Below, in pieces: positions 1-64,000 of a stretch of 64,000 nucleotides of DNA. The stretch lies in the NCBI RefSeq assembly GCF_000430995.1, contig NZ_HF952018.1, positions 1,306,449 to 1,370,448 on the forward strand, given 5' to 3'. Below the pieces are notes generated by a model. The model saw only the letters and a program-made list of their open reading frames with translations, did not search any database and was not told the DNA's origin. Both the position numbers and the translations under genes were made by a program. Numbering within the stretch: position 1 is the first letter of the stretch; each line of letters starts with the position of its first letter. The stretch comes from Thermobrachium celere DSM 8682. GTDB taxonomy: Bacteria; Bacillota; Clostridia; Clostridiales; Caloramatoraceae.

Positions 1-563
1 TCATTTACCTTTGCTTGTTCGTCTAAACCATGGTTTTGAAGCTCTAAGTAGAAATTCCCATGTCCAAATATTTCGTTATATAATAGTGCCTTATTCTTTG
101 CCTCTTCATATTCTCCCTTTAAAAGTAAAGCTTGCACTTCTCCACCTAAACAAGCACTTAATGCAATCAAATCCTTTGAGTTTTCCTTTAAAAGTTCGTA
201 ATCTGCCCTTGGTTTATAATAAAATCCCTCTATAAAGGCTTTAGATACAATTTTCATTAAATTTTTATATCCTTCATTGCTCTTTGCAAGCAAAACTAAG
301 TGGTAATTTTCTGCATCTATACTTCCTTCTTTTTTAAATCTGCCCCTTGGTGCAACATAAACTTCACAACCTATAATAGGCTTTATATTATTTTCTTTAC
401 ACTTTTTATAAAACTCAATTACTCCATACATGCTCCCATGATCAGTTATGGCAAGGGCACTCATATTAAGTTCCCTTGCCTTTTTTACAAGTTTATCTAT
501 TTTGGCTGAACCATCTAGTAAACTGTATTCTGTATGGACATGTAGGTGAACAAAGTTTGACAT
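1..563 (-). CDS. dnaE: DNA polymerase III alpha subunit, N-terminal part (cut by window edge)
   Basis: Partial gene: the first 187 codons run leftward off the window. The protein starts MSNFVHLHVHTEYSLLDGSA, the N-terminal PHP domain of C-family replicative polymerases, and continues with the ITDHGSMYG and CEVYVAPRG segments typical of DnaE. The start is ATG at 561-563, preceded on the minus strand by a strong GGAGGTT site. It follows ytoI by only 11 bases on the same strand, so the two are probably co-transcribed. DnaE is the catalytic subunit of a replicative polymerase. Whether this is DnaE1- or DnaE3-like cannot be told from the N terminus alone. Confidence 0.95.
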   Translation of the reverse strand, partial: MSNFVHLHVHTEYSLLDGSAKIDKLVKKARELNMSALAITDHGSMYGVIEFYKKCKENNIKPIIGCEVYVAPRGRFKKEGSIDAENYHLVLLAKSNEGYKNLMKIVSKAFIEGFYYKPRADYELLKENSKDLIALSACLGGEVQALLLKGEYEEAKNKALLYNEIFGHGNFYLELQNHGLDEQAKVN

Positions 564-574
564 AGCAACCTCCA

Positions 575-1885
575 TTAGTTTTTCTTAAGTATTTTTGCAC
601 TTAGGATAGCTTTACCTACAAGTTCCTTTTCATTTTCATTATACATCTCTATCTCAACTTTTGAATAATGTCTTCCCATATCAATTATTGTTGTGTTTAT
701 TGTAACAACTGTATCTACTTGAACTGGCTTTACATAAAATACTGAAAAAGAGTCAACAACTACATTTAAGTGATTTCTTTGCCTTAGAGCAATTGTACCA
801 ACAGTTGACATTACAAGCGTTAATGCATTCCAGCTTGCAGTTCCTATTGGATTTAACATTTCAGGCATAATCTTGCCAGTAAATTTCATGCCCTTTTCGG
901 TATTAATACATGTAAAGTTTTTAAGTACTAAATCATCAATAGTTTGTCCTACTTGAGGCTGTCTATTTATATATTGAAGTGCTTTAATTACATCATGCCT
1001 ACTTACTACACCAACCAGTTGCTTATTTTCAATAACAGGTATAAGTTCAATTCCTTCCCATACAATAATATGAGCAACATAAGCAACTGAGGTTTTTGGA
1101 GTTACTGTTATAGGATCCTTTGTCATATACTTTGTAACAAGTTCATCGTCGTTTGCCTCAAGCTTTAAATCTTTGATTGTAATTATACCAACAACTTTAT
1201 TATACTCATCAAGTACAGGAAACTTGCCATGCTTTGTAACCTGCATCTTTTCTTTTAATTCCTTTATTGTATTATTTACTCTAACATATGAAACCTCTGT
1301 TTTCATAATATCTTCAACTAATATTATATCCTTTTTAATTAAGTTTTCTGATATTGCTTTATTTATCATAGATGCTGTTGTAAAGGTATCATATGTTGAG
1401 GAAATTATAGGCAATCCCTTTTTATTTGCAAGCTGTTTTATTTCATCAGAACATGTAAACCCCCCAGTGATTAATACAGCACAATCTTTTTCTAATGCTA
1501 ATTTTTGGGCTTCTTCTCTATTACCTACAATAAGCAGGTTTCCAGGAGATATATATTTTCTCATAACATCAAGTGTCATCGCACCTATTACAAACTTATT
1601 TAATGTTTTATGAAGTCCATCTTTTCCACCAAGTACAGAACCTTCTACTATATTTACTACTTCTGCATATGTTAGATTCTCTATATTTTTCTTTTCAACC
1701 TTCTCAATTCTAACTGTTCCAACTCTAGGAATTGTACTGACTATTCCTAGTGTTTCTGCATCTTTTATTGCTCTGTATGCTGTACCATCACTAACATCTA
1801 GTGCATTAGCAATAGATCTTACTGAAATTTTTGTTCCCACTTTTAGGCTTTGTATATATTTAATAATCTCTTCATGTTTTGACAT
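575..1885 (-). CDS. ytoI: YtoI-type regulator: HTH, DRTGG, CBS pair and hotdog domains
   Basis: 436 residues with the four-part YtoI layout. Residues 1-60 are a winged-helix region (ISVRSIANALDVSDGTAYRAI). Residues about 70-180 are a DRTGG-type domain. Residues about 195-310 hold two CBS motifs, which usually bind adenine nucleotides. Residues about 325-436 are a hotdog thioesterase-like fold. In Bacillus and many Clostridia it sits beside dnaE, as here. The architecture suggests a ligand-sensing DNA-binding protein, but its targets are unknown and no reaction can be assigned to the hotdog domain. It has its own promoter (1900-1928). Confidence 0.85.
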   Translation of the reverse strand: MSKHEEIIKYIQSLKVGTKISVRSIANALDVSDGTAYRAIKDAETLGIVSTIPRVGTVRIEKVEKKNIENLTYAEVVNIVEGSVLGGKDGLHKTLNKFVIGAMTLDVMRKYISPGNLLIVGNREEAQKLALEKDCAVLITGGFTCSDEIKQLANKKGLPIISSTYDTFTTASMINKAISENLIKKDIILVEDIMKTEVSYVRVNNTIKELKEKMQVTKHGKFPVLDEYNKVVGIITIKDLKLEANDDELVTKYMTKDPITVTPKTSVAYVAHIIVWEGIELIPVIENKQLVGVVSRHDVIKALQYINRQPQVGQTIDDLVLKNFTCINTEKGMKFTGKIMPEMLNPIGTASWNALTLVMSTVGTIALRQRNHLNVVVDSFSVFYVKPVQVDTVVTINTTIIDMGRHYSKVEIEMYNENEKELVGKAILSAKILKKN

Positions 1886-1899
1886 AATTCCACTCCCTA

Positions 1900-1928
1900 A
1901 TTATAATGTCTTAAAATAATTATATCAA
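1900..1928 (-). promoter_or_regulatory. Sigma-A-type promoter of ytoI-dnaE
   Basis: On the minus strand, TTGATA (1923-1928) and TATAAT (1900-1905) are separated by exactly 17 bases. This lies 15 bases upstream of the ytoI start and inside the U-tract of the whiA terminator. Confidence 0.65.
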
Positions 1929-1954
1929 AAAAAGGGCTATAGAAGTAGCCCTTT
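1925..1954 (-). terminator. Terminator of the rapZ-yvcK-whiA operon
   Basis: The 9-bp stem AAAGGGCTA/TAGCCCTTT (1931-1939 with 1946-1954) has a 6-base loop and is followed on the minus strand by a run of U. The stem overlaps the whiA stop codon. Confidence 0.8.
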
Positions 1955-2903
1955 AAGAGTCTTTTAACTCTTCAGCAATTTTTTCTATTTTTCTAAGTCT
2001 GTGATTTACCCCTGATTTACCTATAGGAGGATTTAACATCTGACCTAATTCCTTTAATGAAACATCTGGAAAATTCAATCTTAATTCTGCTATTTCCCTC
2101 AAATTTGGAGGTAATTTTTTAAGACCAACTTTTTCTTTTATAAGATTTATAGATTCAATCTGCCTTACAGCAGCATCAACTGTCTTATTTAAATTTGCAG
2201 TTTCACAATTTACAAGCCTATTCACATTATTTCTCATCTCTTTGTATATTCTAACATTCTCCAGCTCTAAAAGTGCATTATGAGCACCTATTATATTTAG
2301 AAGGTCTATTATTTGTTCACCTTCCTTTAAATAAACAACATAGTTGCTTTTTCTCTGTATTACCTTCGAATTTAGATTATAGGAATTTATAAGTTTCATT
2401 AAATCTTCTGCATGCTCCTGCGAATTTGTAACAAATTCAAGATGGTATGTCTTTTCTGGATTGCTTATAGAGCCTCCTCCAAGGAAGGCACCTCTTATAT
2501 ATGCCCTTCTACAGCAGGATTTTTTAATAAGCTCAGAATTAATTTTATGATAGATACCCAATGTTCCATCTGCATGCTCTTTTAAAATACCTGCCTTAAC
2601 TAAAATCTCCCTTGCACCCATGTCAGGTGTAATAACTACCATGTATATGTTGTTCTTTTTAAAGGCACTGTTCTTTTTAACCATTATATCTGTTTGTACA
2701 CCAAATAGATTTTTTAGCAAAGTAAATACCCTTCTTGCTATAGCTGGATTTTCTGTAGTAACCCTTAAGCCCAATCCATTTTTACCATTTATTTGAATAG
2801 TACCACTCATCTTCATTATTGCAGAAAGCTCTGCTAGTTGACAGCAATTTTTTTCATCTTGAATTCTACATAGTTCACTTTTTGCTATTGATGAAAAGGA
2901 CAT
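1953..2903 (-). CDS. whiA: DNA-binding protein WhiA
   Basis: 316 residues, full family length. The N-terminal two thirds match the degenerate LAGLIDADG-like homing-endonuclease fold (RAYIRGAFLGGGSISNPEKTYHLE at about 133-156). The C terminus carries the WhiA helix-turn-helix (LRLNFPDVSLKELGQMLNPPIGKSGVNHRLRK). In Firmicutes WhiA affects cell division and chromosome segregation rather than acting as a classic repressor. It is the last gene of the rapZ-yvcK-whiA cluster conserved in Gram-positives, 8 bases after yvcK. Confidence 0.95.
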   Translation of the reverse strand: MSFSSIAKSELCRIQDEKNCCQLAELSAIMKMSGTIQINGKNGLGLRVTTENPAIARRVFTLLKNLFGVQTDIMVKKNSAFKKNNIYMVVITPDMGAREILVKAGILKEHADGTLGIYHKINSELIKKSCCRRAYIRGAFLGGGSISNPEKTYHLEFVTNSQEHAEDLMKLINSYNLNSKVIQRKSNYVVYLKEGEQIIDLLNIIGAHNALLELENVRIYKEMRNNVNRLVNCETANLNKTVDAAVRQIESINLIKEKVGLKKLPPNLREIAELRLNFPDVSLKELGQMLNPPIGKSGVNHRLRKIEKIAEELKDS

Positions 2904-2911
2904 TTAATCAC

Positions 2912-4225
2912 CTACCTTTTGTGCTTCAATCTCTCACTTAAATAGTAATAATCCAATACTCTTCTTCTATCATTAGGAAAAACATATTTAATTATAAGTT
3001 CCATAATTGTCTTTGCAAGTACATGTGTATTATGTCTTAAAAGCCCATTTTCATTTATATGCACTAAATTTTTAAATATTATATCAATTGTTTCTCTTAT
3101 ATTCTCCACATCGTTTTCTACAACATCCTGTCCATCGGATTTATATTTTTTAAAGTATTCCTCTGGTATTTTACCATTGTTTGCAATAACAAAATTTATA
3201 AATTGTCCACCACAGTGCTTCTCAATTGCATTTATATGGTCAGAGAGCTTATATCCTTCTGTTTCACCAAGCTGTGTCATTATATTTGATATATATACTT
3301 TTATAGCCTTTGACTTTTTTACTGCCTCTGCTACCTCTTTTATTACTAGATTTGGCATTATGCTTGTATATAAGCTGCCCGGACCTATTACAATACAGTC
3401 TGCCTCCTCTATGGCTGCAATTGCTTCATCTAACGGTTTCACATCCTGTGGTTCTAAATATATATAATCTATTTGTTGCCTCTTTTCATAACATACCTCA
3501 GGTATGATTGATTCTCCCTTTACTACTTCACCATTTTTTAATCTTGCACAGAGTGTTACATCTGTTAAAGTTACTGGATATACTTTACCTTTAACTGCAA
3601 GAACATCACTCATCTTTTTTATTGCTTCTTCAAAATTACTTGAAATACCATTCATTGCTGCTATAAATAAATTTCCAAAACTTTGTCCTTTCAGTTCCCC
3701 ATCTTTAAATCTATATTGCATAAGCTCTTCCATTAGTGGTTCTGTATGTGCAAGTGCAACAAGACAGTTTCTAATATCTCCTGGTGGTAGCATACCTAAT
3801 GTCCTTCTTAATTTACCTGATCCTCCACCATCATCAGCAACTGTTACTATTGCTGTAATATTTGTTGTATATTCCTTTAGACCTCTAAGCATTGTTGAAA
3901 GGCCAGTTCCACCGCCTATTGCAACAATTTTAGGACCTCTCACAAGCATCTTTTGTTCAAAAAATTTGTTTGAAAATTTCTCCTTATCCACAGGTTCACC
4001 TGTTATTATCATCATTGCATTTTTAAATGCCAATTTTAAAGATGCATACATTAATATAACTCCAATAATAGAAATGTAAAAAAATAAAAGGGAATAGGCA
4101 TCAAAGATTAAACCTCTAAATAATAATTTTGAAATACCCAAAATGAATAGTGAAAGCCCACATGCCCCCATTATTATCCATCTCTTAATATTAAGTCCTG
4201 GTCTGAACCATTCTAACAACATCAT
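2912..4225 (-). CDS. yvcK: YvcK/CofD-like gluconeogenesis factor with N-terminal membrane anchor
   Basis: 437 residues. About 100 N-terminal residues contain two hydrophobic segments (near 18-37 and 43-68). The YvcK/CofD-like Rossmann domain follows, starting VAIGGGTGLSTMLRGLKEY, with the VADDGGGSG loop and PPGDIRNCLVAL. The family binds UDP-sugars and is needed for growth on gluconeogenic carbon and for correct cell-wall synthesis. The Bacillus protein lacks the membrane part, whereas the anchored form is common in Clostridia. Its start overlaps the rapZ stop by one base, implying translational coupling. Confidence 0.92.
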   Translation of the reverse strand: MMLLEWFRPGLNIKRWIIMGACGLSLFILGISKLLFRGLIFDAYSLLFFYISIIGVILMYASLKLAFKNAMMIITGEPVDKEKFSNKFFEQKMLVRGPKIVAIGGGTGLSTMLRGLKEYTTNITAIVTVADDGGGSGKLRRTLGMLPPGDIRNCLVALAHTEPLMEELMQYRFKDGELKGQSFGNLFIAAMNGISSNFEEAIKKMSDVLAVKGKVYPVTLTDVTLCARLKNGEVVKGESIIPEVCYEKRQQIDYIYLEPQDVKPLDEAIAAIEEADCIVIGPGSLYTSIMPNLVIKEVAEAVKKSKAIKVYISNIMTQLGETEGYKLSDHINAIEKHCGGQFINFVIANNGKIPEEYFKKYKSDGQDVVENDVENIRETIDIIFKNLVHINENGLLRHNTHVLAKTIMELIIKYVFPNDRRRVLDYYYLSERLKHKR

Positions 4226-5100
4226 TATTTGCCATCCCCCGCAATATCCTTTGTTATATCTCTATGAGATATAAGGACGGTATGATTATTATTTTTTAGA
4301 TTTTCATATATTTTATTTGCAATTGCAACTGAACGATGTCTTCCCCCTGTACATCCTATTCCTATAACAAGCTGTGATTTACCCTCTTTAATATAATTTG
4401 GTATTAAAAACTCTAACAGTTCTGTTGTCTTTTCAACAAATTTATTTGTTTCGTCCCATTTAAATACATAGTCAAATACTGCCTTATCATTTCCAGATAG
4501 CCTTTTTAATTCATCAATATAATATGGATTTGGAATAAATCTAACATCAAAAACCAAATCACAATCAAGAGGTATTCCATATTTAAAACCAAATGAAGTA
4601 ACTGTTATTATTAAACTTTCAAACTTTTCACCCATGATGTAAATTTTGTTTATTTCTTCTTTTAGCTGTCTTACTGTAAGTCTTGAAGTATCTATTATAT
4701 GGCTTGCCTTTGATTTTATATCCTCAAGCCTCTTTCTTTCCTCTAAAATTGCATCTTCAATTCTTCTACCTTGTGAAAGTGGATGATTTCTTCTTGACTC
4801 TTTAAATCTCTTAATAAGTACATCATCTTGTGCATCTAAAAACAAAATCTCATACTTTAATCCCATATCCTCTAATGATTTTAAGCTGGCAAAAATATTA
4901 TCAAAGAAATTTCTTCCTCTAATATCAACAACAATAGCTATCCTATCAATTTTACCCTTTGATTGATAGCATAGCTCAGCAAACTTTGGAATAAGTGCTG
5001 GAGGTAGATTATCTATACAGAAAAATCCTATATCCTCAAGACATCTTATTGTTTGTGTCTTTCCAGCACCTGATAAACCCGTTACAATTACAAACTGCAT
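4225..5100 (-). CDS. rapZ: RapZ (YvcJ) nucleotide-binding protein
   Basis: 291 residues, normal RapZ length. The Walker A motif is GLSGAGKT at residues 7-14. The C-terminal RapZ domain holds the [12 protein letters not shown] motif near residue 246. In E. coli RapZ is an RNA adaptor controlling glmS small RNAs; in Bacillus YvcJ is a GTPase/ATPase linked to competence. The Firmicute role is less clear. It overlaps yvcK by one base and follows the PHP phosphatase gene by 16 bases. Confidence 0.93.
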
Positions 5101-5116
5101 ATTTTACCTCCTTAGG

Positions 5117-5854
5117 CTATTTTTCAGCATTAATTATTCTAGTCGGTGGAAGATTTGCCTGTTTAGCTATGTTTAATGCCCATTCTACATTTCCTACATC
5201 TTCTGGCCTATGGGCATCACTATCTATTGAAAACATAACTCCCTCTTCCATTGCTATTTTAACATATTCTAGTGTTAAAAATCTATGACTAGAATTAATT
5301 TCTAGTGCAGTTCCTCTTTTTGCTGCTGCCTTTGCAAGCTCTCTTGTATCAATATCAACTTTAGCCCCTGGGTGAGTTATTATATCTATTTTATATTTAT
5401 TTATTGCTTTAATTAATGCTTGCGTATTTATTCTTCTGCATTCTTCTTTTAGTTTTGAATTAAATTTTGCCATTTTATTTTTAATAAACAAAGTGTAAAA
5501 ATCCTTTATTGATTTAGGTTTTGCTCCATTATGAAACCCAACTAATAATTTATCTAATAGTTTAAGCTCTTCTTCTGAAACGTCTATGTCACCATCTGCA
5601 CTAATTATATTTGCCTCTACTCCTAAATAAATTTTTATCTTATCTTTATATTTTTCATTTAATGCGTCTATCTCTTTTCTCATCTTTTTTAATTTTTTTA
5701 GATTAACTCCAAAAAACATATGTCCTGGTCCATGATCAGAAATAACTATTTCTTTTAATCCTTTTTTAATTGCAGCTTTTACATTTTCTTCAATTGTACC
5801 TTTCCCATGGCTATATATTGTATGTGTATGATAATCACCTATTATTTTAATCAT
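5117..5854 (-). CDS. PHP-domain phosphoesterase (YcdX/HisK-like)
   Basis: About 245 residues. It has PHP-superfamily metal ligands: GDYHTHTIYSHGKG at the N terminus, SDHGPGH, GVEAN, ITHPG and a late DSDAHRPEDVG. The first in-frame starts (GTG 5863, ATG 5860) crowd the ribosome site. ATG at 5854 sits 9 bases from GGGAG and gives the usual MIKIIGDYHTHT start, so it is preferred. The substrate is unknown; related proteins hydrolyse phosphate monoesters or nucleotides. In several Clostridia this gene precedes rapZ-yvcK-whiA, as here. Confidence 0.85.
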   Translation of the reverse strand: MIKIIGDYHTHTIYSHGKGTIEENVKAAIKKGLKEIVISDHGPGHMFFGVNLKKLKKMRKEIDALNEKYKDKIKIYLGVEANIISADGDIDVSEEELKLLDKLLVGFHNGAKPKSIKDFYTLFIKNKMAKFNSKLKEECRRINTQALIKAINKYKIDIITHPGAKVDIDTRELAKAAAKRGTALEINSSHRFLTLEYVKIAMEEGVMFSIDSDAHRPEDVGNVEWALNIAKQANLPPTRIINAEK

Positions 5855-5928
5855 ATACATCACTCCCTAAAATAGAGTTTTTAATTATTTTATCACATAA
5901 TTTTTATTATATCATTATTAACTAAAAT

Positions 5929-6195
5929 GGGGACAGTTACTTATTATATTGGATTGTTTAATTAATAGACACGCATATTTATTTCATTGATCTTAAAATG
6001 GGACGGTTACTTGTTTTATTGACTTATTCGACTAAATGAGATCTTTTACTTATTTTATCAATCTATTTTCATCTTTATTTTTGTTTAGAATAAAGCAAGC
6101 CAAACTTCACTTTATTATACTTAGCTCATATATACCTCTTAAGATCTTATTTTCGCATACCAGTCATTCACAATTGGGACAGTTACTTATTTCAT
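5929..6195 (+). repeat. Cluster of four direct copies of the GGGGACAGTTACTTATT repeat
   Basis: Copies start at 5929 (GGGGACAGTTACTTATT), 6000 (GGGACGGTTACTTGTTT), about 6036 (degenerate, ending TTTTACTTATTTT) and 6175 (GGGACAGTTACTTATTT). Each is preceded by an AAAT/AATT context. Spacings are uneven (about 71, 36 and 139 bases), so this is not a simple tandem array. Confidence 0.8.
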
Positions 6196-6382
6196 AAAAA
6201 ACTCAATTAGGTTTTATAATTATCTAATCGTTTTAATAAACAATGTTTAAAACCTCAAAAAATCACAAATTATATGATTTTTATATTGTATTTATACTAA
6301 CTACAAATTTAATCGTTGTAAAATATAATATTTAAACATTTAAAACTAGCATAAAATTATCTTTAACCAGATGCTTGTCCAA

Positions 6383-6426
6383 TTTTAAAAGAAATATACT
6401 TAAGTTTTAAATCATTTCTTTTAAAA
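6383..6426. repeat. 13-bp perfect inverted repeat downstream of the transposase gene
   Basis: TTTTAAAAGAAAT (6383-6395) and its exact complement ATTTCTTTTAAAA (6414-6426) flank an 18-base spacer just beyond the transposase stop. A second small palindrome, ACTGACCTTAAGGTAAGT with one mismatch, sits at about 6441-6458, against the stop codon. Either could act as a weak terminator or as a recognition structure. Both are almost GC-free, which argues against a strong intrinsic terminator. Confidence 0.5.
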
Positions 6427-6458
6427 ATTTTAATGAAATTTACTGACCTTAAGGTAAG

Positions 6459-7364
6459 TTAATTTGCATTTAGTAAAATATACTCTACTATTCCCTCATA
6501 TTTTTTATTAAGAACTAGTTCAGAGCCTAAGCTACATAGTTTTGATACCCTTGCTTGACCAATATTCCCAAGTATTCTACATATATCTGCACATCGCAAA
6601 TCACATAGTTTTCTCAAAATAAAGCATAATAAAGCCTTCGCTTCAATTCCATCTCTTCTATATTTTAAAAGTGAATATCTATTTATATTTAACTTTTCAA
6701 TTAAAAGCATAATTATTTTTTCAGGTGAATAATCTCTAACTAATATTCTTCTCATACTTCTATATTCAGTAGGTTCCTTTGCAAATTCTTCTTTTTGTAT
6801 ATCAATAAATTTTTTCACTTTAAAAATAAATTCTCTATAGTTTGCCCTCGCTATTTTGTCGTTTAGTCCAAACATAGATAAAACAAACTTATCATCAATC
6901 AAGTTATATTTATCATCATTTAAGCCTAAATAAACTCCTAATGATGAAAAAGCATATTCCTCTGGATGATCCTCATACCCCTTAATTGCAGTAGCATTAA
7001 AATGAACGTATGCAGTTAAAGCAAATAAGTATCGTTCATTTTTAACAATCTTACTTTTAAACCTATCTTGGAATAAGTACCCATGTCTACCATGCCTCTT
7101 ATTAAAATACATAGCGTATTTATAATTTATAAAGTGCATAACTTTTGATATATCAGATCCATTTGCATCAATAACAAAATGTGCATGATTATCCATAAGA
7201 CAATAAGCGTAAACAATAAATTCGAATTGTTCCTGAGCTTTTTTCATATAGTTTAAATAACTTATCTTATCTTCATCATCTTTGAATAGGTTAACCTCTG
7301 AAATGCTCTTAACCATTATGTGATAAATAGAATCATATGACTTCTCTCTTGCCATTCTTGGCAT
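6459..7364 (-). CDS. REP-associated tyrosine transposase (RAYT, Y1_Tnp family)
   Basis: 301 residues. Residues about 1-150 are the IS200/RAYT Y1 HUH domain, opening MPRMAREKSYDSIYHIMVKS. The HUH pair is read in MDNHAHFVI (about 57-65). The segment YLFQDRFKSKIV is diagnostic of the REP-transposase group, and the catalytic tyrosine should lie in the following helix (ERYLFALTAYVHFN). The C-terminal ~140 residues look like the helical DNA-binding extension of longer Firmicute RAYTs. The frame is intact, with ATG 5 bases beyond AGGAGGTGCC. That site is trapped in a hairpin (7372-7424). Only one gene copy is present, flanked by its likely cognate repeats. Confidence 0.88.
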   Translation of the reverse strand: MPRMAREKSYDSIYHIMVKSISEVNLFKDDEDKISYLNYMKKAQEQFEFIVYAYCLMDNHAHFVIDANGSDISKVMHFINYKYAMYFNKRHGRHGYLFQDRFKSKIVKNERYLFALTAYVHFNATAIKGYEDHPEEYAFSSLGVYLGLNDDKYNLIDDKFVLSMFGLNDKIARANYREFIFKVKKFIDIQKEEFAKEPTEYRSMRRILVRDYSPEKIIMLLIEKLNINRYSLLKYRRDGIEAKALLCFILRKLCDLRCADICRILGNIGQARVSKLCSLGSELVLNKKYEGIVEYILLNAN

Positions 7365-7371
7365 AAAAAAG

Positions 7372-7424
7372 GCACCTCCTATTTTGGAAATTCATCATGT
7401 ATTATTTTTCCAAACAAGAGGTGC
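7372..7424 (-). promoter_or_regulatory. 5' hairpin that sequesters the transposase ribosome binding site
   Basis: On the minus-strand transcript, GCACCTC (7418-7424) pairs with GAGGTGC (7372-7378), and an inner TGGAAA/TTTCCA stem (7407-7412 with 7385-7390) extends it. The 3' arm contains the AGGAGGTGC ribosome site of the transposase gene, so folding would block translation. A comparable 5' hairpin is known to hide the tnpA start of IS200. That this one does the same is inference. Confidence 0.6.
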
Positions 7425-7509
7425 TATTATTCCATATATTCCTTTATTTGCTTGTTATTATAAAACTCGAATTTTTAAACTCATTATCATATTTAAACCT
7501 TAGATTATA

Positions 7510-7526
7510 AAATAAGTAACTGTCCC
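7510..7526 (-). repeat. Inverted copy of the GGGGACAGTTACTTATT repeat at the iorB stop codon
   Basis: Read on the minus strand this is GGGACAGTTACTTATTT, and its first G belongs to the TAG stop of iorB. It is the right-hand boundary of the RAYT unit. Confidence 0.8.
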
Positions 7527-8095
7527 TATATTGAAAGACCATATTTAAATGCCTTTGTGTTTATATCTACTAATTTTTCAGGTAAAACCTCTTTAATAAC
7601 GCCTTCCCAATCTAAATTTTCAAGTCCAAGGGATTTAACTAAGGCTCCTAAAATAACCATATTTTGAGTCTTTATATTACCTATTTCTTCTGCAATTTTT
7701 GCTGCATTAAACAATTTAAAGTTTACTCCTGACTTTTCAAGCTCTTCCTCAATATTTGTTGGGTAATTTTCTTTTCCTATTAAAACAGGCAATGAGAATA
7801 TTTCATAATCATTAACGATTAATTTTCCATCCTTCTTTAAATAATTTATCCACCTTGCTGCTTCAACCTTTTCAAAAGAAACAACAACATCGGCTTCTCC
7901 TTCACCTATTAGGGGGGAATATACTTTATCACCAAATCTCACTTGTGTTGTAACACTACCTCCACGTTGAGCCATACCATGAACTTCTGACATCTTAACA
8001 TCATATCCAAATTTTAATAGTCCTTCAGTTAAAATTTTTGAGGCTAATATAATCCCCTGTCCACCAACACCTACAAATAAAATGCTCTTAACCAT
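7526..8095 (-). CDS. iorB: Indolepyruvate:ferredoxin oxidoreductase, beta subunit
   Basis: 189 residues, typical for IorB. The gamma-domain fold of 2-oxoacid:ferredoxin oxidoreductases opens with SILFVGVGGQGIILASKIL, followed by EVHGMAQRGGSVTTQVRFG. With IorA it oxidatively decarboxylates aryl 2-oxoacids (indolepyruvate, phenylpyruvate) to the arylacetyl-CoA, reducing ferredoxin. The ATG overlaps the iorA stop, so the subunits are translationally coupled. No terminator separates it from the transposase element, which begins at its stop codon. Confidence 0.93.
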   Translation of the reverse strand: MVKSILFVGVGGQGIILASKILTEGLLKFGYDVKMSEVHGMAQRGGSVTTQVRFGDKVYSPLIGEGEADVVVSFEKVEAARWINYLKKDGKLIVNDYEIFSLPVLIGKENYPTNIEEELEKSGVNFKLFNAAKIAEEIGNIKTQNMVILGALVKSLGLENLDWEGVIKEVLPEKLVDINTKAFKYGLSI

Positions 8096-9858
8096 TAAAA
8101 ATTACCCCCCTTTTCTATAGCATCAAACTTACAAACTTGTTGACATACCGAACATGCATTACACATGTTCTTATCAATAACAACTTTACCATCTCTAATT
8201 GATATAGCAGGACAACCTGTTCTCAAACATGCCTTACACTTCACACATTTATCTTGATTTATCACTAAATATTTTCCTGCCCTCTTCTTTTGAACTTCTT
8301 TAATTAATGCACATGGCTGTTTTGTAATGATTACAAATGGTTCAGTCGCATTATATGCATCCCTAACTGCTTCCTCTGTAGCCTTTAAGTCATATGGATC
8401 TACAACCCTTATATTTTCTTCCTTAACTCCTACTGCTTTTACTATGCTATATATATCAACGACTTGAGTTATTTCACCCATTAAAGTTTTACCTGTACCA
8501 GGATTTTCTTGATGTCCAGTCATAGCAGTTATACTATTATCTAATATAACTGCAACAATTGGACTTTGATTGTAAACAGCATCAATTAGACCTGTTATTC
8601 CTGAATGGAAAAATGTTGAATCTCCAACAAATCCAAAAATTTTGCCCTTTCTATTTGCCATTTTATATACCTTTTCAAATCCAATAGCTGCTGATATTCC
8701 AGCCCCCATACAAATTACTGTATCAGTAACATTAAGTGGTGGCATCATTCCCAATGTGTAGCATCCTATGTCTCCAGTTGCAACGATGTCTTTATACTTA
8801 CTTACCGCATAGAATATACCTCTATGTGGACATCCTGGGCATAATACCGGTGGTCTTGATGGTACTGCTACGTTTAATTTATATTTATCCTTCTCTTGCT
8901 TTCCAAAGAACGCTGTTTTTATTATATCTGGATTTAATTCCCCACAGATTGGTATTATATCTTTACCTATACAACTTATACCCATTGCTTTAATGTAGTT
9001 TTCTAAATATGGTTCATTTTCTTCAATTACATATAATTTTTCAACCTCAGCAGCAAACTTTCGTATTAAATCGTCTGGAAGAGGATAACTAAATCCAATC
9101 TTTAGGTATGATGCATTATCTCCAAACACTTCTTTTGCATATTGATAGGATACTCCACTTGTAACTATACCTATCCTTTTATCTCCCCATTCTATTCTAT
9201 TAAGTGGCGTATTATTTGATAGCTCCTTTAATCTTTTCAATCTTTCTTCTACCTCAACATGCTTTACCCTTGCATGCCCTGGTATCATAACATATTTAGC
9301 CACATTCTTCTCATATTCCTTAAATCCAACTTCTTGTCTTTCTGATAATTCAACTACTCCTTTACTATGGGCAATTCTAGTAGTTATTCTAAATAACACA
9401 GGTGTATCATATTTTTCACTTATTTCAAAAGCATATTTTATGTATTCCTTACACTCTTGACTATCTGATGGTTCAATCATAGCAACCTTTGCATGTGGTG
9501 CATATAGTCTATTGTCTTGTTCATTTTGAGAACTATGCATTCCTGGATCATCTGCTGATACAATAACTAGTCCACCATTTGCACCTTCATATGCTATTGT
9601 AAATAAAGGGTCTGCTGCAACATTTAACCCAACATGTTTCATAGCACATAAAGCTCTTGCACCTGCAATTGATGCTCCACAAGCTACCTCAACTGCAACC
9701 TTTTCATTTGGCGACCATTCTGAATATATTTCTTTATACTGAGCCATATTTTCCAAAATCTCAGTACTTGGTGTTCCAGGATAAGCAGCTGCAAATGTAC
9801 ATCCTGCCTCCCAAGCCCCTCTTGCTATAGCCTCATTACCTGACATTATTTTTTTCAT
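8095..9858 (-). CDS. iorA: Indolepyruvate:ferredoxin oxidoreductase, alpha subunit
   Basis: About 587 residues. The N-terminal pyrimidine-binding domain has AYPGTPSTEILENMA. The thiamine-diphosphate domain holds CPGCPHRGIFYAV and GDIGCYTLG followed by GDSTFFHSG. A C-terminal 2[4Fe-4S] ferredoxin region has two four-cysteine clusters (CVKCKACLRTGCP and CNACSVCQQVC). The longer frame begins at 9894, but ATG at 9858 has GGGGGG six bases upstream and gives the usual MKKIMSGNEAIARG start, so it is chosen. It sits 19 bases after ptb. Confidence 0.95.
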   Translation of the reverse strand: MKKIMSGNEAIARGAWEAGCTFAAAYPGTPSTEILENMAQYKEIYSEWSPNEKVAVEVACGASIAGARALCAMKHVGLNVAADPLFTIAYEGANGGLVIVSADDPGMHSSQNEQDNRLYAPHAKVAMIEPSDSQECKEYIKYAFEISEKYDTPVLFRITTRIAHSKGVVELSERQEVGFKEYEKNVAKYVMIPGHARVKHVEVEERLKRLKELSNNTPLNRIEWGDKRIGIVTSGVSYQYAKEVFGDNASYLKIGFSYPLPDDLIRKFAAEVEKLYVIEENEPYLENYIKAMGISCIGKDIIPICGELNPDIIKTAFFGKQEKDKYKLNVAVPSRPPVLCPGCPHRGIFYAVSKYKDIVATGDIGCYTLGMMPPLNVTDTVICMGAGISAAIGFEKVYKMANRKGKIFGFVGDSTFFHSGITGLIDAVYNQSPIVAVILDNSITAMTGHQENPGTGKTLMGEITQVVDIYSIVKAVGVKEENIRVVDPYDLKATEEAVRDAYNATEPFVIITKQPCALIKEVQKKRAGKYLVINQDKCVKCKACLRTGCPAISIRDGKVVIDKNMCNACSVCQQVCKFDAIEKGGNF

Positions 9859-9877
9859 CCTCATCCCCCCATATAGG

Positions 9878-10783
9878 TTATTTATTATTAGCAACTAAAC
9901 TTCCAAGTGCTATGGAGTTTAGTTTTGCTTCATGAGTATCTGCCCTTGATACTAATACAATTGGACATTTTGCTCCCATAATAACCCCTGCTGATTTTGC
10001 CTTTGCAAAATAAGTTAAAGATTTTCCTAAAATATTTCCTGACTCTATATTTGGAACAAGTAATATATCTGCTTGACCTGCTACAGGGCTTACAATACCC
10101 TTATGTTTTGCTGCTTCAATAGAAATTGCATTATCTAATGCTAGTGGACCATCTATTATACAGTCCTTTATTTGTCCTCTTTGATTCATTTTAGCTAGAG
10201 CTGCAGCATCTAATGTTGCCAGCATATCTGGGTTAACTACTTCAACAGCACAAAGAGGTGCAACATGAATTGGAGTTATGCCAAAGGCCTTTGCAACTTT
10301 TACTGCATTATTAACTATTTGAACCTTTTGATAAAGATCTGGATATGTAACCATGCCACCGTCTGTTAAGAATAATAATTTATGATAAGTAGGTACACTA
10401 TAGACCATAACATGGCTTAAAAGTCCACTGCCTCTTAACCCTTTTTCCTTATCAAGTACTGCTCTGAGTAGATCTGCAGTTCCAATTAGTCCCTTCATAA
10501 GAAAATCTGCAATATTGTCTGCAACCAATGAAACTGCAATTCTAGCTGAATCAGTTAAACTTTCTGTGTGTATTATTTCAAACTTTCCTAAATCTATATT
10601 TAGGTTTGAAGCTATTTTTTCAATCTTTGATTTGTTACCGACTAATATTGCATCAACTATTCCTAATTTTGCTGCCTCATCCACCGCCAATAAAACTTCA
10701 TCATCTTCTGCTGCTGCAACAGCAAGTTTCATCCTAGGTTGTTGTTTTACTATTTCAATTAGTTCATCAAAATTTTTTATCAT
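9878..10783 (-). CDS. ptb: Phosphate butyryltransferase (phosphate acyltransferase)
   Basis: 301 residues, the length and sequence of Ptb. Visible features are the N-terminal MKLAVAAAEDDEVLLAV, GLIGTADLLRAVLDKEKGLR, the ADILLVPNIESGNILGKSL segment conserved in the PTA/PTB family, and GAKCPIVLVSRAD. It exchanges CoA for phosphate on butyryl- or branched-chain acyl-CoA. The usual partner butyrate kinase is not adjacent. Instead the gene leads iorAB, suggesting it processes acyl-CoA made by that enzyme. Alternative: a general phosphate acetyl/butyryl transferase. Confidence 0.88.
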   Translation of the reverse strand: MIKNFDELIEIVKQQPRMKLAVAAAEDDEVLLAVDEAAKLGIVDAILVGNKSKIEKIASNLNIDLGKFEIIHTESLTDSARIAVSLVADNIADFLMKGLIGTADLLRAVLDKEKGLRGSGLLSHVMVYSVPTYHKLLFLTDGGMVTYPDLYQKVQIVNNAVKVAKAFGITPIHVAPLCAVEVVNPDMLATLDAAALAKMNQRGQIKDCIIDGPLALDNAISIEAAKHKGIVSPVAGQADILLVPNIESGNILGKSLTYFAKAKSAGVIMGAKCPIVLVSRADTHEAKLNSIALGSLVANNK

Positions 10784-10853
10784 TATTCTTCACCCCCTAT
10801 AAATATACACACTTCTATTTTAGCAAATATTTTGTATTTTTGAAATATTTCTT

Positions 10854-11519
10854 TTATTCTTCTTTTATTTTTATCGTTTCAATGCCATTTACACCTTCTA
10901 AAATACTAAGTATTTCATTAACATTTTGCATATATAAAAGATTGGTTGAAATTTCAATTTCAACGTAGTAATCATCTATTTTTTCAAGTTCTATATTTGT
11001 TATATTTATTTTTTTCTTACCTAAAATGCTTGCAATCTCTCCAATAACTCCAGGTTGATCCTTTGCAATCATCTTAAAAACAACATACCTTTTTCCTGCA
11101 ATAATTCTTTTTTCAATTTTCTTAAACCACCTTAAACAAAAATAAATAAATAGAGTAGTTATTATACCTTCAAAATAAAGTCCAGATCCTACAGCTAAAC
11201 CTATGCATGCAACAGCCCAAATACTAGCTGCTGTTGTTAACCCTTTTACATTAACCCCCTCTTTTAAAATAGTTCCTGCTCCTAAAAAACCAATACCGCT
11301 GATAACCTGTGCTCCAAGCCTCATTGGATCATAGTTAGTTACTCCATTGACTTTGTAATAATCAATAGAAATTATTTGCACTAACGTAGCACCTAGACAT
11401 ACTAAAACATGAGTTCTTAGACCAGCTGGCCTATTTTTAAACTCTCTTTCATATCCAACAATGCCACCTAATAATAGGGACAATATCAGTTTAAAAACTA
11501 CTACAATATACCTTTCCAT
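10854..11519 (-). CDS. MgtC/SapB family membrane protein with C-terminal ACT domain
   Basis: 221 residues. The MgtC signature GGIVGYEREFKNRPAGLRTHVLVCLGA is near residues 18-44, with four to five hydrophobic segments up to about residue 130. Residues about 147-221 form an ACT-like ligand-binding domain (MIAKDQPGVIGEIASILGKKKINITNIELEK). MgtC proteins are linked to magnesium limitation and F-ATPase control. The function of the ACT-fused Firmicute form is not established. It stands alone, with a clear GGAGTGATTTT ribosome site. Confidence 0.85.
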   Translation of the reverse strand: MERYIVVVFKLILSLLLGGIVGYEREFKNRPAGLRTHVLVCLGATLVQIISIDYYKVNGVTNYDPMRLGAQVISGIGFLGAGTILKEGVNVKGLTTAASIWAVACIGLAVGSGLYFEGIITTLFIYFCLRWFKKIEKRIIAGKRYVVFKMIAKDQPGVIGEIASILGKKKINITNIELEKIDDYYVEIEISTNLLYMQNVNEILSILEGVNGIETIKIKEE

Positions 11520-11594
11520 AAAATCACTCCTATTTTTTTATATATAATAAATTATATTTTATAAATTGTACATATAAACTTAAATAATTTTTAT

Positions 11595-11906
11595 GGGGAC
11601 AGTTACTTATTTTTTATCAAGAGATAACAAATAGAGTTTTGGCATTAAAGATTGTAAGAACCTAAAATATTTTAAATCACCAGCGTCTATCCCCTAGTCA
11701 GTTTAATCAAAAGTAATTCATTTAGCTTATATTTTGTCATTCTATTAAAAGAGGAAGAATATTTAAATCAAAAATAATTAACCGTCCCCATTGTGCAGCT
11801 TTTTAAAATTATCCATATATAAAAAGGCAGGTATTCTAATAAATACCTGACCCAACATTTGACATAGAACATAAAATGATGTATGAAAAAATAAGTAACT
11901 GTCCCC
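11595..11906. mobile_element. Transposase-less unit bounded by the RAYT repeat (possible non-autonomous element)
   Basis: A forward repeat at 11595-11613 (GGGGACAGTTACTTATTTT) faces two inverted copies, at 11771-11789 (complement GGGGACGGTTAATTATTTT) and 11886-11906 (complement GGGGACAGTTACTTATTTTTT). No reading frame of significance lies inside, and the interior is not visibly similar to the transposase element. It lies in the 410-base gap between mgtC and pflA, the rest of which (11520-11594) is plain AT-rich leader. Its repeats match those around the RAYT gene about 4 kb away. Confidence 0.6.
11821..11849 (-). terminator. Second terminator-like hairpin downstream of pflA
   Basis: The perfect 8-bp stem CAGGTATT/AATACCTG (11828-11835 with 11842-11849) has a 6-base loop. 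On the minus strand it is followed by CC and a run of five U. It lies inside the repeat-bounded unit. Confidence 0.6.
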
Positions 11907-11910
11907 TGTA

Positions 11911-11951
11911 AAAAAGCAAAAAGGATGTCCTATTTTACTAGGACATCCTTT
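11911..11951 (-). terminator. Terminator of the pflB-pflA operon
   Basis: The perfect 13-bp stem AAAGGATGTCCTA/TAGGACATCCTTT (11920-11932 with 11939-11951) is followed on the minus strand by a U-rich tract. The pflA stop codon is inside the stem. Confidence 0.85.
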
Positions 11952-12661
11952 AATTCAGCTGATAATATATTTTTTAGATATTCTAATCTTTCTTTTGATA
12001 ATGGTTCCACACCTTCTAATCTATACTTAATACCTAATTCTTGATATTTATTAACTCCGTGCACATGGTATGGCAAAAGCTCAACCTTTTCAACATTTGG
12101 AATGGTTTTTATAAATTGGGCAAGAGCTCGTATATGTTCTTCTCCATCCGTTATTCCTGGAACTACAACGTGCCTTATCCACATTTTTGTATTGTTTCTC
12201 TTTAACGCATCTAAAAACTCAAAGAAACCGTGTCTGTCATATCCTGTAAGCTTTTTGTGTTCAATATCATCGATATGTTTTATGTCTAGAAGAACCAAGT
12301 CAGTGTACTTTAGTATTTCATCATACATTCCAATGCCGTATCCTGACGTATCAAGGGTTGTGTGAATTCCTTCTTCCTTACACCTTTTAAAAAACTCTAT
12401 TACAAATTCAGGCTGGAGGAGGGGGTCTCCGCCTGAAAGTGTAACTCCGCCTCCTGAATGATTAAAATATATTTTATATCTTTTTACCTTCTGAATTAGT
12501 TCTTCTACACTAATCTCAAATCCGCCCTTTTGATCCCATGTATCTGGGTTATGGCAATAGGCACACCTTAACTTACATCCTTGCATAAAAACTACAACTC
12601 TAATTCCAGGTCCATCCACAAGTCCCATTGTCTCAATGGAATGAACTCTTGCCGTTACCAT
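11930..12661 (-). CDS. pflA: Pyruvate formate-lyase activating enzyme (radical SAM)
   Basis: 243 residues, normal PflA length. The radical-SAM motif is in QGCKLRCAYCHNPDTWD (about 28-44), followed by the glycine-rich SAM contact GGGVTLSGGDPLLQPEF. It uses a [4Fe-4S] cluster and S-adenosylmethionine to generate the glycyl radical on PflB. It lies 13 bases after pflB on the same strand and shares its terminator. Confidence 0.97.
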   Translation of the reverse strand: MVTARVHSIETMGLVDGPGIRVVVFMQGCKLRCAYCHNPDTWDQKGGFEISVEELIQKVKRYKIYFNHSGGGVTLSGGDPLLQPEFVIEFFKRCKEEGIHTTLDTSGYGIGMYDEILKYTDLVLLDIKHIDDIEHKKLTGYDRHGFFEFLDALKRNNTKMWIRHVVVPGITDGEEHIRALAQFIKTIPNVEKVELLPYHVHGVNKYQELGIKYRLEGVEPLSKERLEYLKNILSAELKDVLVK

Positions 12662-12674
12662 ATTCTACTCTCCT

Positions 12675-14900
12675 TTATATTCTTTCGTGGAATGTTCTCT
12701 TAATAACATCTAGCTGTTGTTCTCTTGTTAGTCTTGTGAAGTTTACTGCATATCCTGAAACTCTTATTGTAAGTGTTGGATACTTTTCTGGATGTTCCAT
12801 AGCATCCATTAATGTTTCTCTGTTTAGTACGTTTACATTTAGGTGGTGTGCATTTTGTGCAAAGTATCCATCCATTATAGCAACAAGATTATTAACTCTT
12901 TCTTCCATATTCTTTCCTAGTGCATCTGGAAGTATTGAGAATGTATTTGATACACCATCCATACAATTTGTATATGGTATCTTAGCAACTGAATTTAATG
13001 ATGCTAGAGCTCCTTGTATATCTCTACCATGCATTGGGTTTGCACCTGGTGCAAATGGTTCACCCTTCTTTCTTCCATCTGGTGTTGAACCAGTCTTCTT
13101 ACCATAAACAACATTTGATGTAATAGTTAGTACTGATAGTGTATGAACTGCATTTCTATATGTTGCATGTTTTCTTAGTTCGTTTATAAACTTTTCTGTT
13201 AATTCTACTGCAATTTGGTCAACTCTATCATCGTCATTACCGTATTTTGGGAATTCCCCTTCTATTTCAAAATCAACTGCTATTCCATCAACTCTTATTG
13301 GCTTAACTTTAGCATACTTGATAGCACTTAATGAGTCAACAGCAACTGAAAGTCCTGCTATACCAAATGCCATTAATCTCTCTACTTGTGTGTCATGTAG
13401 AGCCATTTGTAGTGATTCATATGCATATTTATCATGCATGTAGTGAATTACATTCATTGTGTTTACATATAATCCTGCAAGCCATTCCATTACCTTTTCA
13501 AATCTCTTCATTACATCATTATAATCTAAATATTCACCTTGTGGAATATCCATTTTTGGTCCAACTTGTATTCCTAGCTTTTCATCAACACCACCATTTA
13601 TTGCATAAAGCAGTGCTTTAGCAAGGTTTGCTCTTGCACCAAAGAACTGCATTTGCTTACCAACCTTCATAGCAGATACACAGCAAGCTATAGCGTAGTC
13701 ATCACCAAAAATTGGTCTCATAACATCGTCATTTTCATATTGGATTGAGTCAGTCTTAATTGACATTTCAGCACAGAACTTCTTAAAGTTTTCTGGAAGC
13801 TTAGTTGACCATAGAACTGTCATATTTGGTTCTGGTGCTGGTCCAAGGTTTACTAGAGTATGAAGGAATCTAAAGCTATTTTTAGTTACAAGTGTTCTTC
13901 CATCAACACCCATACCACCAATTGCTTCTGTTATCCAAGTTGGGTCTCCAGCAAATAGTTCATTGTATTCTGGTGTTCTTAAGTGTCTTGCTAGTCTAAG
14001 CTTCATAACAAATTGATCTATAAGCTCTTGAGCTTCTTCTTCAGTTATTACTCCATTTCTTAAATCTCTTTCAATGTATATATCAAGGAATGTACTTACT
14101 CTACCTAGTGACATAGCAGCACCATTTTGTTGCTTAATTGCTGCAAGGTATGCAAAATATACCCATTGTACAGCTTCTTTTGCATCCTTTGCTGGTCTTG
14201 AAACATCATATCCATATGATGCAGCCATTTCCTTAAGCTCTTGTAGTGCTCTTATTTGTTCTGTTAATTCTTCTCTTAATCTTATTGTTTCTTCTGTCAT
14301 CGCACCTACAAGTTTATTTCTATCTTCTTGCTTCTTTTCTATTAGAAAATCTGCACCATATAATGCAAGTCTTCTATAGTCACCAATTATTCTTCCTCTA
14401 CCATAAGCATCTGGAAGACCTGTTATAACTCCTGATTTTCTTGCAAGCTTCATTTCATCAGTGTATGCATCAAACACACCTTGATTGTGGGTCTTTCTAT
14501 ATTTTGTAAATACTTCAACTATGTTTTCATTTACCTTATATCCATAGGCTTCAGCAGCTTGAGTTGCCATTCTAATACCGCCCCATGGATTTACAATTCT
14601 CTTAAGTGGAGCATCTGTTTGGAAACCAACAATCACTTCGTTTTCTTTATCTAGATATCCAGGTTTGTATGCTGTTATTCCTGAAACTGTATCTGTATCT
14701 AAATCAATAATTCCTTTTTTAATTTCCTCTAATATAAGCTTCTTAGCTTGTTCCCAAAGCTTTATAGTTCTTTCTGTAGGTCCAGCTAAGAAGGATGCAT
14801 CACCTTCATATGGTGTATAGTTCTTTTGTATAAAATCCCTTACATCTATATCTTCAGTCCAACGACCTTCAACAAAACCGTGCCATTCGTTAAATCTCAT
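12675..14900 (-). CDS. pflB: Formate C-acetyltransferase (pyruvate formate-lyase)
   Basis: 741 residues. Visible signatures are the paired active-site cysteines in [16 protein letters not shown] (about 407-409) and the C-terminal glycyl-radical motif RVSGYAVNF near residue 715. It converts pyruvate and CoA to acetyl-CoA and formate under strict anaerobiosis. It is the first gene of a two-gene operon with pflA. A promoter overlapping a Rex-like operator lies about 155-180 bases upstream, fitting control by the NADH/NAD ratio. The ATG has a good AGGAGGTAATT ribosome site. Confidence 0.98.
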
Positions 14901-15053
14901 ACAAATTACCTCCTTATGTAGAGCATCTTTCTTGAGTCTATTATATAACTTTTTTGTATCTGTATCAATACCTTTTTTGCTTATTTTTCAATATTTTCTC
15001 CACTATTTTTTAACCTGTTATATTACACATATACACCTGTTATAATGTTAAAA

Positions 15054-15082
15054 TATATATAATCTTGTTAAGTTTCTGACAA
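15054..15082 (-). promoter_or_regulatory. pflB promoter overlapped by a Rex-like operator
   Basis: On the minus strand TTGTCA (15077-15082) and TATATA (15054-15059) are spaced 17 bases apart. Overlying the -35 and spacer is the 18-bp imperfect palindrome TTGTTAAGTTTCTGACAA (15065-15082, plus strand), close to the Clostridia Rex site pattern TTGTTAA-N4-TTAACAA. Rex represses fermentation genes when NADH is low. Its action here is inference. A further pair of TATAACAGGT direct repeats lies downstream, between about 15010 and 15045. Confidence 0.5.
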
Positions 15083-15137
15083 TAATTATTATTGTTTAAC
15101 TAGTTTTATCTTTGTTGTGTATATTTTTTATAAATAC

Positions 15138-15340
15138 AAAAGTCCCATGAAGTATTTAAAGCATCTTTTAAATTAGCTTAGCTCCTATCCTTTTTCTTAT
15201 TTAAAAGGTCCTACACTTAAATTTTCCTCTCAACAAATAAACCAGAACATTTTCCTATATTCGGGCCTTTTAAAAATTAAAAAACTTACAGTTGCTAAGC
15301 TAACCAAAAGACACTTAAAATATTCCTTCACGGGACCTTT
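15138..15340. repeat. 203-bp imperfect palindrome (structured RNA, MITE or split terminator)
   Basis: The two ends are complementary over about 85 bases each with small interruptions. Left blocks GTCCCATGAAG, TCTTTT, TAGCTTAGC and TTTAAAAGG are matched on the right by complements of GTCCCGTGAAG, TCTTTT, TAGCTTAGC and TTTAAAAGG. It lies between the 3' end of the hydroxyacid dehydrogenase gene and the pflB promoter, and has no coding potential. The remainder of the 14901-15394 gap holds the pflB promoter and otherwise only AT-rich sequence. Confidence 0.65.
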
Positions 15341-15394
15341 ATAATTATTTCTTTAAAATATAACTTTATTATATTTGACAAATATTATATTGAA

Positions 15395-16411
15395 TTAATA
15401 TCTTATAACCCTCTCATCAATGTCCTTAATACTCTTACATCCTGTTAAGATCATAGCAGACTTTAGCTCATTAGCTATCTTGTCTATGTATGCCTTTACT
15501 CCTTCTGCTCCTCCTCCAAAGGAAGCTGTTACAAATGGTCTTCCTATCAATACAGCATCTGCACCAAGTGCTATCATCTTCAATACATCAACACCTGTTC
15601 TAACTCCTCCATCCGCAAGAATAGTTATCTTACCTTTTACTGCCTTTGCAATCTCTGGTAAAACCTCTGCAACACCTGGTGTATGGTCTAATACTCTTCC
15701 TCCATGATTTGATACTACTATAGCACTTGCACCAGTTTCTACAGCAAGCATAGCATCATCAACAGTCATAACTCCCTTTAGAATAAATGGAAGCTTTGTT
15801 GATTGTACTAGTTCCTTTATCTCTTCTACTGTCTTTGGTCCTACTGGTTTTCCATATAATGCTAATGTAATAAGCCCTGCTGCATCTATATCAACACCTA
15901 CTGCAAAAACTCCAGCCTCTTCAGCCATCTTTATCTTTTGTATAATATTCTTATTTTCCCAAGGCTTTATTATTGCAATACCTTGACCTCCAACCTTTTT
16001 AAGCTCTTCTAAATTAGTAGGAAGGAAGGTGTCAATAGCAGTATCTCCAACTATAGGATATATCCCTGCATCTAAACATCCATTTATTACCCAGGAAATA
16101 TACTCTCTTTCAGTAAACTTTCCTCCCATATTTAATATTGTCCCTGAAACAGGCGCTGCCATTACAGGTATTCTTAGCTTTTTTCCAAATAATTCAATAG
16201 AAGTATCAGGATCCTTTGCATCGTGAATAACCCTCATGTTTACCTTTACTCTATCAAGTGCATCATAATTAGCTAAAAAAGCACTTCCTGTACCTGTACC
16301 TCCCATTCCTGGAACTTCTCCTGCACATGCTTTCCCATTACAAACAGGACATACTCTACAACTTCCATTTAAATTTTCCTTTGCCTTTTTTAAAATTTCC
16401 TTGTAATCCAT
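15395..16411 (-). CDS. FMN-dependent alpha-hydroxyacid dehydrogenase with N-terminal cysteine cluster
   Basis: 338 residues of TIM-barrel FMN enzyme (lactate oxidase / glycolate oxidase family). Visible are MAAPVSGTI, the catalytic SNHGGRVLDH stretch near 233-242 and the phosphate-binding ILADGGVRTGVDVLK plus IGRPF. Unusually, the N terminus carries four closely spaced cysteines (C18, C21, C24, C29), absent from classical aerobic members. This could hold a metal or iron-sulfur centre. In an anaerobe it is more likely a dehydrogenase than an oxidase. The substrate is unknown. It shares a strand with yfcE 14 bases upstream. Confidence 0.85.
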   Translation of the reverse strand: MDYKEILKKAKENLNGSCRVCPVCNGKACAGEVPGMGGTGTGSAFLANYDALDRVKVNMRVIHDAKDPDTSIELFGKKLRIPVMAAPVSGTILNMGGKFTEREYISWVINGCLDAGIYPIVGDTAIDTFLPTNLEELKKVGGQGIAIIKPWENKNIIQKIKMAEEAGVFAVGVDIDAAGLITLALYGKPVGPKTVEEIKELVQSTKLPFILKGVMTVDDAMLAVETGASAIVVSNHGGRVLDHTPGVAEVLPEIAKAVKGKITILADGGVRTGVDVLKMIALGADAVLIGRPFVTASFGGGAEGVKAYIDKIANELKSAMILTGCKSIKDIDERVIRY

Positions 16412-16425
16412 ACCTCATCCCCCAT

Positions 16426-16977
16426 TTATATTTTATTTTTTTCAATTACTTCACCATTATCAATATTAACAAATACTATGTAACCATCTTCAAAATATGC
16501 TAGCGAAGGAATTTCATCTCCTTTTGGAACAGATATGCTACCTGGATTAACTATTACTGAATTTTTGTATCTTTCAAACCTTCTTACATGAGTATGGCCT
16601 AAAACCATTACGTCAATATTAAATTTGTCTATAATTAATTTTATTTGTTCATCACTATATTCATGGCCATGATTTACCATAAACCTTACCCCATCTTTTT
16701 CAAATAAGACAACAGGTGTAAATACTGGATATTCAAGAACCATCAAGTCAACTTCAGCATCACAATTTCCTCTTGCAATTATAACTGGCTTATCTATCTT
16801 TTTTAGTTCTTCTATCAAGCCTTGAGGATTATACCCATCTAATATTGGATTTCTTGGTCCATGATATAATACATCTCCAGCACAAAGAATAACATCTGCA
16901 TCCTTTAACAGTTCTATTGCTCTTTTAAATCTATGCGGATACCCATGAATGTCACTTATCAATCCAATTTTCATCAT
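16426..16977 (-). CDS. yfcE: YfcE-family metallophosphoesterase
   Basis: 183 residues. The calcineurin-like metallophosphatase motifs appear in order: GLISDIHG (D-x-H), CAGDVLYHG (GD), RGNCDAE (GNxD), NHGHE (H) and VLGHTHVRR (GHTH). These six sites bind two metals. The family hydrolyses phosphodiesters in vitro; the in vivo substrate is not known. Its start overlaps the preceding acetyltransferase gene by 26 bases. AAGGAGGAGATA precedes two adjacent ATG codons, either of which could start it. Confidence 0.9.
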   Translation of the reverse strand: MMKIGLISDIHGYPHRFKRAIELLKDADVILCAGDVLYHGPRNPILDGYNPQGLIEELKKIDKPVIIARGNCDAEVDLMVLEYPVFTPVVLFEKDGVRFMVNHGHEYSDEQIKLIIDKFNIDVMVLGHTHVRRFERYKNSVIVNPGSISVPKGDEIPSLAYFEDGYIVFVNIDNGEVIEKNKI

Positions 16978-17494
16978 TATCTCCTCCTTCTCTTTTTTTA
17001 CTCATAACAATTAAATTATGATATCTACCATTCTTATATATTCTTTCTCTAAGTTCACCTTCAAATTCAAATCCAAGCTTTCTATATAGATTTAAAGCTG
17101 CCTTATTATCGCTTAACACATGAAGATAAACTAAATTCATATTCATTTCATTAAATATAAAATCCAAACCTGTTCTTAATGCATCTTCACCTAGTCCCTT
17201 ACCCCTAGAGTTTTTATCATAAATTACTATGCCAATTTCACAATTTCTATATTCCCATTTTATTTTATCTATTATAAACAACCCAATAGGCTTTCTATCA
17301 TGATTATCTATTATAAAAATCCTTTTGTTATTTTCCTCTTCAGCAGATAAAACATATGAATCTGCATAACGTTTTGACAAAGGATATATTATATCAAGAT
17401 TAATATTAGTCTCTCTATCATTTAACCACGCTGAAATTATTCTAGAATCTTCTAACTCAACCGCCCTTAAAAAAACTTTTTCACCCTTTAACAC
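16952..17494 (-). CDS. GNAT-family N-acetyltransferase (RimJ/RimL-like)
   Basis: About 180 residues. The start is GTG at 17494: GGAGGTGACAAA lies directly before it, whereas the longer frame from 17539 runs through a terminator and lacks a ribosome site. The acetyl-CoA loop is visible in NSRGKGLGEDALRTGLDFIF, followed by VYLHVLSDNKAALNLYRKLGFEFEG, typical of ribosomal-protein-type acetyltransferases. The acceptor (protein N terminus, amine or antibiotic) cannot be told. It overlaps yfcE. Confidence 0.85.
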   Translation of the reverse strand: MLKGEKVFLRAVELEDSRIISAWLNDRETNINLDIIYPLSKRYADSYVLSAEEENNKRIFIIDNHDRKPIGLFIIDKIKWEYRNCEIGIVIYDKNSRGKGLGEDALRTGLDFIFNEMNMNLVYLHVLSDNKAALNLYRKLGFEFEGELRERIYKNGRYHNLIVMSKKREGGDNDENWIDK

Positions 17495-17537
17495 TTTGTC
17501 ACCTCCAAACCTTTTTAGCATAATTATACCATAAAAC

Positions 17538-17582
17538 AAAAAAGACTGCCTTAGGTTTTTCCTAAATGGCAGTCTTTTTTGC
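17538..17582. terminator. Bidirectional-looking terminator downstream of the permease gene
   Basis: The stem AAAGACTGCC (17541-17550) pairs with GGCAGTCTTT (17568-17577), and inner TTAGG/CCTAA extends it. A and T runs lie on both sides. It ends the leftward permease transcript just before the acetyltransferase start. Confidence 0.85.
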
Positions 17583-17586
17583 CTAA

Positions 17587-18912
17587 TTAGTTCTTTCTTA
17601 GATATTTATATACAGGTAGTCCCACTAGTGTTACCACAACACCATATAGTGCATATGTTGTATTTGTTAGTAGTGTATTTATTAGTATAAATATTCCACC
17701 TGCAATTCCTACTAATGGTACTATTGGGAATAGTGGTACCTCATATGGTCTGTGTAGATGTGGGAACTTCTTTCTTAAAACAAACACACCTGCCACAGCC
17801 ATTGTAAAGAATATCCATAGAACGAATACAACAAGGTCAGTAAGTATATCAAATGAACCTGTTGCAACGTATATTATAGTCATAACAAATGTTAATATCA
17901 TTGCATTAACTGGAGTTCCATACTTTTCACTTTCTTTTCCTAATATTTCATGGTAAGGTAATAACTTTTCCTTTGCCATTGCATATGGAACTCTTGTACC
18001 AGTTAGAACATATCCATTTAGAGCACCAAATATTGATATTAATATACCTGCTGAAACAAATGCAGCTCCACCTTTACCAAAAAGTGCTACTGCAACATCT
18101 GATGCTGCCTTCTTTGATGAAATTATTTGATCTACTGGTAATACATTTATAACAGCAATATTTATAGTAACGTATGCAATCATTACTAGTACTAGTCCAC
18201 CTATTATTGCTCTTGGCAGATTCTTACCTGGGTTCTCAATTTCACCTGCAATATTACCTACATTAATCCAACCATCATAAGCCCATAGTGTACCTAGTAT
18301 AGCTGCACCAAATCCAGCAGTTGTACTAGCATCTGTAACCATTGGAGTAAAGTCATGTGCTTGTCCCTTAATTAAACCAAATATTATTAAAACAAATATT
18401 GGTAACAACTTTGCAACAGTTGCCACTGATTGAAGCTTTCCACCAAACTTTGTAGAAATCATATTTATAAGCATTAAGAATGCTATTACTCCAACTGCAA
18501 GTAGTTTTTGTTGCATCTCAGTTAAACTAACAAATGCAGTTGCTTGAGTTGCAAGTACTATACCAAGTGCAGCCATTGAACCTGGTATATATACAAGAGT
18601 TTGTACCCATCCTAATAAGAAAGCCCATTTTTCTCCATATAATTCCTTAAGATATGCAAATAGTCCTCCTGTCTTTGGAATAGCTGCTGCTATTTCTGCA
18701 ACAGTAAGACCTGCTGCCATAGTTATAATTCCACCTACTATCCAAGCTAGTATTCCAAGCCCTGGAGCTCCAGCACTTGCAAATACCTTAGATGGTTTAA
18801 AGAAGATACCTGAACCAATAACAACACCTATAACTACTGCTATAGCTTCAATAAGTCCTAAGCTTTTCTTTGGTTGTTGTACTTCAATCTTTTGTTCTTT
18901 TAGCGCTTGCAT
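17587..18912 (-). CDS. APC-family amino-acid permease
   Basis: About 441 residues with twelve predictable hydrophobic helices. The APC-superfamily TM1 signature is VVIGVVIGSGIFFKPSKVF, followed by GILAWIVGGIITMAAGLTVAEIAAAIPKTGG. It is a cytoplasmic-membrane secondary transporter, close to the serine/threonine exchanger and LAT-like group. The actual substrate is not readable. The longer frame starts at a TTG (18933); ATG at 18912, 5 bases after AAGGG, is preferred. It is monocistronic with its own terminator. Confidence 0.88.
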   Translation of the reverse strand: MQALKEQKIEVQQPKKSLGLIEAIAVVIGVVIGSGIFFKPSKVFASAGAPGLGILAWIVGGIITMAAGLTVAEIAAAIPKTGGLFAYLKELYGEKWAFLLGWVQTLVYIPGSMAALGIVLATQATAFVSLTEMQQKLLAVGVIAFLMLINMISTKFGGKLQSVATVAKLLPIFVLIIFGLIKGQAHDFTPMVTDASTTAGFGAAILGTLWAYDGWINVGNIAGEIENPGKNLPRAIIGGLVLVMIAYVTINIAVINVLPVDQIISSKKAASDVAVALFGKGGAAFVSAGILISIFGALNGYVLTGTRVPYAMAKEKLLPYHEILGKESEKYGTPVNAMILTFVMTIIYVATGSFDILTDLVVFVLWIFFTMAVAGVFVLRKKFPHLHRPYEVPLFPIVPLVGIAGGIFILINTLLTNTTYALYGVVVTLVGLPVYKYLRKN

Positions 18913-19045
18913 TCTACCCTTCCTTCCTTCCAAATTTCGATTTATTTTTTCATTATTCGACTTTCTTTATTTTACTAAAAAGAATATTTTATTTCAACAT
19001 ATTTTCCATAAAAAAATTTTAATAATCAATTTTCTAAATTTTCTA

Positions 19046-19501
19046 TTAAAATATTTTGTCTAAATCGTCTTCGCTATAAACCTTTATCCCATTTTGAATT
19101 AAAAGCTCTGCTGTAATTCCGTTGCCTTCCTTTAGCCTACCCCTAAAAGTTCCATCATATATAAAACCACACCCACAGGAAGGACTTTTTGACTTTAAAA
19201 TTGCAATTTTCACATCATAAATTTTTGCAAGTTTTAAAGTTTCATATGCGCCTTTAACAAAGCAGTCTGTAACATCTTGGCCTTCAATATTTATAACCTT
19301 TCCATTACCGTCTAATACATCTTTTGAATTTTCCGCTTTTATTTCGGCTGGTTTTCTTGGTGTTGGTAGTCCCCCTAATTGTTCTGGACATACAGGAATA
19401 GCTGGATATTTTTTGATAAATTCTAAAACCTTAATATTCTTATTATCACCCCCATTATATTTGCAACATAGTCCTAGTAAACAAGCACTGATTAAAATCA
19501 T
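19046..19501 (-). CDS. DUF523 (YbbK-like) cysteine-motif protein
   Basis: 151 residues, full length for DUF523. Conserved features are the N-terminal ILISACLLGLCCKYNG, CPEQLGGLPTPRKPAEI, and the cysteine-rich KSKSPSCGCGFIYDGTFRGRLKEGNGI. The several conserved cysteines suggest metal or iron-sulfur binding, but no function is proven. It lies alone between the permease and mutS2, with GGAGTGGTCTT upstream of the ATG. Confidence 0.88.
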   Translation of the reverse strand: MILISACLLGLCCKYNGGDNKNIKVLEFIKKYPAIPVCPEQLGGLPTPRKPAEIKAENSKDVLDGNGKVINIEGQDVTDCFVKGAYETLKLAKIYDVKIAILKSKSPSCGCGFIYDGTFRGRLKEGNGITAELLIQNGIKVYSEDDLDKIF

Positions 19502-19607
19502 AAGACCACTCCTTAGACATTAAAAATTTATATTATATTTCGACATTTTTCAATATTTTAGACAAAAACTTAATATAAATTTTTCTTAATTATATTTAAG
19601 ACAAATT

Positions 19608-19649
19608 TAAAAATTTAATAGGCCATGAACTAATCGTTCAATGGCCTTT
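19608..19649 (-). terminator. Terminator of mutS2
   Basis: The stem GGCCATGAAC / GTTCAATGGCC (19621-19630 with 19636-19646, one bulged base) is followed on the minus strand by a U-rich run. The arm contains the CCATGAA heptamer seen in other terminators of this window. Confidence 0.7.
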
Positions 19650-19653
19650 AAAC

Positions 19654-22014
19654 CTACTTTAGTTCAACTACTGTTACACCACTTCCACCTTCATTTATAT
19701 CGCCCATTCTCATAGATTTAACGTGGTGGTGCTTTTTCAATGCTTGCCTTATACCTTCTCTTAAAGCTCCTGTACCTTTTCCATGTATAATCCTTACTGA
19801 ATTAAGTCCTGCAATATATGCATCGTCAAGATACTTATCTAAATTATATAAAGCTTCATCTACTGTTTGACCTCTTAAATCAATTTCTGAAGATATATTC
19901 TGAGCCTTTTGCTTTATTATATTGGTAACACCAGATTTTTTAACTTCCTTTTTATTTACTTCAACTTTTTTCAATTTATTCAAAGGAACATTCATCTTTA
20001 TAATACCAATCTGTACTTGAACCTCACCCTTTGAATCTGGTTTTGAAAGTACTACTCCCTTTTGTGAAACTGTTGTTACAAATACCTCTTCTCCAACATT
20101 TACATCCTCTAATTGTTCAAACTCATCCACTTGATCTTCCTGCACATTTTTATTTACTTCATCGATTTTTTCTTTTAATTTTCTTCTTGCCTCTTCTGCT
20201 TGCTTTAATGATATAATTTCACTATTTTTCTTTAGTTCTGTAAGTTCCTTCACAATTGCATCTGCTTCAAATTTTGCCTGTTGAAGTATTCTTCTTGCCT
20301 CTTCTTGAGCCTTTCTTATTAACTTTTCCCTCTGATTATCAAGCTTAAATTTTTTATCAGATAACTCCTTCTTTATCTCTAAGGATTCTCTCTTTATAGC
20401 CTCTACCTCTTCTATTTCCTTTTCTAATAAAATAGTTTTATTTTGAAGTGCCTGTATTACATCCTCAAACCTAGCAGCATCCTTTGATATCTTCTTTTTA
20501 GCATTTTCAATAATAGAATTATCAAGACCAAGTCTTTTTGATATTTCAAATGCATTTGACTTACCTGGTATACCTATTAATAACCTATAAGTTGGCCTTA
20601 GTGTTTCTACGTCAAATTCAACACTTGCATTTTCAAAGCCTTCCTTTTCCATAGCAAATACCTTTAGCTCACTATAATGGGTTGTTGCTACTATTTTAGA
20701 TCCCTTTTCATAAACATACTCAAGTATAGACATAGCAAGGGCAGCACCCTCAGTTGGATCTGTACCTGCACCAAGTTCATCTACTAAAACTAAAGATGAA
20801 TCATCTACTTCCTTAAGTATATTTACTATATTTGTCATGTGAGATGAAAATGTAGATAAACTCTGCTCTATACTCTGTTCATCTCCGATATCAGCAAAAA
20901 CCTTTTTAAATACTGAAACCTGTGAGCCAGAAGCAACTGGTATTGCAAGCCCTGTCATTGCCATTAGTGTCAGAAGCCCTGTTGTTTTTAAAGTAACTGT
21001 CTTTCCACCTGTATTTGGTCCTGTAATTACTAATGCTTTGTACGCTTCACCTAATCTTATATCTATAGGTACAACCTTTTCTTTATCAATAAGTGGATGT
21101 CTTGCTCTTTTAAGATTTATATAACCATTTGTATTTATTTCTGGTATTGTCGCATCTAAATCAAGTCCAAACCTTCCCTTTGATAATATGAAATCTAAAT
21201 AACCTATATTAAAATTATTGTGCTCTAAGTAGTCAGAATTCATAGCAACCTTTTGGCTTAATTCATATAATATTCTCTCTATTTCTTGTTTTTCCTTAAG
21301 CAATAATTCTTTAATTTCATTATTTAATTCAACAACTGCCATAGGTTCAATAAAAAGTGTTGATCCACTTGCTGACTGATCGTGTACAAGTCCTGGAACA
21401 CTTCCTTTAAATTCAGCCTTAACAGGAAGAACGTATCTATCTCCTCTTAAGGTAATTATAGGATCCTGTAGGTATTTAGAATATGTCTGAAGCATAGATT
21501 GTAATTTTTCTTTTACTTTAGCATTTTTATCTCTTATCGATCTTCTTATACTAAAAAGCTTTTCACTTGCTCTATCTGATATCTCATTTTCACTTAAAAT
21601 TTTTGTCTCTATTTCATTTTCAAGTCCCTTTATAACAACTAAAGAGTCAACCACCTCATATATTATAGGGCATATTTCCTGTTTATTACCATCATTCATA
21701 AACTCCTTAAGTTGTCTTGTGCATTTCAAAAGTGAATTTACCCTTAAAAGCTCTATTGGTTGAAGCGTAAATCCCATTTTAGCCCTTTTTAATGTATCTG
21801 TTAAATCATAAGAAATGTTTATTGGTAAGTTACCCCATCTTAAAACTGCTTCAAATCCTTCTTTGGTTTCCTCTAATCTTTCTCTAATCTCATGAATGTT
21901 AGTTGAAGGCTTAAGTTCCTTTATCATCTTTTTTGCAATTTCAGTAAAGGCTCTTTGCTCTAACATATCTATAATTTTATTGTATTCAAGTATCTTTAAC
22001 GTTTTTTCATTCAT
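19654..22014 (-). CDS. mutS2: MutS2 ATPase/endonuclease
   Basis: About 786 residues. There is no mismatch-recognition domain, as expected for MutS2. The MutS core has Walker A GPNTGGKTVTLKTTG (near 335), Walker B LVDELGAGTDPTEGAAL, and the ATTHYSELK switch. A long coiled coil spans about 515-640. The C-terminal Smr nuclease domain (IDLRGQTVDEALYNLDKYL, IHGKGTGALREGI) covers about 705-786. In Firmicutes it acts on collided ribosomes and recombination intermediates. ATG at 22014 is preferred over 22023, which abuts GGAAGG too closely. Confidence 0.95.
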   Translation of the reverse strand: MNEKTLKILEYNKIIDMLEQRAFTEIAKKMIKELKPSTNIHEIRERLEETKEGFEAVLRWGNLPINISYDLTDTLKRAKMGFTLQPIELLRVNSLLKCTRQLKEFMNDGNKQEICPIIYEVVDSLVVIKGLENEIETKILSENEISDRASEKLFSIRRSIRDKNAKVKEKLQSMLQTYSKYLQDPIITLRGDRYVLPVKAEFKGSVPGLVHDQSASGSTLFIEPMAVVELNNEIKELLLKEKQEIERILYELSQKVAMNSDYLEHNNFNIGYLDFILSKGRFGLDLDATIPEINTNGYINLKRARHPLIDKEKVVPIDIRLGEAYKALVITGPNTGGKTVTLKTTGLLTLMAMTGLAIPVASGSQVSVFKKVFADIGDEQSIEQSLSTFSSHMTNIVNILKEVDDSSLVLVDELGAGTDPTEGAALAMSILEYVYEKGSKIVATTHYSELKVFAMEKEGFENASVEFDVETLRPTYRLLIGIPGKSNAFEISKRLGLDNSIIENAKKKISKDAARFEDVIQALQNKTILLEKEIEEVEAIKRESLEIKKELSDKKFKLDNQREKLIRKAQEEARRILQQAKFEADAIVKELTELKKNSEIISLKQAEEARRKLKEKIDEVNKNVQEDQVDEFEQLEDVNVGEEVFVTTVSQKGVVLSKPDSKGEVQVQIGIIKMNVPLNKLKKVEVNKKEVKKSGVTNIIKQKAQNISSEIDLRGQTVDEALYNLDKYLDDAYIAGLNSVRIIHGKGTGALREGIRQALKKHHHVKSMRMGDINEGGSGVTVVELK

Positions 22015-22029
22015 AAAACCCATCCTTCC

Positions 22030-24390
22030 TTATAAAACACCTCTATAGTAATGTCCTTTTGTTATTTTATCATTAAGCATTTTTAAAACATAATCTATAT
22101 TTTTTGTTAATTTATATTCTTTATTATTCAGCATATCTACAGCTTCTCTAAATGCTTTTGATATGTTAACTGCATCATCTATTGACTCATCCAAGAAATA
22201 TACTATTAGGTTATCAACACCTGTTTCACATACATCCCTCAAATCTTCAAGCATACACAAAACTTTTGAATTATATATGTGGTTTCTACAGTACATATCA
22301 GGCACAACTAAAAATTCTTCATTCATCCTATCCTTTAAATAGTGTATTTTATTTTTGCATATAAGAGCACAGTTTTCCCTTCCTTGCCCCTTGGAACTTC
22401 CAATAAAACATTGTCTTGACACCATCATTTTTATTCTTCCATAAACAAAAGCCATTGTTTCCTTATGCGTATGCTCCACTAAATCCTTCATTTCTTTTAA
22501 ATTTAGCTCTAATGAAATTAGACTCCCTTTATTATCTATAGCCTTAGTTGATTCTGAATTAAATATATTAAATCCTCTATCTAATAAAATTTCAAACTGC
22601 TTAGATTTTAAGTATCTATAGATACCCATATTGCCACAAAGCACAGAATTTATACCAATATTTTTAAGATCATCTAGCTGATTTTTTATCTCATCCTGTT
22701 CTTCTAATACAATTTCAGGAATCCAAGGATTTGCTTTTATACCCTTATTAATTAAATCTTTGATATTTCCATTATTTATTCTTAACTTGTCTCCTCCAAA
22801 ATACACCTCATCAAAATATTCATGCACTGCCTCTACTATATCTTGTCTTCCTGTTACTAATACTAATTTCTTTAAATTTCTCTTTTGCATAGTTTCTGAA
22901 ATAAAATTAACCTTCACTTCTTCTCTTTTGCCTTGTTTCTTTTCTAATAGCTTTTCTATTGCCTCTCTCCTTAGACTATTTATTTTTGAAACTGGTACTA
23001 TTACATCATCATCTAGTTCTGCTGTTAGATTTGTTAATATATATGGCGTATCCTTAGTTTTTGATAGGCTCTCCTTTAATTTTTCTATTGTAATTGGTTT
23101 GCTAATGGCAATTTCCGGTGGATTTGATAGTATTGAAACTTCATCTCCATATATATCCCTTATTTTTAAAACAATATCCTCATTTTTTCTAACCTTTATA
23201 TAAGCGTCTATTGGTATTCGTTTTATTTCTTTTCCTTCAAAACTTTCCTTTGCTCTGTTTATAAGCTCAATATCAGATGTTTTGTATAATATATCTCCTG
23301 TCTTTGCACCCTTTAAATAAAATTCCACTTCATCCCCAGATGAAGCCTTCTTTATGATACTTCCCTTCTTTTTCATATTAGCAACAACAACACCTATACC
23401 CTTGTCAAAAACCTCAACCCCATCTCCTTCATTAAGCTCAGCCTCAAGCTTTACTCTTATAAAATCTCCCTTAACATTAACAACTCGTCCAAGATATGTT
23501 CCCCAATTTCTAGGTTTTTTGTAACTCATCATTTCACTACCCTGCCTTTTAAACATAAAGGCAGATGTGAAACCACCTCTATTGAATATTTGAGTTACAT
23601 CCTCAATATGGGATTTAGTAAGCTTTCCATCTATTGCAGCTCTATATGCAGAAACAACTGTTGCAACATACTCAGGCCTTTTCATTCTTCCTTCTATTTT
23701 TAAAGAATATACACCTAGATCCTTTATTTTATCAATAAATTCTAATGTAGATAAATCTTTAGGACTTAAATGATATGCCTTTTTATCATGGAGCCTATAT
23801 TCTAATCTACAAGGCTGTGCACATCTTCCTCTGTTTCCACTTCTTCCTCCAATTATACTACTCATAAGACACTGTCCAGAAAAACTAATACAAAGTGCTC
23901 CATGAACAAACATTTCAAGTTCAGCTCGTGTATTTTTTGATATATATTCTATTTCTTTAAGTGATAGTTCCCTCGCTAAAACAACTCTTTTTACTCCTAA
24001 ATCATATAGCATCTCTACTGCATCAAGATTGTGGGCCGTCATCTGTGTGCTTGCATGAACCTCAAAATCAGGCAAGTACTCTCTTAAAAGCTTTAAAAAG
24101 CCTAAATCCTGAATTATTATAGCATCTACACCTATTGAATACAAAAATGCTGCATATTCTAAAGCTTGTTTAATTTCACTATTCTTAAGAAGTGTATTTA
24201 AAGTAACATAAACCTTTACATTATAGGCATGGCAAAATCTAACAGCTTGTATTAGCTCATCTCTATCAAAATTGGCTGCACTCTGTCTTGCAGAAAACTC
24301 CTTACCACCTAAATATACAGCATCTGCTCCATTTAAAACAGCCGCCTTTAAACTCTCCATGTCACCTGCTGGTGCTAAAAGCTCTAGCAT
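22030..24390 (-). CDS. U32-family peptidase with DUF3656 (large YhbU-like form)
   Basis: About 786 residues. The N-terminal U32 domain begins LELLAPAGDMESLKAAVLNGADAVYLGG and carries MFVHGALCISFSGQCLMSS and GNRGRCAQPCRLEYR with conserved cysteines. A middle DUF3656 domain and a C-terminal extension with more cysteines follow. Relatives RlhA/TrhP modify RNA by hydroxylation; the long Clostridia form is often next to mutS2, as here, and may do likewise. The start is ATG 24390, placed 8 bases after AAGGGAGAG. It is 15 bases from mutS2 and probably shares its operon. Confidence 0.9.
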   Translation of the reverse strand: MLELLAPAGDMESLKAAVLNGADAVYLGGKEFSARQSAANFDRDELIQAVRFCHAYNVKVYVTLNTLLKNSEIKQALEYAAFLYSIGVDAIIIQDLGFLKLLREYLPDFEVHASTQMTAHNLDAVEMLYDLGVKRVVLARELSLKEIEYISKNTRAELEMFVHGALCISFSGQCLMSSIIGGRSGNRGRCAQPCRLEYRLHDKKAYHLSPKDLSTLEFIDKIKDLGVYSLKIEGRMKRPEYVATVVSAYRAAIDGKLTKSHIEDVTQIFNRGGFTSAFMFKRQGSEMMSYKKPRNWGTYLGRVVNVKGDFIRVKLEAELNEGDGVEVFDKGIGVVVANMKKKGSIIKKASSGDEVEFYLKGAKTGDILYKTSDIELINRAKESFEGKEIKRIPIDAYIKVRKNEDIVLKIRDIYGDEVSILSNPPEIAISKPITIEKLKESLSKTKDTPYILTNLTAELDDDVIVPVSKINSLRREAIEKLLEKKQGKREEVKVNFISETMQKRNLKKLVLVTGRQDIVEAVHEYFDEVYFGGDKLRINNGNIKDLINKGIKANPWIPEIVLEEQDEIKNQLDDLKNIGINSVLCGNMGIYRYLKSKQFEILLDRGFNIFNSESTKAIDNKGSLISLELNLKEMKDLVEHTHKETMAFVYGRIKMMVSRQCFIGSSKGQGRENCALICKNKIHYLKDRMNEEFLVVPDMYCRNHIYNSKVLCMLEDLRDVCETGVDNLIVYFLDESIDDAVNISKAFREAVDMLNNKEYKLTKNIDYVLKMLNDKITKGHYYRGVL

Positions 24391-24457
24391 ATTAATCTCT
24401 CCCTTTAGTTTTATAACAACTTTATTATACACTATTTATTCTATTTTACAATTATAA

Positions 24458-24482
24458 TAAAAAAGGCTGCATAAGCAGCCTT
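24458..24482 (-). terminator. Terminator after the 24485-25228 gene
   Basis: AAGGCTGC/GCAGCCTT (24463-24470 with 24475-24482) has a 4-base loop and a strong U-run on the minus strand. Confidence 0.85.
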
Positions 24483-24484
24483 AA

Positions 24485-25228
24485 TTAACAATCAAGAGGT
24501 ATACCTTCAATTAAGATATCTTGGTCTACTCCTAATTTATCAAGAACATCTACAAATATGCTGAGTAATATTTCTGTTGCTCCTTGACTAGCGTGTGGTC
24601 CGTTTTCAATATATGGTGGTTCTCCTTCTATATTATGACCTACAGGATGTTGTGTTAATTTACAGTCATTTAATATATCATAATCTGATCTTACGGCTTT
24701 AATTAAAAGATGTGACTGAAGTGTTGGATCATCAAAGCATTCTTTTGGAATTTCTGCATCAAATGCAGTTAATGGTACATCCTTAACCCACTTAAATTTT
24801 GGATTTGTGTCTTGATCAATAACTTCTAATGTTTCACCTACACCAATAACCTGTGGTTCATTCATATTAGTTATGAAACAAGCTGTTGGATCTTCTTTGT
24901 AAACATCATCTGGGAGAACAACTATACCAAAACTGTTATCTTCATACTTAACCCAAAGTACAACCTTGAATGTTATAGTAAGCCTTGCTTTGTGATTACA
25001 AATTATTTCTTGTGTAGCTTCCCAATCTGTTATTTTCACTTCATTAATGCATTTTACTCCATAAGCATTTTGTCCAACTAATTTCTTATCAACGCAAAAA
25101 TGAAGTGGAAGTTTTTCTCCTTCATCTGCTTCAAAAAGTATTTGTTCTTCATTTGCATATTTTGCTAGTATCCTCTTTACATAAATGTCAAGTTGTTGTG
25201 GTGTTCCATTTCTTAAGAGGTCTGTCAT
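24485..25228 (-). CDS. Unrecognised soluble protein, possibly SPOCS/DUF3794-like
   Basis: 247 residues, acidic, with no signal peptide or membrane segment. The middle looks beta-rich: alternating hydrophobics in QEIICNHKARLTITFKVVLWVKYED recall DUF3794/SPOCS repeats of spore-assembly proteins. That resemblance is weak and offered only as a lead. The C terminus ends in LDKLGVDQDILIEGIPLDC. The ribosome site AGGGAGGGAAAATATA before ATG is good, and it has its own terminator, so it is a real gene. It is the last of three unfamiliar genes between zapA and the U32 peptidase. Confidence 0.7.
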   Translation of the reverse strand: MTDLLRNGTPQQLDIYVKRILAKYANEEQILFEADEGEKLPLHFCVDKKLVGQNAYGVKCINEVKITDWEATQEIICNHKARLTITFKVVLWVKYEDNSFGIVVLPDDVYKEDPTACFITNMNEPQVIGVGETLEVIDQDTNPKFKWVKDVPLTAFDAEIPKECFDDPTLQSHLLIKAVRSDYDILNDCKLTQHPVGHNIEGEPPYIENGPHASQGATEILLSIFVDVLDKLGVDQDILIEGIPLDC

Positions 25229-25304
25229 TATATTTTCCCTCCCTAATTAATTTCATAAATTCAAATTCTAATTTATACTATGCAATCAAGCTTAACTGTG
25301 TGAT

Positions 25305-25745
25305 TTATCTACCAAAAAATCTTGGAAAATTTGATCCTTTTTTTTCTAGAGTATTAACCTTCTCTAAAACAAGTTTAATGGTTTCATTTAAAAGCAATAT
25401 CTGTGATTCAAAATATTTTTTCTGTTCTTCTAAATTTTTGTTGATTTCCCCTAACATAAATTCTATGTTCTTTTTAAATATATCAACAACCTCGCCTAAT
25501 TCATTAACATTATTTATTAGATTATTTATAACCTCAGCATTTTTATCTTCTTGGTCTCTTTTTAGACTCTCCTCACTTGCCTTTTTTAACAAATCTACTT
25601 GCTTTTTAAGTTCATCCATTTCAAAATTTAACCTCTGTATTTTTGTATTAATATTGTCAAATATACTTTCACTTTGCGATTTAATTACCTTCTGCCAACC
25701 TGTATTAAACTCATATTGCACCTGATTTGGATCCTTACGTGCCAA
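25305..25745 (-). CDS. Unrecognised small coiled-coil protein
   Basis: About 146 residues, almost wholly helical heptads: residues about 20-60 (FDNINTKIQRLNFEMDELKK) and about 85-140. The long frame begins at a TTG (25760) inside the ribosome site. The TTG at 25745 lies 8 bases after GGAGG and is the better start, giving MARKDPNQVQYEFNTGW. The C terminus is short and basic-aromatic (PRFFGR). No catalytic motif is visible. It may act as a structural partner of its neighbours; nothing more can be said. Confidence 0.65.
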   Translation of the reverse strand: MARKDPNQVQYEFNTGWQKVIKSQSESIFDNINTKIQRLNFEMDELKKQVDLLKKASEESLKRDQEDKNAEVINNLINNVNELGEVVDIFKKNIEFMLGEINKNLEEQKKYFESQILLLNETIKLVLEKVNTLEKKGSNFPRFFGR

Positions 25746-25805
25746 AATTTCATCCTCCAAAGCATGGTTTATTATATAATATGCTATTAAATTAATTTAG
25801 GTCAC

Positions 25806-25835
25806 AAAAAAAATAGGGTAATTACCCTATTTTTT
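25806..25835 (-). terminator. Terminator of the 25827-26714 gene
   Basis: The 12-bp perfect stem AAAAATAGGGTA/TACCCTATTTTT (25809-25820 with 25823-25834) has a 2-base nominal loop and flanking A/T runs. It overlaps the stop codon. Confidence 0.8.
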
Positions 25836-26714
25836 AAAATAATCAACAATTCTTTTCCTAAGAGCTATTTTTTCCTTTTGCAATTCACTTGACATTTCGT
25901 TTTTTTCTTTTTTTAAACGTTTTATCTCGTCTTGCGCTCTTGCATTTTCTATTTCTAGTAATGAATTCTTTTTTTTCTCTTTATCTAATTTTTCTTCTAA
26001 ATCCTTAATCCTTTCTACTAGCCTTGTACACTCTGCAGACAAATTTAAAGTTTTAACTCTTTCCATTTGAAGTTCAGAATTTATTGTACTCAATTCTAGT
26101 TTATATCTTTCTATCTCATTTTTTAGATAATGATTTTCTTCTTCTATTTCACTTAGTCTGCTAGATAATGTTTTAACTATACTATCTAAATTAACTATTA
26201 CATCTTTTATGTCCATGTCATCTAATCCTGCAGCAACCTGCATATATGTTTGCATGTTATTTAATTCTTTTAGCATAAGACTTTTCTCCATAAGTAAACT
26301 AATACAAACTAAACTCTCCCCTGAAATCTTAATAGTTTTATATTTCAAATCTATATCATAATTAAAATTAATTTTTTTAAATTTCAAGTTGCATTCTAAC
26401 TCTAAAAAATCCTCAAAAGATACACTAGGCTCAAAGTACTGTCTAAATGCTCTTATACAACTATCAAAGCTATAGGTTAAAGTATACCTGTTTACATTAT
26501 TATCTTCTAAAACATCTACTAAAAGAGTACACTCTATATTAATTTCAATATTAATATATTTGGGATTCCTTGATATGTTTTTTATATTTATGAACTCTTT
26601 GTGTGAAACAATATTTTTTATCTTCGTTTCAAAATCAAATTTTATCTCCCTATCTAAAATTACATGATTTTTAATATATTTGGTTTTTATAGTTTTTGTA
26701 GTAATTACATTCAT
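25827..26714 (-). CDS. Unrecognised protein: beta-rich N-terminal half, coiled-coil C-terminal half
   Basis: About 295 residues in two parts. Residues 1-160 look beta-rich, with an alternating pattern (INIEINIECTLLVDV) loosely like SPOCS/DUF3794. Residues about 175-290 form a long parallel-type coiled coil (SRLSEIEEENHYLKNEIERY onward). There is no membrane segment. The start is taken as ATG 26714, 7 bases after TGGA; ATG 26726 is possible. It follows zapA, also a coiled-coil protein, suggesting but not proving a link to the division or sporulation machinery. Confidence 0.65.
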   Translation of the reverse strand: MNVITTKTIKTKYIKNHVILDREIKFDFETKIKNIVSHKEFINIKNISRNPKYINIEINIECTLLVDVLEDNNVNRYTLTYSFDSCIRAFRQYFEPSVSFEDFLELECNLKFKKINFNYDIDLKYKTIKISGESLVCISLLMEKSLMLKELNNMQTYMQVAAGLDDMDIKDVIVNLDSIVKTLSSRLSEIEEENHYLKNEIERYKLELSTINSELQMERVKTLNLSAECTRLVERIKDLEEKLDKEKKKNSLLEIENARAQDEIKRLKKEKNEMSSELQKEKIALRKRIVDYFKK

Positions 26715-26774
26715 AAAAAATTCCATTCAACTTGCTATATATTATATATATTTTTATAAAACTAATTTTATGTA

Positions 26775-26797
26775 CAAAAAAAGGGCCTAAAGCCCTA
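26775..26797 (-). terminator. Terminator of zapA
   Basis: AGGGC/GCCCT (26782-26786 with 26792-26796) has a 5-base loop and is followed on the minus strand by seven or more U. Confidence 0.8.
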
Positions 26798-27406
26798 TCA
26801 TACTGATCTTTTTTTGGTTTGAAGTTCTTTGAAATCCTTAAGATCCTTCTTTAGTCTAACTAGTTCAATTTGACTCTCTAAAAGTTGTTCCTTCATGCTG
26901 TTTAGCATCTCTTTTGTTTCCTTTAGTTCTACTTCTGCCTGTTCATTTCTTTCTCTTAAGTATGCGTTCTCCCTTAGTAAAGCTTCATATTCTTTTATCT
27001 TATTATCATATTCTTCCTTAAGCTTATTAAAGTATTCTACGTTCTCCTTCTCCTTTTGTTGTATCTCATTCATGCTTTCTTTAAGCACACTATTTTCTTC
27101 AACTAATTTCTTGTATTCCTCATAAAGTGCTTTATATTTTTCTTCTACCTCTTTAAGCCTTTCATTTGGAATAACAGTACTCTTTTTTATATTTTCCATT
27201 TGCCTTTTTAATTTAAACATCTCATCTGTTACCGTTAAAGCTGTTAGCACCGCAGAAGAAGTTGTATTATGTTTTGGGTTACTTGTAAGTATCTCCTTGA
27301 CTTTTTTATCTACATAATTAGCAATAGAAAATAAATAATCCTCTGTATCTTCACCCATTAATGTATATTCAACGCCATTTATCTTAACTACAACCTTATT
27401 AACCAT
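26798..27406 (-). CDS. zapA: ZapA-like cell-division protein with extended coiled coil
   Basis: About 202 residues. Residues 1-90 are a ZapA domain (VVVKINGVEYTLMGEDTEDYLFSIANYVDKKV, then SSAVLTALTVTDEMFKLKRQM). ZapA binds FtsZ and cross-links filaments at midcell. The remaining ~110 residues are an uninterrupted coiled coil, about twice the length of Bacillus ZapA (85 residues). The GTG at 27415 touches the ribosome site; ATG 27406 is 9 bases from GGG and is used. The pheT-zapA order is conserved in Clostridia. Confidence 0.9.
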   Translation of the reverse strand: MVNKVVVKINGVEYTLMGEDTEDYLFSIANYVDKKVKEILTSNPKHNTTSSAVLTALTVTDEMFKLKRQMENIKKSTVIPNERLKEVEEKYKALYEEYKKLVEENSVLKESMNEIQQKEKENVEYFNKLKEEYDNKIKEYEALLRENAYLRERNEQAEVELKETKEMLNSMKEQLLESQIELVRLKKDLKDFKELQTKKRSV

Positions 27407-27494
27407 ACCAAGCACCCTTTCAAGTTTAAATAGAGTTAACTACTTATATTTTACATTAATTTCTTTTATTATACTATACCTTTTTTAATTTTCA

Positions 27495-27537
27495 ATAAAA
27501 AAATTAAAACTTAGATAGGAAAACCTATCTAAGTTTT
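27495..27537 (-). terminator. Terminator of pheST
   Basis: The perfect 14-bp stem AAAACTTAGATAGG/CCTATCTAAGTTTT (27506-27519 with 27524-27537) has an AAAA loop and is followed on the minus strand by a U-run. It overlaps the pheT stop. Confidence 0.9.
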
Positions 27538-29885
27538 GCATCAAGTTTTTCTTCAAGTTCTTTTACTATTGAATTATGAACTTTATTTATTTCTTCATCT
27601 GTTAATGTTCTATCTTCTGCTCTATATATGATTGAATATGCTACACTCTTAAAACCTTCTGGTATTTGCTTACCCTTATAGACATCAAATAATCTTATTT
27701 CTTCAATTATACCTTTACCTTGCTTTAACATTATATCCTCAATCTTTTTAACTTCTACTTCATCTTTCACTAAAAGTGCCATATCTCTTAAAACTGCTGG
27801 GTACTTTGGTAGAGGCTTGTATTTCTTATCTAGTTTTGCTGCCTCAAATAAAGTTGGTAAATCTATTTCTGCAATATACACTCTTGTTTCTAAATCATAG
27901 TTTTCTAAAACATCAGGATGAACTTCTCCTAAAACTCCTGCATTTTTCTTTCTAACTAGTAATTTTGCACATCTTCCTGGGTGGAAAATTGGATTATTTG
28001 TCTCTCTTTCAAACTCTGCCTTGTCTACAGATAAAGCCTCTATTAGATTTTCTATTATACCTTTTAAATTATAAAAATCAACATCACCTGCTATAGCAAC
28101 ACAAAGCTTATATCTCTCATCAGGAAGGTCTTTTCCTATATTTAAATATACCTTACCTATTTCAAACAACCCAACTTCTTTGTTATCCCTTAGAATATTT
28201 CTCTGCATTGCTTCTAGCATTGAAGGGATAAGGGTAGTCCTCATAATACTAAAATCTTCACCTAAAGGATTTGCAATGTTTATCGCATTTCTAAGTTCAC
28301 TATCCTTAGAAATATTTATCTTATCAAACACTTTAGGGCTATAGAATGAATATGTCAATGCTTCATATAATGAAGAAGCTACCATTGTTCTTTTTACAGT
28401 TTCAATCATCTTTTGTTCCTTTGTAATTTCTGCTTCAACTGCTTCACCTACAATTTTTTGAGTTGGTATAATATCATAACCATATAATCTAGCAATCTCC
28501 TCTGCTACATCCTCTTTTATCTTTACATCCTGTCTAAAAGTTGGAACCTTTATGATTAGTTCATCTTTTACTTCTACTTCCATTTCAAGCCTATTTAACA
28601 TTTTAACCATATCTTCAACATTAATATTAGTTCCTAAGAAATCGTTTATCCATTTTGGACTTACTCTTACATAATGAGGTTCAAGCTTATTACTATAAAT
28701 ATCTATTACCCCACCTACAACTTCTCCAACACCTAAAGTTTCAAATAAATGACACGCTCTATTTACAGCTATTTCAACTAGATTTGGATCTAAATCCTTT
28801 TCAAATCTTGATGAAGCCTCTGTTCTTAATCCTAATTTTTTGGATGAAAGTCTTGTTGTTACTCCATCAAAATTAGCAGATTCTAATACTATCGTATTTG
28901 TTGATTCTGTTACTTCTGAATTTTGTCCGCCCATTACACCTGCAACTGCAACAGTTTTTTCAGCATCAGAAATTACAATCATTGAATTATCTAACTGTCT
29001 TTCTACACCATCTAGTGTAGTAAACTTTTCATCTGAAGCCATTTTAACAATTATTTTATTACCTTCTATGTTATTATAATCAAAAGCATGAAGCGGTTGA
29101 CCTAATTCAAGCATTACATAATTAGTTATATCAACTACATTATTTATTGGCCTAACCCCTGCCTCTTGAAGTTTAGCCTGCATCCACTCTGGTGATGGAC
29201 CTATTTTTATATTCTTTATCATCTTTGCCATATATCTTCTACAAAGAGGTGTTTGAACTTCCACCTTTAAGTAATCACTTATATTTTCATTATTCTCCTT
29301 AAAACTTAAATCTAACTTTTTAAGTTCACATCCAAAGGACGCTGCTGTCTCCCTTGCTATACCATATATTGAAAAACAGTCTGCTCTATTTGAAGTAATT
29401 TCAAAATCAATAACACCACCATTTAGTCCAAGTATTTCTTTAATATCCACTCCAATTGGTGTATCCTCACTTAAAATCATTATTCCATGTACCGAATCTT
29501 CATCTGCAAGACCTAACTCAGCTTCTGAACAGAGCATCCCATTTGATTCTGCCCCTCTTAACTTACCTTTCTTTATTTTTACTCCTCCTGGAAGGGTTGA
29601 ACCATGTAAAGCAACAGGTACAATATCACCCTCTTTAATGTTATCTGCACCAGTTACTATCTGTAAAACTTCATCCTTCACATCTACTTGGCATATGGTT
29701 AATTTATCTGCATTAGGATGTTTTTCAGTCTTTATTATTTTTCCTGTTACTACCCTATCTATTTCCTTCCCTTTTTCTATTACTTCCTCAACCTTTGAAC
29801 CTGTAAGTGTTAATTTTTCTGCAACTTCATTAATATCTTTATTTATATCTACATATTCTAATAGCCAATTAAATGGAACCTTCAT
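27525..29885 (-). CDS. pheT: Phenylalanine--tRNA ligase beta subunit
   Basis: 786 residues, full bacterial length. The tRNA-binding EMAP domain is at about 40-150 (VVTGKIIKTEKHPNADKLTICQVDV). The B3/B4 editing domain is at about 200-390 (LGQPLHAFDYNNIEG, EASSRFEKDLDP). The B5 domain and catalytic-like core follow, and the C-terminal anticodon-binding FDX-ACB domain is at about 695-786. It partners PheS in an alpha2-beta2 enzyme. It lies 11 bases after pheS and is controlled by the T-box upstream of pheS. Confidence 0.98.
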   Translation of the reverse strand: MKVPFNWLLEYVDINKDINEVAEKLTLTGSKVEEVIEKGKEIDRVVTGKIIKTEKHPNADKLTICQVDVKDEVLQIVTGADNIKEGDIVPVALHGSTLPGGVKIKKGKLRGAESNGMLCSEAELGLADEDSVHGIMILSEDTPIGVDIKEILGLNGGVIDFEITSNRADCFSIYGIARETAASFGCELKKLDLSFKENNENISDYLKVEVQTPLCRRYMAKMIKNIKIGPSPEWMQAKLQEAGVRPINNVVDITNYVMLELGQPLHAFDYNNIEGNKIIVKMASDEKFTTLDGVERQLDNSMIVISDAEKTVAVAGVMGGQNSEVTESTNTIVLESANFDGVTTRLSSKKLGLRTEASSRFEKDLDPNLVEIAVNRACHLFETLGVGEVVGGVIDIYSNKLEPHYVRVSPKWINDFLGTNINVEDMVKMLNRLEMEVEVKDELIIKVPTFRQDVKIKEDVAEEIARLYGYDIIPTQKIVGEAVEAEITKEQKMIETVKRTMVASSLYEALTYSFYSPKVFDKINISKDSELRNAINIANPLGEDFSIMRTTLIPSMLEAMQRNILRDNKEVGLFEIGKVYLNIGKDLPDERYKLCVAIAGDVDFYNLKGIIENLIEALSVDKAEFERETNNPIFHPGRCAKLLVRKKNAGVLGEVHPDVLENYDLETRVYIAEIDLPTLFEAAKLDKKYKPLPKYPAVLRDMALLVKDEVEVKKIEDIMLKQGKGIIEEIRLFDVYKGKQIPEGFKSVAYSIIYRAEDRTLTDEEINKVHNSIVKELEEKLDAKLR

Positions 29886-29896
29886 GCTATCCCTCC

Positions 29897-30916
29897 TTAG
29901 AACTGCTTTAAGAATCTTACATCATTTTCATAGAAAAGTCTAATATCATCAATTCCATACTTTATCATTACTATTCTCTCAAGTCCTAATCCAAATGCAA
30001 AACCACTATATACCTCAGGATCTATTCCACCTGCCCTTAATACATCCGGATGAACCATTCCACAACCTAATATTTCAATCCATCCTGAACCCTTACATAC
30101 TCTACATCCTAAACCATCACAAACAAAGCATGAAACATCAACCTCTGCAGAAGGTTCTGTAAATGGGAAGTGATGTGGTCTAAACTTTGTTCTTGTCTTT
30201 TCACCAAACATTCTTTTTGCAAAGGCATCTAAAGTTCCTTTTAAACTTGCCATTGTTATACCTTTATCAATTACAAGCCCCTCTACTTGATGAAATATTG
30301 GTGAATGGGTTGCATCCGCAGTATCAGATCTATAAACTCTACCTGGGGCAATTATTCTAATAGGAGGCTTTTTATTTTCCATAACTCTAATCTGAACTGG
30401 AGATGTTTGGGTTCTTAAAACAACATTTTGATTTATGTAAAATGTATCCTGTTCATCTCTTGCAGGATGATTTTTAGGTATATTTAAGGCTTCAAAGTTA
30501 TAATAATCTAATTCTACTTCTGGTCCTTCTGCAATTGAAAATCCCATACCAATAAATATTTCTTTTATTTCATCTAACGCCTTAGTTAAAGGATGTAGTC
30601 CTCCTAATTTATTTTTCTTGCCTGGCATTGTAACATCTATTGTTTCCATTGAAAGTCTAATATTCTTTTCCTTCTGTTTTATATCATATTTTGCCTGTTC
30701 GATAGCATTTTCAATAGTTTCTCTAACTTCATTGGCAATTTTACCCACAATCGGTCTTTCTTCAGGTGATAGCTGACCCATTCCTCTTAAAATAGATGTT
30801 AATTCTCCCTTTTTACCTAAATATTTAACTCTTATTTCATCCAGCATTTGACTTGTACTGCACTCTTTAATTTTTATAAGCGCCTCTTCTTGTATTTGTT
30901 GTAACTTTTCTCTCAT
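29897..30916 (-). CDS. pheS: Phenylalanine--tRNA ligase alpha subunit
   Basis: About 339 residues. The N-terminal helical arm precedes the class II catalytic core with motif 2 ([19 protein letters not shown]) and motif 3 ([18 protein letters not shown]). ATG at 30916 sits after AAAGGAGTAGGAAA and gives the expected [13 protein letters not shown]. The longer frame from 30946 has no ribosome site. It is first in pheST and preceded by a T-box leader. Confidence 0.97.
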
Positions 30917-30947
30917 TTTCCTACTCCTTTCTATGTAATATTCCAAA

Positions 30948-31183
30948 CAAAAAACCCTTCATCCCTAATAAGGGACGAAGGGTAAACTTCGCGGTACCAC
31001 CCTAATTGGCCTAAGGCCCACTCATTTGAATAACGGTCATCCCGTTCTGCCCTACTTTAATTTCAGGCAGAAAGCTCCAGAGGGAAACTTCAACTAACCC
31101 TTCTGCAGACAGGCTCTCAATCTCCGGCCCATCCTCCCTGTGCAGGGTATTAGCCTACTTGCCTCCTTCATAGCCTTTATTTT
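30948..31183 (-). ncRNA. T-box leader of pheST
   Basis: The minus-strand leader contains the T-box core AGGGTGGTACCGCG (about 30988-31001). It is followed by a terminator whose arms, AACCCTTCGTCCCT and AGGGATGAAGGGTT, precede six U. Upstream lie Stem I features (AGTAG, GGAGGATGGGCC, GAGA). A UUC triplet at 31083-31085 is a plausible phenylalanine specifier. Uncharged tRNA-Phe would pair with the T-box and prevent termination. Confidence 0.92.
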
Positions 31184-31189
31184 TTGCTT

Positions 31190-31218
31190 ATTATAACATA
31201 GGTTAAATTATGTGTAAA
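31190..31218 (-). promoter_or_regulatory. pheST promoter
   Basis: TTTACA (31213-31218) and TATAAT (31190-31195) have 17-base spacing on the minus strand, immediately before the T-box leader. Confidence 0.8.
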
Positions 31219-31224
31219 TACTAA

Positions 31225-31986
31225 TTATAACCTTTGTCTTAAGGCTTCATATATAATCACTGCTGCTGCAACAGAAGCATTTAGCGATTCTGCTCTACCT
31301 ATCATCGGAATCCTAATCTTTTTATTACAAAGCATTATATCCTCTTGTGACATACCATTTGCTTCATTACCTATTACAACTGCAGTTTTTCCCTTTAGAT
31401 CTGTTTTATATAAATCTTCTCCATCTAAAGCTGATGCATATATATTAAATCCCATAGAATATAGGTTCTCTACTGCATCTTTAAAGGTTTCATAATATAA
31501 AATTGGAATATGGAATATTGACCCCATTGTCGACCTAAGAGTTTTGTCATTATAAACATCAACTGTACCCTTTATTATATAAACTGCATCAACACCTGCA
31601 GCATCACATGTTCTAATTATAGTACCTAAATTTCCTGGATCCTGAACCTTATCAACAACTACTACAAAACTTAAATCCTCATTTATTTCAATTTTAGGCT
31701 TTCTCACAACTGCAACAACTCTTTGTGGAGTTGTTGTATTAGTAAGCTCTTTTATTACAGACTCATCTACTTCAAATTTAGGTAAATCATTGTTCAAAAC
31801 TCTTTCGTACCCGTTTACACTATATATATCCTTACTATAAAATATGTGGTCAACAAGGCCCTCTAAAATTGCTTCTTCAACAAACCTAATGCCCTCTACT
31901 AAAAATTTATCCTCTTGTTCCCTATATTTTTTCTGCTTTAATTTAATAGCATTTTTTACTATGCTACTATCCCTTTTAAGTACCAT
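31225..31986 (-). CDS. TrmH/SpoU-family RNA 2'-O-methyltransferase
   Basis: 253 residues. An N-terminal substrate-binding domain (KYREQEDKFLVEGIRFVEEAI) is followed by the SPOUT knot motifs: 1, DPGNLGTIIRTCDAAG; 2, AVVIGNEANGMSQED; 3, ESLNASVAAAVIIYEALR. It transfers methyl from SAM to a ribose in rRNA or tRNA. The precise target is not determinable, although Bacillus YsgA is the closest type. It starts 5 bases after the ktrA stop, so it is probably co-transcribed with ktrBA. Confidence 0.9.
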   Translation of the reverse strand: MVLKRDSSIVKNAIKLKQKKYREQEDKFLVEGIRFVEEAILEGLVDHIFYSKDIYSVNGYERVLNNDLPKFEVDESVIKELTNTTTPQRVVAVVRKPKIEINEDLSFVVVVDKVQDPGNLGTIIRTCDAAGVDAVYIIKGTVDVYNDKTLRSTMGSIFHIPILYYETFKDAVENLYSMGFNIYASALDGEDLYKTDLKGKTAVVIGNEANGMSQEDIMLCNKKIRIPMIGRAESLNASVAAAVIIYEALRQRL

Positions 31987-31991
31987 ACAAA

Positions 31992-32651
31992 CTACATCCT
32001 TTGCATCTCTATATTTTTTATATCATCAGTACCACCTATAACAACAAGTACATCTCCCTTTTTAATTACATCCTCTGCAGATGGAGAAATGTTAATATCA
32101 TTATCACGTTTAATTGCCATAATATTTATACCATATCTAGTTCTTAAGTTTAGCTCCTTTAATGTCTTATTTTCCCATTCTTCTAGTGCAGTTACTTCCA
32201 TGATACTGTAATCTGGGGATAATTCAATGTAATCAAGTATATTTGATGAACATAAGTTATGAGCCACCCTTACTCCCATATCTCTTTCTGGAAATACTAC
32301 TCTATCAGCACCTATTTTATATAACACCTTTGCATGAAGTTCATTTTGCGCCTTAGCAATTACATATTTTACTCCTAACTCCTTTACAAGAAGTGTTACA
32401 AGAACACTAGATTGTACATCAGATCCAATTGTAACAACCGCAATATCAAAATTTCTTATCCCAAGAGATTTTAATGTTGCTTCATCTGTTGCATCAGCTT
32501 GAACTGCATGAGTTACATATTCAGATATATCCTGTACAACTTCTTCATCTTTATCTATGGCTAAAACTTCATGTCCTAAAGAATACAGTGTCTTTGCTAT
32601 ACTTGAACCAAACCTTCCAAGCCCTATAACTACAAACTGTTTAGACTTCAT
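31992..32651 (-). CDS. ktrA: KtrA potassium-uptake regulatory subunit (RCK)
   Basis: 219 residues. The N-terminal RCK-N Rossmann domain (FVVIGLGRFGSSIAKTL, then the acidic AIDKDEEVV that binds nucleotide) is followed by a TrkA-C domain from about residue 135. It forms an octameric cytosolic ring gating the KtrB pore in response to ATP/ADP. It lies 19 bases after ktrB. Confidence 0.95.
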   Translation of the reverse strand: MKSKQFVVIGLGRFGSSIAKTLYSLGHEVLAIDKDEEVVQDISEYVTHAVQADATDEATLKSLGIRNFDIAVVTIGSDVQSSVLVTLLVKELGVKYVIAKAQNELHAKVLYKIGADRVVFPERDMGVRVAHNLCSSNILDYIELSPDYSIMEVTALEEWENKTLKELNLRTRYGINIMAIKRDNDINISPSAEDVIKKGDVLVVIGGTDDIKNIEMQRM

Positions 32652-32670
32652 TATTAATAACCTCCTAAAA

Positions 32671-34032
32671 TCATCCTATTAGTATCTTATCTTCAGGATA
32701 TTTAATTAAATTTGTTGTTGTATGCTGTTTATGTGCTATTGCCATTGTTATTGTTAGTGGACCTACTCTACCTATGTACATAGTTATAATTATTATTATT
32801 TTACCAATTAACGTCAACCTCGTTGTAAGTCCCAACGTCAATCCCACTGTTGCAAAGGCTGATGTTGCTTCATAAAGGAATTCAATAAATTCACCATTTT
32901 GGACTATTGATAAAACCATAGTAACTGCAATAACTATTATAAAACTTATCATAGTTATACCAAGTGCTCTATAAACATAACTTTTATTTATTCTTTTTTC
33001 ATATATCTCTGTATCTTCCTTACCTTGAACGACTGCAACTACTGTCATAAAAAGTAAAAATGCAGTTGACGTCTTTATACCTCCACCTGTTGAACCTGGA
33101 GATGCTCCAATGAACATCAATATTATAGTTAAAAACTTTCCTGCTGTTGTCATATCTGATGTAGATATAGTGTTAAATCCGGCAGTTCTTGGTGTAACTG
33201 ATGCAAATAAACTTGCTAGTAGTTTTCCCTTCATACTAAGTTGACCTAAAGTTTTTGGATTGTTATACTCTAGCACTAAAAATAAAATCATTCCAATTAT
33301 AATCAGAAAGGCTGTTGCAGATAAAACAACCTTTGCATGTAAAGATAATTTTTTTGTTTTTCTATAATTTATTACCTCAGTTAATACAGCAAAACCAATA
33401 CCTCCAAAAATAATTAAAGCACATACAGTTAAATTTACAACAGTATTTTCTACATACGGAGTTAAACTTTGAAAATTTCCTATTAGGTCAAAACCAGCAT
33501 TACAAAAGGCTGATACTGCGTGGAACAGACCAAAATATAACCCCTTTAATAATCCATACTTAGGTATAAACTGTGTTGATAGAGCTACAGCTCCTAAAAG
33601 TTCAATTGAAAATGTAATGCCTATTACATAAAGTGCTAGTTTTACTACACCTTGTATATTAAATGTATTATAAGCCTCTTGCATTATCAACCTTTCACGA
33701 AGTGAAATCTTTTTTCCTAATATAAGTGCTATCAATGTAGCAAAGGTCATAAATCCAATTCCACCAATTTGTATGAGCAGCATTATAACTATTTGTCCAA
33801 ACAAGCTGTAGTGAGTACCTGTATCAACTGTTACAAGTCCTGTAACGCAAACTGCTGATGTTGCTGTAAATAGTGCATCTATATAATCAGTTGGGTTTCC
33901 ATCTCTTGATGCAATAGGAAGAGACAGCAAAATTGAACCAATTAATATAACAGCTGCAAAACCTAGAGCTAATATTTGTACAGGTTGAAATTTATAAAAT
34001 TTAATTCCGTCTATTTTTTCTTTAATAAACAT
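32671..34032 (-). CDS. ktrB: KtrB potassium-uptake membrane subunit
   Basis: 453 residues with about eight transmembrane helices in four M1-P-M2 repeats. Pore-loop residues are visible as SAVCVTGL, SAFCNAGFD, SPGSTGGGIKTST and SAFATVGLT, with the selectivity glycines. The family imports potassium driven by sodium or membrane potential. It is the first gene of a ktrB-ktrA-methyltransferase operon. The starting MFIKEKIDGIKFYKF follows GGAGGTTTAAATAATT. Confidence 0.95.
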   Translation of the reverse strand: MFIKEKIDGIKFYKFQPVQILALGFAAVILIGSILLSLPIASRDGNPTDYIDALFTATSAVCVTGLVTVDTGTHYSLFGQIVIMLLIQIGGIGFMTFATLIALILGKKISLRERLIMQEAYNTFNIQGVVKLALYVIGITFSIELLGAVALSTQFIPKYGLLKGLYFGLFHAVSAFCNAGFDLIGNFQSLTPYVENTVVNLTVCALIIFGGIGFAVLTEVINYRKTKKLSLHAKVVLSATAFLIIIGMILFLVLEYNNPKTLGQLSMKGKLLASLFASVTPRTAGFNTISTSDMTTAGKFLTIILMFIGASPGSTGGGIKTSTAFLLFMTVVAVVQGKEDTEIYEKRINKSYVYRALGITMISFIIVIAVTMVLSIVQNGEFIEFLYEATSAFATVGLTLGLTTRLTLIGKIIIIITMYIGRVGPLTITMAIAHKQHTTTNLIKYPEDKILIG

Positions 34033-34093
34033 AATTATTTAAACCTCCAATATTATACTACTAAAGTATAATACCAAAAAAACTATATTTTAT

Positions 34094-34134
34094 ACAAAAG
34101 CTAAAAGACCTGAAAATCAGGCCTTTTAGCTTAA
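34094..34134 (-). terminator. Terminator of infC-rpmI-rplT
   Basis: GCTAAAAG/CTTTTAGC (34100-34107 with 34123-34130) and inner CCTGA/TCAGG form a long stem. On the minus strand it is followed by TTTTGTAT. Confidence 0.85.
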
Positions 34135-34140
34135 AATCTA

Positions 34141-34500
34141 TTATGCATTTATTTTTTCCTTAGCAATGTTTACTAATTCTGTGAATGCAGCTTCATCATT
34201 TACTGCTATTTCAGCAAGCATCTTTCTGTTAATGTTTATACCTGCAAGCTTTAGACCATTTATGAATTTTGAATATGATAGTCCATTTGCTCTTGCAGCT
34301 GCGTTAATTCTTGCTATCCATAGCTTTCTGAAGTCTCTCTTCTTTAACTTTCTACCAACATATGCTGTGCTTAGTGCTCTCATTACAGCTTGCTTAGCAA
34401 TTCTGTAATTCTTGCTCTTAGCACCATAGTATCCCTTTGCAAGTTTTAATATCTTTCTACGTCTTTTATGTGAATGTACTGCTCTCTTAACTCTTGCCAT
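34141..34500 (-). CDS. rplT: 50S ribosomal protein L20
   Basis: 119 residues, exact family length. It begins [30 protein letters not shown] and contains [29 protein letters not shown]20 binds 23S rRNA domain II and is an early assembly factor. In Firmicutes it represses its own operon through the leader at 35284-35386. Third gene of the operon. Confidence 0.99.
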
Positions 34501-34521
34501 TTTTTAAACCTCCTTTGCCTC

Positions 34522-34719
34522 TTATGCGTATGGTAATAACTTTCTTACTATCTTGAATTCTGTCTTAGCAACATAAGTTCCTCTTCTTAGTTGTCTCTTT
34601 CTCTTTGAAGTCTTCTTAGTTAGGATATGTCTTCTGAAAGCATGTGCTCTCTTGAACTTTCCATTTCCTGTCTTTCTATATCTTTTTGCTGCACCCTTAT
34701 GAGTTTTCATTTTAGGCAT
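34522..34719 (-). CDS. rpmI: 50S ribosomal protein L35
   Basis: 65 residues starting [24 protein letters not shown], the universal L35 N terminus. The ATG at 34719 lies 6 bases after GAGGAGGAAA. The frame upstream to 34746 overlaps infC and is not used. It is a small basic large-subunit protein between infC and rplT, the conserved order. Confidence 0.98.
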
Positions 34720-34742
34720 AATTATTTCCTCCTCTCTTATTT

Positions 34743-35255
34743 TCAACCTTTCTTTGGTGCTATTACCATAGTCATATTTTTACCTTCAAGCTTAGCTGGT
34801 TTTTCTATTTGACCAACTTCCTTAAGCTTTTCATAAAATCTATTTAATATTTCTTCACCAAAGTGAGCATAATCTGCTTCTCTTCCTCTAAATCTAACAG
34901 TAACCTTTACCTTGTCTCCATCTTTTAAGAACTTTTCAGCATTTTTTGCCTTAACATTCAAGTCGTGTTCTTCTATGTTTGGAGTTATTCTTATTTCTTT
35001 TACTGTTATCTGTTTCTGTTTCTTCTTTGCTTCCTTTTCCTTCTTTTGTTGCTCATAAATGAACTTTCCATAGTCCATTATCTTTGCAACTGGTGGTTCA
35101 GCCTTTGGAGCTATTAATACTAAATCTAGCTGTCTTGCTTCTGCTATCTCTAGTGCCTGCTTTGTTGGCATTATTCCAAGTTGCTCACCATCAGCAGTAA
35201 CAACTCTAAGCTCCTTAGCTCTAATTTCTTCGTTGATTAAATGTTCTTTATTAAT
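34743..35255 (-). CDS. infC: Translation initiation factor IF-3 (AUU start codon)
   Basis: About 170 residues. The N domain ([21 protein letters not shown]) and C domain ([48 protein letters not shown]) are complete. The usual computed GTG (35264) lies inside the Shine-Dalgarno. ATT at 35253-35255 sits exactly 8 bases after GGAGG and gives the standard N terminus. AUU starts are the known autoregulatory device of infC, since IF-3 rejects non-canonical starts. First gene of infC-rpmI-rplT. Confidence 0.95.
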
Positions 35256-35283
35256 AACATTCACCTCCTAAAAGATTACAAAA

Positions 35284-35386
35284 CAAAAGCGGATGGACAG
35301 ACTCCATCCGCAAACATTCAGAACTTATTGCAATAACCTTACTACCTTTGGCGTAAGGTGAGAAGCGGATGGCTTCTACTTAACAC
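35284..35386 (-). ncRNA. L20 leader (autoregulatory, transcription attenuator)
   Basis: The minus-strand leader contains GCCATCCGCTTCTCACCTTACG, typical of the Firmicute L20 leader. A terminator hairpin with arms GCGGATGGA and TCCATCCGC (35289-35310) follows, then a U-rich run. The repeated CCATCCGC allows an alternative antiterminator pairing. Excess L20 is known to stabilise the terminating fold. Confidence 0.88.
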
Positions 35387-35392
35387 TTAAAT

Positions 35393-35421
35393 AATATATC
35401 ATACTATATTTTACATGTCAA
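35393..35421 (-). promoter_or_regulatory. Promoter of infC-rpmI-rplT
   Basis: Consensus TTGACA (35416-35421), a 17-base spacer and TATATT (35393-35398) on the minus strand, just upstream of the L20 leader. Confidence 0.85.
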
Positions 35422-35430
35422 CTATTTTTA

Positions 35431-37344
35431 TTACAATGTACTAATTTTTTTATCTATTTCTTCCTTAATCTTAGCTAAGAAGTCTTCAACAGCCATTGCA
35501 CCCATATCTCCTTCTTTTCTTGAACGAACAGATACATTTCCTGCCTCTACTTCTTTGTCACCTAGTATTAACATATATGGAACCTTTTGAAGTTGTGCTT
35601 CCCTTATCTTATATCCAATCTTTTCATTTCTTAAATCTGATTCTACTCTTATTCCGCTTTCTTTAAATTTCTCTTCAAGCTGCTTTGCATAATCATTTGC
35701 TCTGTCTGTAACAGGAAGTATCTTTACTTGTACAGGTGCAAGCCAAGTTGGGAATGCTCCAGCATAATGTTCTATTAATATTCCTATAAATCTTTCAATG
35801 CTTCCAAATATAACTCTGTGTATCATTACTGGTCTGTGCTTTTCTCCATCTTCACCTATGTAGTGAAGATCAAATCTTTCAGGCATTTGGAAATCTAACT
35901 GAATAGTTCCACATTGCCATGTTCTACCTAAACAATCCTTTAAGTGGAAATCAATCTTTGGTCCATAGAAGGCACCATCACCTTCATTAACTTTATAATC
36001 AAGTCCTGCAGCATTTAATGCATCAATTAATGCATTTGTTGCATTTTCCCAATCCTCATCGCTTCCCATTGAATCCTCTGGTCTAGTTGAAAGTTCAACA
36101 TGATACTCAAATCCAAATAGTTTGTAAACTTCATCAATTAGTCTAATTACACCTAAAACTTCATCTTTTATTTGTGTTGGAAGCATAAATATATGCGCAT
36201 CATCCTGTGTAAAGCATCTAACCCTCATTAATCCATGTAATGCACCTGATATTTCGTGTCTATGTACAAGTCCAAGTTCTCCAAGTCTAAGTGGTAATTC
36301 TCTATAGCTGTGCATTTGGCTCTTATAAACTAATATACCTCCAGGACAGTTCATTGGTTTTACTGCAAAATCTTGTTCATCTATCTTTGTAAAGTACATA
36401 TTCTCTTTATAGTGATCCCAGTGTCCTGAACGATGCCATAATGATTCATTTAATATTATTGGAGTTTTTATTTCTTTATATCCATTCTTTTGATGAATTT
36501 GTCTCCAGAAGTTTTCAAGTTCATTTCTAACAACCATACCCTTAGGTAAGAAGAATGGGAATCCTGGTCCTTCTTCCATTATAGCAAATAGTTCTAGTTC
36601 CTTACCAAGTTTTCTATGATCTCTCTTCTTTGCCTCTTCAAGCATATTTAAATATGCGTCTAAATCACTCTTTTTAGTAAAGGCTGTACCATATATTCTC
36701 TGAAGCATCTTATTCTTTTCATCGCCTCTCCAGTATGCTCCAGCTACTGATAGAAGCTTTATAGCCTTAACTCTTCCAGTTGATGGAACATGAGGCCCCG
36801 CACAAAGATCTACAAATTCTCCTTGCTTATAGAAGGATATCTCTTCTCCTTCTGGTAGTTCTTCAATAAGCTCCACTTTATATGGTTCATTCTTTTCCTT
36901 CATTAGCTTAATAGCATCCTCTCTTGAAAGAGTAAATCTTTCAAGTTCATAATCTTCTTTTATAATTTTTTCCATTTCCTTTTCAATTTCTGAAAGCATA
37001 TCTGGTGAAATAGGAAAATCTGCATCAAAATCATAATAGAAACCATTATCAATTGCTGGTCCGATAGCTAATTTTACATTTGGATAAAGTCTCTTTACTG
37101 CTTGAGCTAAAATATGAGAAGCAGTATGTCTAAGTGCCCATCTTCCATCCTCATCGTCAAAAGTTAGTATTTCCACTGAACAATCCCTATCAATTGTCTT
37201 CATTAAGTCAACCACTTCACCATCAACCTTTGCAGCAAGTGCCGCCTTATAAAGTCCCATACCTATCTTTTTGGCTACCTCTTCAACCTTCACTGGACCT
37301 TCAAACTCTAAAACCTTTCCATCCTTTAATGTAACTTTAATCAT
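35431..37344 (-). CDS. thrS: Threonine--tRNA ligase
   Basis: 637 residues with all four ThrRS parts. TGS domain 1-62. Second additional/editing domain about 63-230, with zinc motif HTASHILAQAV and the later CAGPHVP. Class II catalytic core with MNCPGGILVYK, RHEISGALHGLMRVRCFTQDDAHIF and FGSIERFIGILIEHY. Anticodon-binding domain from about 535. The start MIKVTLKDG follows AAGGAGGGATAAAA. It is monocistronic under a threonine T-box. Confidence 0.98.
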   Translation of the reverse strand: MIKVTLKDGKVLEFEGPVKVEEVAKKIGMGLYKAALAAKVDGEVVDLMKTIDRDCSVEILTFDDEDGRWALRHTASHILAQAVKRLYPNVKLAIGPAIDNGFYYDFDADFPISPDMLSEIEKEMEKIIKEDYELERFTLSREDAIKLMKEKNEPYKVELIEELPEGEEISFYKQGEFVDLCAGPHVPSTGRVKAIKLLSVAGAYWRGDEKNKMLQRIYGTAFTKKSDLDAYLNMLEEAKKRDHRKLGKELELFAIMEEGPGFPFFLPKGMVVRNELENFWRQIHQKNGYKEIKTPIILNESLWHRSGHWDHYKENMYFTKIDEQDFAVKPMNCPGGILVYKSQMHSYRELPLRLGELGLVHRHEISGALHGLMRVRCFTQDDAHIFMLPTQIKDEVLGVIRLIDEVYKLFGFEYHVELSTRPEDSMGSDEDWENATNALIDALNAAGLDYKVNEGDGAFYGPKIDFHLKDCLGRTWQCGTIQLDFQMPERFDLHYIGEDGEKHRPVMIHRVIFGSIERFIGILIEHYAGAFPTWLAPVQVKILPVTDRANDYAKQLEEKFKESGIRVESDLRNEKIGYKIREAQLQKVPYMLILGDKEVEAGNVSVRSRKEGDMGAMAVEDFLAKIKEEIDKKISTL

Positions 37345-37377
37345 TTTTATCCCTCCTTATGATATTTTTATAAACAA

Positions 37378-37610
37378 AAAAACTCTCATCCAAAAAATGG
37401 GACGAGAGTTCTCGCGGTTCCACCCAAATTGACCTTACGGTCCACTCAATGCATTAACGCAGCTTCACGCCTAGCCTTACTAAGCTTCAGGTAGGAGCTT
37501 CGGGGTGGTTTTCAATCATCCATGTTAAGGAAACCTTCCAGCCAATGGGTTTCCCTCTCTGGTAACTGGGTATGATTTACTCTTCCCCTTCATCGCCTTT
37601 TCCTATTTTA
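37378..37610 (-). ncRNA. T-box leader of thrS
   Basis: The minus strand carries the T-box core TGGGTGGAACCGCGAG (near 37411-37426) and a terminator with arms AACTCTCGTCCCA and TGGATGAGAGTT before a U-run. Stem I blocks lie upstream. An ACC triplet in the AAAACCACCCCG stretch (about 37501-37512) is a plausible threonine specifier. Confidence 0.9.
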
Positions 37611-37616
37611 CTAATA

Positions 37617-37645
37617 ATTATATTTATTTAAATTATTTATGTCAA
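37617..37645 (-). promoter_or_regulatory. thrS promoter
   Basis: TTGACA (37640-37645), a 17-base spacer and TATAAT (37617-37622) on the minus strand. The -35 box lies within the last codons of the upstream ytxC gene. Confidence 0.85.
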
Positions 37646-38545
37646 TATAATATTATTTGTTGATGTACAAAGTTCACATCCGCTACAAACTGTCAATCTA
37701 TCACAAAATATATTTTTGATTGTCTCTATTGTTTCTTGGCTTGTAGAATTTTCAATACCATGTATTATAATATTTTTTGGTGCATAGGTAATTAGTGCAC
37801 TGATTAACATATCATGAATTGTTGCATCTATTTTGATTTCTGTTCCAAAATCTTCAAAAAACTCCGATGTTATATTGTTGTATTTATTATCATGAATTAA
37901 GTAATTACCATCCCTTTGAATAACTACATTAATCACATCATATCTACTTTCTTGAACATCAACAAAATACTTAAGAAGCTTTATAAACTCACTATATTCT
38001 TTTTCTATGATATATTCCTCTGTAATTTTTTCAACAATATACTTTAAATCCGATTCAAAATTTCTAAGCCTAAAGGTTATAAACCCATCAATTATTAGTT
38101 CTTTATTTTCATCTAGGTATTCTTCAATAATTTTTAATATAGTATTTTTTCTATTTATAACAAAAGATACACTATCGGCCGAAAAAATACCTGTTCCATT
38201 TAAAGCCATAACACACTTTTCTTTTATTAATTTTGCATCCTCATGGGATAAAAAATCGTAGTCATTTTTTAATATTTTTTCTATAATAACTGACTCATAT
38301 TGATTTACAATATATTCATATATGAGGTTTGCAACATAAACATAAAACATTTCACTAAAACTATCAAAAATTTTTATATCTCTTTCTGTTTCCTTCAAGA
38401 CACATTTAATATAATTCATGTTAGAAACTTTATTCTCATAAAGTGCTATATTTACACCTTTATCCTTGAAATAAAGACAAAGCTCACTCAATCTATCATA
38501 AATTTCTCTATTATCCTTGCTAAATCCAATAGATAGGAGAATCAT
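37637..38545 (-). CDS. ytxC: YtxC-like sporulation protein
   Basis: 302 residues, matching the family annotated as putative sporulation protein YtxC. Features are the N-terminal MILLSIGFSKDNREIYDRLSE, a helical middle with EKITEEYIIEKEYSEFIKLLKYFVDVQ, and a C-terminal CSGCELC cysteine pair. The molecular role is unknown; in Bacillus the gene is in the sigma-F/E sporulation programme. It precedes thrS, as in many Clostridia. There is no signal peptide or membrane span. Confidence 0.82.
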   Translation of the reverse strand: MILLSIGFSKDNREIYDRLSELCLYFKDKGVNIALYENKVSNMNYIKCVLKETERDIKIFDSFSEMFYVYVANLIYEYIVNQYESVIIEKILKNDYDFLSHEDAKLIKEKCVMALNGTGIFSADSVSFVINRKNTILKIIEEYLDENKELIIDGFITFRLRNFESDLKYIVEKITEEYIIEKEYSEFIKLLKYFVDVQESRYDVINVVIQRDGNYLIHDNKYNNITSEFFEDFGTEIKIDATIHDMLISALITYAPKNIIIHGIENSTSQETIETIKNIFCDRLTVCSGCELCTSTNNIILT

Positions 38546-38610
38546 ATTATCACTCCCTTCAAGTTTAGTATATGTTCATAAGTAAAACATATACTACTAA
38601 ACTTTCAAAG

Positions 38611-39378
38611 TTACATTATAGAATATTCCTTTAAAGGAATTAATGTACCATAATCTATTAAATTTCCTTTAGATAGATTTTGATACTTCTTTTCAAATTT
38701 ATTCAAAAATTGACTTATTGCATAAAAATCCGGATGAGACTCAATTCTACCATAAAATGATAATACATCTTTTGATATAAAACCCGAACATCCACCAATA
38801 AATCCATAATTTAACTCAAATAATTCGATATGTCCTGGATTAATTAGAAGGGAGTGTATAGAATTCAAAATAGCCTTTTTATGTATTCCCCTATCGGATG
38901 TAATTATAGCATTTTCTGAAACTATGCATATAGAACACTTTGCATACCCTTGTTTTACATCAATTAATTTCACATTTCTTTTAATTAATTCGTCTAATAA
39001 TATTTCATCCGTATATTTAATATTTAGTACCGCAAAATTGCCTATTCTTGCTACATTATAAGGTACGTCTTCTGGATATTTTGAATTTATATATTTTTTG
39101 CCTATTATAATTTCAAAACCTTCCTGTTCAAGTGCATAGTAAAATTTATCGTCAATGTTTGGAGCAATAACTATTTTGTTATCACCTAAATGATGAAATT
39201 GAATATCTGGATGATATGATACAGCTTCATATAATGAGCTTTGTCTATTTGTTTTTATTATTCTTATGCCTAATTTTTTAATATTATCTTCAATCTCATT
39301 GTTTATTCTTCCATCACATACTGCTAAGGAGACTCCCCCTTTTGGTAAATTAGGAGTTTGTATAAATCTTTCCTTCAA
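38611..39378 (-). CDS. DUF6873-type protein (guanidine-modifying-enzyme-like fold)
   Basis: 255 residues. It resembles a Clostridia family assigned to the arginine-deiminase-like GME fold. Visible pieces are ARIGNFAVLNIKYTDEILLDEL, DVKQGYAKCSICIVSENAIITSD, LLINPGHIELFELNYGFIGGCSGF and GRIESHPDF. A buried cysteine near GGCSG and a histidine near NPGH could be catalytic, but no reaction is known. The start is TTG (39376-39378), 5 bases after GGGAGAGG; no ATG gives a comparable N terminus. It lies between the tRNA cluster and ytxC. Confidence 0.75.
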   Translation of the reverse strand: MKERFIQTPNLPKGGVSLAVCDGRINNEIEDNIKKLGIRIIKTNRQSSLYEAVSYHPDIQFHHLGDNKIVIAPNIDDKFYYALEQEGFEIIIGKKYINSKYPEDVPYNVARIGNFAVLNIKYTDEILLDELIKRNVKLIDVKQGYAKCSICIVSENAIITSDRGIHKKAILNSIHSLLINPGHIELFELNYGFIGGCSGFISKDVLSFYGRIESHPDFYAISQFLNKFEKKYQNLSKGNLIDYGTLIPLKEYSIM

Positions 39379-39409
39379 TAAAACCTCTCCCTTTCATACC
39401 AAAATACTA

Positions 39410-39449
39410 TAAAATTAAGGGATAGAAGTTCTTTACTTCTATCCCTTAA
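39410..39449 (-). terminator. Terminator of the tRNA cluster
   Basis: The perfect 15-bp stem TTAAGGGATAGAAGT / ACTTCTATCCCTTAA (39415-39429 with 39435-39449) lies just past tRNA-Cys. It is followed on the minus strand by TTTTATAG. Confidence 0.85.
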
Positions 39450-39452
39450 CTA

Positions 39453-39527
<75 letters not shown>

Positions 39528-39538
39528 ATATTAAATTT

Positions 39539-39614
39539 TGGAGCGGGAAACGGGACTCGAACCCGCGGCATTCACCTTGGCAAGGTGACGCTCTACCAAC
39601 TGAGCTATTCCCGC
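39539..39614 (-). tRNA. tRNA-Gly (GCC)
   Basis: Acceptor GCGGGAA/TTCCCGC with discriminator T and encoded CCA. The anticodon is GCC, read in CTTGCCAAG. The T-arm has GGTTCGAGTCC. Confidence 0.96.
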
Positions 39615-39622
39615 ATAAAATT

Positions 39623-39698
39623 TGGTGGCCAGAGCCGGAATCGAACCAGCGACACGGGGATTTTCAGTCCCCTGCTCTACCTACTGAGCTATCTGGCC
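39623..39698 (-). tRNA. tRNA-Phe (GAA)
   Basis: Acceptor GGCCAGA/TCTGGCC with discriminator A and encoded CCA. The anticodon GAA lies in ACTGAAAAT. This is a probable ligand species for the pheST T-box about 8 kb away. Confidence 0.96.
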
Positions 39699-39701
39699 AA
39701 A

Positions 39702-39778
39702 TGGCGACCCAGAAGGGGCTCGAACCCTCGACCTCCGGCGTGACAGGCCGGCACTCTAACCAGCTGAGCTACTGGGCC
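39702..39778 (-). tRNA. tRNA-Asp (GTC)
   Basis: Acceptor GGCCCAG/CTGGGTC (one G-T pair), discriminator G and encoded CCA. The anticodon is GTC in CCTGTCACG. The D-arm is AGCTCAGCTGGTTAGAGT. Confidence 0.96.
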
Positions 39779-39783
39779 ATATA

Positions 39784-39859
39784 TGGTGGGCACGACAGGG
39801 CTCGAACCTGTGACCCTCTGCTTGTAAGGCAGATGCTCTCCCAGCTGAGCTACGCGCCC
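39784..39859 (-). tRNA. tRNA-Val (TAC)
   Basis: Acceptor GGGCGCG/CGTGCCC with wobble, discriminator A and encoded CCA. The anticodon TAC lies in CCTTACAAG. First in the cluster, 20 bases from its promoter -10 box. Confidence 0.96.
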
Positions 39860-39879
39860 AATTCCTTTTGACATAATTT

Positions 39880-39908
39880 ATAATACAATGAATTTAACGT
39901 TTTGTCAA
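39880..39908 (-). promoter_or_regulatory. Promoter of the Val-Asp-Phe-Gly-Cys tRNA cluster
   Basis: TTGACA (39903-39908), a 17-base spacer and TATTAT (39880-39885) on the minus strand, immediately upstream of tRNA-Val. Confidence 0.85.
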
Positions 39909-39927
39909 CACATTTTATAATATTTTT

Positions 39928-40632
39928 TTACGCATATTTTAACTTAGAATGAAATTTCTTCTTATTTTCATACATTCTGCGATCTGCCTCTTGTATGAAA
40001 TCTACTACACTTTCATATTGTTTTGTATATGTTGCTATTCCAAAACTAACACTTAGTTCAACTTTATTCATCTTATTAAGTTCATCTATTTTAAAGTTAA
40101 TTCTTCCCACAATATTGTCTGCATCAATTTCATTACAGTTTAGTACAACTATTAAAAACTCATCTCCTCCAAGCCTTATTACAAAATCATCTTTTTTTAT
40201 ACAGCTTCTAAATATTTTACTTACATTTATAATGGCCTTATCCCCTTCACAATGTCCAAAACTATCATTAATTAATTTTAAGTTATTTAAGTCAGCATAT
40301 ATAATTGATATTGGAGTTTTAGAGTATTTATTTATAATACTTGTTAACTTCTCCAAACCTGCTCTTCTATTTAAACACTTAGTCATAGCATCGTGTGTTG
40401 CATAAAATTCCCACATCTTCATTCTTCTTTTTATTTCCCTTTTTACAAGTACATAAATAAGGATAGACGATATACATATAAATATACTTCCTTTTACAAT
40501 GGAAAAATTTAAAATCATATTTTTATCTCTAACTAGGCTATATAATATCCTATCAGATAGCATTACCCAACAAATACCAAACAAAAAATAATATAATGCA
40601 ACTTTTAAAGCTCCAAATCCAATTTTTTTCAT
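39928..40632 (-). CDS. Membrane-anchored GGDEF diguanylate cyclase
   Basis: About 234 residues. Two N-terminal hydrophobic segments (near 9-27 and 42-62) form a hairpin anchor. The GGDEF domain starts near residue 75 (FYATHDAMTKCLNRRAGLEKL) and holds an intact RLGGDEFLIVV active loop. The protein should make cyclic di-GMP from two GTP. No RxxD inhibitory motif is obvious just upstream of GGDEF. ATG 40632, about 9 bases after AGAGG, is preferred over the ATG pair at 40641. Confidence 0.88.
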   Translation of the reverse strand: MKKIGFGALKVALYYFLFGICWVMLSDRILYSLVRDKNMILNFSIVKGSIFICISSILIYVLVKREIKRRMKMWEFYATHDAMTKCLNRRAGLEKLTSIINKYSKTPISIIYADLNNLKLINDSFGHCEGDKAIINVSKIFRSCIKKDDFVIRLGGDEFLIVVLNCNEIDADNIVGRINFKIDELNKMNKVELSVSFGIATYTKQYESVVDFIQEADRRMYENKKKFHSKLKYA

Positions 40633-40811
40633 TCCCATCATCCTCTACAATTGATCTATTAAGGATTTCGAATTTTATTTCAAAAACTTTATATACTTTA
40701 TCTAATATTTTTTATAAATTTGTGAAGATGCAAAAACATATTTACCTAAAAATTCTATCATAATCAAAAGATGTAAGTCAAATAAAATTTATACAAACAA
40801 TTGATGATAAA

Positions 40812-40850
40812 AATTAACCCCCATGCGAAATTTAAACTGCATGGGGGTTA
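40812..40850 (-). terminator. Terminator of hslO
   Basis: The perfect 12-bp stem TAACCCCCATGC/GCATGGGGGTTA (40814-40825 with 40839-40850) is followed by a weak U tract on the minus strand (TTTTTATC). Confidence 0.75.
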
Positions 40851-40898
40851 TTACCAAAACATTAGCTAAACTTTTTATATAGAATATTTAATATGAGA

Positions 40899-41777
40899 TC
40901 AACCAATTGTATCTATCAATTTTTGAATATCCTCCCTTGTAAATTGGTATCTTCTGTCACAAAAATGGCACTCTACCTGCATAAGTTCTTCCTCTTCCTT
41001 TAACCTCTCAAGTTCATCTTTTCCTAATGCAATAAGTGCCTTTTCCACCCTTTCTCTTGAACAGTCACATTCATAGGATATTTGCATTTCATCATGTATC
41101 TTTAAGTCCATATCATCAAAAAGCAGATTAAGTATATCTTCACAGCTCTTTCCTTCTGCAATTAATGTTGAAAGTGGAGGTATTTCTTGAAGCCTAAATG
41201 TAATAATATCTGCAAGTAGTTCATTTGCACCAGGCATCATTTGTATTACAAGAGCACCTGCTGCTTTTATAGAAGTATCCTTATCAACAAGCACACCAAG
41301 TGCAACAGCAGAAGGTACTTGTTCTGATACTGTAAAATAATATGCTATATCGTCACCTATTTCTCCTGTATATATAGGAACACTACCAACATACGGATCT
41401 CTTAATCCCATATCCTTTACAACATTTAAAAATCCATCTTTTCCAACAGCTGCACCAACATTAAGTTTACCTTTGTCATTAAGTGGTAAATCTACATGTG
41501 GATTTGATATATACCCCTTTACATTTCCCTTTGAATTTGCAACAACAACCAAGTTACCTGCAGGTCCCTTACCATTCATAGATAACGTTAATGTATCCTT
41601 ATCTCCCTTTAACATTGCTCCCATAACAGTACCTGCTGATAAAAGCCTACCTAAAGCTGCAGATGCAGTAGGGCTCAAATCATGTATTTGTCTTGCCTTT
41701 TCAACTATATCTGTAGTAATTGCCATAAAAAGTCTTACATCTCCATTTGAAGCTGTAGCTCTAACTAATCTACCCAT
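40899..41777 (-). CDS. hslO: Redox-regulated chaperone Hsp33
   Basis: 292 residues, normal Hsp33 length. The N-terminal substrate-binding domain begins GRLVRATASNGDVRLF. The C-terminal zinc/redox switch shows the paired cysteines CDC (near 236-238) and CHFC (near 269-272). Oxidation releases zinc and activates the holdase under oxidative stress, useful to an anaerobe exposed to air. It is monocistronic with a consensus promoter. Confidence 0.96.
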   Translation of the reverse strand: MGRLVRATASNGDVRLFMAITTDIVEKARQIHDLSPTASAALGRLLSAGTVMGAMLKGDKDTLTLSMNGKGPAGNLVVVANSKGNVKGYISNPHVDLPLNDKGKLNVGAAVGKDGFLNVVKDMGLRDPYVGSVPIYTGEIGDDIAYYFTVSEQVPSAVALGVLVDKDTSIKAAGALVIQMMPGANELLADIITFRLQEIPPLSTLIAEGKSCEDILNLLFDDMDLKIHDEMQISYECDCSRERVEKALIALGKDELERLKEEEELMQVECHFCDRRYQFTREDIQKLIDTIG

Positions 41778-41836
41778 CGTTTTTCCTCCTAAAATTGTTA
41801 ATTTTAATTTGACTTTGCTTAAAAATTTTAGAATTA

Positions 41837-41865
41837 ATTATACAAATATAAAAAATTTGCGTCAA
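41837..41865 (-). promoter_or_regulatory. hslO promoter
   Basis: TTGACG (41860-41865), a 17-base spacer and TATAAT (41837-41842) on the minus strand. Confidence 0.8.
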
Positions 41866-41948
41866 CAAAAACAAAATTACTTTAATGTAACCAATTATCT
41901 AGACCATGAATATTATAATACAAAATCCTTTATTAAGGAGAGTTTTTT

Positions 41949-42092
41949 GTGGACAAAGAAAAAGATAAATTAAAGGTCAAAGTACGCCAATCTAAAGATG
42001 GAAGAAAGAAAAAAATAAAAATTGAAAATGATTTTTTTAAAATAAGTATTAGAGTTAAAGATAAAGATATTGAAGTTTGCGAAGATGAATAA
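41949..42092 (+). CDS. Small charged hypothetical protein (47 residues)
   Basis: The frame starts with GTG, 9 bases after TAAGGAG, and runs 47 codons to TAA. It encodes a lysine-rich protein (starting MDKEKDKLKVKVRQSKDGRK) with an acidic tail ending EVCEDE. Alternating charged and hydrophobic residues in IKIENDFFKISIRVKDKDIEV suggest a two-stranded beta hairpin. It is convergent with the methyltransferase gene, stopping 3 bases from its end, and no other gene occupies this strand. No family was recognised. The good ribosome site and clean boundaries support it as real. Confidence 0.55.
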   Translation: MDKEKDKLKVKVRQSKDGRKKKIKIENDFFKISIRVKDKDIEVCEDE

Positions 42093-42095
42093 AAT

Positions 42096-42833
42096 TTATT
42101 TTTTAGCAACAAATAGGGCTCTAATACTTTGCTGTTTTATATTTTCAAAACTATAATCATCAAATATCTCAACTTCTTTAAATCCAACTTCTTTTAATAC
42201 ATTAAATATGTAATCGTTTTTATATATTTTTTGTACATGCCTCTCATCAAATCTCCTGTAATATCTTCCTTCTTTTACAAAGAAACTTATATACATCTCT
42301 AAAATATCGTCATTAATATAGTTATCCCAAATATAACATATATCTTCTCTATTTAATGTAAATGTTTTTTCTCCTATAACCTCTCTTAATTTATATTCTG
42401 TGCTTATATCAAATAAAAAATATCCATCATCTTCTAAATGTTCATATACATTTTTAAAAGACATAATTAACTCATCTTCTTTTGTTATGTAGTTAAAACA
42501 ATCACAAAAACTAAATATAAATGGGAACTTCTTATTTAACCTAAAATTTCTTATATCCTGTTTTAAAAGATTAACCCTTAGTCTTTCCTTTCTTATCTTT
42601 TCTTCCGCTTTTGCTAGCATATCCTCTGAATTATCTATAGCAGTAACATCAAAGCCTAGTTTTTTTAAATTTATAGTCATATTACCTGTACCACAGCCAA
42701 GTTCTAAGCATTTTTTGTATTTTAATTCAATATTTTTATTGTGAAAATATTTTTTAATAAACTCTGTCCATTTATTATAATCCACATCCATAAGCTCATC
42801 ATACACCAATGATAAACTCGTATATTGCTCCAT
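42096..42833 (-). CDS. Class I SAM-dependent methyltransferase
   Basis: 245 residues. Motif I is LELGCGTGNMTINLKKLGF near residue 43, with VTAIDNSEDMLAKAEE as the acidic SAM-ribose contact and FSFCDCFNYI near motif II. This is the Methyltransf_25 / YqeM-like fold. The acceptor is unknown. It stands alone, divergent from manA across a 76-base gap and convergent with the small gene at 41949. ATG has a weak GGAGTGGAAG site. Confidence 0.85.
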   Translation of the reverse strand: MEQYTSLSLVYDELMDVDYNKWTEFIKKYFHNKNIELKYKKCLELGCGTGNMTINLKKLGFDVTAIDNSEDMLAKAEEKIRKERLRVNLLKQDIRNFRLNKKFPFIFSFCDCFNYITKEDELIMSFKNVYEHLEDDGYFLFDISTEYKLREVIGEKTFTLNREDICYIWDNYINDDILEMYISFFVKEGRYYRRFDERHVQKIYKNDYIFNVLKEVGFKEVEIFDDYSFENIKQQSIRALFVAKK

Positions 42834-42909
42834 ATACTTCCACTCCTATAAATTATTTTAATCTTACTATTCGCATTGTTTATAAAAATTATATCACAGG
42901 AGGTATTTT

Positions 42910-43869
42910 ATGCTATATCCATTATTTTTTCAACCTGTTTACAAAGAAACAATTTGGGGTGGTCAAAATCTTAAAAAACTTTTTCATAGAGAATTACCCT
43001 ACCAAAAAACAGCAGAAAGCTGGGAAGTATGCTGTCATAAAAATGGAATAAGTATAATTGAAAATGGAATTTTAAGAGGTAAATCTATTATAGAAGCAAT
43101 AAATGTATATAAAATAGACCTTATAGGTAACAAAGGACTAAAATTTGATACATTCCCTTTATTAATAAAATATATAGATGCCAATGACAATCTCTCTGTA
43201 CAGGTACATCCTGATGATGAATATGCCTTAAAAAACGAAGGCGAATTTGGTAAAACTGAAGTATGGTATGTTTTAAGTGCAAAGGAAAATGCTAAAATAA
43301 TTTATGGTGTGAAAAATGGCATAACAAAAGATGAGTTTAAAAAAAATATATTAAAAAATAATATAGAGGAATGCTTAAACTTTGTATCTGTAAAAAAAGG
43401 TGATGTAATTTTTATACCTCCTGGAACTGTACATGCCCTATTAGAAGGGATAGTAGTTGCAGAAATTCAGCAAAATAGCGATACGACATATAGAATATAT
43501 GATTGGAACAGAGTTGATAAGGATGGTAACCCTCGCAAACTACATGTTGATAAGGCACTTGATGTAATGGACTTTAATTTAAATGGTACAATTTACAATC
43601 CTACATTTAGCAAATTCAAAACCTACTCTATAGCTAATATTTCAAAGTGCAAATACTTCAATGTAGATGAAATTATAGTCCATGATAAGTACCAAGATGA
43701 AACAACTGGAGAATCCTTCTACATCTTTATGTGCATAGAAGGAAGCGGACTTTTACATTATAAAGGAGATTCATATTCAATTCCTGCAGGAAAAACCTTT
43801 ATGATACCCGCAAAGAAAGAAAAATTTTCAATTGAAGGTGAACTTAATCTTTTAAAAGTATATCTATAA
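42910..43869 (+). CDS. manA: Mannose-6-phosphate isomerase (class I, short Bacillus-type)
   Basis: 319 residues, the length of the Bacillus ManA/Pmi group. Zinc ligands are visible in LSVQVHPDDEYA (QxH) and KTEVWYVL (E), with FIPPGTVHALLEG supplying the third histidine. It interconverts fructose-6-phosphate and mannose-6-phosphate. CAGGAGGTATTTT lies directly before ATG 42910. Terminated at 43875-43912. No PTS or sugar-transport genes are adjacent. Confidence 0.95.
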   Translation: MLYPLFFQPVYKETIWGGQNLKKLFHRELPYQKTAESWEVCCHKNGISIIENGILRGKSIIEAINVYKIDLIGNKGLKFDTFPLLIKYIDANDNLSVQVHPDDEYALKNEGEFGKTEVWYVLSAKENAKIIYGVKNGITKDEFKKNILKNNIEECLNFVSVKKGDVIFIPPGTVHALLEGIVVAEIQQNSDTTYRIYDWNRVDKDGNPRKLHVDKALDVMDFNLNGTIYNPTFSKFKTYSIANISKCKYFNVDEIIVHDKYQDETTGESFYIFMCIEGSGLLHYKGDSYSIPAGKTFMIPAKKEKFSIEGELNLLKVYL

Positions 43870-43874
43870 TTTAT

Positions 43875-43912
43875 AGCCCGATGAATGTATTTTTAACATT
43901 CATCGGGCTTTT
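43875..43912 (+). terminator. Terminator of manA
   Basis: AGCCCGATGAATGT/ACATTCATCGGGCT (43875-43888 with 43896-43909) is a perfect 14-bp stem followed by T's. It may also serve the convergent SASP gene. Confidence 0.9.
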
Positions 43913-43942
43913 AAAAAATAAGACTAAATACCCTTAATTTAT

Positions 43943-44173
43943 TCACTTATTCCACTTTCTTCCTGCATCCTTGTTTCTTTTTGTCATAATTCCTCCAATT
44001 TTACCTGTCTCCTCAGCTGTAAGACCACTCCAACCATATTTTTTTACTTTATCTAAAAGCCCAAGTTCCTCTGCAATTTCGTATTTTATCCTTTCCCTCT
44101 CAAGTTCTTCTTCACTTAGCGGCTTTTTTGCTTTTAGTTTTGCCTTTACCTTCTTTTTAAACGGTGTTGCCAT
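43943..44173 (-). CDS. Alpha/beta-type small acid-soluble spore protein
   Basis: 76 residues. The C-terminal two thirds match the SASP alpha/beta family: RIKYEIAEELGLLDKVKKYGW and LTAEETGKIGGIMTKRN, holding the usual GPR protease region (EIAEELG) and DNA-binding segment (GGIMTKR). The N terminus is unusually lysine-rich (FKKKVKAKLKAKK). It coats and protects spore DNA. The ribosome site GAGGGGGTG lies within the hairpin at 44181-44211. Confidence 0.9.
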   Translation of the reverse strand: MATPFKKKVKAKLKAKKPLSEEELERERIKYEIAEELGLLDKVKKYGWSGLTAEETGKIGGIMTKRNKDAGRKWNK

Positions 44174-44180
44174 AATAACA

Positions 44181-44211
44181 CCCCCTCAGGATTATTTTTA
44201 TCCTAAGGGGG
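44181..44211 (-). promoter_or_regulatory. Intergenic hairpin covering the SASP ribosome binding site
   Basis: CCCCCTCAGGAT (44181-44192) pairs with ATCCTAAGGGGG (44200-44211) with one mismatch and a 7-base loop. On the minus strand the 3' arm is ATCCTGAGGGGG, the SASP Shine-Dalgarno. There is no U-run, so it is not a standard terminator for oppF, which ends 6 bases upstream. Confidence 0.6.
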
Positions 44212-44216
44212 TAATT

Positions 44217-45182
44217 TTATACTAAATGGCAAGAAACAAAATGTCCTCCACCAACATCTCTAAACTTAGGTACCTCCTGCGAACATATGTCTTTTTTATA
44301 AGGACACCTTGTATGGAACTTGCATCCACTAGGTGGATTTGCTGGGCTTGGTATATCTCCCTGAAGTATTATTCTTTCTCTCTTTAATGTAGGATCAGGA
44401 ATAGGAACAGCAGATAGCAGTGCCTTTGTATAAGGGTGTAGTGGATTTTTATAAAGTTCATGCTTTTCTGCAAGCTCAACAAGTGAGCCTAAGTACATAA
44501 CCCCTACTCTATGGCTTATATGCTTTACAACACTCAAGTCATGGGATATAAACATATACGAAAAACCGAACTTTTGTTGAAGATCACATAATAGATTTAC
44601 AATTTGAGATTGAATTGATACATCAAGAGCAGATACTGGCTCATCACACACTATGAATTTTGGATTTAGCACCAGTGCTCTTGCTATACCTATTCTTTGT
44701 CTTTGGCCACCCGAAAACTCATGTGGATATCTTCTTATGTGATATGGTGCAAGACCACACATCTCAAGTGCCTCAAGTACTCTATCCTTTACTTCACCTT
44801 TTGATACAATTTTATGATCTACTAGCGCTTCTCCTATTATTTCACCAACTGTCATTCTGGGATTTAATGAACTATAAGGGTCTTGAAATATTATCTGCAT
44901 TTTTGGTCTTATGCTTCTTAATTCTTTTCTGCTTAAACTAAATATATCTTTTCCTTCAAAATAAACATTTCCATCTGTTTTATCTAATAATCTAAGTATA
45001 GTTCTCCCTGTTGTTGATTTACCACATCCTGATTCTCCAACAAAACCTAAAGTTTCTCCTTCCTTTAGCTCAAAGGATACATCATCAACTGCCTTTACAT
45101 ATCCCACAGTTCTTTGAAAAACCCCTGCTTTTATAGGAAAATATTTTTTTAGGTTTTCTACCTTCAACAATGTCTCTGCCAT
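44217..45182 (-). CDS. oppF: Oligopeptide ABC transporter ATP-binding protein OppF
   Basis: 321 residues. Walker [14 protein letters not shown]-loop QIIFQDPYSSLNP, ABC signature EFSGGQRQRIGIARAL and Walker B FIVCDEPVSALDVSI are all intact. The C-terminal oligopeptide/dipeptide extension carries cysteines (CKFHTRCPYKKDIC) that often hold an iron-sulfur cluster in this subfamily. It couples ATP hydrolysis to peptide import with OppD. Last opp gene, 1 base after oppD. Confidence 0.96.
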   Translation of the reverse strand: MAETLLKVENLKKYFPIKAGVFQRTVGYVKAVDDVSFELKEGETLGFVGESGCGKSTTGRTILRLLDKTDGNVYFEGKDIFSLSRKELRSIRPKMQIIFQDPYSSLNPRMTVGEIIGEALVDHKIVSKGEVKDRVLEALEMCGLAPYHIRRYPHEFSGGQRQRIGIARALVLNPKFIVCDEPVSALDVSIQSQIVNLLCDLQQKFGFSYMFISHDLSVVKHISHRVGVMYLGSLVELAEKHELYKNPLHPYTKALLSAVPIPDPTLKRERIILQGDIPSPANPPSGCKFHTRCPYKKDICSQEVPKFRDVGGGHFVSCHLV

Positions 45183-45183
45183 A

Positions 45184-46158
45184 TTATTTCACCTCCTTAT
45201 AGAGGTGGCAAGCCACCTTATGTCCGTCTTTTACACTGCATAACTTCGGCTGCTCTTTTCTGCAAATGTCCATGGCCTTAGAACATCTAGGATGGAAATA
45301 ACAGCCTTCAGGCATATTAAGTGGATTAGGCACTTGTCCTGGGATTGAATTTAATCTCTCTTTGTCTTGATTTAAAATTGGTTTTGACTCAAGCAAACCT
45401 ATAGTATATGGATGCAGTGGATTCTTAAATATCTCAAAAACATCAGCCTCTTCAACTATCTTACCTGCATACATAACTACAACATGATCTGCCATCTCTG
45501 CAACAACACCTAAGTCGTGTGTTATTAACATTATTGATGTATTTGTTTTGTTTTTAAGCTCCCTCATTAAATCTAATATTTGTGCTTGAATTGTAACATC
45601 AAGTGCTGTAGTTGGCTCATCTGCAATTAAAAGTTTTGGATTACAAGCCATTGCCATTGCAATCATTGCCCTCTGTCTCATTCCCCCTGAAAGCTCATGA
45701 GGATAGGCATCAACAACCTCATTAGCCCTTGGAATACCCACTAATTTTAACATATCAATTGCCTTTTCACGTGCCTGCTCTCTATTCATATTTTGATGTA
45801 ATACAATTGCTTCAATAATTTGATCTCCAATTGTAAAAACAGGATTTAATGATGTCATAGGCTCCTGAAATATAACTGATATCTTATTACCACGAATTTT
45901 TCTTATTTCTGAATCTGTTGCCTTCGTCAAATCTTTACCTTCAAAAATTATTTCACCACTTACTATTTTACCTGGAGGATTTGGAATTAATTTAAGAATA
46001 GACATTGCAGTAATACTTTTGCCACAACCTGATTCTCCAACAACCCCTAATGTTTCTCCCTCTCTTATTGTCAAACTAACATCATCAACAGCCTTTATCA
46101 CTCCATCTTCTGTATAAAAATATGTCTTAAGATTTTTTATACTTAAAAGTTCCCCCAT
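45184..46158 (-). CDS. oppD: Oligopeptide ABC transporter ATP-binding protein OppD
   Basis: 324 residues. Walker [15 protein letters not shown]-loop [14 protein letters not shown], signature [16 protein letters not shown] and Walker [16 protein letters not shown] are intact. The C-terminal [14 protein letters not shown] cysteine motif matches OppF. It forms the ATPase heterodimer with OppF and lies 11 bases after oppC. Confidence 0.96.
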
Positions 46159-46169
46159 AATATTACCTC

Positions 46170-47114
46170 CTATCTTTTTAGCTTTGGATCAAGAGCATCT
46201 CTTAATCCATCACCAAACAAGTTTATCGCCATAACTGTTAGGAATATGCACACTCCAGGAGGTATCCATTTCCAATATTCGTATTTCATTACATAATAAT
46301 CTGTTGCAACCTGAACCATTTGTCCCCATGATGGATATGGAGGTGTAACACCTAATCCTAAATAACTAAGTGCTGATTCTGATAGAATTGCACTACCTAT
46401 TCCCAATGTTGCTGAAACTATAATTGATGCAAATGTATTTGGAAGCAGATGCCTAAAGATCTTTCTTCTATCTCTAAGCCCCAAAGCTTCTGCTGCCTGC
46501 ATAAATTCTTGTTCTCTTAAAGACAATATCTGTCCTCTTACAATACGAGCAAGACCTGTCCAACTTAATATACCAATTATAACCATAACAAAGTAAATTC
46601 TATACTTAGGATCCACCTTATAATCTGATAAAACAGCTGCAAGCATTAAAAGTAGCGGGAAGAAAGGGAAACACATAAATATATCAACAAATCTCATAAT
46701 AATCCCATCTACTACTCCACCATAATAACCTGATATTCCGCCAATTATACTTCCTATAACAACACTGATTGATACAGCAACAATTCCAACAGTCAATGAT
46801 ATTCTTCCACCATACATAAGTCTTGTTAATATGTCTCTTCCTACTTCATCTGTTCCAAGTGGATGCTTTAAGCTTGGTGGTGCCGATATATTATATAAAT
46901 CAATTTTTTCCATTGTAATACCAAAAACATATTTTTGTACAATAGGTCCAAACACAGAAACAACAATCATAAACAAGAGTATATATAAACCAGCCATAGC
47001 AAGTTTATTTCTTCTTAACCTATGTCTGACTATTTTCCAAGGACTCATTATATCCTCTTTTTTTGCACCCTTTAATTCAACACCTTTATTTAAATTATTT
47101 TTAACTTCAGCCAT
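46170..47114 (-). CDS. oppC: Oligopeptide ABC transporter permease OppC
   Basis: 314 residues with six predicted membrane helices, the first near 40-62. The EAA-type coupling loop is read in EQEFMQAAEALGLRDRRKIFRHLLPN. The N-terminal cytoplasmic stretch (MSPWKIVRHRLRRNKLAMAGLYIL) is typical of OppC/DppC. It forms the translocation channel with OppB. The gene lies 13 bases after oppB. Confidence 0.95.
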   Translation of the reverse strand: MAEVKNNLNKGVELKGAKKEDIMSPWKIVRHRLRRNKLAMAGLYILLFMIVVSVFGPIVQKYVFGITMEKIDLYNISAPPSLKHPLGTDEVGRDILTRLMYGGRISLTVGIVAVSISVVIGSIIGGISGYYGGVVDGIIMRFVDIFMCFPFFPLLLMLAAVLSDYKVDPKYRIYFVMVIIGILSWTGLARIVRGQILSLREQEFMQAAEALGLRDRRKIFRHLLPNTFASIIVSATLGIGSAILSESALSYLGLGVTPPYPSWGQMVQVATDYYVMKYEYWKWIPPGVCIFLTVMAINLFGDGLRDALDPKLKR

Positions 47115-47127
47115 TTACTTCACCCCC

Positions 47128-48090
47128 CTACTTTAATCTAATTCTTGGGTCAACAATTGCATAGGTTACATCTGCAATTAGATTTCCTAAGAGGGTTAAA
47201 AATGCAAGAAGCATATTAATTCCCATTAAAAGTGGATAATCTCTATTGTTAACAGCTAAAAGTTCAATAGGTCCAATTCCTGGCCAGTTAAATATAGCTT
47301 CTGTTATCATTGCACCTGAAAATAAACCAGGTAACCACATACCAAATATTGTAACAACAGGAATTAACGCGTTTCTTAGTGCATGTTTATATATTACAAC
47401 CTTTTCTCTCAATCCCTTTGCCCTTGCTGTTCTTATATAATCCTGTCTTATAACCTCAAGCATACTTGAACGTGTATACCTCATAAGTCCTGCTACACTA
47501 CCTAATGTTAAAACAGTAAGTGGCAGAACCATATGATATAATACATCCTTAAACTTTTCAAAACCAACTGCAGTACTTCCTGGAGTCATCATTCCAGATA
47601 CAGGAAATAAATTAATATCAACTGCAAACCACTTTATTAAAAGAAGTCCAAAGAAGAAGGACGGCATAGATATACCAATTAGAGCAAAAACCGTAAAGAA
47701 GTAATCTATGAAGCTATACTGCCTTGTTGCTGATATAACCCCTATTGGTATTGCAATCAAAACGCTTAAGATAAAAGAAGCCAAAGATAAATAAAAAGAG
47801 TTCCAAATATATGTATTCATAACCCTACCAACAGGCTGTTTAAAATAAAATGACTCTCCAAAATCCCCTCTTATTACATTCTGAACCCAATATTTATATT
47901 GGACAATTGCTGGTTCATCAAGGTGCAGCTGTTTTCTAATCTTCTGCTTTGTTTCATAGGACATTTTGGGATCCATCATACCTGTTAGGGCATCACCTGG
48001 TGCTGCTTGAAAAATCAAAAAGATAATAATAGATACCCCAATAAGTACAGGTATCATTTGCAAAAGCCTTCTTGTAATATACTGCCTCAT
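47128..48090 (-). CDS. oppB: Oligopeptide ABC transporter permease OppB
   Basis: 320 residues, six membrane helices. The N terminus MRQYITRRLLQMIPVLIGVSIIIF and the EAA loop RQDYIRTARAKGLREKVVIYKHALRN are standard for OppB/DppB. It is separated from oppA by a GC-rich hairpin at 48111-48129 that probably lowers expression of the downstream membrane genes relative to oppA. Confidence 0.95.
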   Translation of the reverse strand: MRQYITRRLLQMIPVLIGVSIIIFLIFQAAPGDALTGMMDPKMSYETKQKIRKQLHLDEPAIVQYKYWVQNVIRGDFGESFYFKQPVGRVMNTYIWNSFYLSLASFILSVLIAIPIGVISATRQYSFIDYFFTVFALIGISMPSFFFGLLLIKWFAVDINLFPVSGMMTPGSTAVGFEKFKDVLYHMVLPLTVLTLGSVAGLMRYTRSSMLEVIRQDYIRTARAKGLREKVVIYKHALRNALIPVVTIFGMWLPGLFSGAMITEAIFNWPGIGPIELLAVNNRDYPLLMGINMLLAFLTLLGNLIADVTYAIVDPRIRLK

Positions 48091-48110
48091 TTTATCCCCC
48101 CCTAAATTAA

Positions 48111-48129
48111 GCCCGGCCTAAGGCCGGGC
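48111..48129 (-). promoter_or_regulatory. oppA-oppB intergenic hairpin (attenuator or mRNA stabiliser)
   Basis: The near-uninterrupted GC stem GCCCGGCC/GGCCGGGC (48111-48118 with 48122-48129) sits between oppA and oppB. On the minus strand it is followed only by TTAATTTAGG, so termination would be partial. Such elements commonly raise the binding-protein to permease ratio. Confidence 0.65.
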
Positions 48130-48134
48130 ATTTA

Positions 48135-49847
48135 TTACTTAACATCAACAAGTTCTACTTTATGGATATCGTAAGTCCAGTCAGTAAATGGTGATAGTCT
48201 TAATCCCTTAACCTTAGAACTAACTGCATAAGTATCCTTAGCATAGCTTAGGAATAGATATGGAAGTTCTTCATTAGCTAGCTTTACCCATTGATGATAA
48301 ATTTGCTTTCTCTTTTCCATATCAGTTTCCTTTAAGCCCTCTTTGATTAGTCTTTCTGATTCTTCATTTCTCCAACCAACTGAATTAAATCCACCAAGCT
48401 TATCTTGTTCAATTGAGAATATTCCTGATGGATCTGGGTCAATTGAAAGTGACCATGCCATATTGTACATTTCAAATTTTTGTTCGTCATATACCTTTTG
48501 AGCAAGTGTACTGAATTCCATTAGTTCTGGAATTACTTCAACACCTATCTGCTTCCAGTTTTCAATTAGAATTGGAGTTAAAGCTTCAACATATTTACTT
48601 CCTGTATATGTCATCCAATGGATTGTAAACTTTTTACCATCTTTATATCTATATCCATCTTCCTTCTTTACCCAACCAGCTTCATCAAGAAGCTTATTTG
48701 CTAACTCTGGATTATATTCATACTTGTTAAGTTCATCTGTATATGCCCAAGATACCTTTGATACAGGTGCATTACATACATCTCCAAGTCCCTTGTAGTA
48801 TGCTTGAATAAATCCTGCTCTGTTTAAACCGTAAGCAAGTGCTTGACGAACTTTCTTATCCTTAAACTTTTCATCTCTTAAATTCCAACCAATGTATCCG
48901 TAACTATTTGATGGATAGCTGTAAATATCTAAGAACTCAGCCTTCTTAACAAGTTCAATTTGTTCTGGCTTACTTGGAATTCTGTCAACATCAACACTAC
49001 CAGTTGTTAATTCTTGAATTACTGTATTTGCATTTGTTACCTTCATTATAATCTTAGCTATCTTTGGTTCGCCTCTCCAATAGTTTGGATTCTTTTCAAA
49101 TACAATTTCTTGTCCTGCTTTATATTCCTTAAATAAGTATGGACCTGCACCAACTGGGCTTAAGAACTTATCCTTTAGAGCCTTTATGTTACCCTTTTCA
49201 AAATTATATATGTGCTTTGGCATAATTCCATATCCAAAGTCATATATAGCAGGAGCCTTTGGTTCCTTTAAAGTAAATGAAATTGTATATTTGTCTATAA
49301 CCTTGATACCACTAACTTCCTTTACCTTTCCTTCTTTATCTTGGTTATATTCTTCATAACCAACTAGTGATGAAACTGCATCTGTTCTTGGTCCATCATA
49401 GCTTGGGTCACATATTGCAGTAAATGTGAAAGCTACGTCTTCAGCAGTAACTTCTTTACCATCACTAAACTTAACTCCTTTATTTAACGTAAATGTATAT
49501 GTCTTTCCATCCTCTGAAATCTTCCATTCTTTTGCTATAAGTGGAGTTGGGTTACCTTGCTCATCGTTTGAAATCAATCCATCAAATACAAGACTAACTA
49601 CCCAAGAATCATAAACTGAGTCTGAATAAATTGGATTAAACTTACCTGATGGAGCTGTTGTACCAACTATTAATGTATCCTTTCTGTTCTTTGATACATC
49701 AGGCATCTTAGATGGGTTTGAAGCCTTTACAACTTCTGCAACATCCTTTTTCGATGTGTCTGTTGTTTTTCCACCTTTACCGCAGGATGTAAAAAGCATC
49801 ATAACTGCTAATAATCCTGCAGCAAAGCTCGCAAGCTTTTTGTTCAT
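48135..49847 (-). CDS. oppA: Oligopeptide-binding lipoprotein OppA
   Basis: 570 residues, a family 5 extracellular solute-binding protein. A lipoprotein signal (MNKKLASFAAGLLAVMMLFTSC) ends at lipobox cysteine 22, followed by a low-complexity linker. The mature part has the family signatures DGLISNDEQGNPTPLIAKEW and KDKKVRQALAYGLNRAGFIQAYY. It captures peptides outside the membrane for OppBCDF. First and probably most abundant product of the operon; the promoter is at 50065-50093. Confidence 0.94.
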   Translation of the reverse strand: MNKKLASFAAGLLAVMMLFTSCGKGGKTTDTSKKDVAEVVKASNPSKMPDVSKNRKDTLIVGTTAPSGKFNPIYSDSVYDSWVVSLVFDGLISNDEQGNPTPLIAKEWKISEDGKTYTFTLNKGVKFSDGKEVTAEDVAFTFTAICDPSYDGPRTDAVSSLVGYEEYNQDKEGKVKEVSGIKVIDKYTISFTLKEPKAPAIYDFGYGIMPKHIYNFEKGNIKALKDKFLSPVGAGPYLFKEYKAGQEIVFEKNPNYWRGEPKIAKIIMKVTNANTVIQELTTGSVDVDRIPSKPEQIELVKKAEFLDIYSYPSNSYGYIGWNLRDEKFKDKKVRQALAYGLNRAGFIQAYYKGLGDVCNAPVSKVSWAYTDELNKYEYNPELANKLLDEAGWVKKEDGYRYKDGKKFTIHWMTYTGSKYVEALTPILIENWKQIGVEVIPELMEFSTLAQKVYDEQKFEMYNMAWSLSIDPDPSGIFSIEQDKLGGFNSVGWRNEESERLIKEGLKETDMEKRKQIYHQWVKLANEELPYLFLSYAKDTYAVSSKVKGLRLSPFTDWTYDIHKVELVDVK

Positions 49848-49878
49848 TTTCGCTCCCCCTTTAATAAAAATTTTATAT

Positions 49879-49896
49879 ATAACCCATAAGGGTTAT
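49879..49896. repeat. 18-bp palindrome in the oppA leader
   Basis: ATAACCC-ATAA-GGGTTAT is a perfect inverted repeat 31 bases upstream of the oppA ATG. It could be a small mRNA stem or an operator; nothing else indicates which. Confidence 0.45.
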
Positions 49897-50064
49897 GCAC
49901 CTAATAAAACTGTATGTTTTTATTCAAAAATTATTCCTAACTTTACATTTCGATTTTTCGCAATATTAAAATTCATTATTTTTATTTTTTCATTTAATTT
50001 ATTAAGTTAAATGTTTTTACGCTAATTTTTGAAATTTTATATGTCCCAAACTTCTTTTTTCTGT

Positions 50065-50093
50065 ATTTTACCAATGTGTGTATTTGATGTCAA
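50065..50093 (-). promoter_or_regulatory. oppA promoter with a long (~210-base) leader
   Basis: TTGACA (50088-50093), a 17-base spacer and TAAAAT (50065-50070) on the minus strand. The predicted start leaves about 210 AT-rich bases before the oppA ATG, with only the 49879 palindrome as recognisable structure. The other part of the 49848-50246 gap holds the divergent asd promoter. Confidence 0.75.
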
Positions 50094-50181
50094 TATAAAA
50101 CAATAAGAAAAATTATTACCTATTTCGACTTAATTTTTGTATATTTAAACATTAAAAATTGATGAATTTGGAATAAAATAA

Positions 50182-50190
50182 TGTTATAAT
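50182..50190 (+). promoter_or_regulatory. Extended -10 promoter of asd-dapA-dapB
   Basis: TGTTATAAT (TG at 50182-50183, TATAAT at 50185-50190) is an extended -10 element 57 bases upstream of asd. No convincing -35 was found. No lysine riboswitch sequence is visible between it and asd. Confidence 0.55.
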
Positions 50191-50246
50191 ATACAAAAAC
50201 ATAGTATATACCTTTATTAGAAGTTTTTTAAAAGGAGGATAAAGTA

Positions 50247-51239
50247 ATGGGTGTTAGATTAGCAGTTGTCGGCGCAACTGGAATGGTAGGTAGAAAGTTT
50301 TTAGACGTTTTAAAGGAAAGAAATTTCCCAATTGATAAATTATATTTATTTGCATCTTCAAAATCTGCAGGAAAAACAATAAACTTCAATGGAAAGGACT
50401 ATGTTGTAGAAGAATTAAAGGAAGATTCTTTTGATAGAGGAATAGATATAGCTTTATTCTCTGCTGGAGCTTCAACAAGCTTAAAATTTGCTCCTATAGC
50501 AGCAAGTAAAGGATGTGTTGTTGTCGACAATAGTAGTGCATGGAGAATGGATGAGAATGTACCACTTGTTGTACCTGAAGTAAATCCAGAAGATATAAAG
50601 TGGCATAAGGGAATTATTGCAAATCCAAATTGCTCAACAATACAAGCTGTTGTTGCCCTAAAACCTCTAGATGACAAATTTAAAATAAAAAGAATTATAT
50701 ATTCGACATATCAAGCTGTATCTGGAGCTGGTATGGGAGGATATGAGGATTTAGTAAATGGTATTAAGGGAGAAGCTCCAAAGAAATTCCCACATCCTAT
50801 TGCATATAACTTAATTCCTCATATTGATGTATTCTTAGAAAATGGATATACAAAAGAAGAAATGAAAATGATAAACGAAACAAAAAAGATAATGCATAGA
50901 CCAGATTTAAAAATAACAGCTACAACAGTTAGAGTTCCAGTGTTCTATGGACATAGTGAATCAATTAATGTAGAATTTGAAAAAAGCTTTGATATAAACG
51001 AAGTAAAAGAAACACTTAAAAACAGCAAAGGCATTGTTTTAATGGATGATGTTAATAACAACGTTTATCCAATGCCTATATTAGCAGAAGGAAAAGATGA
51101 AGTATTCGTTGGAAGAATAAGAAGAGATGAAAGCGTTGAAAATGGTATTAATATGTGGGTTGTAGCCGACAATATAAGAAAGGGTGCAGCTACAAATGCT
51201 GTACAAATAGCTGAACTTTTAATAAAAAATATAATATAA
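50247..51239 (+). CDS. asd: Aspartate-semialdehyde dehydrogenase
   Basis: 330 residues. The NADP loop is VVGATGMVGRKFLDVL. The catalytic cysteine is in ANPNCSTIQAVVALKPL (near 130), and the histidine is in RVPVFYGHSESINVEF. It reduces aspartyl phosphate to aspartate semialdehyde, the branch point to lysine/diaminopimelate, threonine and methionine. AAAGGAGGATAAAGTA precedes the ATG. It leads asd-dapA-dapB-patA. Confidence 0.97.
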   Translation: MGVRLAVVGATGMVGRKFLDVLKERNFPIDKLYLFASSKSAGKTINFNGKDYVVEELKEDSFDRGIDIALFSAGASTSLKFAPIAASKGCVVVDNSSAWRMDENVPLVVPEVNPEDIKWHKGIIANPNCSTIQAVVALKPLDDKFKIKRIIYSTYQAVSGAGMGGYEDLVNGIKGEAPKKFPHPIAYNLIPHIDVFLENGYTKEEMKMINETKKIMHRPDLKITATTVRVPVFYGHSESINVEFEKSFDINEVKETLKNSKGIVLMDDVNNNVYPMPILAEGKDEVFVGRIRRDESVENGINMWVVADNIRKGAATNAVQIAELLIKNII

Positions 51240-51278
51240 TAATATTAAGGAAATTTTTTCAGAAAGGATGGATTTAAA

Positions 51279-52163
51279 ATGAGTCTATTTACTGGAAGTG
51301 GTGTTGCAATTGTAACTCCATTTAATGAAGATGGAGTTGATTTTAAGAAACTTGAAGAACTAATAGAATGGCATATAGAACAAAAAACTGATGCAATAAT
51401 AATCTGTGGAACAACTGGCGAAGCTTCAACAATGTCTGAACAAGAAAGAAAAGAAACAATTAAATTTACTGTAGATGTTGTAAAGGGAAGAATCCCTGTT
51501 ATTGCTGGAACAGGAAGCAACAATACAAAGGCTGCTGTTGAAATGAGCAGATGGGCAGATAGCATTGGAGTTGATGGCTTACTAGTTATTACACCATACT
51601 ATAACAAGACAACTCAAAGAGGAGCAATTGAACACTTTAAGGCAATTGCATCAGCAGTGACAAAACCAATAATTATCTATAACGTTCCTTCAAGAACAGG
51701 ATTTAATATACTTCCTGAAACTCTTTATGAACTATCAAAAATTGAAAATATAGTTGCTGTTAAAGAGGCTAGTGGAAACATTTCACAAGTTGCAGAAATT
51801 GCTCAATTATGTGGAGATAACCTTGATATATACTCTGGAAATGATGATCAAATAATACCCATTATGTCCCTGGGAGGAAAGGGAGTAATTTCTGTTGTTG
51901 CAAACATCCTTCCAAAAGATACACACGATATGTGCGAACTATTCTTAAAGGGCGATCTTAAGGCTGCACTTGATATACAGCTTAAAATGATACCTTTAAT
52001 TAAAGCTCTTTTCATTGAAACAAACCCAATACCAGTAAAAACAGCAATGAACTTAATGGGAATGAATGTTGGACACCTAAGATTACCACTTGTTGATATG
52101 TCTCAAAAGAATTTAGAACTTTTAAAGAAGGAAATGATCAATTATGGAATTAAGCTATCATAG
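51279..52163 (+). CDS. dapA: 4-hydroxy-tetrahydrodipicolinate synthase
   Basis: 294 residues, a TIM-barrel aldolase. [11 protein letters not shown] near 42-52 binds the pyruvate carboxyl. [11 protein letters not shown] has the catalytic tyrosine, and AVKEASGN contains the Schiff-base lysine near residue 162. It condenses pyruvate with aspartate semialdehyde. AGAAAGGATGGATTTAAA lies before the ATG. It lies 39 bases after asd and 10 bases before dapB. Confidence 0.97.
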
Positions 52164-52173
52164 AGGTGAAGTT

Positions 52174-52929
52174 ATGAAGGTACTACTACACGGATGTAAT
52201 GGACGAATGGGACAGACTTTAACAAAAATAATTTCAAACCTAAATGATGTAGAGGTAGTATGTGGAGTTGATAAGGATACTGCAAAATTTAACAACCCAT
52301 ATCCTGTTTATTCTAGTTTAAATGAAGTAAAGGAAAAAGTAGATGTTCTTATAGATTTTTCTAACCATGTATGTTTGGATTCTATTTTAGAATATGGAAA
52401 GAAAAATAATGTTGCTTTAGTTATTTGTACAACTGGATTTTCTGAAGAAGAAAAAGCAAAAATGCAAGAAGCATCCAAATATATACCTATACTCCACTCT
52501 GCAAATATGTCACTTGGGGTAAATCTTATTCTATCATTAGTATCTCAAGCAGCTAAGGTGCTTTATGAAAATTTTGATATAGAAATTATCGAAAAGCACC
52601 ACAATCAAAAACTAGATTCTCCAAGTGGAACTGCACTTATGATTGCAGACGCAATAAACAAAGCTCTAAATGATGTTTTAAATTATAACTACGGAAGACA
52701 TTCAAAAACACAAAAACGTGAAAAGAACGAACTAGGAATTCATGCTGTTCGTGGTGGAAATATTGTAGGTGAACATGAAGTCCTATTTGCTGGTCCTTTT
52801 GAAAATATTGAAATCAAGCACACTGCTCTATCAAGAGATGTGTTTGCCTATGGTGCAATTAGAGCTGCAAAATATTTACATGGAAAACCAAATGGTTTCT
52901 ACACTATGAAGGATGTAATAAGTGAATAA
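52174..52929 (+). CDS. dapB: 4-hydroxy-tetrahydrodipicolinate reductase
   Basis: About 251 residues. The NAD(P)H loop is VLLHGCNGRMGQTLTKII. The catalytic signature EKHHNQKLDSPSGTAL is near 155-170, and GNIVGEHEVLFAG follows. ATG 52174, directly after AGAGGTGAAGTT, is the expected start; the longer frame from 52144 overlaps dapA. Reduces the DapA product to tetrahydrodipicolinate. Confidence 0.97.
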   Translation: MKVLLHGCNGRMGQTLTKIISNLNDVEVVCGVDKDTAKFNNPYPVYSSLNEVKEKVDVLIDFSNHVCLDSILEYGKKNNVALVICTTGFSEEEKAKMQEASKYIPILHSANMSLGVNLILSLVSQAAKVLYENFDIEIIEKHHNQKLDSPSGTALMIADAINKALNDVLNYNYGRHSKTQKREKNELGIHAVRGGNIVGEHEVLFAGPFENIEIKHTALSRDVFAYGAIRAAKYLHGKPNGFYTMKDVISE

Positions 52930-52934
52930 AAACA

Positions 52935-52966
52935 ATAGCCGCCATGAATTTTATTCATGGCGGTTA
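52935..52966 (+). terminator. Weak terminator or attenuator between dapB and patA
   Basis: The 11-bp stem CCGCCATGAAT/ATTCATGGCGG (52939-52949 with 52953-52963) is followed only by TTATAATATC, so read-through into patA is likely. The arm includes CCATGAA. Confidence 0.6.
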
Positions 52967-52987
52967 TAATATCTAAAGGAGGTACAT

Positions 52988-54145
52988 ATGGAAAATCTAT
53001 TAAATATAGAGGTAAAAAGCATTGAAATATCGGGTATTAGAAAATTTTATAATATGGTTTCAAAATATGATAATGTTATCTCACTTACAATAGGCCAACC
53101 AGACTTTAAAACACCTGAACATATAAAAGATGCTGTAAAAATAGCTCTTGATAACAATAAAACAGTATATACCCACAATGCTGGAATTATAGAACTTAGA
53201 AAAGCTATATCTAACTTTATAAACTTAAAATATAATTTAAACTACAATCCAGAAGATGAAATAATAGTAACCTCTGGTGCAAGTGAGGCTATATACATTG
53301 CTTTAAAAACTATCTTAAATGCAAATGACGAGGTTTTAATTCCTGCACCATGTTATCCTGGATATGAACCTGTTGTAAAGCTTTGTGGAGCAAAAGTAAA
53401 ACACATCGATACTACAAACACTAATTTTAAACTTACCAAAGATCTTATAAAGGAAAACATTAGCAATTCAACTAAATGTATAATAATTCCTTATCCATCA
53501 AACCCAACTGGTCAATGCTTAAATCATGATGAATTAAGAGAAATTGCAGATTTTATTAGAGACAAAGATATTTTTATTGTTTCAGATGAGATATATAGCG
53601 AACTTGTTTTTGATAGAAAACACATCTCTATAGCAAGTTTTTATAACTTGGAAGATAAAACAATAATAATAAATGGACTATCAAAATCCCACTCAATGAC
53701 AGGATTTAGAATAGGCTTCACTTTAGCACCAAACTATATAACAAAGCATATGATAAAGGTACATCAATATCTAAATACATGTGCTACATCCTTGAGTCAA
53801 TATGCTGCTCTTGAGGCACTAACTAAAGGAATTGATGATTCAATACCTATGAGGGAAGAATATAAAAAAAGAAGAGATTACACATACGAAAGACTTATAG
53901 CTATGGGATTTGACGTTGTAAAACCAAGTGGAGCTTTCTATATATTCCCTAACATAAAAAAATTCTCAAGCAATTCCTTTGATTTTGCTCTAAAGTTATT
54001 AGAAGAAGAAAGAGTTGCTGTAGTTCCAGGAAGTGCATTCTCTAATTTTGGAGAAGGCTATATAAGAATATCCTATGCATATTCTATGGAAGAACTAAAG
54101 ACAGCTTTAGATAAGATTGAAAATTTTTTATCTAAGCTTAAATAA
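52988..54145 (+). CDS. patA: PatA-type aminotransferase (probable N-acetyl-LL-diaminopimelate aminotransferase)
   Basis: 385 residues, fold-type I PLP enzyme. PYPSNPTGQ binds the cofactor, SDEIYSELVF holds the aspartate, and the PLP lysine lies in NGLSKSHSMTGFRIGF near residue 236. By sequence alone it could be any class I/II aminotransferase. Its place after dapB, with dapH close by, points to the acetyl-branch diaminopimelate step. TAAAGGAGGTACAT precedes the ATG. Confidence 0.9.
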   Translation: MENLLNIEVKSIEISGIRKFYNMVSKYDNVISLTIGQPDFKTPEHIKDAVKIALDNNKTVYTHNAGIIELRKAISNFINLKYNLNYNPEDEIIVTSGASEAIYIALKTILNANDEVLIPAPCYPGYEPVVKLCGAKVKHIDTTNTNFKLTKDLIKENISNSTKCIIIPYPSNPTGQCLNHDELREIADFIRDKDIFIVSDEIYSELVFDRKHISIASFYNLEDKTIIINGLSKSHSMTGFRIGFTLAPNYITKHMIKVHQYLNTCATSLSQYAALEALTKGIDDSIPMREEYKKRRDYTYERLIAMGFDVVKPSGAFYIFPNIKKFSSNSFDFALKLLEEERVAVVPGSAFSNFGEGYIRISYAYSMEELKTALDKIENFLSKLK

Positions 54146-54178
54146 AAGCCCCATGAAATCCTTTCATGGGGCTTTTTA
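54144..54178. terminator. Bidirectional terminator between patA and cobO
   Basis: The 15-bp perfect stem AAAAGCCCCATGAAA/TTTCATGGGGCTTTT (54144-54158 with 54162-54176) has A/T runs on both sides, serving the convergent patA and cobO genes. Confidence 0.9.
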
Positions 54179-54216
54179 AACACCAATTATTATATAATTT
54201 CATGAATTAATTGTTA

Positions 54217-54750
54217 TCAAAACTCAATTCCCTTTCTTGCTGGTACACCATTATTAAAATAATGTTTAATATCCTTCATCTCTGTAACTAAATCTGCTAT
54301 CTCTAATATTTCCTCAGGTACATTTCTACCTGTTAAAATAATCTCCATATTTTCTGGTTTTGACTTTAAAAATTCAACTACTTCATTTACTTCAAGTAGT
54401 TTATTTCCTAGCACTCCCATCATTTCATCGATGATAAGTACATCGCATTCTTTGTTTTTTACAACCTCTTTGCAAAAATCAAATCCCTTTTCTATATCTT
54501 TTTTTAGTTCTAATTTTTCTTCATCAGTTAAAGTCCAAAAAAATCCCCTTGGTCTTTCAAACCTAAAAACTTTAAAATCAGGCTCTAATTTTTTCAAACT
54601 ATGTAATTCTCCTGAATCAGAACCCTTTAAAAATTGTACCATATAAACCTTTAGTCCTCTTCCAGCTGCCCTTACCCCTTGGCCAACAGCAGCTGTAGTC
54701 TTACCTTTCCCATTTCCAGTATACACTTGAATACATCCTTTTTGTAGCAA
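54217..54750 (-). CDS. cobO: Cob(I)yrinic acid a,c-diamide adenosyltransferase (CobO/BtuR)
   Basis: 177 residues. The P-loop is VYTGNGKGKTTAAVGQGVRAAGRG at the N terminus. DVLIIDEMMGVLGNKLLEV and ILTGRNVPEEILEIADLVTEM are CobA-type signatures. It transfers adenosyl from ATP to the corrin cobalt. No cobalamin biosynthesis gene or cobalamin riboswitch is nearby, so it may serve salvage or stand alone. It is inverted within the dap gene set. Confidence 0.94.
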   Translation of the reverse strand: MLQKGCIQVYTGNGKGKTTAAVGQGVRAAGRGLKVYMVQFLKGSDSGELHSLKKLEPDFKVFRFERPRGFFWTLTDEEKLELKKDIEKGFDFCKEVVKNKECDVLIIDEMMGVLGNKLLEVNEVVEFLKSKPENMEIILTGRNVPEEILEIADLVTEMKDIKHYFNNGVPARKGIEF

Positions 54751-54862
54751 AATATCACCCCCATAATATCCTTAATTATAGAATACTACTTTTATACACA
54801 TTTGACAAACCTTTTATACTATTGTATATTATTTGATAATAATGCTTTAAGGAGGGAAAATA

Positions 54863-55585
54863 ATGGATATAAAAAAGGAATATGATTTAACTAATCCATA
54901 TGAAATTGCTCGATATATAAAGGATGCTAAAAAAACAACACCTGTAAAAGTATATATAGATGGAGATTTAAAGGGAGTTGAATGTGATAACATAGAGATA
55001 TATGGAGAAGGAAACTTCTATATTTTATTTGGAGAAAACTCACTTGTAGAAGAATTTATAAATAAAAACAAAGACAGAATAAAAAAATATAGAATTGAAT
55101 GGGATAGAAGAAATTCTGCTATTCCAATGATGGACGTAAGACATGTTGAAGCTAGAATTGAACCAGGTGCAATAATAAGAGAAGGAGTTACAATTGGAAA
55201 AAATGCTGTTATTATGATGGGAGCAGTATTAAATATAGGTGCTGAAATTGGCGAAGGTGCCATGATAGACATGAATGCTGTTGTTGGTGCTCGTGGTAAA
55301 ATAGGAAAAAATGTACATGTTGGTGCAGGTGCCGTTATTGCAGGTGTATTAGAACCACCAAGCAAAGATCCTGTTATAATAGAAGATGATGTTTTAATTG
55401 GTGCAAATGCTGTCATACTTGAAGGAGTAAAAGTTGGAAAAGGGGCTGTTGTTGCAGCAGGTTCTGTTGTAACACAGGATGTAGAGCCTTATGTTGTAGT
55501 AGCTGGTTCACCTGCAAAAGTTATAAAAAGAGTTGATGAAAAAACAAAAAGCAAAACACAAATACTAGAAGACTTAAGAAAATAA
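54863..55585 (+). CDS. dapH: Tetrahydrodipicolinate N-acetyltransferase
   Basis: 240 residues. An N-terminal DapH domain ([25 protein letters not shown]) is followed by left-handed beta-helix hexapeptide repeats from about residue 95 to 215 ([26 protein letters not shown] onward). It acetylates tetrahydrodipicolinate, the substrate feeding PatA. This confirms the acetyl route here. TAAGGAGGGAAAATA precedes the ATG. Confidence 0.96.
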
Positions 55586-55611
55586 CGCCATGAAACATGG
55601 CGTTATTTTAT
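55584..55611. terminator. Terminator of dapH
   Basis: AACGCCATG/CATGGCGTT (55584-55592 with 55596-55604) has a 3-base loop and is followed by TATTTTATTT. It contains the CCATGAA heptamer. Confidence 0.8.
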
Positions 55612-56235
55612 TTAATCATCTACCTTATCCATCTTTGAAATTGAAACTTCATATGCTGTTCTTTTTACTACTTCTGTTTCAGATAGCTTCTTTTCATAAT
55701 CTCTACTTTGGATTCTACCCCATATTTTAATATGGGAACCTATCTCAAGAGTTGTAGAAAATCTAGCATTTCTTCCCCAAGCAATTGCAGGTATGTAATC
55801 TGATTTATTATATGGTCTATTAACAGCTATTAAAATATCAGTTATTTCTCTTCCAAAAGGTGTTGTTCTATATACAGGAGTTTTGCATATATATCCATCT
55901 AAATATATTTCATTAGGGCTTGTACTTATAGCATCAATATTTTTAATATCCCTTGCAAACACTGTAAGTATCAATCTATTTGAACCTTCAACAACCTTAT
56001 TATAAGACCTTAATTGACCCTGAATGGACACAATCTTACCTAAAGATACATCAACAGTTGGAAGAAGCCTTTCTGATACAGTAACAGGAAGTTTATCCAT
56101 TGTCTGACTTAATCTTGGAACTTCAATTGTAAAATTGTAAAAGGCTTCACCAAAAATCTCATGGCTATAAGTTAGCTCTGAAATAACTTTACCCTCTAAG
56201 TATACCTTGTTAGTTGTGAATTGATAATCGTTCAT
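55612..56235 (-). CDS. SSB-like protein with two OB-type halves
   Basis: 207 residues. Residues about 8-95 (NKVYLEGKVISELTYSHEIFGEAFYNFTIEV) and about 110-200 (NEIYLDGYICKTPVYRTTPFGREITDILIAVNRPY) each have an OB-fold strand order resembling single-stranded DNA-binding protein. There is no acidic SSB tail. The second half matches the SSB core better. This long form is common in Clostridia alongside a normal SSB, and its role is unknown. ATG follows AAGGGGATGGGATT. Confidence 0.8.
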   Translation of the reverse strand: MNDYQFTTNKVYLEGKVISELTYSHEIFGEAFYNFTIEVPRLSQTMDKLPVTVSERLLPTVDVSLGKIVSIQGQLRSYNKVVEGSNRLILTVFARDIKNIDAISTSPNEIYLDGYICKTPVYRTTPFGREITDILIAVNRPYNKSDYIPAIAWGRNARFSTTLEIGSHIKIWGRIQSRDYEKKLSETEVVKRTAYEVSISKMDKVDD

Positions 56236-56321
56236 AATCCCATCCCCTTTGTATATTTTTATTTAAATTTGTTACCTAAAATATAAATATTATTATTTTA
56301 AAATTTTTATACCTATTTTTT

Positions 56322-56915
56322 TTAAATTTCATAATCTAAACATAATAGGGCACTTATAGATGCAAGATAATAATAAATATCTTGATATTTACCCTTTAAA
56401 CTCAAAGGTTTTTCAAAGGGCTGAATTAATTTGCCATTAATAGTAACAATGCTTCTCTGCAAGCAAAAACTAAAGCATAATCCATTCATATCATCTATGC
56501 TTGAAGCTGTAACTGTAGTTCGTTCGTTTAAACCATAAGTTATTGGATAAACCTTTTCACACACAAACTCTATCTTTTGAATTGAATCAGCATTTAAGAT
56601 AATATAGCCATTTTCTTTAAGATTACAAATGAGATTTTGATATGACTTGATAAGATTTGCGTTTTCAAATTCCAAAGCGGTATGTATTAATACATCAAAT
56701 TTTATATTTTTAATTCTATTGTTTAATATATCTTCCCTTGATATTTCTATTATTACGTATTCTATATTATTTGTAAGAAGCTTAAAAAATGATTCCTCAC
56801 TATCTTCCTTGGTTCCAATTATATAAACACTCTTATTATGTTTTTTAAAAAAATCTAATAAAAAGTCCCCTACAAAGGACTTCCCTCTACTACCAAATAC
56901 TCCAATTATCCTCAT
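56322..56915 (-). CDS. Stand-alone Mur-ligase-fold protein (central domain only)
   Basis: 197 residues. It begins MRIIGVFGSRGKSFVGDFLLDFF, a P-loop of the Mur ligase/FolC type. IEISREDILNNRIKNIKFDVLIHTALEFEN corresponds to the Mur region after the magnesium-binding glutamate. It lacks the N-terminal substrate and C-terminal amino-acid-binding domains, so it is about half a Mur ligase. The frame is open with GGAGGAAATGGA before ATG, arguing against a fresh pseudogene. Substrate and function are unknown. It sits beside a spore-type deacetylase. Confidence 0.65.
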   Translation of the reverse strand: MRIIGVFGSRGKSFVGDFLLDFFKKHNKSVYIIGTKEDSEESFFKLLTNNIEYVIIEISREDILNNRIKNIKFDVLIHTALEFENANLIKSYQNLICNLKENGYIILNADSIQKIEFVCEKVYPITYGLNERTTVTASSIDDMNGLCFSFCLQRSIVTINGKLIQPFEKPLSLKGKYQDIYYYLASISALLCLDYEI

Positions 56916-56994
56916 TCCATTTCCTCCTCTCTTACTTTAATATCTTGTACATTTTTTTAATTTTTATTCAAATATGCCATTTTTAACTTCTAAA

Positions 56995-57029
56995 TAAAAT
57001 GCCGTGAATTTATTTCACGGCATTTTTTA
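56995..57029 (-). terminator. Terminator of the PdaB-like gene
   Basis: ATGCCGTGAA/TTCACGGCAT (56999-57008 with 57014-57023) is a 10-bp stem with A/T runs on both sides. Confidence 0.8.
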
Positions 57030-57800
57030 TTCATTCAACAGCTTTTGTCTTCCTGTATAATCAATATAATAATTTTCTTTGTAAATTAAATCTGATACCT
57101 TAACAAACTCAAATCCTTTTCTTTTTAGTTCTTTAATTATAGTATCAAGTGCTTTTACTGTTTCCATACTGCTATTATGTAGTAGAATTATAGATCCGTT
57201 TCTTGTTTTGGATATTACAGTTTTTTCAATCTGTTCATGTGAAATAACCCTCCAATCTATTGGATCAACATCCCACTGGATACAGTAATGCCCTGTTTCT
57301 TGTATTGCCTTTATAACATCACTATTATAATCTCCATAAGGTACTCTTACCAATTTAGTATCCTTTCCTGTTATTTTCTTTATCTTAGCACTTGCAGTGA
57401 ATATTTCATTTTTTATTTTTGATTTTGTCAGTCTGGTAAAATAAACATGATTATTTGAATGATTGCCAATTTCATGTCCTGCTAAATCTATTTCTTTTAC
57501 TCTATCTGGATACTTATCAATCCAAGTACCTATTAGAAAAAAAGTAGCTTTAACATCATTATCTTTTAATATTTTCAATATTGCTGGTATATATTCATCA
57601 CCCCAACCAATATCAAAGGTTAAAGCCACCTTCTTTTCCTTTGTTTCTACAGAATAAATAGGTAAATCTGCCTTGGAATTTAAATAAACATCAATTAGTT
57701 TATATCCTCCAAACAAATTAAATAAGTATGACAAAAATAAAATCAAAATGACTACAAGTATGCTATTTATTTTCTTTTTGTTTAAAATTAAAATTTTCAA
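57027..57800 (-). CDS. pdaB: PdaB-type polysaccharide deacetylase (sporulation)
   Basis: 257 residues. A single N-terminal membrane segment (INSILVVILILFLSYLF) anchors a NodB domain. Motif 1 is TFDIGWGDE, with isoleucine where most deacetylases have the second aspartate, as in Bacillus PdaB. Motif 2 HSNNH, motif 3 RVPYGDYN and motif 5 ILLHNS are present. PdaB keeps the spore cortex intact late in sporulation. The start appears to be TTG at 57800, 9 bases after GGAGGGG. Confidence 0.82.
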   Translation of the reverse strand: MKILILNKKKINSILVVILILFLSYLFNLFGGYKLIDVYLNSKADLPIYSVETKEKKVALTFDIGWGDEYIPAILKILKDNDVKATFFLIGTWIDKYPDRVKEIDLAGHEIGNHSNNHVYFTRLTKSKIKNEIFTASAKIKKITGKDTKLVRVPYGDYNSDVIKAIQETGHYCIQWDVDPIDWRVISHEQIEKTVISKTRNGSIILLHNSSMETVKALDTIIKELKRKGFEFVKVSDLIYKENYYIDYTGRQKLLNE

Positions 57801-57928
57801 ATATTATCCCCTCCAAATATAATTTGTTACTACATATTTATTTTTGTTTTTGCTTTTTTAAAACAACTGTATTATTTTTTTGTTTATTTACAAATACTAA
57901 AATTAAGGTCAATATAGGAGGGATTTTT

Positions 57929-58117
57929 ATGACCATGCGAAAAGCACGTTTTACAAATCTATTTGGGCACCAAGTGGAATTTGCTTCTGAAAATCTTTTA
58001 GGCCAAGATAGGCACTATCATAGAGAAGCAGAATCACAAAAGGCTCAATTAGAAAGTGCTAAAAGACATGGTACAAGAAAAGACAGAAAAGTCCCTATCA
58101 AAGAGAAGTTGACCTAA
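57929..58117 (+). CDS. Small basic hypothetical protein, possibly spore-associated
   Basis: 62 residues from ATG 57929, 6 bases after AGGAGGG; the longer frame from 57824 has no ribosome site. Sequence MTMRKARFTNLFGHQVEFAS, then a histidine/glutamine/arginine-rich tail (QDRHYHREAESQKAQLESAK). It is soluble, basic and without cysteines. No family was recognised. It has its own terminator, and its size and its neighbours (PdaB, SASP) fit a spore-core protein; that is inference. Confidence 0.65.
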   Translation: MTMRKARFTNLFGHQVEFASENLLGQDRHYHREAESQKAQLESAKRHGTRKDRKVPIKEKLT

Positions 58118-58144
58118 AAGGGTTGCTAAATGCAACCCTTTTCC
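58116..58144 (+). terminator. Terminator of the small basic gene
   Basis: AAAAGGGTTGC/GCAACCCTTTT (58116-58126 with 58132-58142) is a perfect 11-bp stem followed by T-rich sequence. Confidence 0.85.
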
Positions 58145-58225
58145 TTTGATTTCCTAACATATTTTTTAGTAAACTACACAAATTATAACTAAATAAAGAA
58201 ACAAGTACATAAGGAGGAATAAAAA

Positions 58226-58468
58226 ATGGCAGCAGGACAGAATGGTTCAGGAAGAACACAACTTGTTCCAGAAGCTCATAAAATACTAGATAATATAAAG
58301 TACGAAATAGCATCAGAATTTGGAATACCTGTTTATCAAGGTTCTGAAGACTATTGGGGCAACATACCTTCAAAGGACTGCGGTAGAGTTGGTGGAGCAA
58401 TGGTAAAAAGAATGATTGCTCTTGCTGAAAAGGAACTACTAAATGGAAAACAACTAGAAAAACTATAA
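58226..58468 (+). CDS. Alpha/beta-type small acid-soluble spore protein
   Basis: 80 residues. The SASP signature appears in NIKYEIASEFGIP (the GPR protease site region) and DCGRVGGAMVKRMIALAEKEL (DNA-binding helix). It saturates spore DNA and protects it from UV and heat. AAGGAGGAATAAAAA precedes the ATG. Monocistronic with its own terminator, as usual for ssp genes under sigma-G. Confidence 0.92.
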   Translation: MAAGQNGSGRTQLVPEAHKILDNIKYEIASEFGIPVYQGSEDYWGNIPSKDCGRVGGAMVKRMIALAEKELLNGKQLEKL

Positions 58469-58500
58469 AAGAAGAAGGGCAAAAACCCTTCTTCTTTTAT
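58466..58500 (+). terminator. Terminator of the SASP gene
   Basis: AAAAGAAGAAGGG/CCCTTCTTCTTTT (58466-58478 with 58485-58497) is a perfect 13-bp stem. Confidence 0.9.
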
Positions 58501-58536
58501 TAATTGCAAATATGTTAAAAAAATCATCATACTTTG

Positions 58537-58566
58537 TTGAAATTTAAATTATTTTGTTGTTATAAT
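58537..58566 (+). promoter_or_regulatory. Promoter of the DUF4364 gene
   Basis: TTGAAA (58537-58542), an 18-base spacer and TATAAT (58561-58566), 30 bases upstream of the start codon. Confidence 0.7.
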
Positions 58567-58596
58567 AGATTTGATAATAAACAAAGAGGTGAAGAT

Positions 58597-59118
58597 ATGC
58601 ACATGGATGTTACTGATTTAGCAATAAATAAACTTATTATACTATACATATTAAATAAATTAAACAAACCAACAACCAATTCACAACTGACTCAAATTAT
58701 ACTTGAAAATAACCTTATTAACTACTTTGCACTTCAACAATATATATCTGAACTTATAAACACTGGATTTATAAATACAATAACAGATAATAAAAAGCAG
58801 TATTTAATAATAAGCAACAAAGGAATTGATACATTAAATTTCTTCTTAAATAGGATACCTGACTCAAAGATTGAACAACTAGATGATTATTTTGAACACA
58901 AAAACGAAAGTACACAAAAAATAGAAGCTTCTACTGAATACATGCCAGTAAAGGATGGTTTTGAAATCACTCTAATACTAAAAAAAGGATCTAAAAACAT
59001 CATTGAAATTAAGCTACCTGCAAAAACAATGGAGGAAATCGAAACCATTCGAAACAATTGGAAATATAAATATGAAGAAATATATACTAATTTAATTGAA
59101 AGTATAAAAAAGAAATAG
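58597..59118 (+). CDS. DUF4364 family protein (winged-helix-like)
   Basis: 173 residues starting MHMDVTDLAINKLIILYILNKL, with ATG 58597 after AAAGAGGTGAAGAT. The N-terminal ~85 residues look like a winged helix (NNLINYFALQQYISELINTGFI, then a wing at TDNKKQYLIISNKG). The C-terminal half is beta-rich. DUF4364 is widespread in Clostridia and its role is unproven; a transcriptional regulator is the natural guess. Confidence 0.82.
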   Translation: MHMDVTDLAINKLIILYILNKLNKPTTNSQLTQIILENNLINYFALQQYISELINTGFINTITDNKKQYLIISNKGIDTLNFFLNRIPDSKIEQLDDYFEHKNESTQKIEASTEYMPVKDGFEITLILKKGSKNIIEIKLPAKTMEEIETIRNNWKYKYEEIYTNLIESIKKK

Positions 59119-59145
59119 AAGTAGCAGGGCTACTTCTATTTTAAT
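59115..59145. terminator. Terminator between the DUF4364 gene and the convergent small gene
   Basis: ATAGAAGTAGC/GCTACTTCTAT (59115-59125 with 59129-59139) has a 3-base loop and is followed by TTTTAATATTTT. It overlaps the ends of both convergent genes. Confidence 0.8.
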
Positions 59146-59327
59146 ATTTTATCAGCAAGTTCATCATTTCTTAAATTAACGTTTAATGCCTTAGCAGTTT
59201 TAATCGTATTATTACATACAATCTTCGCAACATTAACAAGTTCCTTGGGTATTTTATCCTCATTTTTAATTGCAAAATAATATATCTGACAAGCCAATCT
59301 AACTTTTTCTTTAATATCAATATTCAA
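59136..59327 (-). CDS. Small hypothetical helical protein (TTG start)
   Basis: 63 residues starting at TTG (59325-59327), 5 bases after GGAGG. Sequence MNIDIKEKVRLACQIYYFAI, then IPKELVNVAKIVCNNTIKTAKALNV. It is predicted all-helical with two cysteines, soluble and slightly basic. No family was recognised. The strong ribosome site and compact placement support expression. Confidence 0.55.
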   Translation of the reverse strand: MNIDIKEKVRLACQIYYFAIKNEDKIPKELVNVAKIVCNNTIKTAKALNVNLRNDELADKILK

Positions 59328-59401
59328 TTTTTCCTCCTAATCCTAATTGCTTTACTACATTATATTCAGACAAAATTATCTTTAAAATATATTTTAATTA
59401 A

Positions 59402-60694
59402 TTAAGCTAACATATGCTTTAGCTTACTTCTTATTTTTCCAATCATATATAATGATCCACAAAATACTACTACATCACAATCCTTATCATTTAATACATG
59501 CTCTATTGCATTATCAATATCATTAAAGGCTTTTGCATTTTTACCCTTATTCTTTATAAATTCCTTTAATTCCTCTGCATCAAGTGCTCTAGGACTCACT
59601 GGAGTTACAGTTATAAAATCATTGCAAACTTCTATTAATTCGTCAACCATACTTATATAATCTTTATCTTTTAAAACACCAAATACTATTTTTACTTTTT
59701 TCCCACCAAAATATTCTTTAATTCCATTTTTAAGCTCTTTAATACCTTGAATGTTATGCCCTCCATCTAAAACAATGTAAGGATCTTTATTTATCACTTC
59801 AAATCTTCCCGGCCATGTTGACTCTTTTAATCCTTCATAAATTGAAATATCTGACACTTTATATCCTAAACTTTTTAAAACTTCAATTGTAAGCAAAGAT
59901 GTTATAGCATTTAATACCTGATATTTATTAAGCATTTTGATCATTAAATTCTTATAGAATTTATCCATTATTACTACATCAAATACAATACCATCTAAAG
60001 TATTAGACTTTATAATATATTCTACATCCTCAACTAGATATACTTTAGAATTCATTTCATCTGCTTTTTTTAATATAACTTCCTTAGCCCCTTTATCTTG
60101 AGGGTATAACACTAAAGGCTTTCCCTCTTTAATTATACCTGCCTTTTCACTAGCTATTTTTTCAATTGTATCACCTAAAATGTTCATATGATCAAAACTT
60201 ATAGATGTAATTATAGAAACTATTGGATCTACTACATTTGTTGCATCCAATCTTCCACCTAAGCCCACCTCTAAAACCACAAAATCTACCGCTTTTTCAT
60301 AAAAATATTTAAAGGCACACGCAGTAACTATTTCAAATTCAGTTGGATGATCATATCCTTCAGCTATAACAATATCAATTATCTCCTTTATCTCTTCAAT
60401 TAATCTTGCTACATCTTCCTCTGATATCTCTACATCATTTATTTTTATTCTCTCTGTGAAACGTTCTAAATGAGGTGATGTATAAACACCCACCTTATAG
60501 CCTTCCTTAATTAGTATGTTAGAAATAAATGTTACTGTTGAACCTTTACCATTTGTACCACCTACATGGATTATCTTCAATTTATGCTGTGGATTTCCCA
60601 AAAGTTCACACATCCTCTTAATTCTTTTAAGACCAAAATTCATTCCAAATTTACCAATACTCTCTATGTAATTTAAAGCCTCTCTATAGTCCAT
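59402..60694 (-). CDS. folC: Bifunctional folylpolyglutamate/dihydrofolate synthase
   Basis: 430 residues. The P-loop is HVGGTNGKGSTVTFISNIL near 41. LEVGLGGRLDATNVV and SFDHMNILGDTIEKIASEKAGIIK are FolC signatures, and the C-terminal glutamate-binding domain begins near 300 (LDGGHNIQGIKELK). It adds glutamate to folates. In many Clostridia it lies next to valS; here a patatin gene lies between them. Confidence 0.96.
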   Translation of the reverse strand: MDYREALNYIESIGKFGMNFGLKRIKRMCELLGNPQHKLKIIHVGGTNGKGSTVTFISNILIKEGYKVGVYTSPHLERFTERIKINDVEISEEDVARLIEEIKEIIDIVIAEGYDHPTEFEIVTACAFKYFYEKAVDFVVLEVGLGGRLDATNVVDPIVSIITSISFDHMNILGDTIEKIASEKAGIIKEGKPLVLYPQDKGAKEVILKKADEMNSKVYLVEDVEYIIKSNTLDGIVFDVVIMDKFYKNLMIKMLNKYQVLNAITSLLTIEVLKSLGYKVSDISIYEGLKESTWPGRFEVINKDPYIVLDGGHNIQGIKELKNGIKEYFGGKKVKIVFGVLKDKDYISMVDELIEVCNDFITVTPVSPRALDAEELKEFIKNKGKNAKAFNDIDNAIEHVLNDKDCDVVVFCGSLYMIGKIRSKLKHMLA

Positions 60695-60762
60695 ATTATC
60701 ACCTCTGTATAAATACTATATAAAGATTATACCATAAAAAAGAAAATGTTTAATAAATTGTA

Positions 60763-60806
60763 TTTAAGTCCCATGAAGAATCAAAATTCTTTCATGGGAC
60801 TTAAAT
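60763..60806 (-). terminator. Terminator of the patatin gene
   Basis: TTTAAGTCCCATGAA/TTCATGGGACTTAAA (60763-60777 with 60791-60805) is a perfect 15-bp stem with further inner pairing. It contains CCATGAA. Confidence 0.85.
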
Positions 60807-60859
60807 AAAACTTAGACTATTAATCTCTATCTACAACCTATAGGCTGTTTTATAAAACT

Positions 60860-61777
60860 CTATTTCATTCTATATTTTCTTACATATTCATCAAAGTTCC
60901 ATGTCTCAAGGAATTTTTTTGCTGAGTTATACCCAGACATATAGAGCTTTTGTTTCATAGTATTGGATATTGAAAAATCAGTAGTATTTACTCCAAGAGT
61001 TGGAATTAGTATAGTTCTTATAAAATCCTTATTTTTTATATACCTCAGTTCATTTTCCTCAAGCATAGTATTTACAATATCCATTATATATTCCTTCAAG
61101 GATATATAATCCTTTTTAGGTTTTGGTGCTGGATCCTGCAATTTAAATCCAAAGGTTGGCCAACGTGGAATTCCTTCAACGTCAAATATCCAAACAGGGA
61201 AATTGCTTAAAATTCCCCCATCAACTATATAATGCGTCTCTTCTTTTACCTTAAGTTTAACTGGCTTAAAGTATAGTGGTATACTCATACTCATACGTAC
61301 TGCCTTTGAAACTTCAAATTCTAAAGGGTCTATACCATATTCCTTTAAATCATCTGGAAGTATAACTAAATCCTTTTTAGTGATATCTGATGCAATTATT
61401 TTAAGCATGGGTTCATCATTTTTTATGAAATCTTTAAACTTAACTCTACCCTTTTTCTCTAAAAGACATTTTAACCATCCTTCAAATTTATCCCCTGAAT
61501 ATATTCCTTTACTTACAACAAGTCCAAGTATTCCTCCTATTAAGGGCAATGATTGAACTAAATCTTTATCTTGAAATTTTGTAAAATCAAATTTAAAAAG
61601 AATCTGTTTTAATTCATCTGCACTATAACCTGCTGCAATTAAAGAGGCTACAATTGCACCTGCTGATGTACCTGCAACTTTGTTGAATTTATATCCTCTC
61701 TCCTCTAAACATTTGATAGCTCCTAAAAAGGCAATCCCCTTTACTCCTCCACCCTCAAATACAGCATCTATATACAT
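60860..61777 (-). CDS. Patatin-like phospholipase
   Basis: About 305 residues. The oxyanion loop FEGGGVKGIAFLGAI and nucleophile elbow GTSAGAIVASLIAAGYS place Ser near residue 39. The catalytic aspartate is in VDGGILSNFP near 190. There is no signal peptide, so it is cytosolic or membrane-peripheral. The family cleaves acyl chains from lipids; the target is unknown. ATG 61777 is preferred (GGAA at 9 bases) over ATG 61786. Confidence 0.9.
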   Translation of the reverse strand: MYIDAVFEGGGVKGIAFLGAIKCLEERGYKFNKVAGTSAGAIVASLIAAGYSADELKQILFKFDFTKFQDKDLVQSLPLIGGILGLVVSKGIYSGDKFEGWLKCLLEKKGRVKFKDFIKNDEPMLKIIASDITKKDLVILPDDLKEYGIDPLEFEVSKAVRMSMSIPLYFKPVKLKVKEETHYIVDGGILSNFPVWIFDVEGIPRWPTFGFKLQDPAPKPKKDYISLKEYIMDIVNTMLEENELRYIKNKDFIRTILIPTLGVNTTDFSISNTMKQKLYMSGYNSAKKFLETWNFDEYVRKYRMK

Positions 61778-61864
61778 CCAAATCATTCCATAGATTGATT
61801 ACAGTATTATAATATGATTTTAACTAATTTTTTAACCTAAATATCAAAATAACATTAAAAATAA

Positions 61865-61902
61865 AAACGTAAGCAGTGTATATACCTACACTACTTACGT
61901 TT
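61865..61902 (-). terminator. Terminator of valS
   Basis: AAACGTAAGCAGTGTA/TACACTACTTACGTTT (61865-61880 with 61887-61902) has one mismatch and is followed by U's on the minus strand. Confidence 0.9.
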
Positions 61903-61911
61903 AATCTACTA

Positions 61912-64000
61912 TTACTTAAGTGCATTAAGTCTTTCTATAACCTTATCAAGCATTTCCTTATACTTTGCAAGTTTTTCCCTTTCTTCATCAACAAGCTTCT
62001 GAGGTGCCTTTGCTACAAAGTTTGGATTATTTAGCTTGCCCTCTGCTCTTTCTACTTCCTTCTCAAGCTTTTCCTTTTCTTTAGTTAGTCTTTCTATTTC
62101 CTTCTGTTTGTCTATTAAATCCTCAAGAGGCATATATATTTGTGCTCCTTCTGTAACTTGAGATACAGCGTCCTTTGGTATATCATTTTCATCTATAAAT
62201 ACTACCTCTGATGCAAAGGCAAGTTTTTCAAAGTAAACTGCACCATCTTGGAATGCCCTCTTTGCTGCTTCATTTGATGGTATTAACATTATTTTTGCTC
62301 TTCTTGAGTTTGGAACATTCATTTCAGCTCTAATATTTCTTACTGCTCTTATGGCATCAATTACATATTCCATTGATTTCATATCTTCTTGATAATTTCT
62401 GTCTTCTCTGTATTCTGGCCATTTAGCTATAGTTATTGATGGTGTTTCATCAGTTATGTGCTTGTAAATCTCCTCTGTTATAAATGGCATAAATGGATGT
62501 AGAAGCTTTAAGCTGTCCTTTAAAACTTCAATTAGTGTAATTTGTGCTGCAGCCTTTGACTTTTCGTCATCGCCATATAATCTTGGCTTTACAAGTTCTA
62601 TATACCAATCGCAAAGTTCTGACCAGATAAAGTCATATATTTTTTGTGCTGCAATACCAAGTTCAAATTTATTTAGATTTTCTGTAACTTCCTTTGCCAC
62701 TTCATTTATTCTGCTTAATATCCATCTATCAGCAGTATTTCTTATGTTATTTGCTTCACTCTTATATCTATTTACAAGCTCCTCATCATAGTTCATAAGC
62801 ATAAATCTTGAAGCATTCCAAATCTTATTTGCAAAGTTTCTTGAGGCTTCTACTCTTTCCATATAAAATCTCATATCATTTCCTGGTGAGTTTCCTGTAA
62901 CAAGAGTAAATCTTAATGCATCTGCACCGTATTTATCTATTATTTCAAGTGGGTCTATACCATTTCCAAGGGATTTTGACATCTTTCTTCCCTGTGAATC
63001 TCTAACTATTCCATGTACAAGTACATGCTTAAATGGTACGCTTCCCATTTCATTAATTGCTGAGAATATCATTCTTGCAACCCAGAAGAAGATTATATCA
63101 TATCCTGTAACTAATACATCTGTTGGGAAGAAGTATTCTAAATCCTCTGTTTTATCTGGCCATCCTAACGTTGAGAAAGGCCATAGTGCTGAGCTAAACC
63201 AAGTATCTAAAACATCTTCATCCTGTTTTAAATTATTTGAATTACATTTTGTACATACTGATGGATCTTCAGATTCAACTATTATTTCTCCACAATCTTC
63301 ACAGTACCATACAGGTATTCTGTGTCCCCACCAAAGCTGTCTTGAAATACACCAGTCTTGTATATTTTCCATCCAATTAAAATAAACCTTTGCAAACCTT
63401 TCTGGAACAAATTCAACTTCTCCATTTTTAACAGCCTCAATTGCTGGCTCAGCAAGTGGTTTCATCTTTACAAACCATTGTTTTGATAAAAGTGGTTCAA
63501 CTGTTGTTCCACATCTGTCATGTGCACCAACATTATGGTTGTGTTCCTCTATCTTAACAAGAAGGCCTAACTCTTGTAAATCGTTTACTATTTGCTTTCT
63601 TGCTTCATATCTATCAAGTCCAGCATATTTACCAGCAAGTTCATTCATAGTTCCATTATCATTCATTACAACAATTTGCTCAAGATTGTGTCTTTGACCA
63701 ACCTCAAAGTCATTTGGGTCATGGGCTGGAGTAATCTTTACTGCTCCAGTTCCAAATTCCATTTCAACATACTCATCAGCAATTACAGGTATTTCTCTAT
63801 TTACAAGTGGAAGAATTAAAGTTTTTCCTATTAAATGCTTATATCTTTCATCATTTGGATTTACTGCAACTGCAACATCACCAAGCATTGTTTCTGGTCT
63901 TGTTGTTGCAATAACTATATATTCATTACTATCTTTAACAGGATATTTAATATGCCATAGATTGCCTTGTTTTTCTTGATATTCAATTTCTGCATCTGAA
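61912..64000 (-). CDS. valS: Valine--tRNA ligase, C-terminal part (cut by window edge)
   Basis: Partial gene: about 696 codons are visible and the frame remains open at the right edge, with no start codon in the window. The order is the end of the CP1 editing domain ([18 protein letters not shown]), the [18 protein letters not shown] segment, the KMSKS loop ([14 protein letters not shown]), the anticodon-binding domain, and the C-terminal coiled-coil arm ([20 protein letters not shown]). It charges tRNA-Val. Any T-box leader would lie outside the window. Confidence 0.97.

Follow-up and report, generated by a model that had tools for sequence, protein, structure and literature searches.

We consider the element at positions 6176–7526 of the window, the 64,000-nucleotide stretch analysed here of Thermobrachium celere DSM 8682, from a heat-loving lineage of Clostridia, to be probably a TIRtron, namely, a small mobile element whose HUH/Y1 transposase recognises terminal inverted repeats (TIRs) that are its own and are specific to its clade. 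The element fits the TIRtron/TIRYT category, names coined in 2013 (PMC3733652), and probably belongs to TnpAY1 subclass 2.1, which was defined in 2018 and is probably the same as TIRYT according to its authors (PMC6006769). It is of a known kind and has several features that we did not find described: the mobility of its relatives, a match between the tail of the TIR and the protein tree, gene-less REP-like units, a DnaA domain IV fold with a candidate box, and the closeness of TIR copies to the gene. The features in the window are as follows.

6176..7526, minus strand: core element (probable TIRtron) of 1351 bp, including the TIRs GGGACAGTTACTTATT at both ends; relatives have the same architecture
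7511..7526, minus strand: TIR on the 5′ side of the gene, a match to GGGACAGTTACTTATT
6176..6191, plus strand: TIR on the 3′ side of the gene, a match to GGGACAGTTACTTATT
6000..6015, plus strand: extra TIR copy in the orientation of that at 6176 (repeat match)
5930..5945, plus strand: extra TIR copy in the orientation of that at 6176 (repeat match)
6035..6054, plus strand: degenerate TIR copy, 75% (self-comparison of the locus)
6459..7364, minus strand: transposase of 301 aa, HUH/Y1 domain and predicted DnaA domain IV-like domain (Pfam, alignment and model)
7371..7425, minus strand: predicted hairpin just 5′ of the start codon, pairing the Shine-Dalgarno (SD) sequence GGAGGTG (folding)
6373..6382, minus strand: internal box TTGGACAAGC, 76 nt 3′ of the stop codon, conserved in homologous elements
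11596..11788, unstranded: gene-less TIR-TIR unit of 193 bp with an internal CCCC at 11691–11694 (TIR matches)
11890..11905, minus strand: extra TIR adjoining the gene-less unit (repeat match)

The initial annotation described an intact Y1 transposase gene between inverted copies of a short repeat, and this description was borne out. The repeat GGGGACAGTTACTTATT occurs at seven places in the window with at most three mismatches (+5929, +5999, +6175, −7511, +11595, −11773 and −11890), compared with a mean of 0.14 and a maximum of 1 in 100 dinucleotide-preserving shuffles of the window. The annotation counted eight copies; seven stand at this threshold, and the eighth is probably the degenerate copy at 6035–6054. 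The two ends of the element are inverted, with 35-nt arms that are 86% complementary. With its last base, the TIR also completes the TAG stop codon (7526–7528) of the neighbouring ORF at 7526–8095, which we take to be iorB-like from reading its translation by eye; the other neighbours in the window (pfl and the like) are presumably metabolic genes, judged in the same way. The TIR likewise abuts the end of that ORF in the related genomes G001 and G003. In addition, three segments of another contig of the source genome (G000:C10; 1–358, 3103–3281 and 5901–6464) are 100% identical to scattered segments of the window, which is perhaps an assembly artefact.

The window corresponds to C32:1306449–1370448 of the source genome (G000). 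Across the 2.64 Mb of this genome, the 13-base core of the repeat occurs six times, every time in the window. The 16-base pattern with at most three mismatches matches 28 places, compared with 11 for the reversed pattern, and at most two mismatches leave eight places, namely, the seven in the window and C32:1482901. No convincing TIR copy was found in the rest of the genome. The initial annotation had named the absence of the repeat elsewhere in the genome as a result that would refute its reading, and the repeat is indeed absent outside the window. We nevertheless judge the association to be real, because TIR copies are many where close homologs are many and because the TIR class follows the protein tree.

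The 301-aa ORF matches Pfam Y1_Tnp (E 2.8e-13), and its residues H60, H62 and Y119 are invariant among 39 homologs. In a 22-row alignment, H62 and Y119 are again invariant and H60 is nearly so, being absent from L104. Of the class 2 signature Y---NP, the window protein has Y119 and N123, and its P is replaced by A, as in the other six rows of the ACTTATT type; most other rows have P. An AlphaFold2 model built from 39 sequences (mean pLDDT 86) aligns at residues 2–193 with the REP transposase TnpAREP (4er8; Z 15.8) and at residues 212–301 with domain IV of DnaA (1j1v; Z 13.8, rmsd 1.6 over 90 residues). With a limit of E 0.1, 33 of the 39 homologs show Bac_DnaA_C, which was not detected in the protein of the window. 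As modelled, the protein is thus a TnpAREP domain joined to a DnaA domain IV fold. Its counterpart in Caloramator proteoclasticus is 83% identical. A search of the PDB by sequence gave no match to the protein, and a search of PHROGs gave nothing significant.

To compare repeats with proteins, we assembled 72 elements: 59 of at least 80 loci (21 partial or same-genome loci were omitted), 12 from the G-numbered genomes, and the element of the window. By a fixed rule, 59 of the 72 have a pair of TIRs flanking the Y1 gene, and 13 have no such pair. The TIR consists of GGGAC[AG]GTT (GGGACRGTT) followed by the tail AA (33), AC (10), CT (8), CA (7) or, once, another. When the four tail classes are placed on the tree of the 72 proteins (58 classed rows), seven changes suffice, compared with a mean of 23.1 for shuffled classes and none as low in 200 shuffles, a clustering that near-copies in the tree inflate. 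The AC class (ACTTATT), which is that of the window, forms one clade with support 100. In the comparison of repeat consensus and transposase phylogeny that the initial annotation proposed, the tail of the TIR thus agrees with the protein tree. Neither GGGACRGTTAACAA nor GGGACRGTTCTYAA occurs as an exact pattern in any of the genomes G000–G004 and G009, and G009 has one gene of the CT class with another tail (L078).

Homologs of the transposase occur in 37 of 60 related genomes. With fragments included, there are 15 matches in G009, 21 in Caloramator quimbayensis (G012) and 32 in Fervidicella metallireducens (G007); 13 of the 15 in G009 are full length, with identities of 66–71%. The source genome (G000) has one full gene copy listed and two matches counted. 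Among 10 copies of F. metallireducens, the mean pairwise identity over 40 nt at the two TIR edges is 0.81 and 0.66 inside and 0.30 and 0.27 outside. Because multi-copy relatives have such sharp TIR ends, the element should be regarded as mobile and not simply as domesticated. TIR copies number 210, 111 and 42 in three genomes of one genus (g6), where reversed-pattern controls give 0–1. Within 795 kb of G009, in stretches picked because repeats were already known there, 207 TIRs were found at no more than two mismatches (control 2), with 57 inward-facing neighbours within 2.5 kb. A relative can also carry the repeat without the gene: G002, of the same genus as the source, has four TIR copies and no detectable transposase gene, a case that in part touches the proviso of the initial annotation about repeats in gene-less relatives.

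A clean empty site for a TIR element was not found in a synteny comparison of G009 with C. quimbayensis. Sixteen of 60 G009 blocks are syntenic in C. quimbayensis, and six of these have no TIR of the ACTTATT type there; of the six sites, one has another insertion, one has a TIR of another class, three are too diverged, and one has 1.39 kb of extra DNA. In the other direction, 12 of 42 C. quimbayensis blocks are syntenic in G009, and all 12 contain TIRs. The search of viral contigs returned only one match, L313 (an IMG/VR contig of 42056 bp); as G007:C24 has the same length, this is probably a chromosomal contig labelled viral.

These observations bear on two other explanations of the locus. 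In one, the gene is a domesticated, vertically inherited RAYT-like gene serving a host function, and the TIRs are inherited remnants or regulatory sequences. The single full copy listed in the source genome and its long intact frame favour this explanation, and so does the occurrence of the gene at one shared locus in three species of genus g1 (the source, Caloramator proteoclasticus, G003, and Caloramator sp. mosi_1, G004), which also fits vertical maintenance. However, the gene at that locus is broken in Caloramator sp. mosi_1 (three tblastn pieces), a 176-bp gene-less TIR-TIR unit stands there instead of the gene in G001, and copies are many in G007, G009 and G012. Moreover, sister species have nearly identical TIRs around unrelated interiors. 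At the site of the gene-less unit of the window (11.6–11.9 kb), G002 has a 106-bp unit and C. proteoclasticus a 231-bp unit with a different interior, a full element is represented in G001 by its gene end, and Caloramator sp. mosi_1 has about 4 kb with two units. The statement in the initial annotation that genes of this type are single-copy and domesticated is not supported as a general property, since close relatives are multi-copy, and we regard domestication as an unlikely explanation. In the other, the Y1 gene is a passenger, and the TIRs are those of a conventional double-strand transposase that acts in trans. A point in favour of a passenger gene is that DDE elements, and not IS200/IS605, typically have terminal inverted repeats. 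However, the TIR classes agree with the Y1 tree, the large majority of the 72 elements have their Y1 gene between paired TIRs, and no target-site duplication was noticed by eye at the copies read; we regard a passenger gene as very improbable.

The distribution of TIR copies around the gene admits two explanations. In 25 genomes, 110 of 238 TIR copies lie within 20 kb of a listed homologous gene where 18.0 are expected, a count that omits the own ends of elements (<700 nt), admits genes of any class, and uses rounded genome sizes and several fragmented assemblies. The 25 are the genomes with positions fully listed or fetched; G001, G002, G004, G009 and the AA lists of G018 and G020 were omitted. 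P is below 0.01 in 13 of the 25. This count supersedes a first run (67 of 121 compared with 4.4 expected; 9 of 11 genomes), and it was made because the 11 genomes of that run had been picked by eye, largely for visible clustering. The local crowding may reflect either a cis-preferring spread or regions that are permissive or hypervariable. Permissive regions would account for the 12 of 25 genomes without significant clustering and for G009, where an unrelated RAYT has a GGTGCC palindrome that is likewise concentrated in the TIR-rich region at 1.0–1.37 Mb. In contrast, the two genes of G053 lie 1.2 Mb from each other, and each is accompanied by a separate cluster within 14 kb (together 14 of 16 non-own copies), and the neighbouring ORFs of the window read by eye as metabolic genes. 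We give permissive regions a little less than an even chance of explaining the crowding. A different RAYT-like gene of G009 (L079, at about 1259787 of C1; 288 aa) is flanked by GGTGCCAGGCACC hairpins, the 14-base pattern of which gives 56 strand-hits in G009 (where one palindrome may be counted twice, once per strand) and is also found within some of the nested gene-less units described below.

The TIRs also occur as short units without the gene, 80 of which fall into 26 interior families. In other Clostridia, we found 12 close TIR pairs of 38–56 nt; 11 have perfect outer stems of 13–27 bp, and one is a perfect palindrome. Such close pairs are REP-like hairpins with GGGAC at the foot, and therefore the pair, not the single repeat, can be a hairpin. 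The remark in the initial annotation that the repeat is not itself a hairpin is correct for one copy, and the inverted ends of the element could pair in single-stranded DNA. No close pairs of the hairpin type (interior up to 45 nt) turned up in loci of the ACTTATT type. The notion that the TIR represents two halves of a palindromic target is unsupported, as no solo GGGACRGTTAACYGTCCC occurs among the loci scanned. Among units of the ACTTATT type, 23 of the 26 interior families contain CCCC, compared with a mean of 8.4 and a maximum of 14 in shuffles, and the motif often lies 22–37 nt from one TIR. An internal CCCC was rejected as a general rule. Over positions −50 to −18 of 133 non-redundant TIRs, the excess is modest (CCC, 37 compared with 20; CCCC, 23 compared with 9), and 3 of 11 units of other TIR classes contain CCCC; therefore, the motif is class-specific at most.

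The outer edges of the TIRs have signatures of their own. The first base outside is T in 65% of the 133 non-redundant TIRs, C in 23%, A in 11% and G in 1%. Of 218 outer flanks, 33 have a direct repeat with a period of 7–16 that starts at the TIR edge, compared with 6–8 at four control offsets, and in 21 of these 33 the second copy includes at least two of the terminal bases of the TIR. Because the E. coli TnpAREP cleaves at CT on the 5′ or 3′ side of the REP (PMC8266576), we infer that cleavage may occur near CCC|T at the TIR edge. Short tandem duplications that begin exactly at the TIR edge, often with the CC of the TIR, are seen in the outer flanks of, for example, L066, L086 and L094.

A second gene-less unit is present in 42 copies (35 in G009 and seven in C. 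quimbayensis) of 82–383 bp, mostly 128–229, with the left end AGGTCATGAC and the right end CACACTAAC. The sequence flanking it on the left is AATAAGTAAC in 27 of 42 copies, and that on the right reads CGTCCC or CGTCCT in 28 of 42; therefore, the unit sits mostly inside TIRs. For this nested unit, an occupied and an empty site can be compared: the insertion is at AATAAGTAAC^CGTCCC, with G009:C1 at about 1087714–1087946 occupied and C. quimbayensis C29:69416–69431 empty. The same comparison in locus numbering is L203 (G012), 6426–6440. With tandem copies collapsed, 23 of 31 units in G009 point the same way with respect to the GC-skew arms (two-sided sign test, 0.011; the copies are not independent). 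Given a G-rich leading strand, the favoured orientation would be that of the lagging-strand template.

Two further features lie beside the coding sequence. The box TGGACAAGC with at most one mismatch occurs within 450 nt 3′ of the stop codon in 56 of 72 elements, compared with 1 of 72 for the antisense control and 6 of 72 for the upstream control. A looser rule (7 of 10 matches, applied with no control) finds it in 64 of 72, with the consensus TTG[GT]ACAAGC. Compared by eye, the box shares TGNAYAA with the DnaA box read as TGTGNATAA, and we propose that the DnaA-like domain binds it. Positions 2–3 of the box were tabulated against the recognition-helix residues, and no pattern is claimed. The possibility that TTGGACAAGC is an insertion target for the TIRs was rejected: CTTG occurs at outer +5 in 11 of 133 TIRs, one junction fits, and the full copies read are mostly without CTTG. 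On the 5′ side of the gene, the hairpin of the window folds at −22.5 kcal/mol (z −6.4 compared with 60 mononucleotide shuffles), and the mean z of the pre-start hairpin over the 72 elements is −2.8, also against mononucleotide shuffles. Of the 72 elements examined, 63 have a recognisable SD, and 40 of these have at least four of five SD bases paired. The hairpin may thus limit translation from outside transcripts. A 5′ hairpin that sequesters the SD sequence is also present in IS200.

The TIRtron/TIRYT elements of PMC3733652 resemble the present element in that a Y1 gene lies between long inverted repeats unrelated to GTAG REPs. Their TIRs have the consensus GGGGWSAS in the majority of cases, not in all, and their families occur in dimers or clusters. 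Two copies in the window read GGGGACAG at this motif, and the ends of the element, TGGGACAG and AGGGACAG, have one mismatch. The passages of PMC3733652 consulted make no mention of the mobility of units, TIR-protein co-variation, a DnaA-like fold, an internal box or closeness to the gene, and the stem “clostridi” has no occurrence in its main text. According to PMC6006769, subclass 2.1 (2.1.2) proteins are long Y1 proteins with a C-terminal Bac_DnaA_C-like domain, as is the case here; the HTH or Bac_DnaA_C domain expected of a TIRYT corresponds in the window protein to the predicted DnaA domain IV fold. The same source describes class 2 (except 2.3) as low-copy and reports that no REP-like sequences were found near 2.1 genes, whereas some relatives here are multi-copy and REP-like TIR palindromes occur. 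It further states that the TIR consensus is unlike DnaA boxes, suggests replication-fork targeting, and ranks subclass 2.1 as the second largest Y1 subclass, present in 14.9% of strains, with its role left open.

The RAYT/TnpAREP groups 2 and 3 (PMC8266576) share with the element the catalytic fold, gene-linked repeats and a CT cleavage that resembles the putative CCC|T edge. Unlike RAYTs with GTAG REPs, however, the element has no GTAG hairpin, encodes a two-domain protein and is multi-copy in some relatives. In place of the GTAG-tagged flanking hairpins of a classical RAYT/REPtron, it has the flanking repeat GGGACRGTTACTTATT, one copy of which forms no hairpin, and the protein scores 51.6 bits against NCBIfam REP_Tyr_transpos, below the cut-off of 80. 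The name RAYT used in the initial annotation is therefore not supported in its strict sense, and its suggestion of a cognate repeat with a recognition unlike that of GTAG-hairpin REPs is supported. Because the HUH/Y1 fold is common to IS200/IS605 (IS608 and ISDra2), a similar chemistry is expected. However, IS200/IS605 elements have palindromic ends and guide sequences according to PMC8266576, and the present element has terminal inverted repeats; a protein of 301 aa with two domains also differs from their short single-domain transposase. A study of these elements in Clostridia was not found in the literature covered, which takes in a minority of subscription journals, and the matches listed for the letters of the repeat look like primers.

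We infer that transposition is of the single-strand type. In single-stranded DNA, the two inverted TIRs would pair to form a hairpin with GGGAC at its foot, and the enzyme would cut the foot at C|T-like steps, as is reported for the E. coli TnpAREP. The DnaA-like domain, seated on the internal box, would keep the enzyme by its own element, and spread would consequently often be local; the SD hairpin would restrict translation to transcripts starting inside the element. A bolder proposal is that TIRtrons of the DnaA-IV type form a class of insertion sequence in their own right. Their single-strand transposase would engage two sites: a diverged DnaA box within the element would tether the DnaA-like domain, and the HUH domain would cut the paired TIRs at C|T. 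We offer this proposal tentatively and consider it rather unlikely as a whole. If it is true, mobilisation would be cis-preferring and fork-linked, which would explain the crowding of TIR units within about 20 kb of the gene in many genomes.

The elements of Clostridia provide exact ends, a series of specificities between TIR and enzyme, minimal substrates of the hairpin type and a box that is a candidate for binding. With enzyme-substrate pairs defined in this manner, the recognition and spread of repeats by RAYT-like enzymes become testable. Furthermore, the REP-like palindromes formed from TIR pairs link TIRtrons and REPs.
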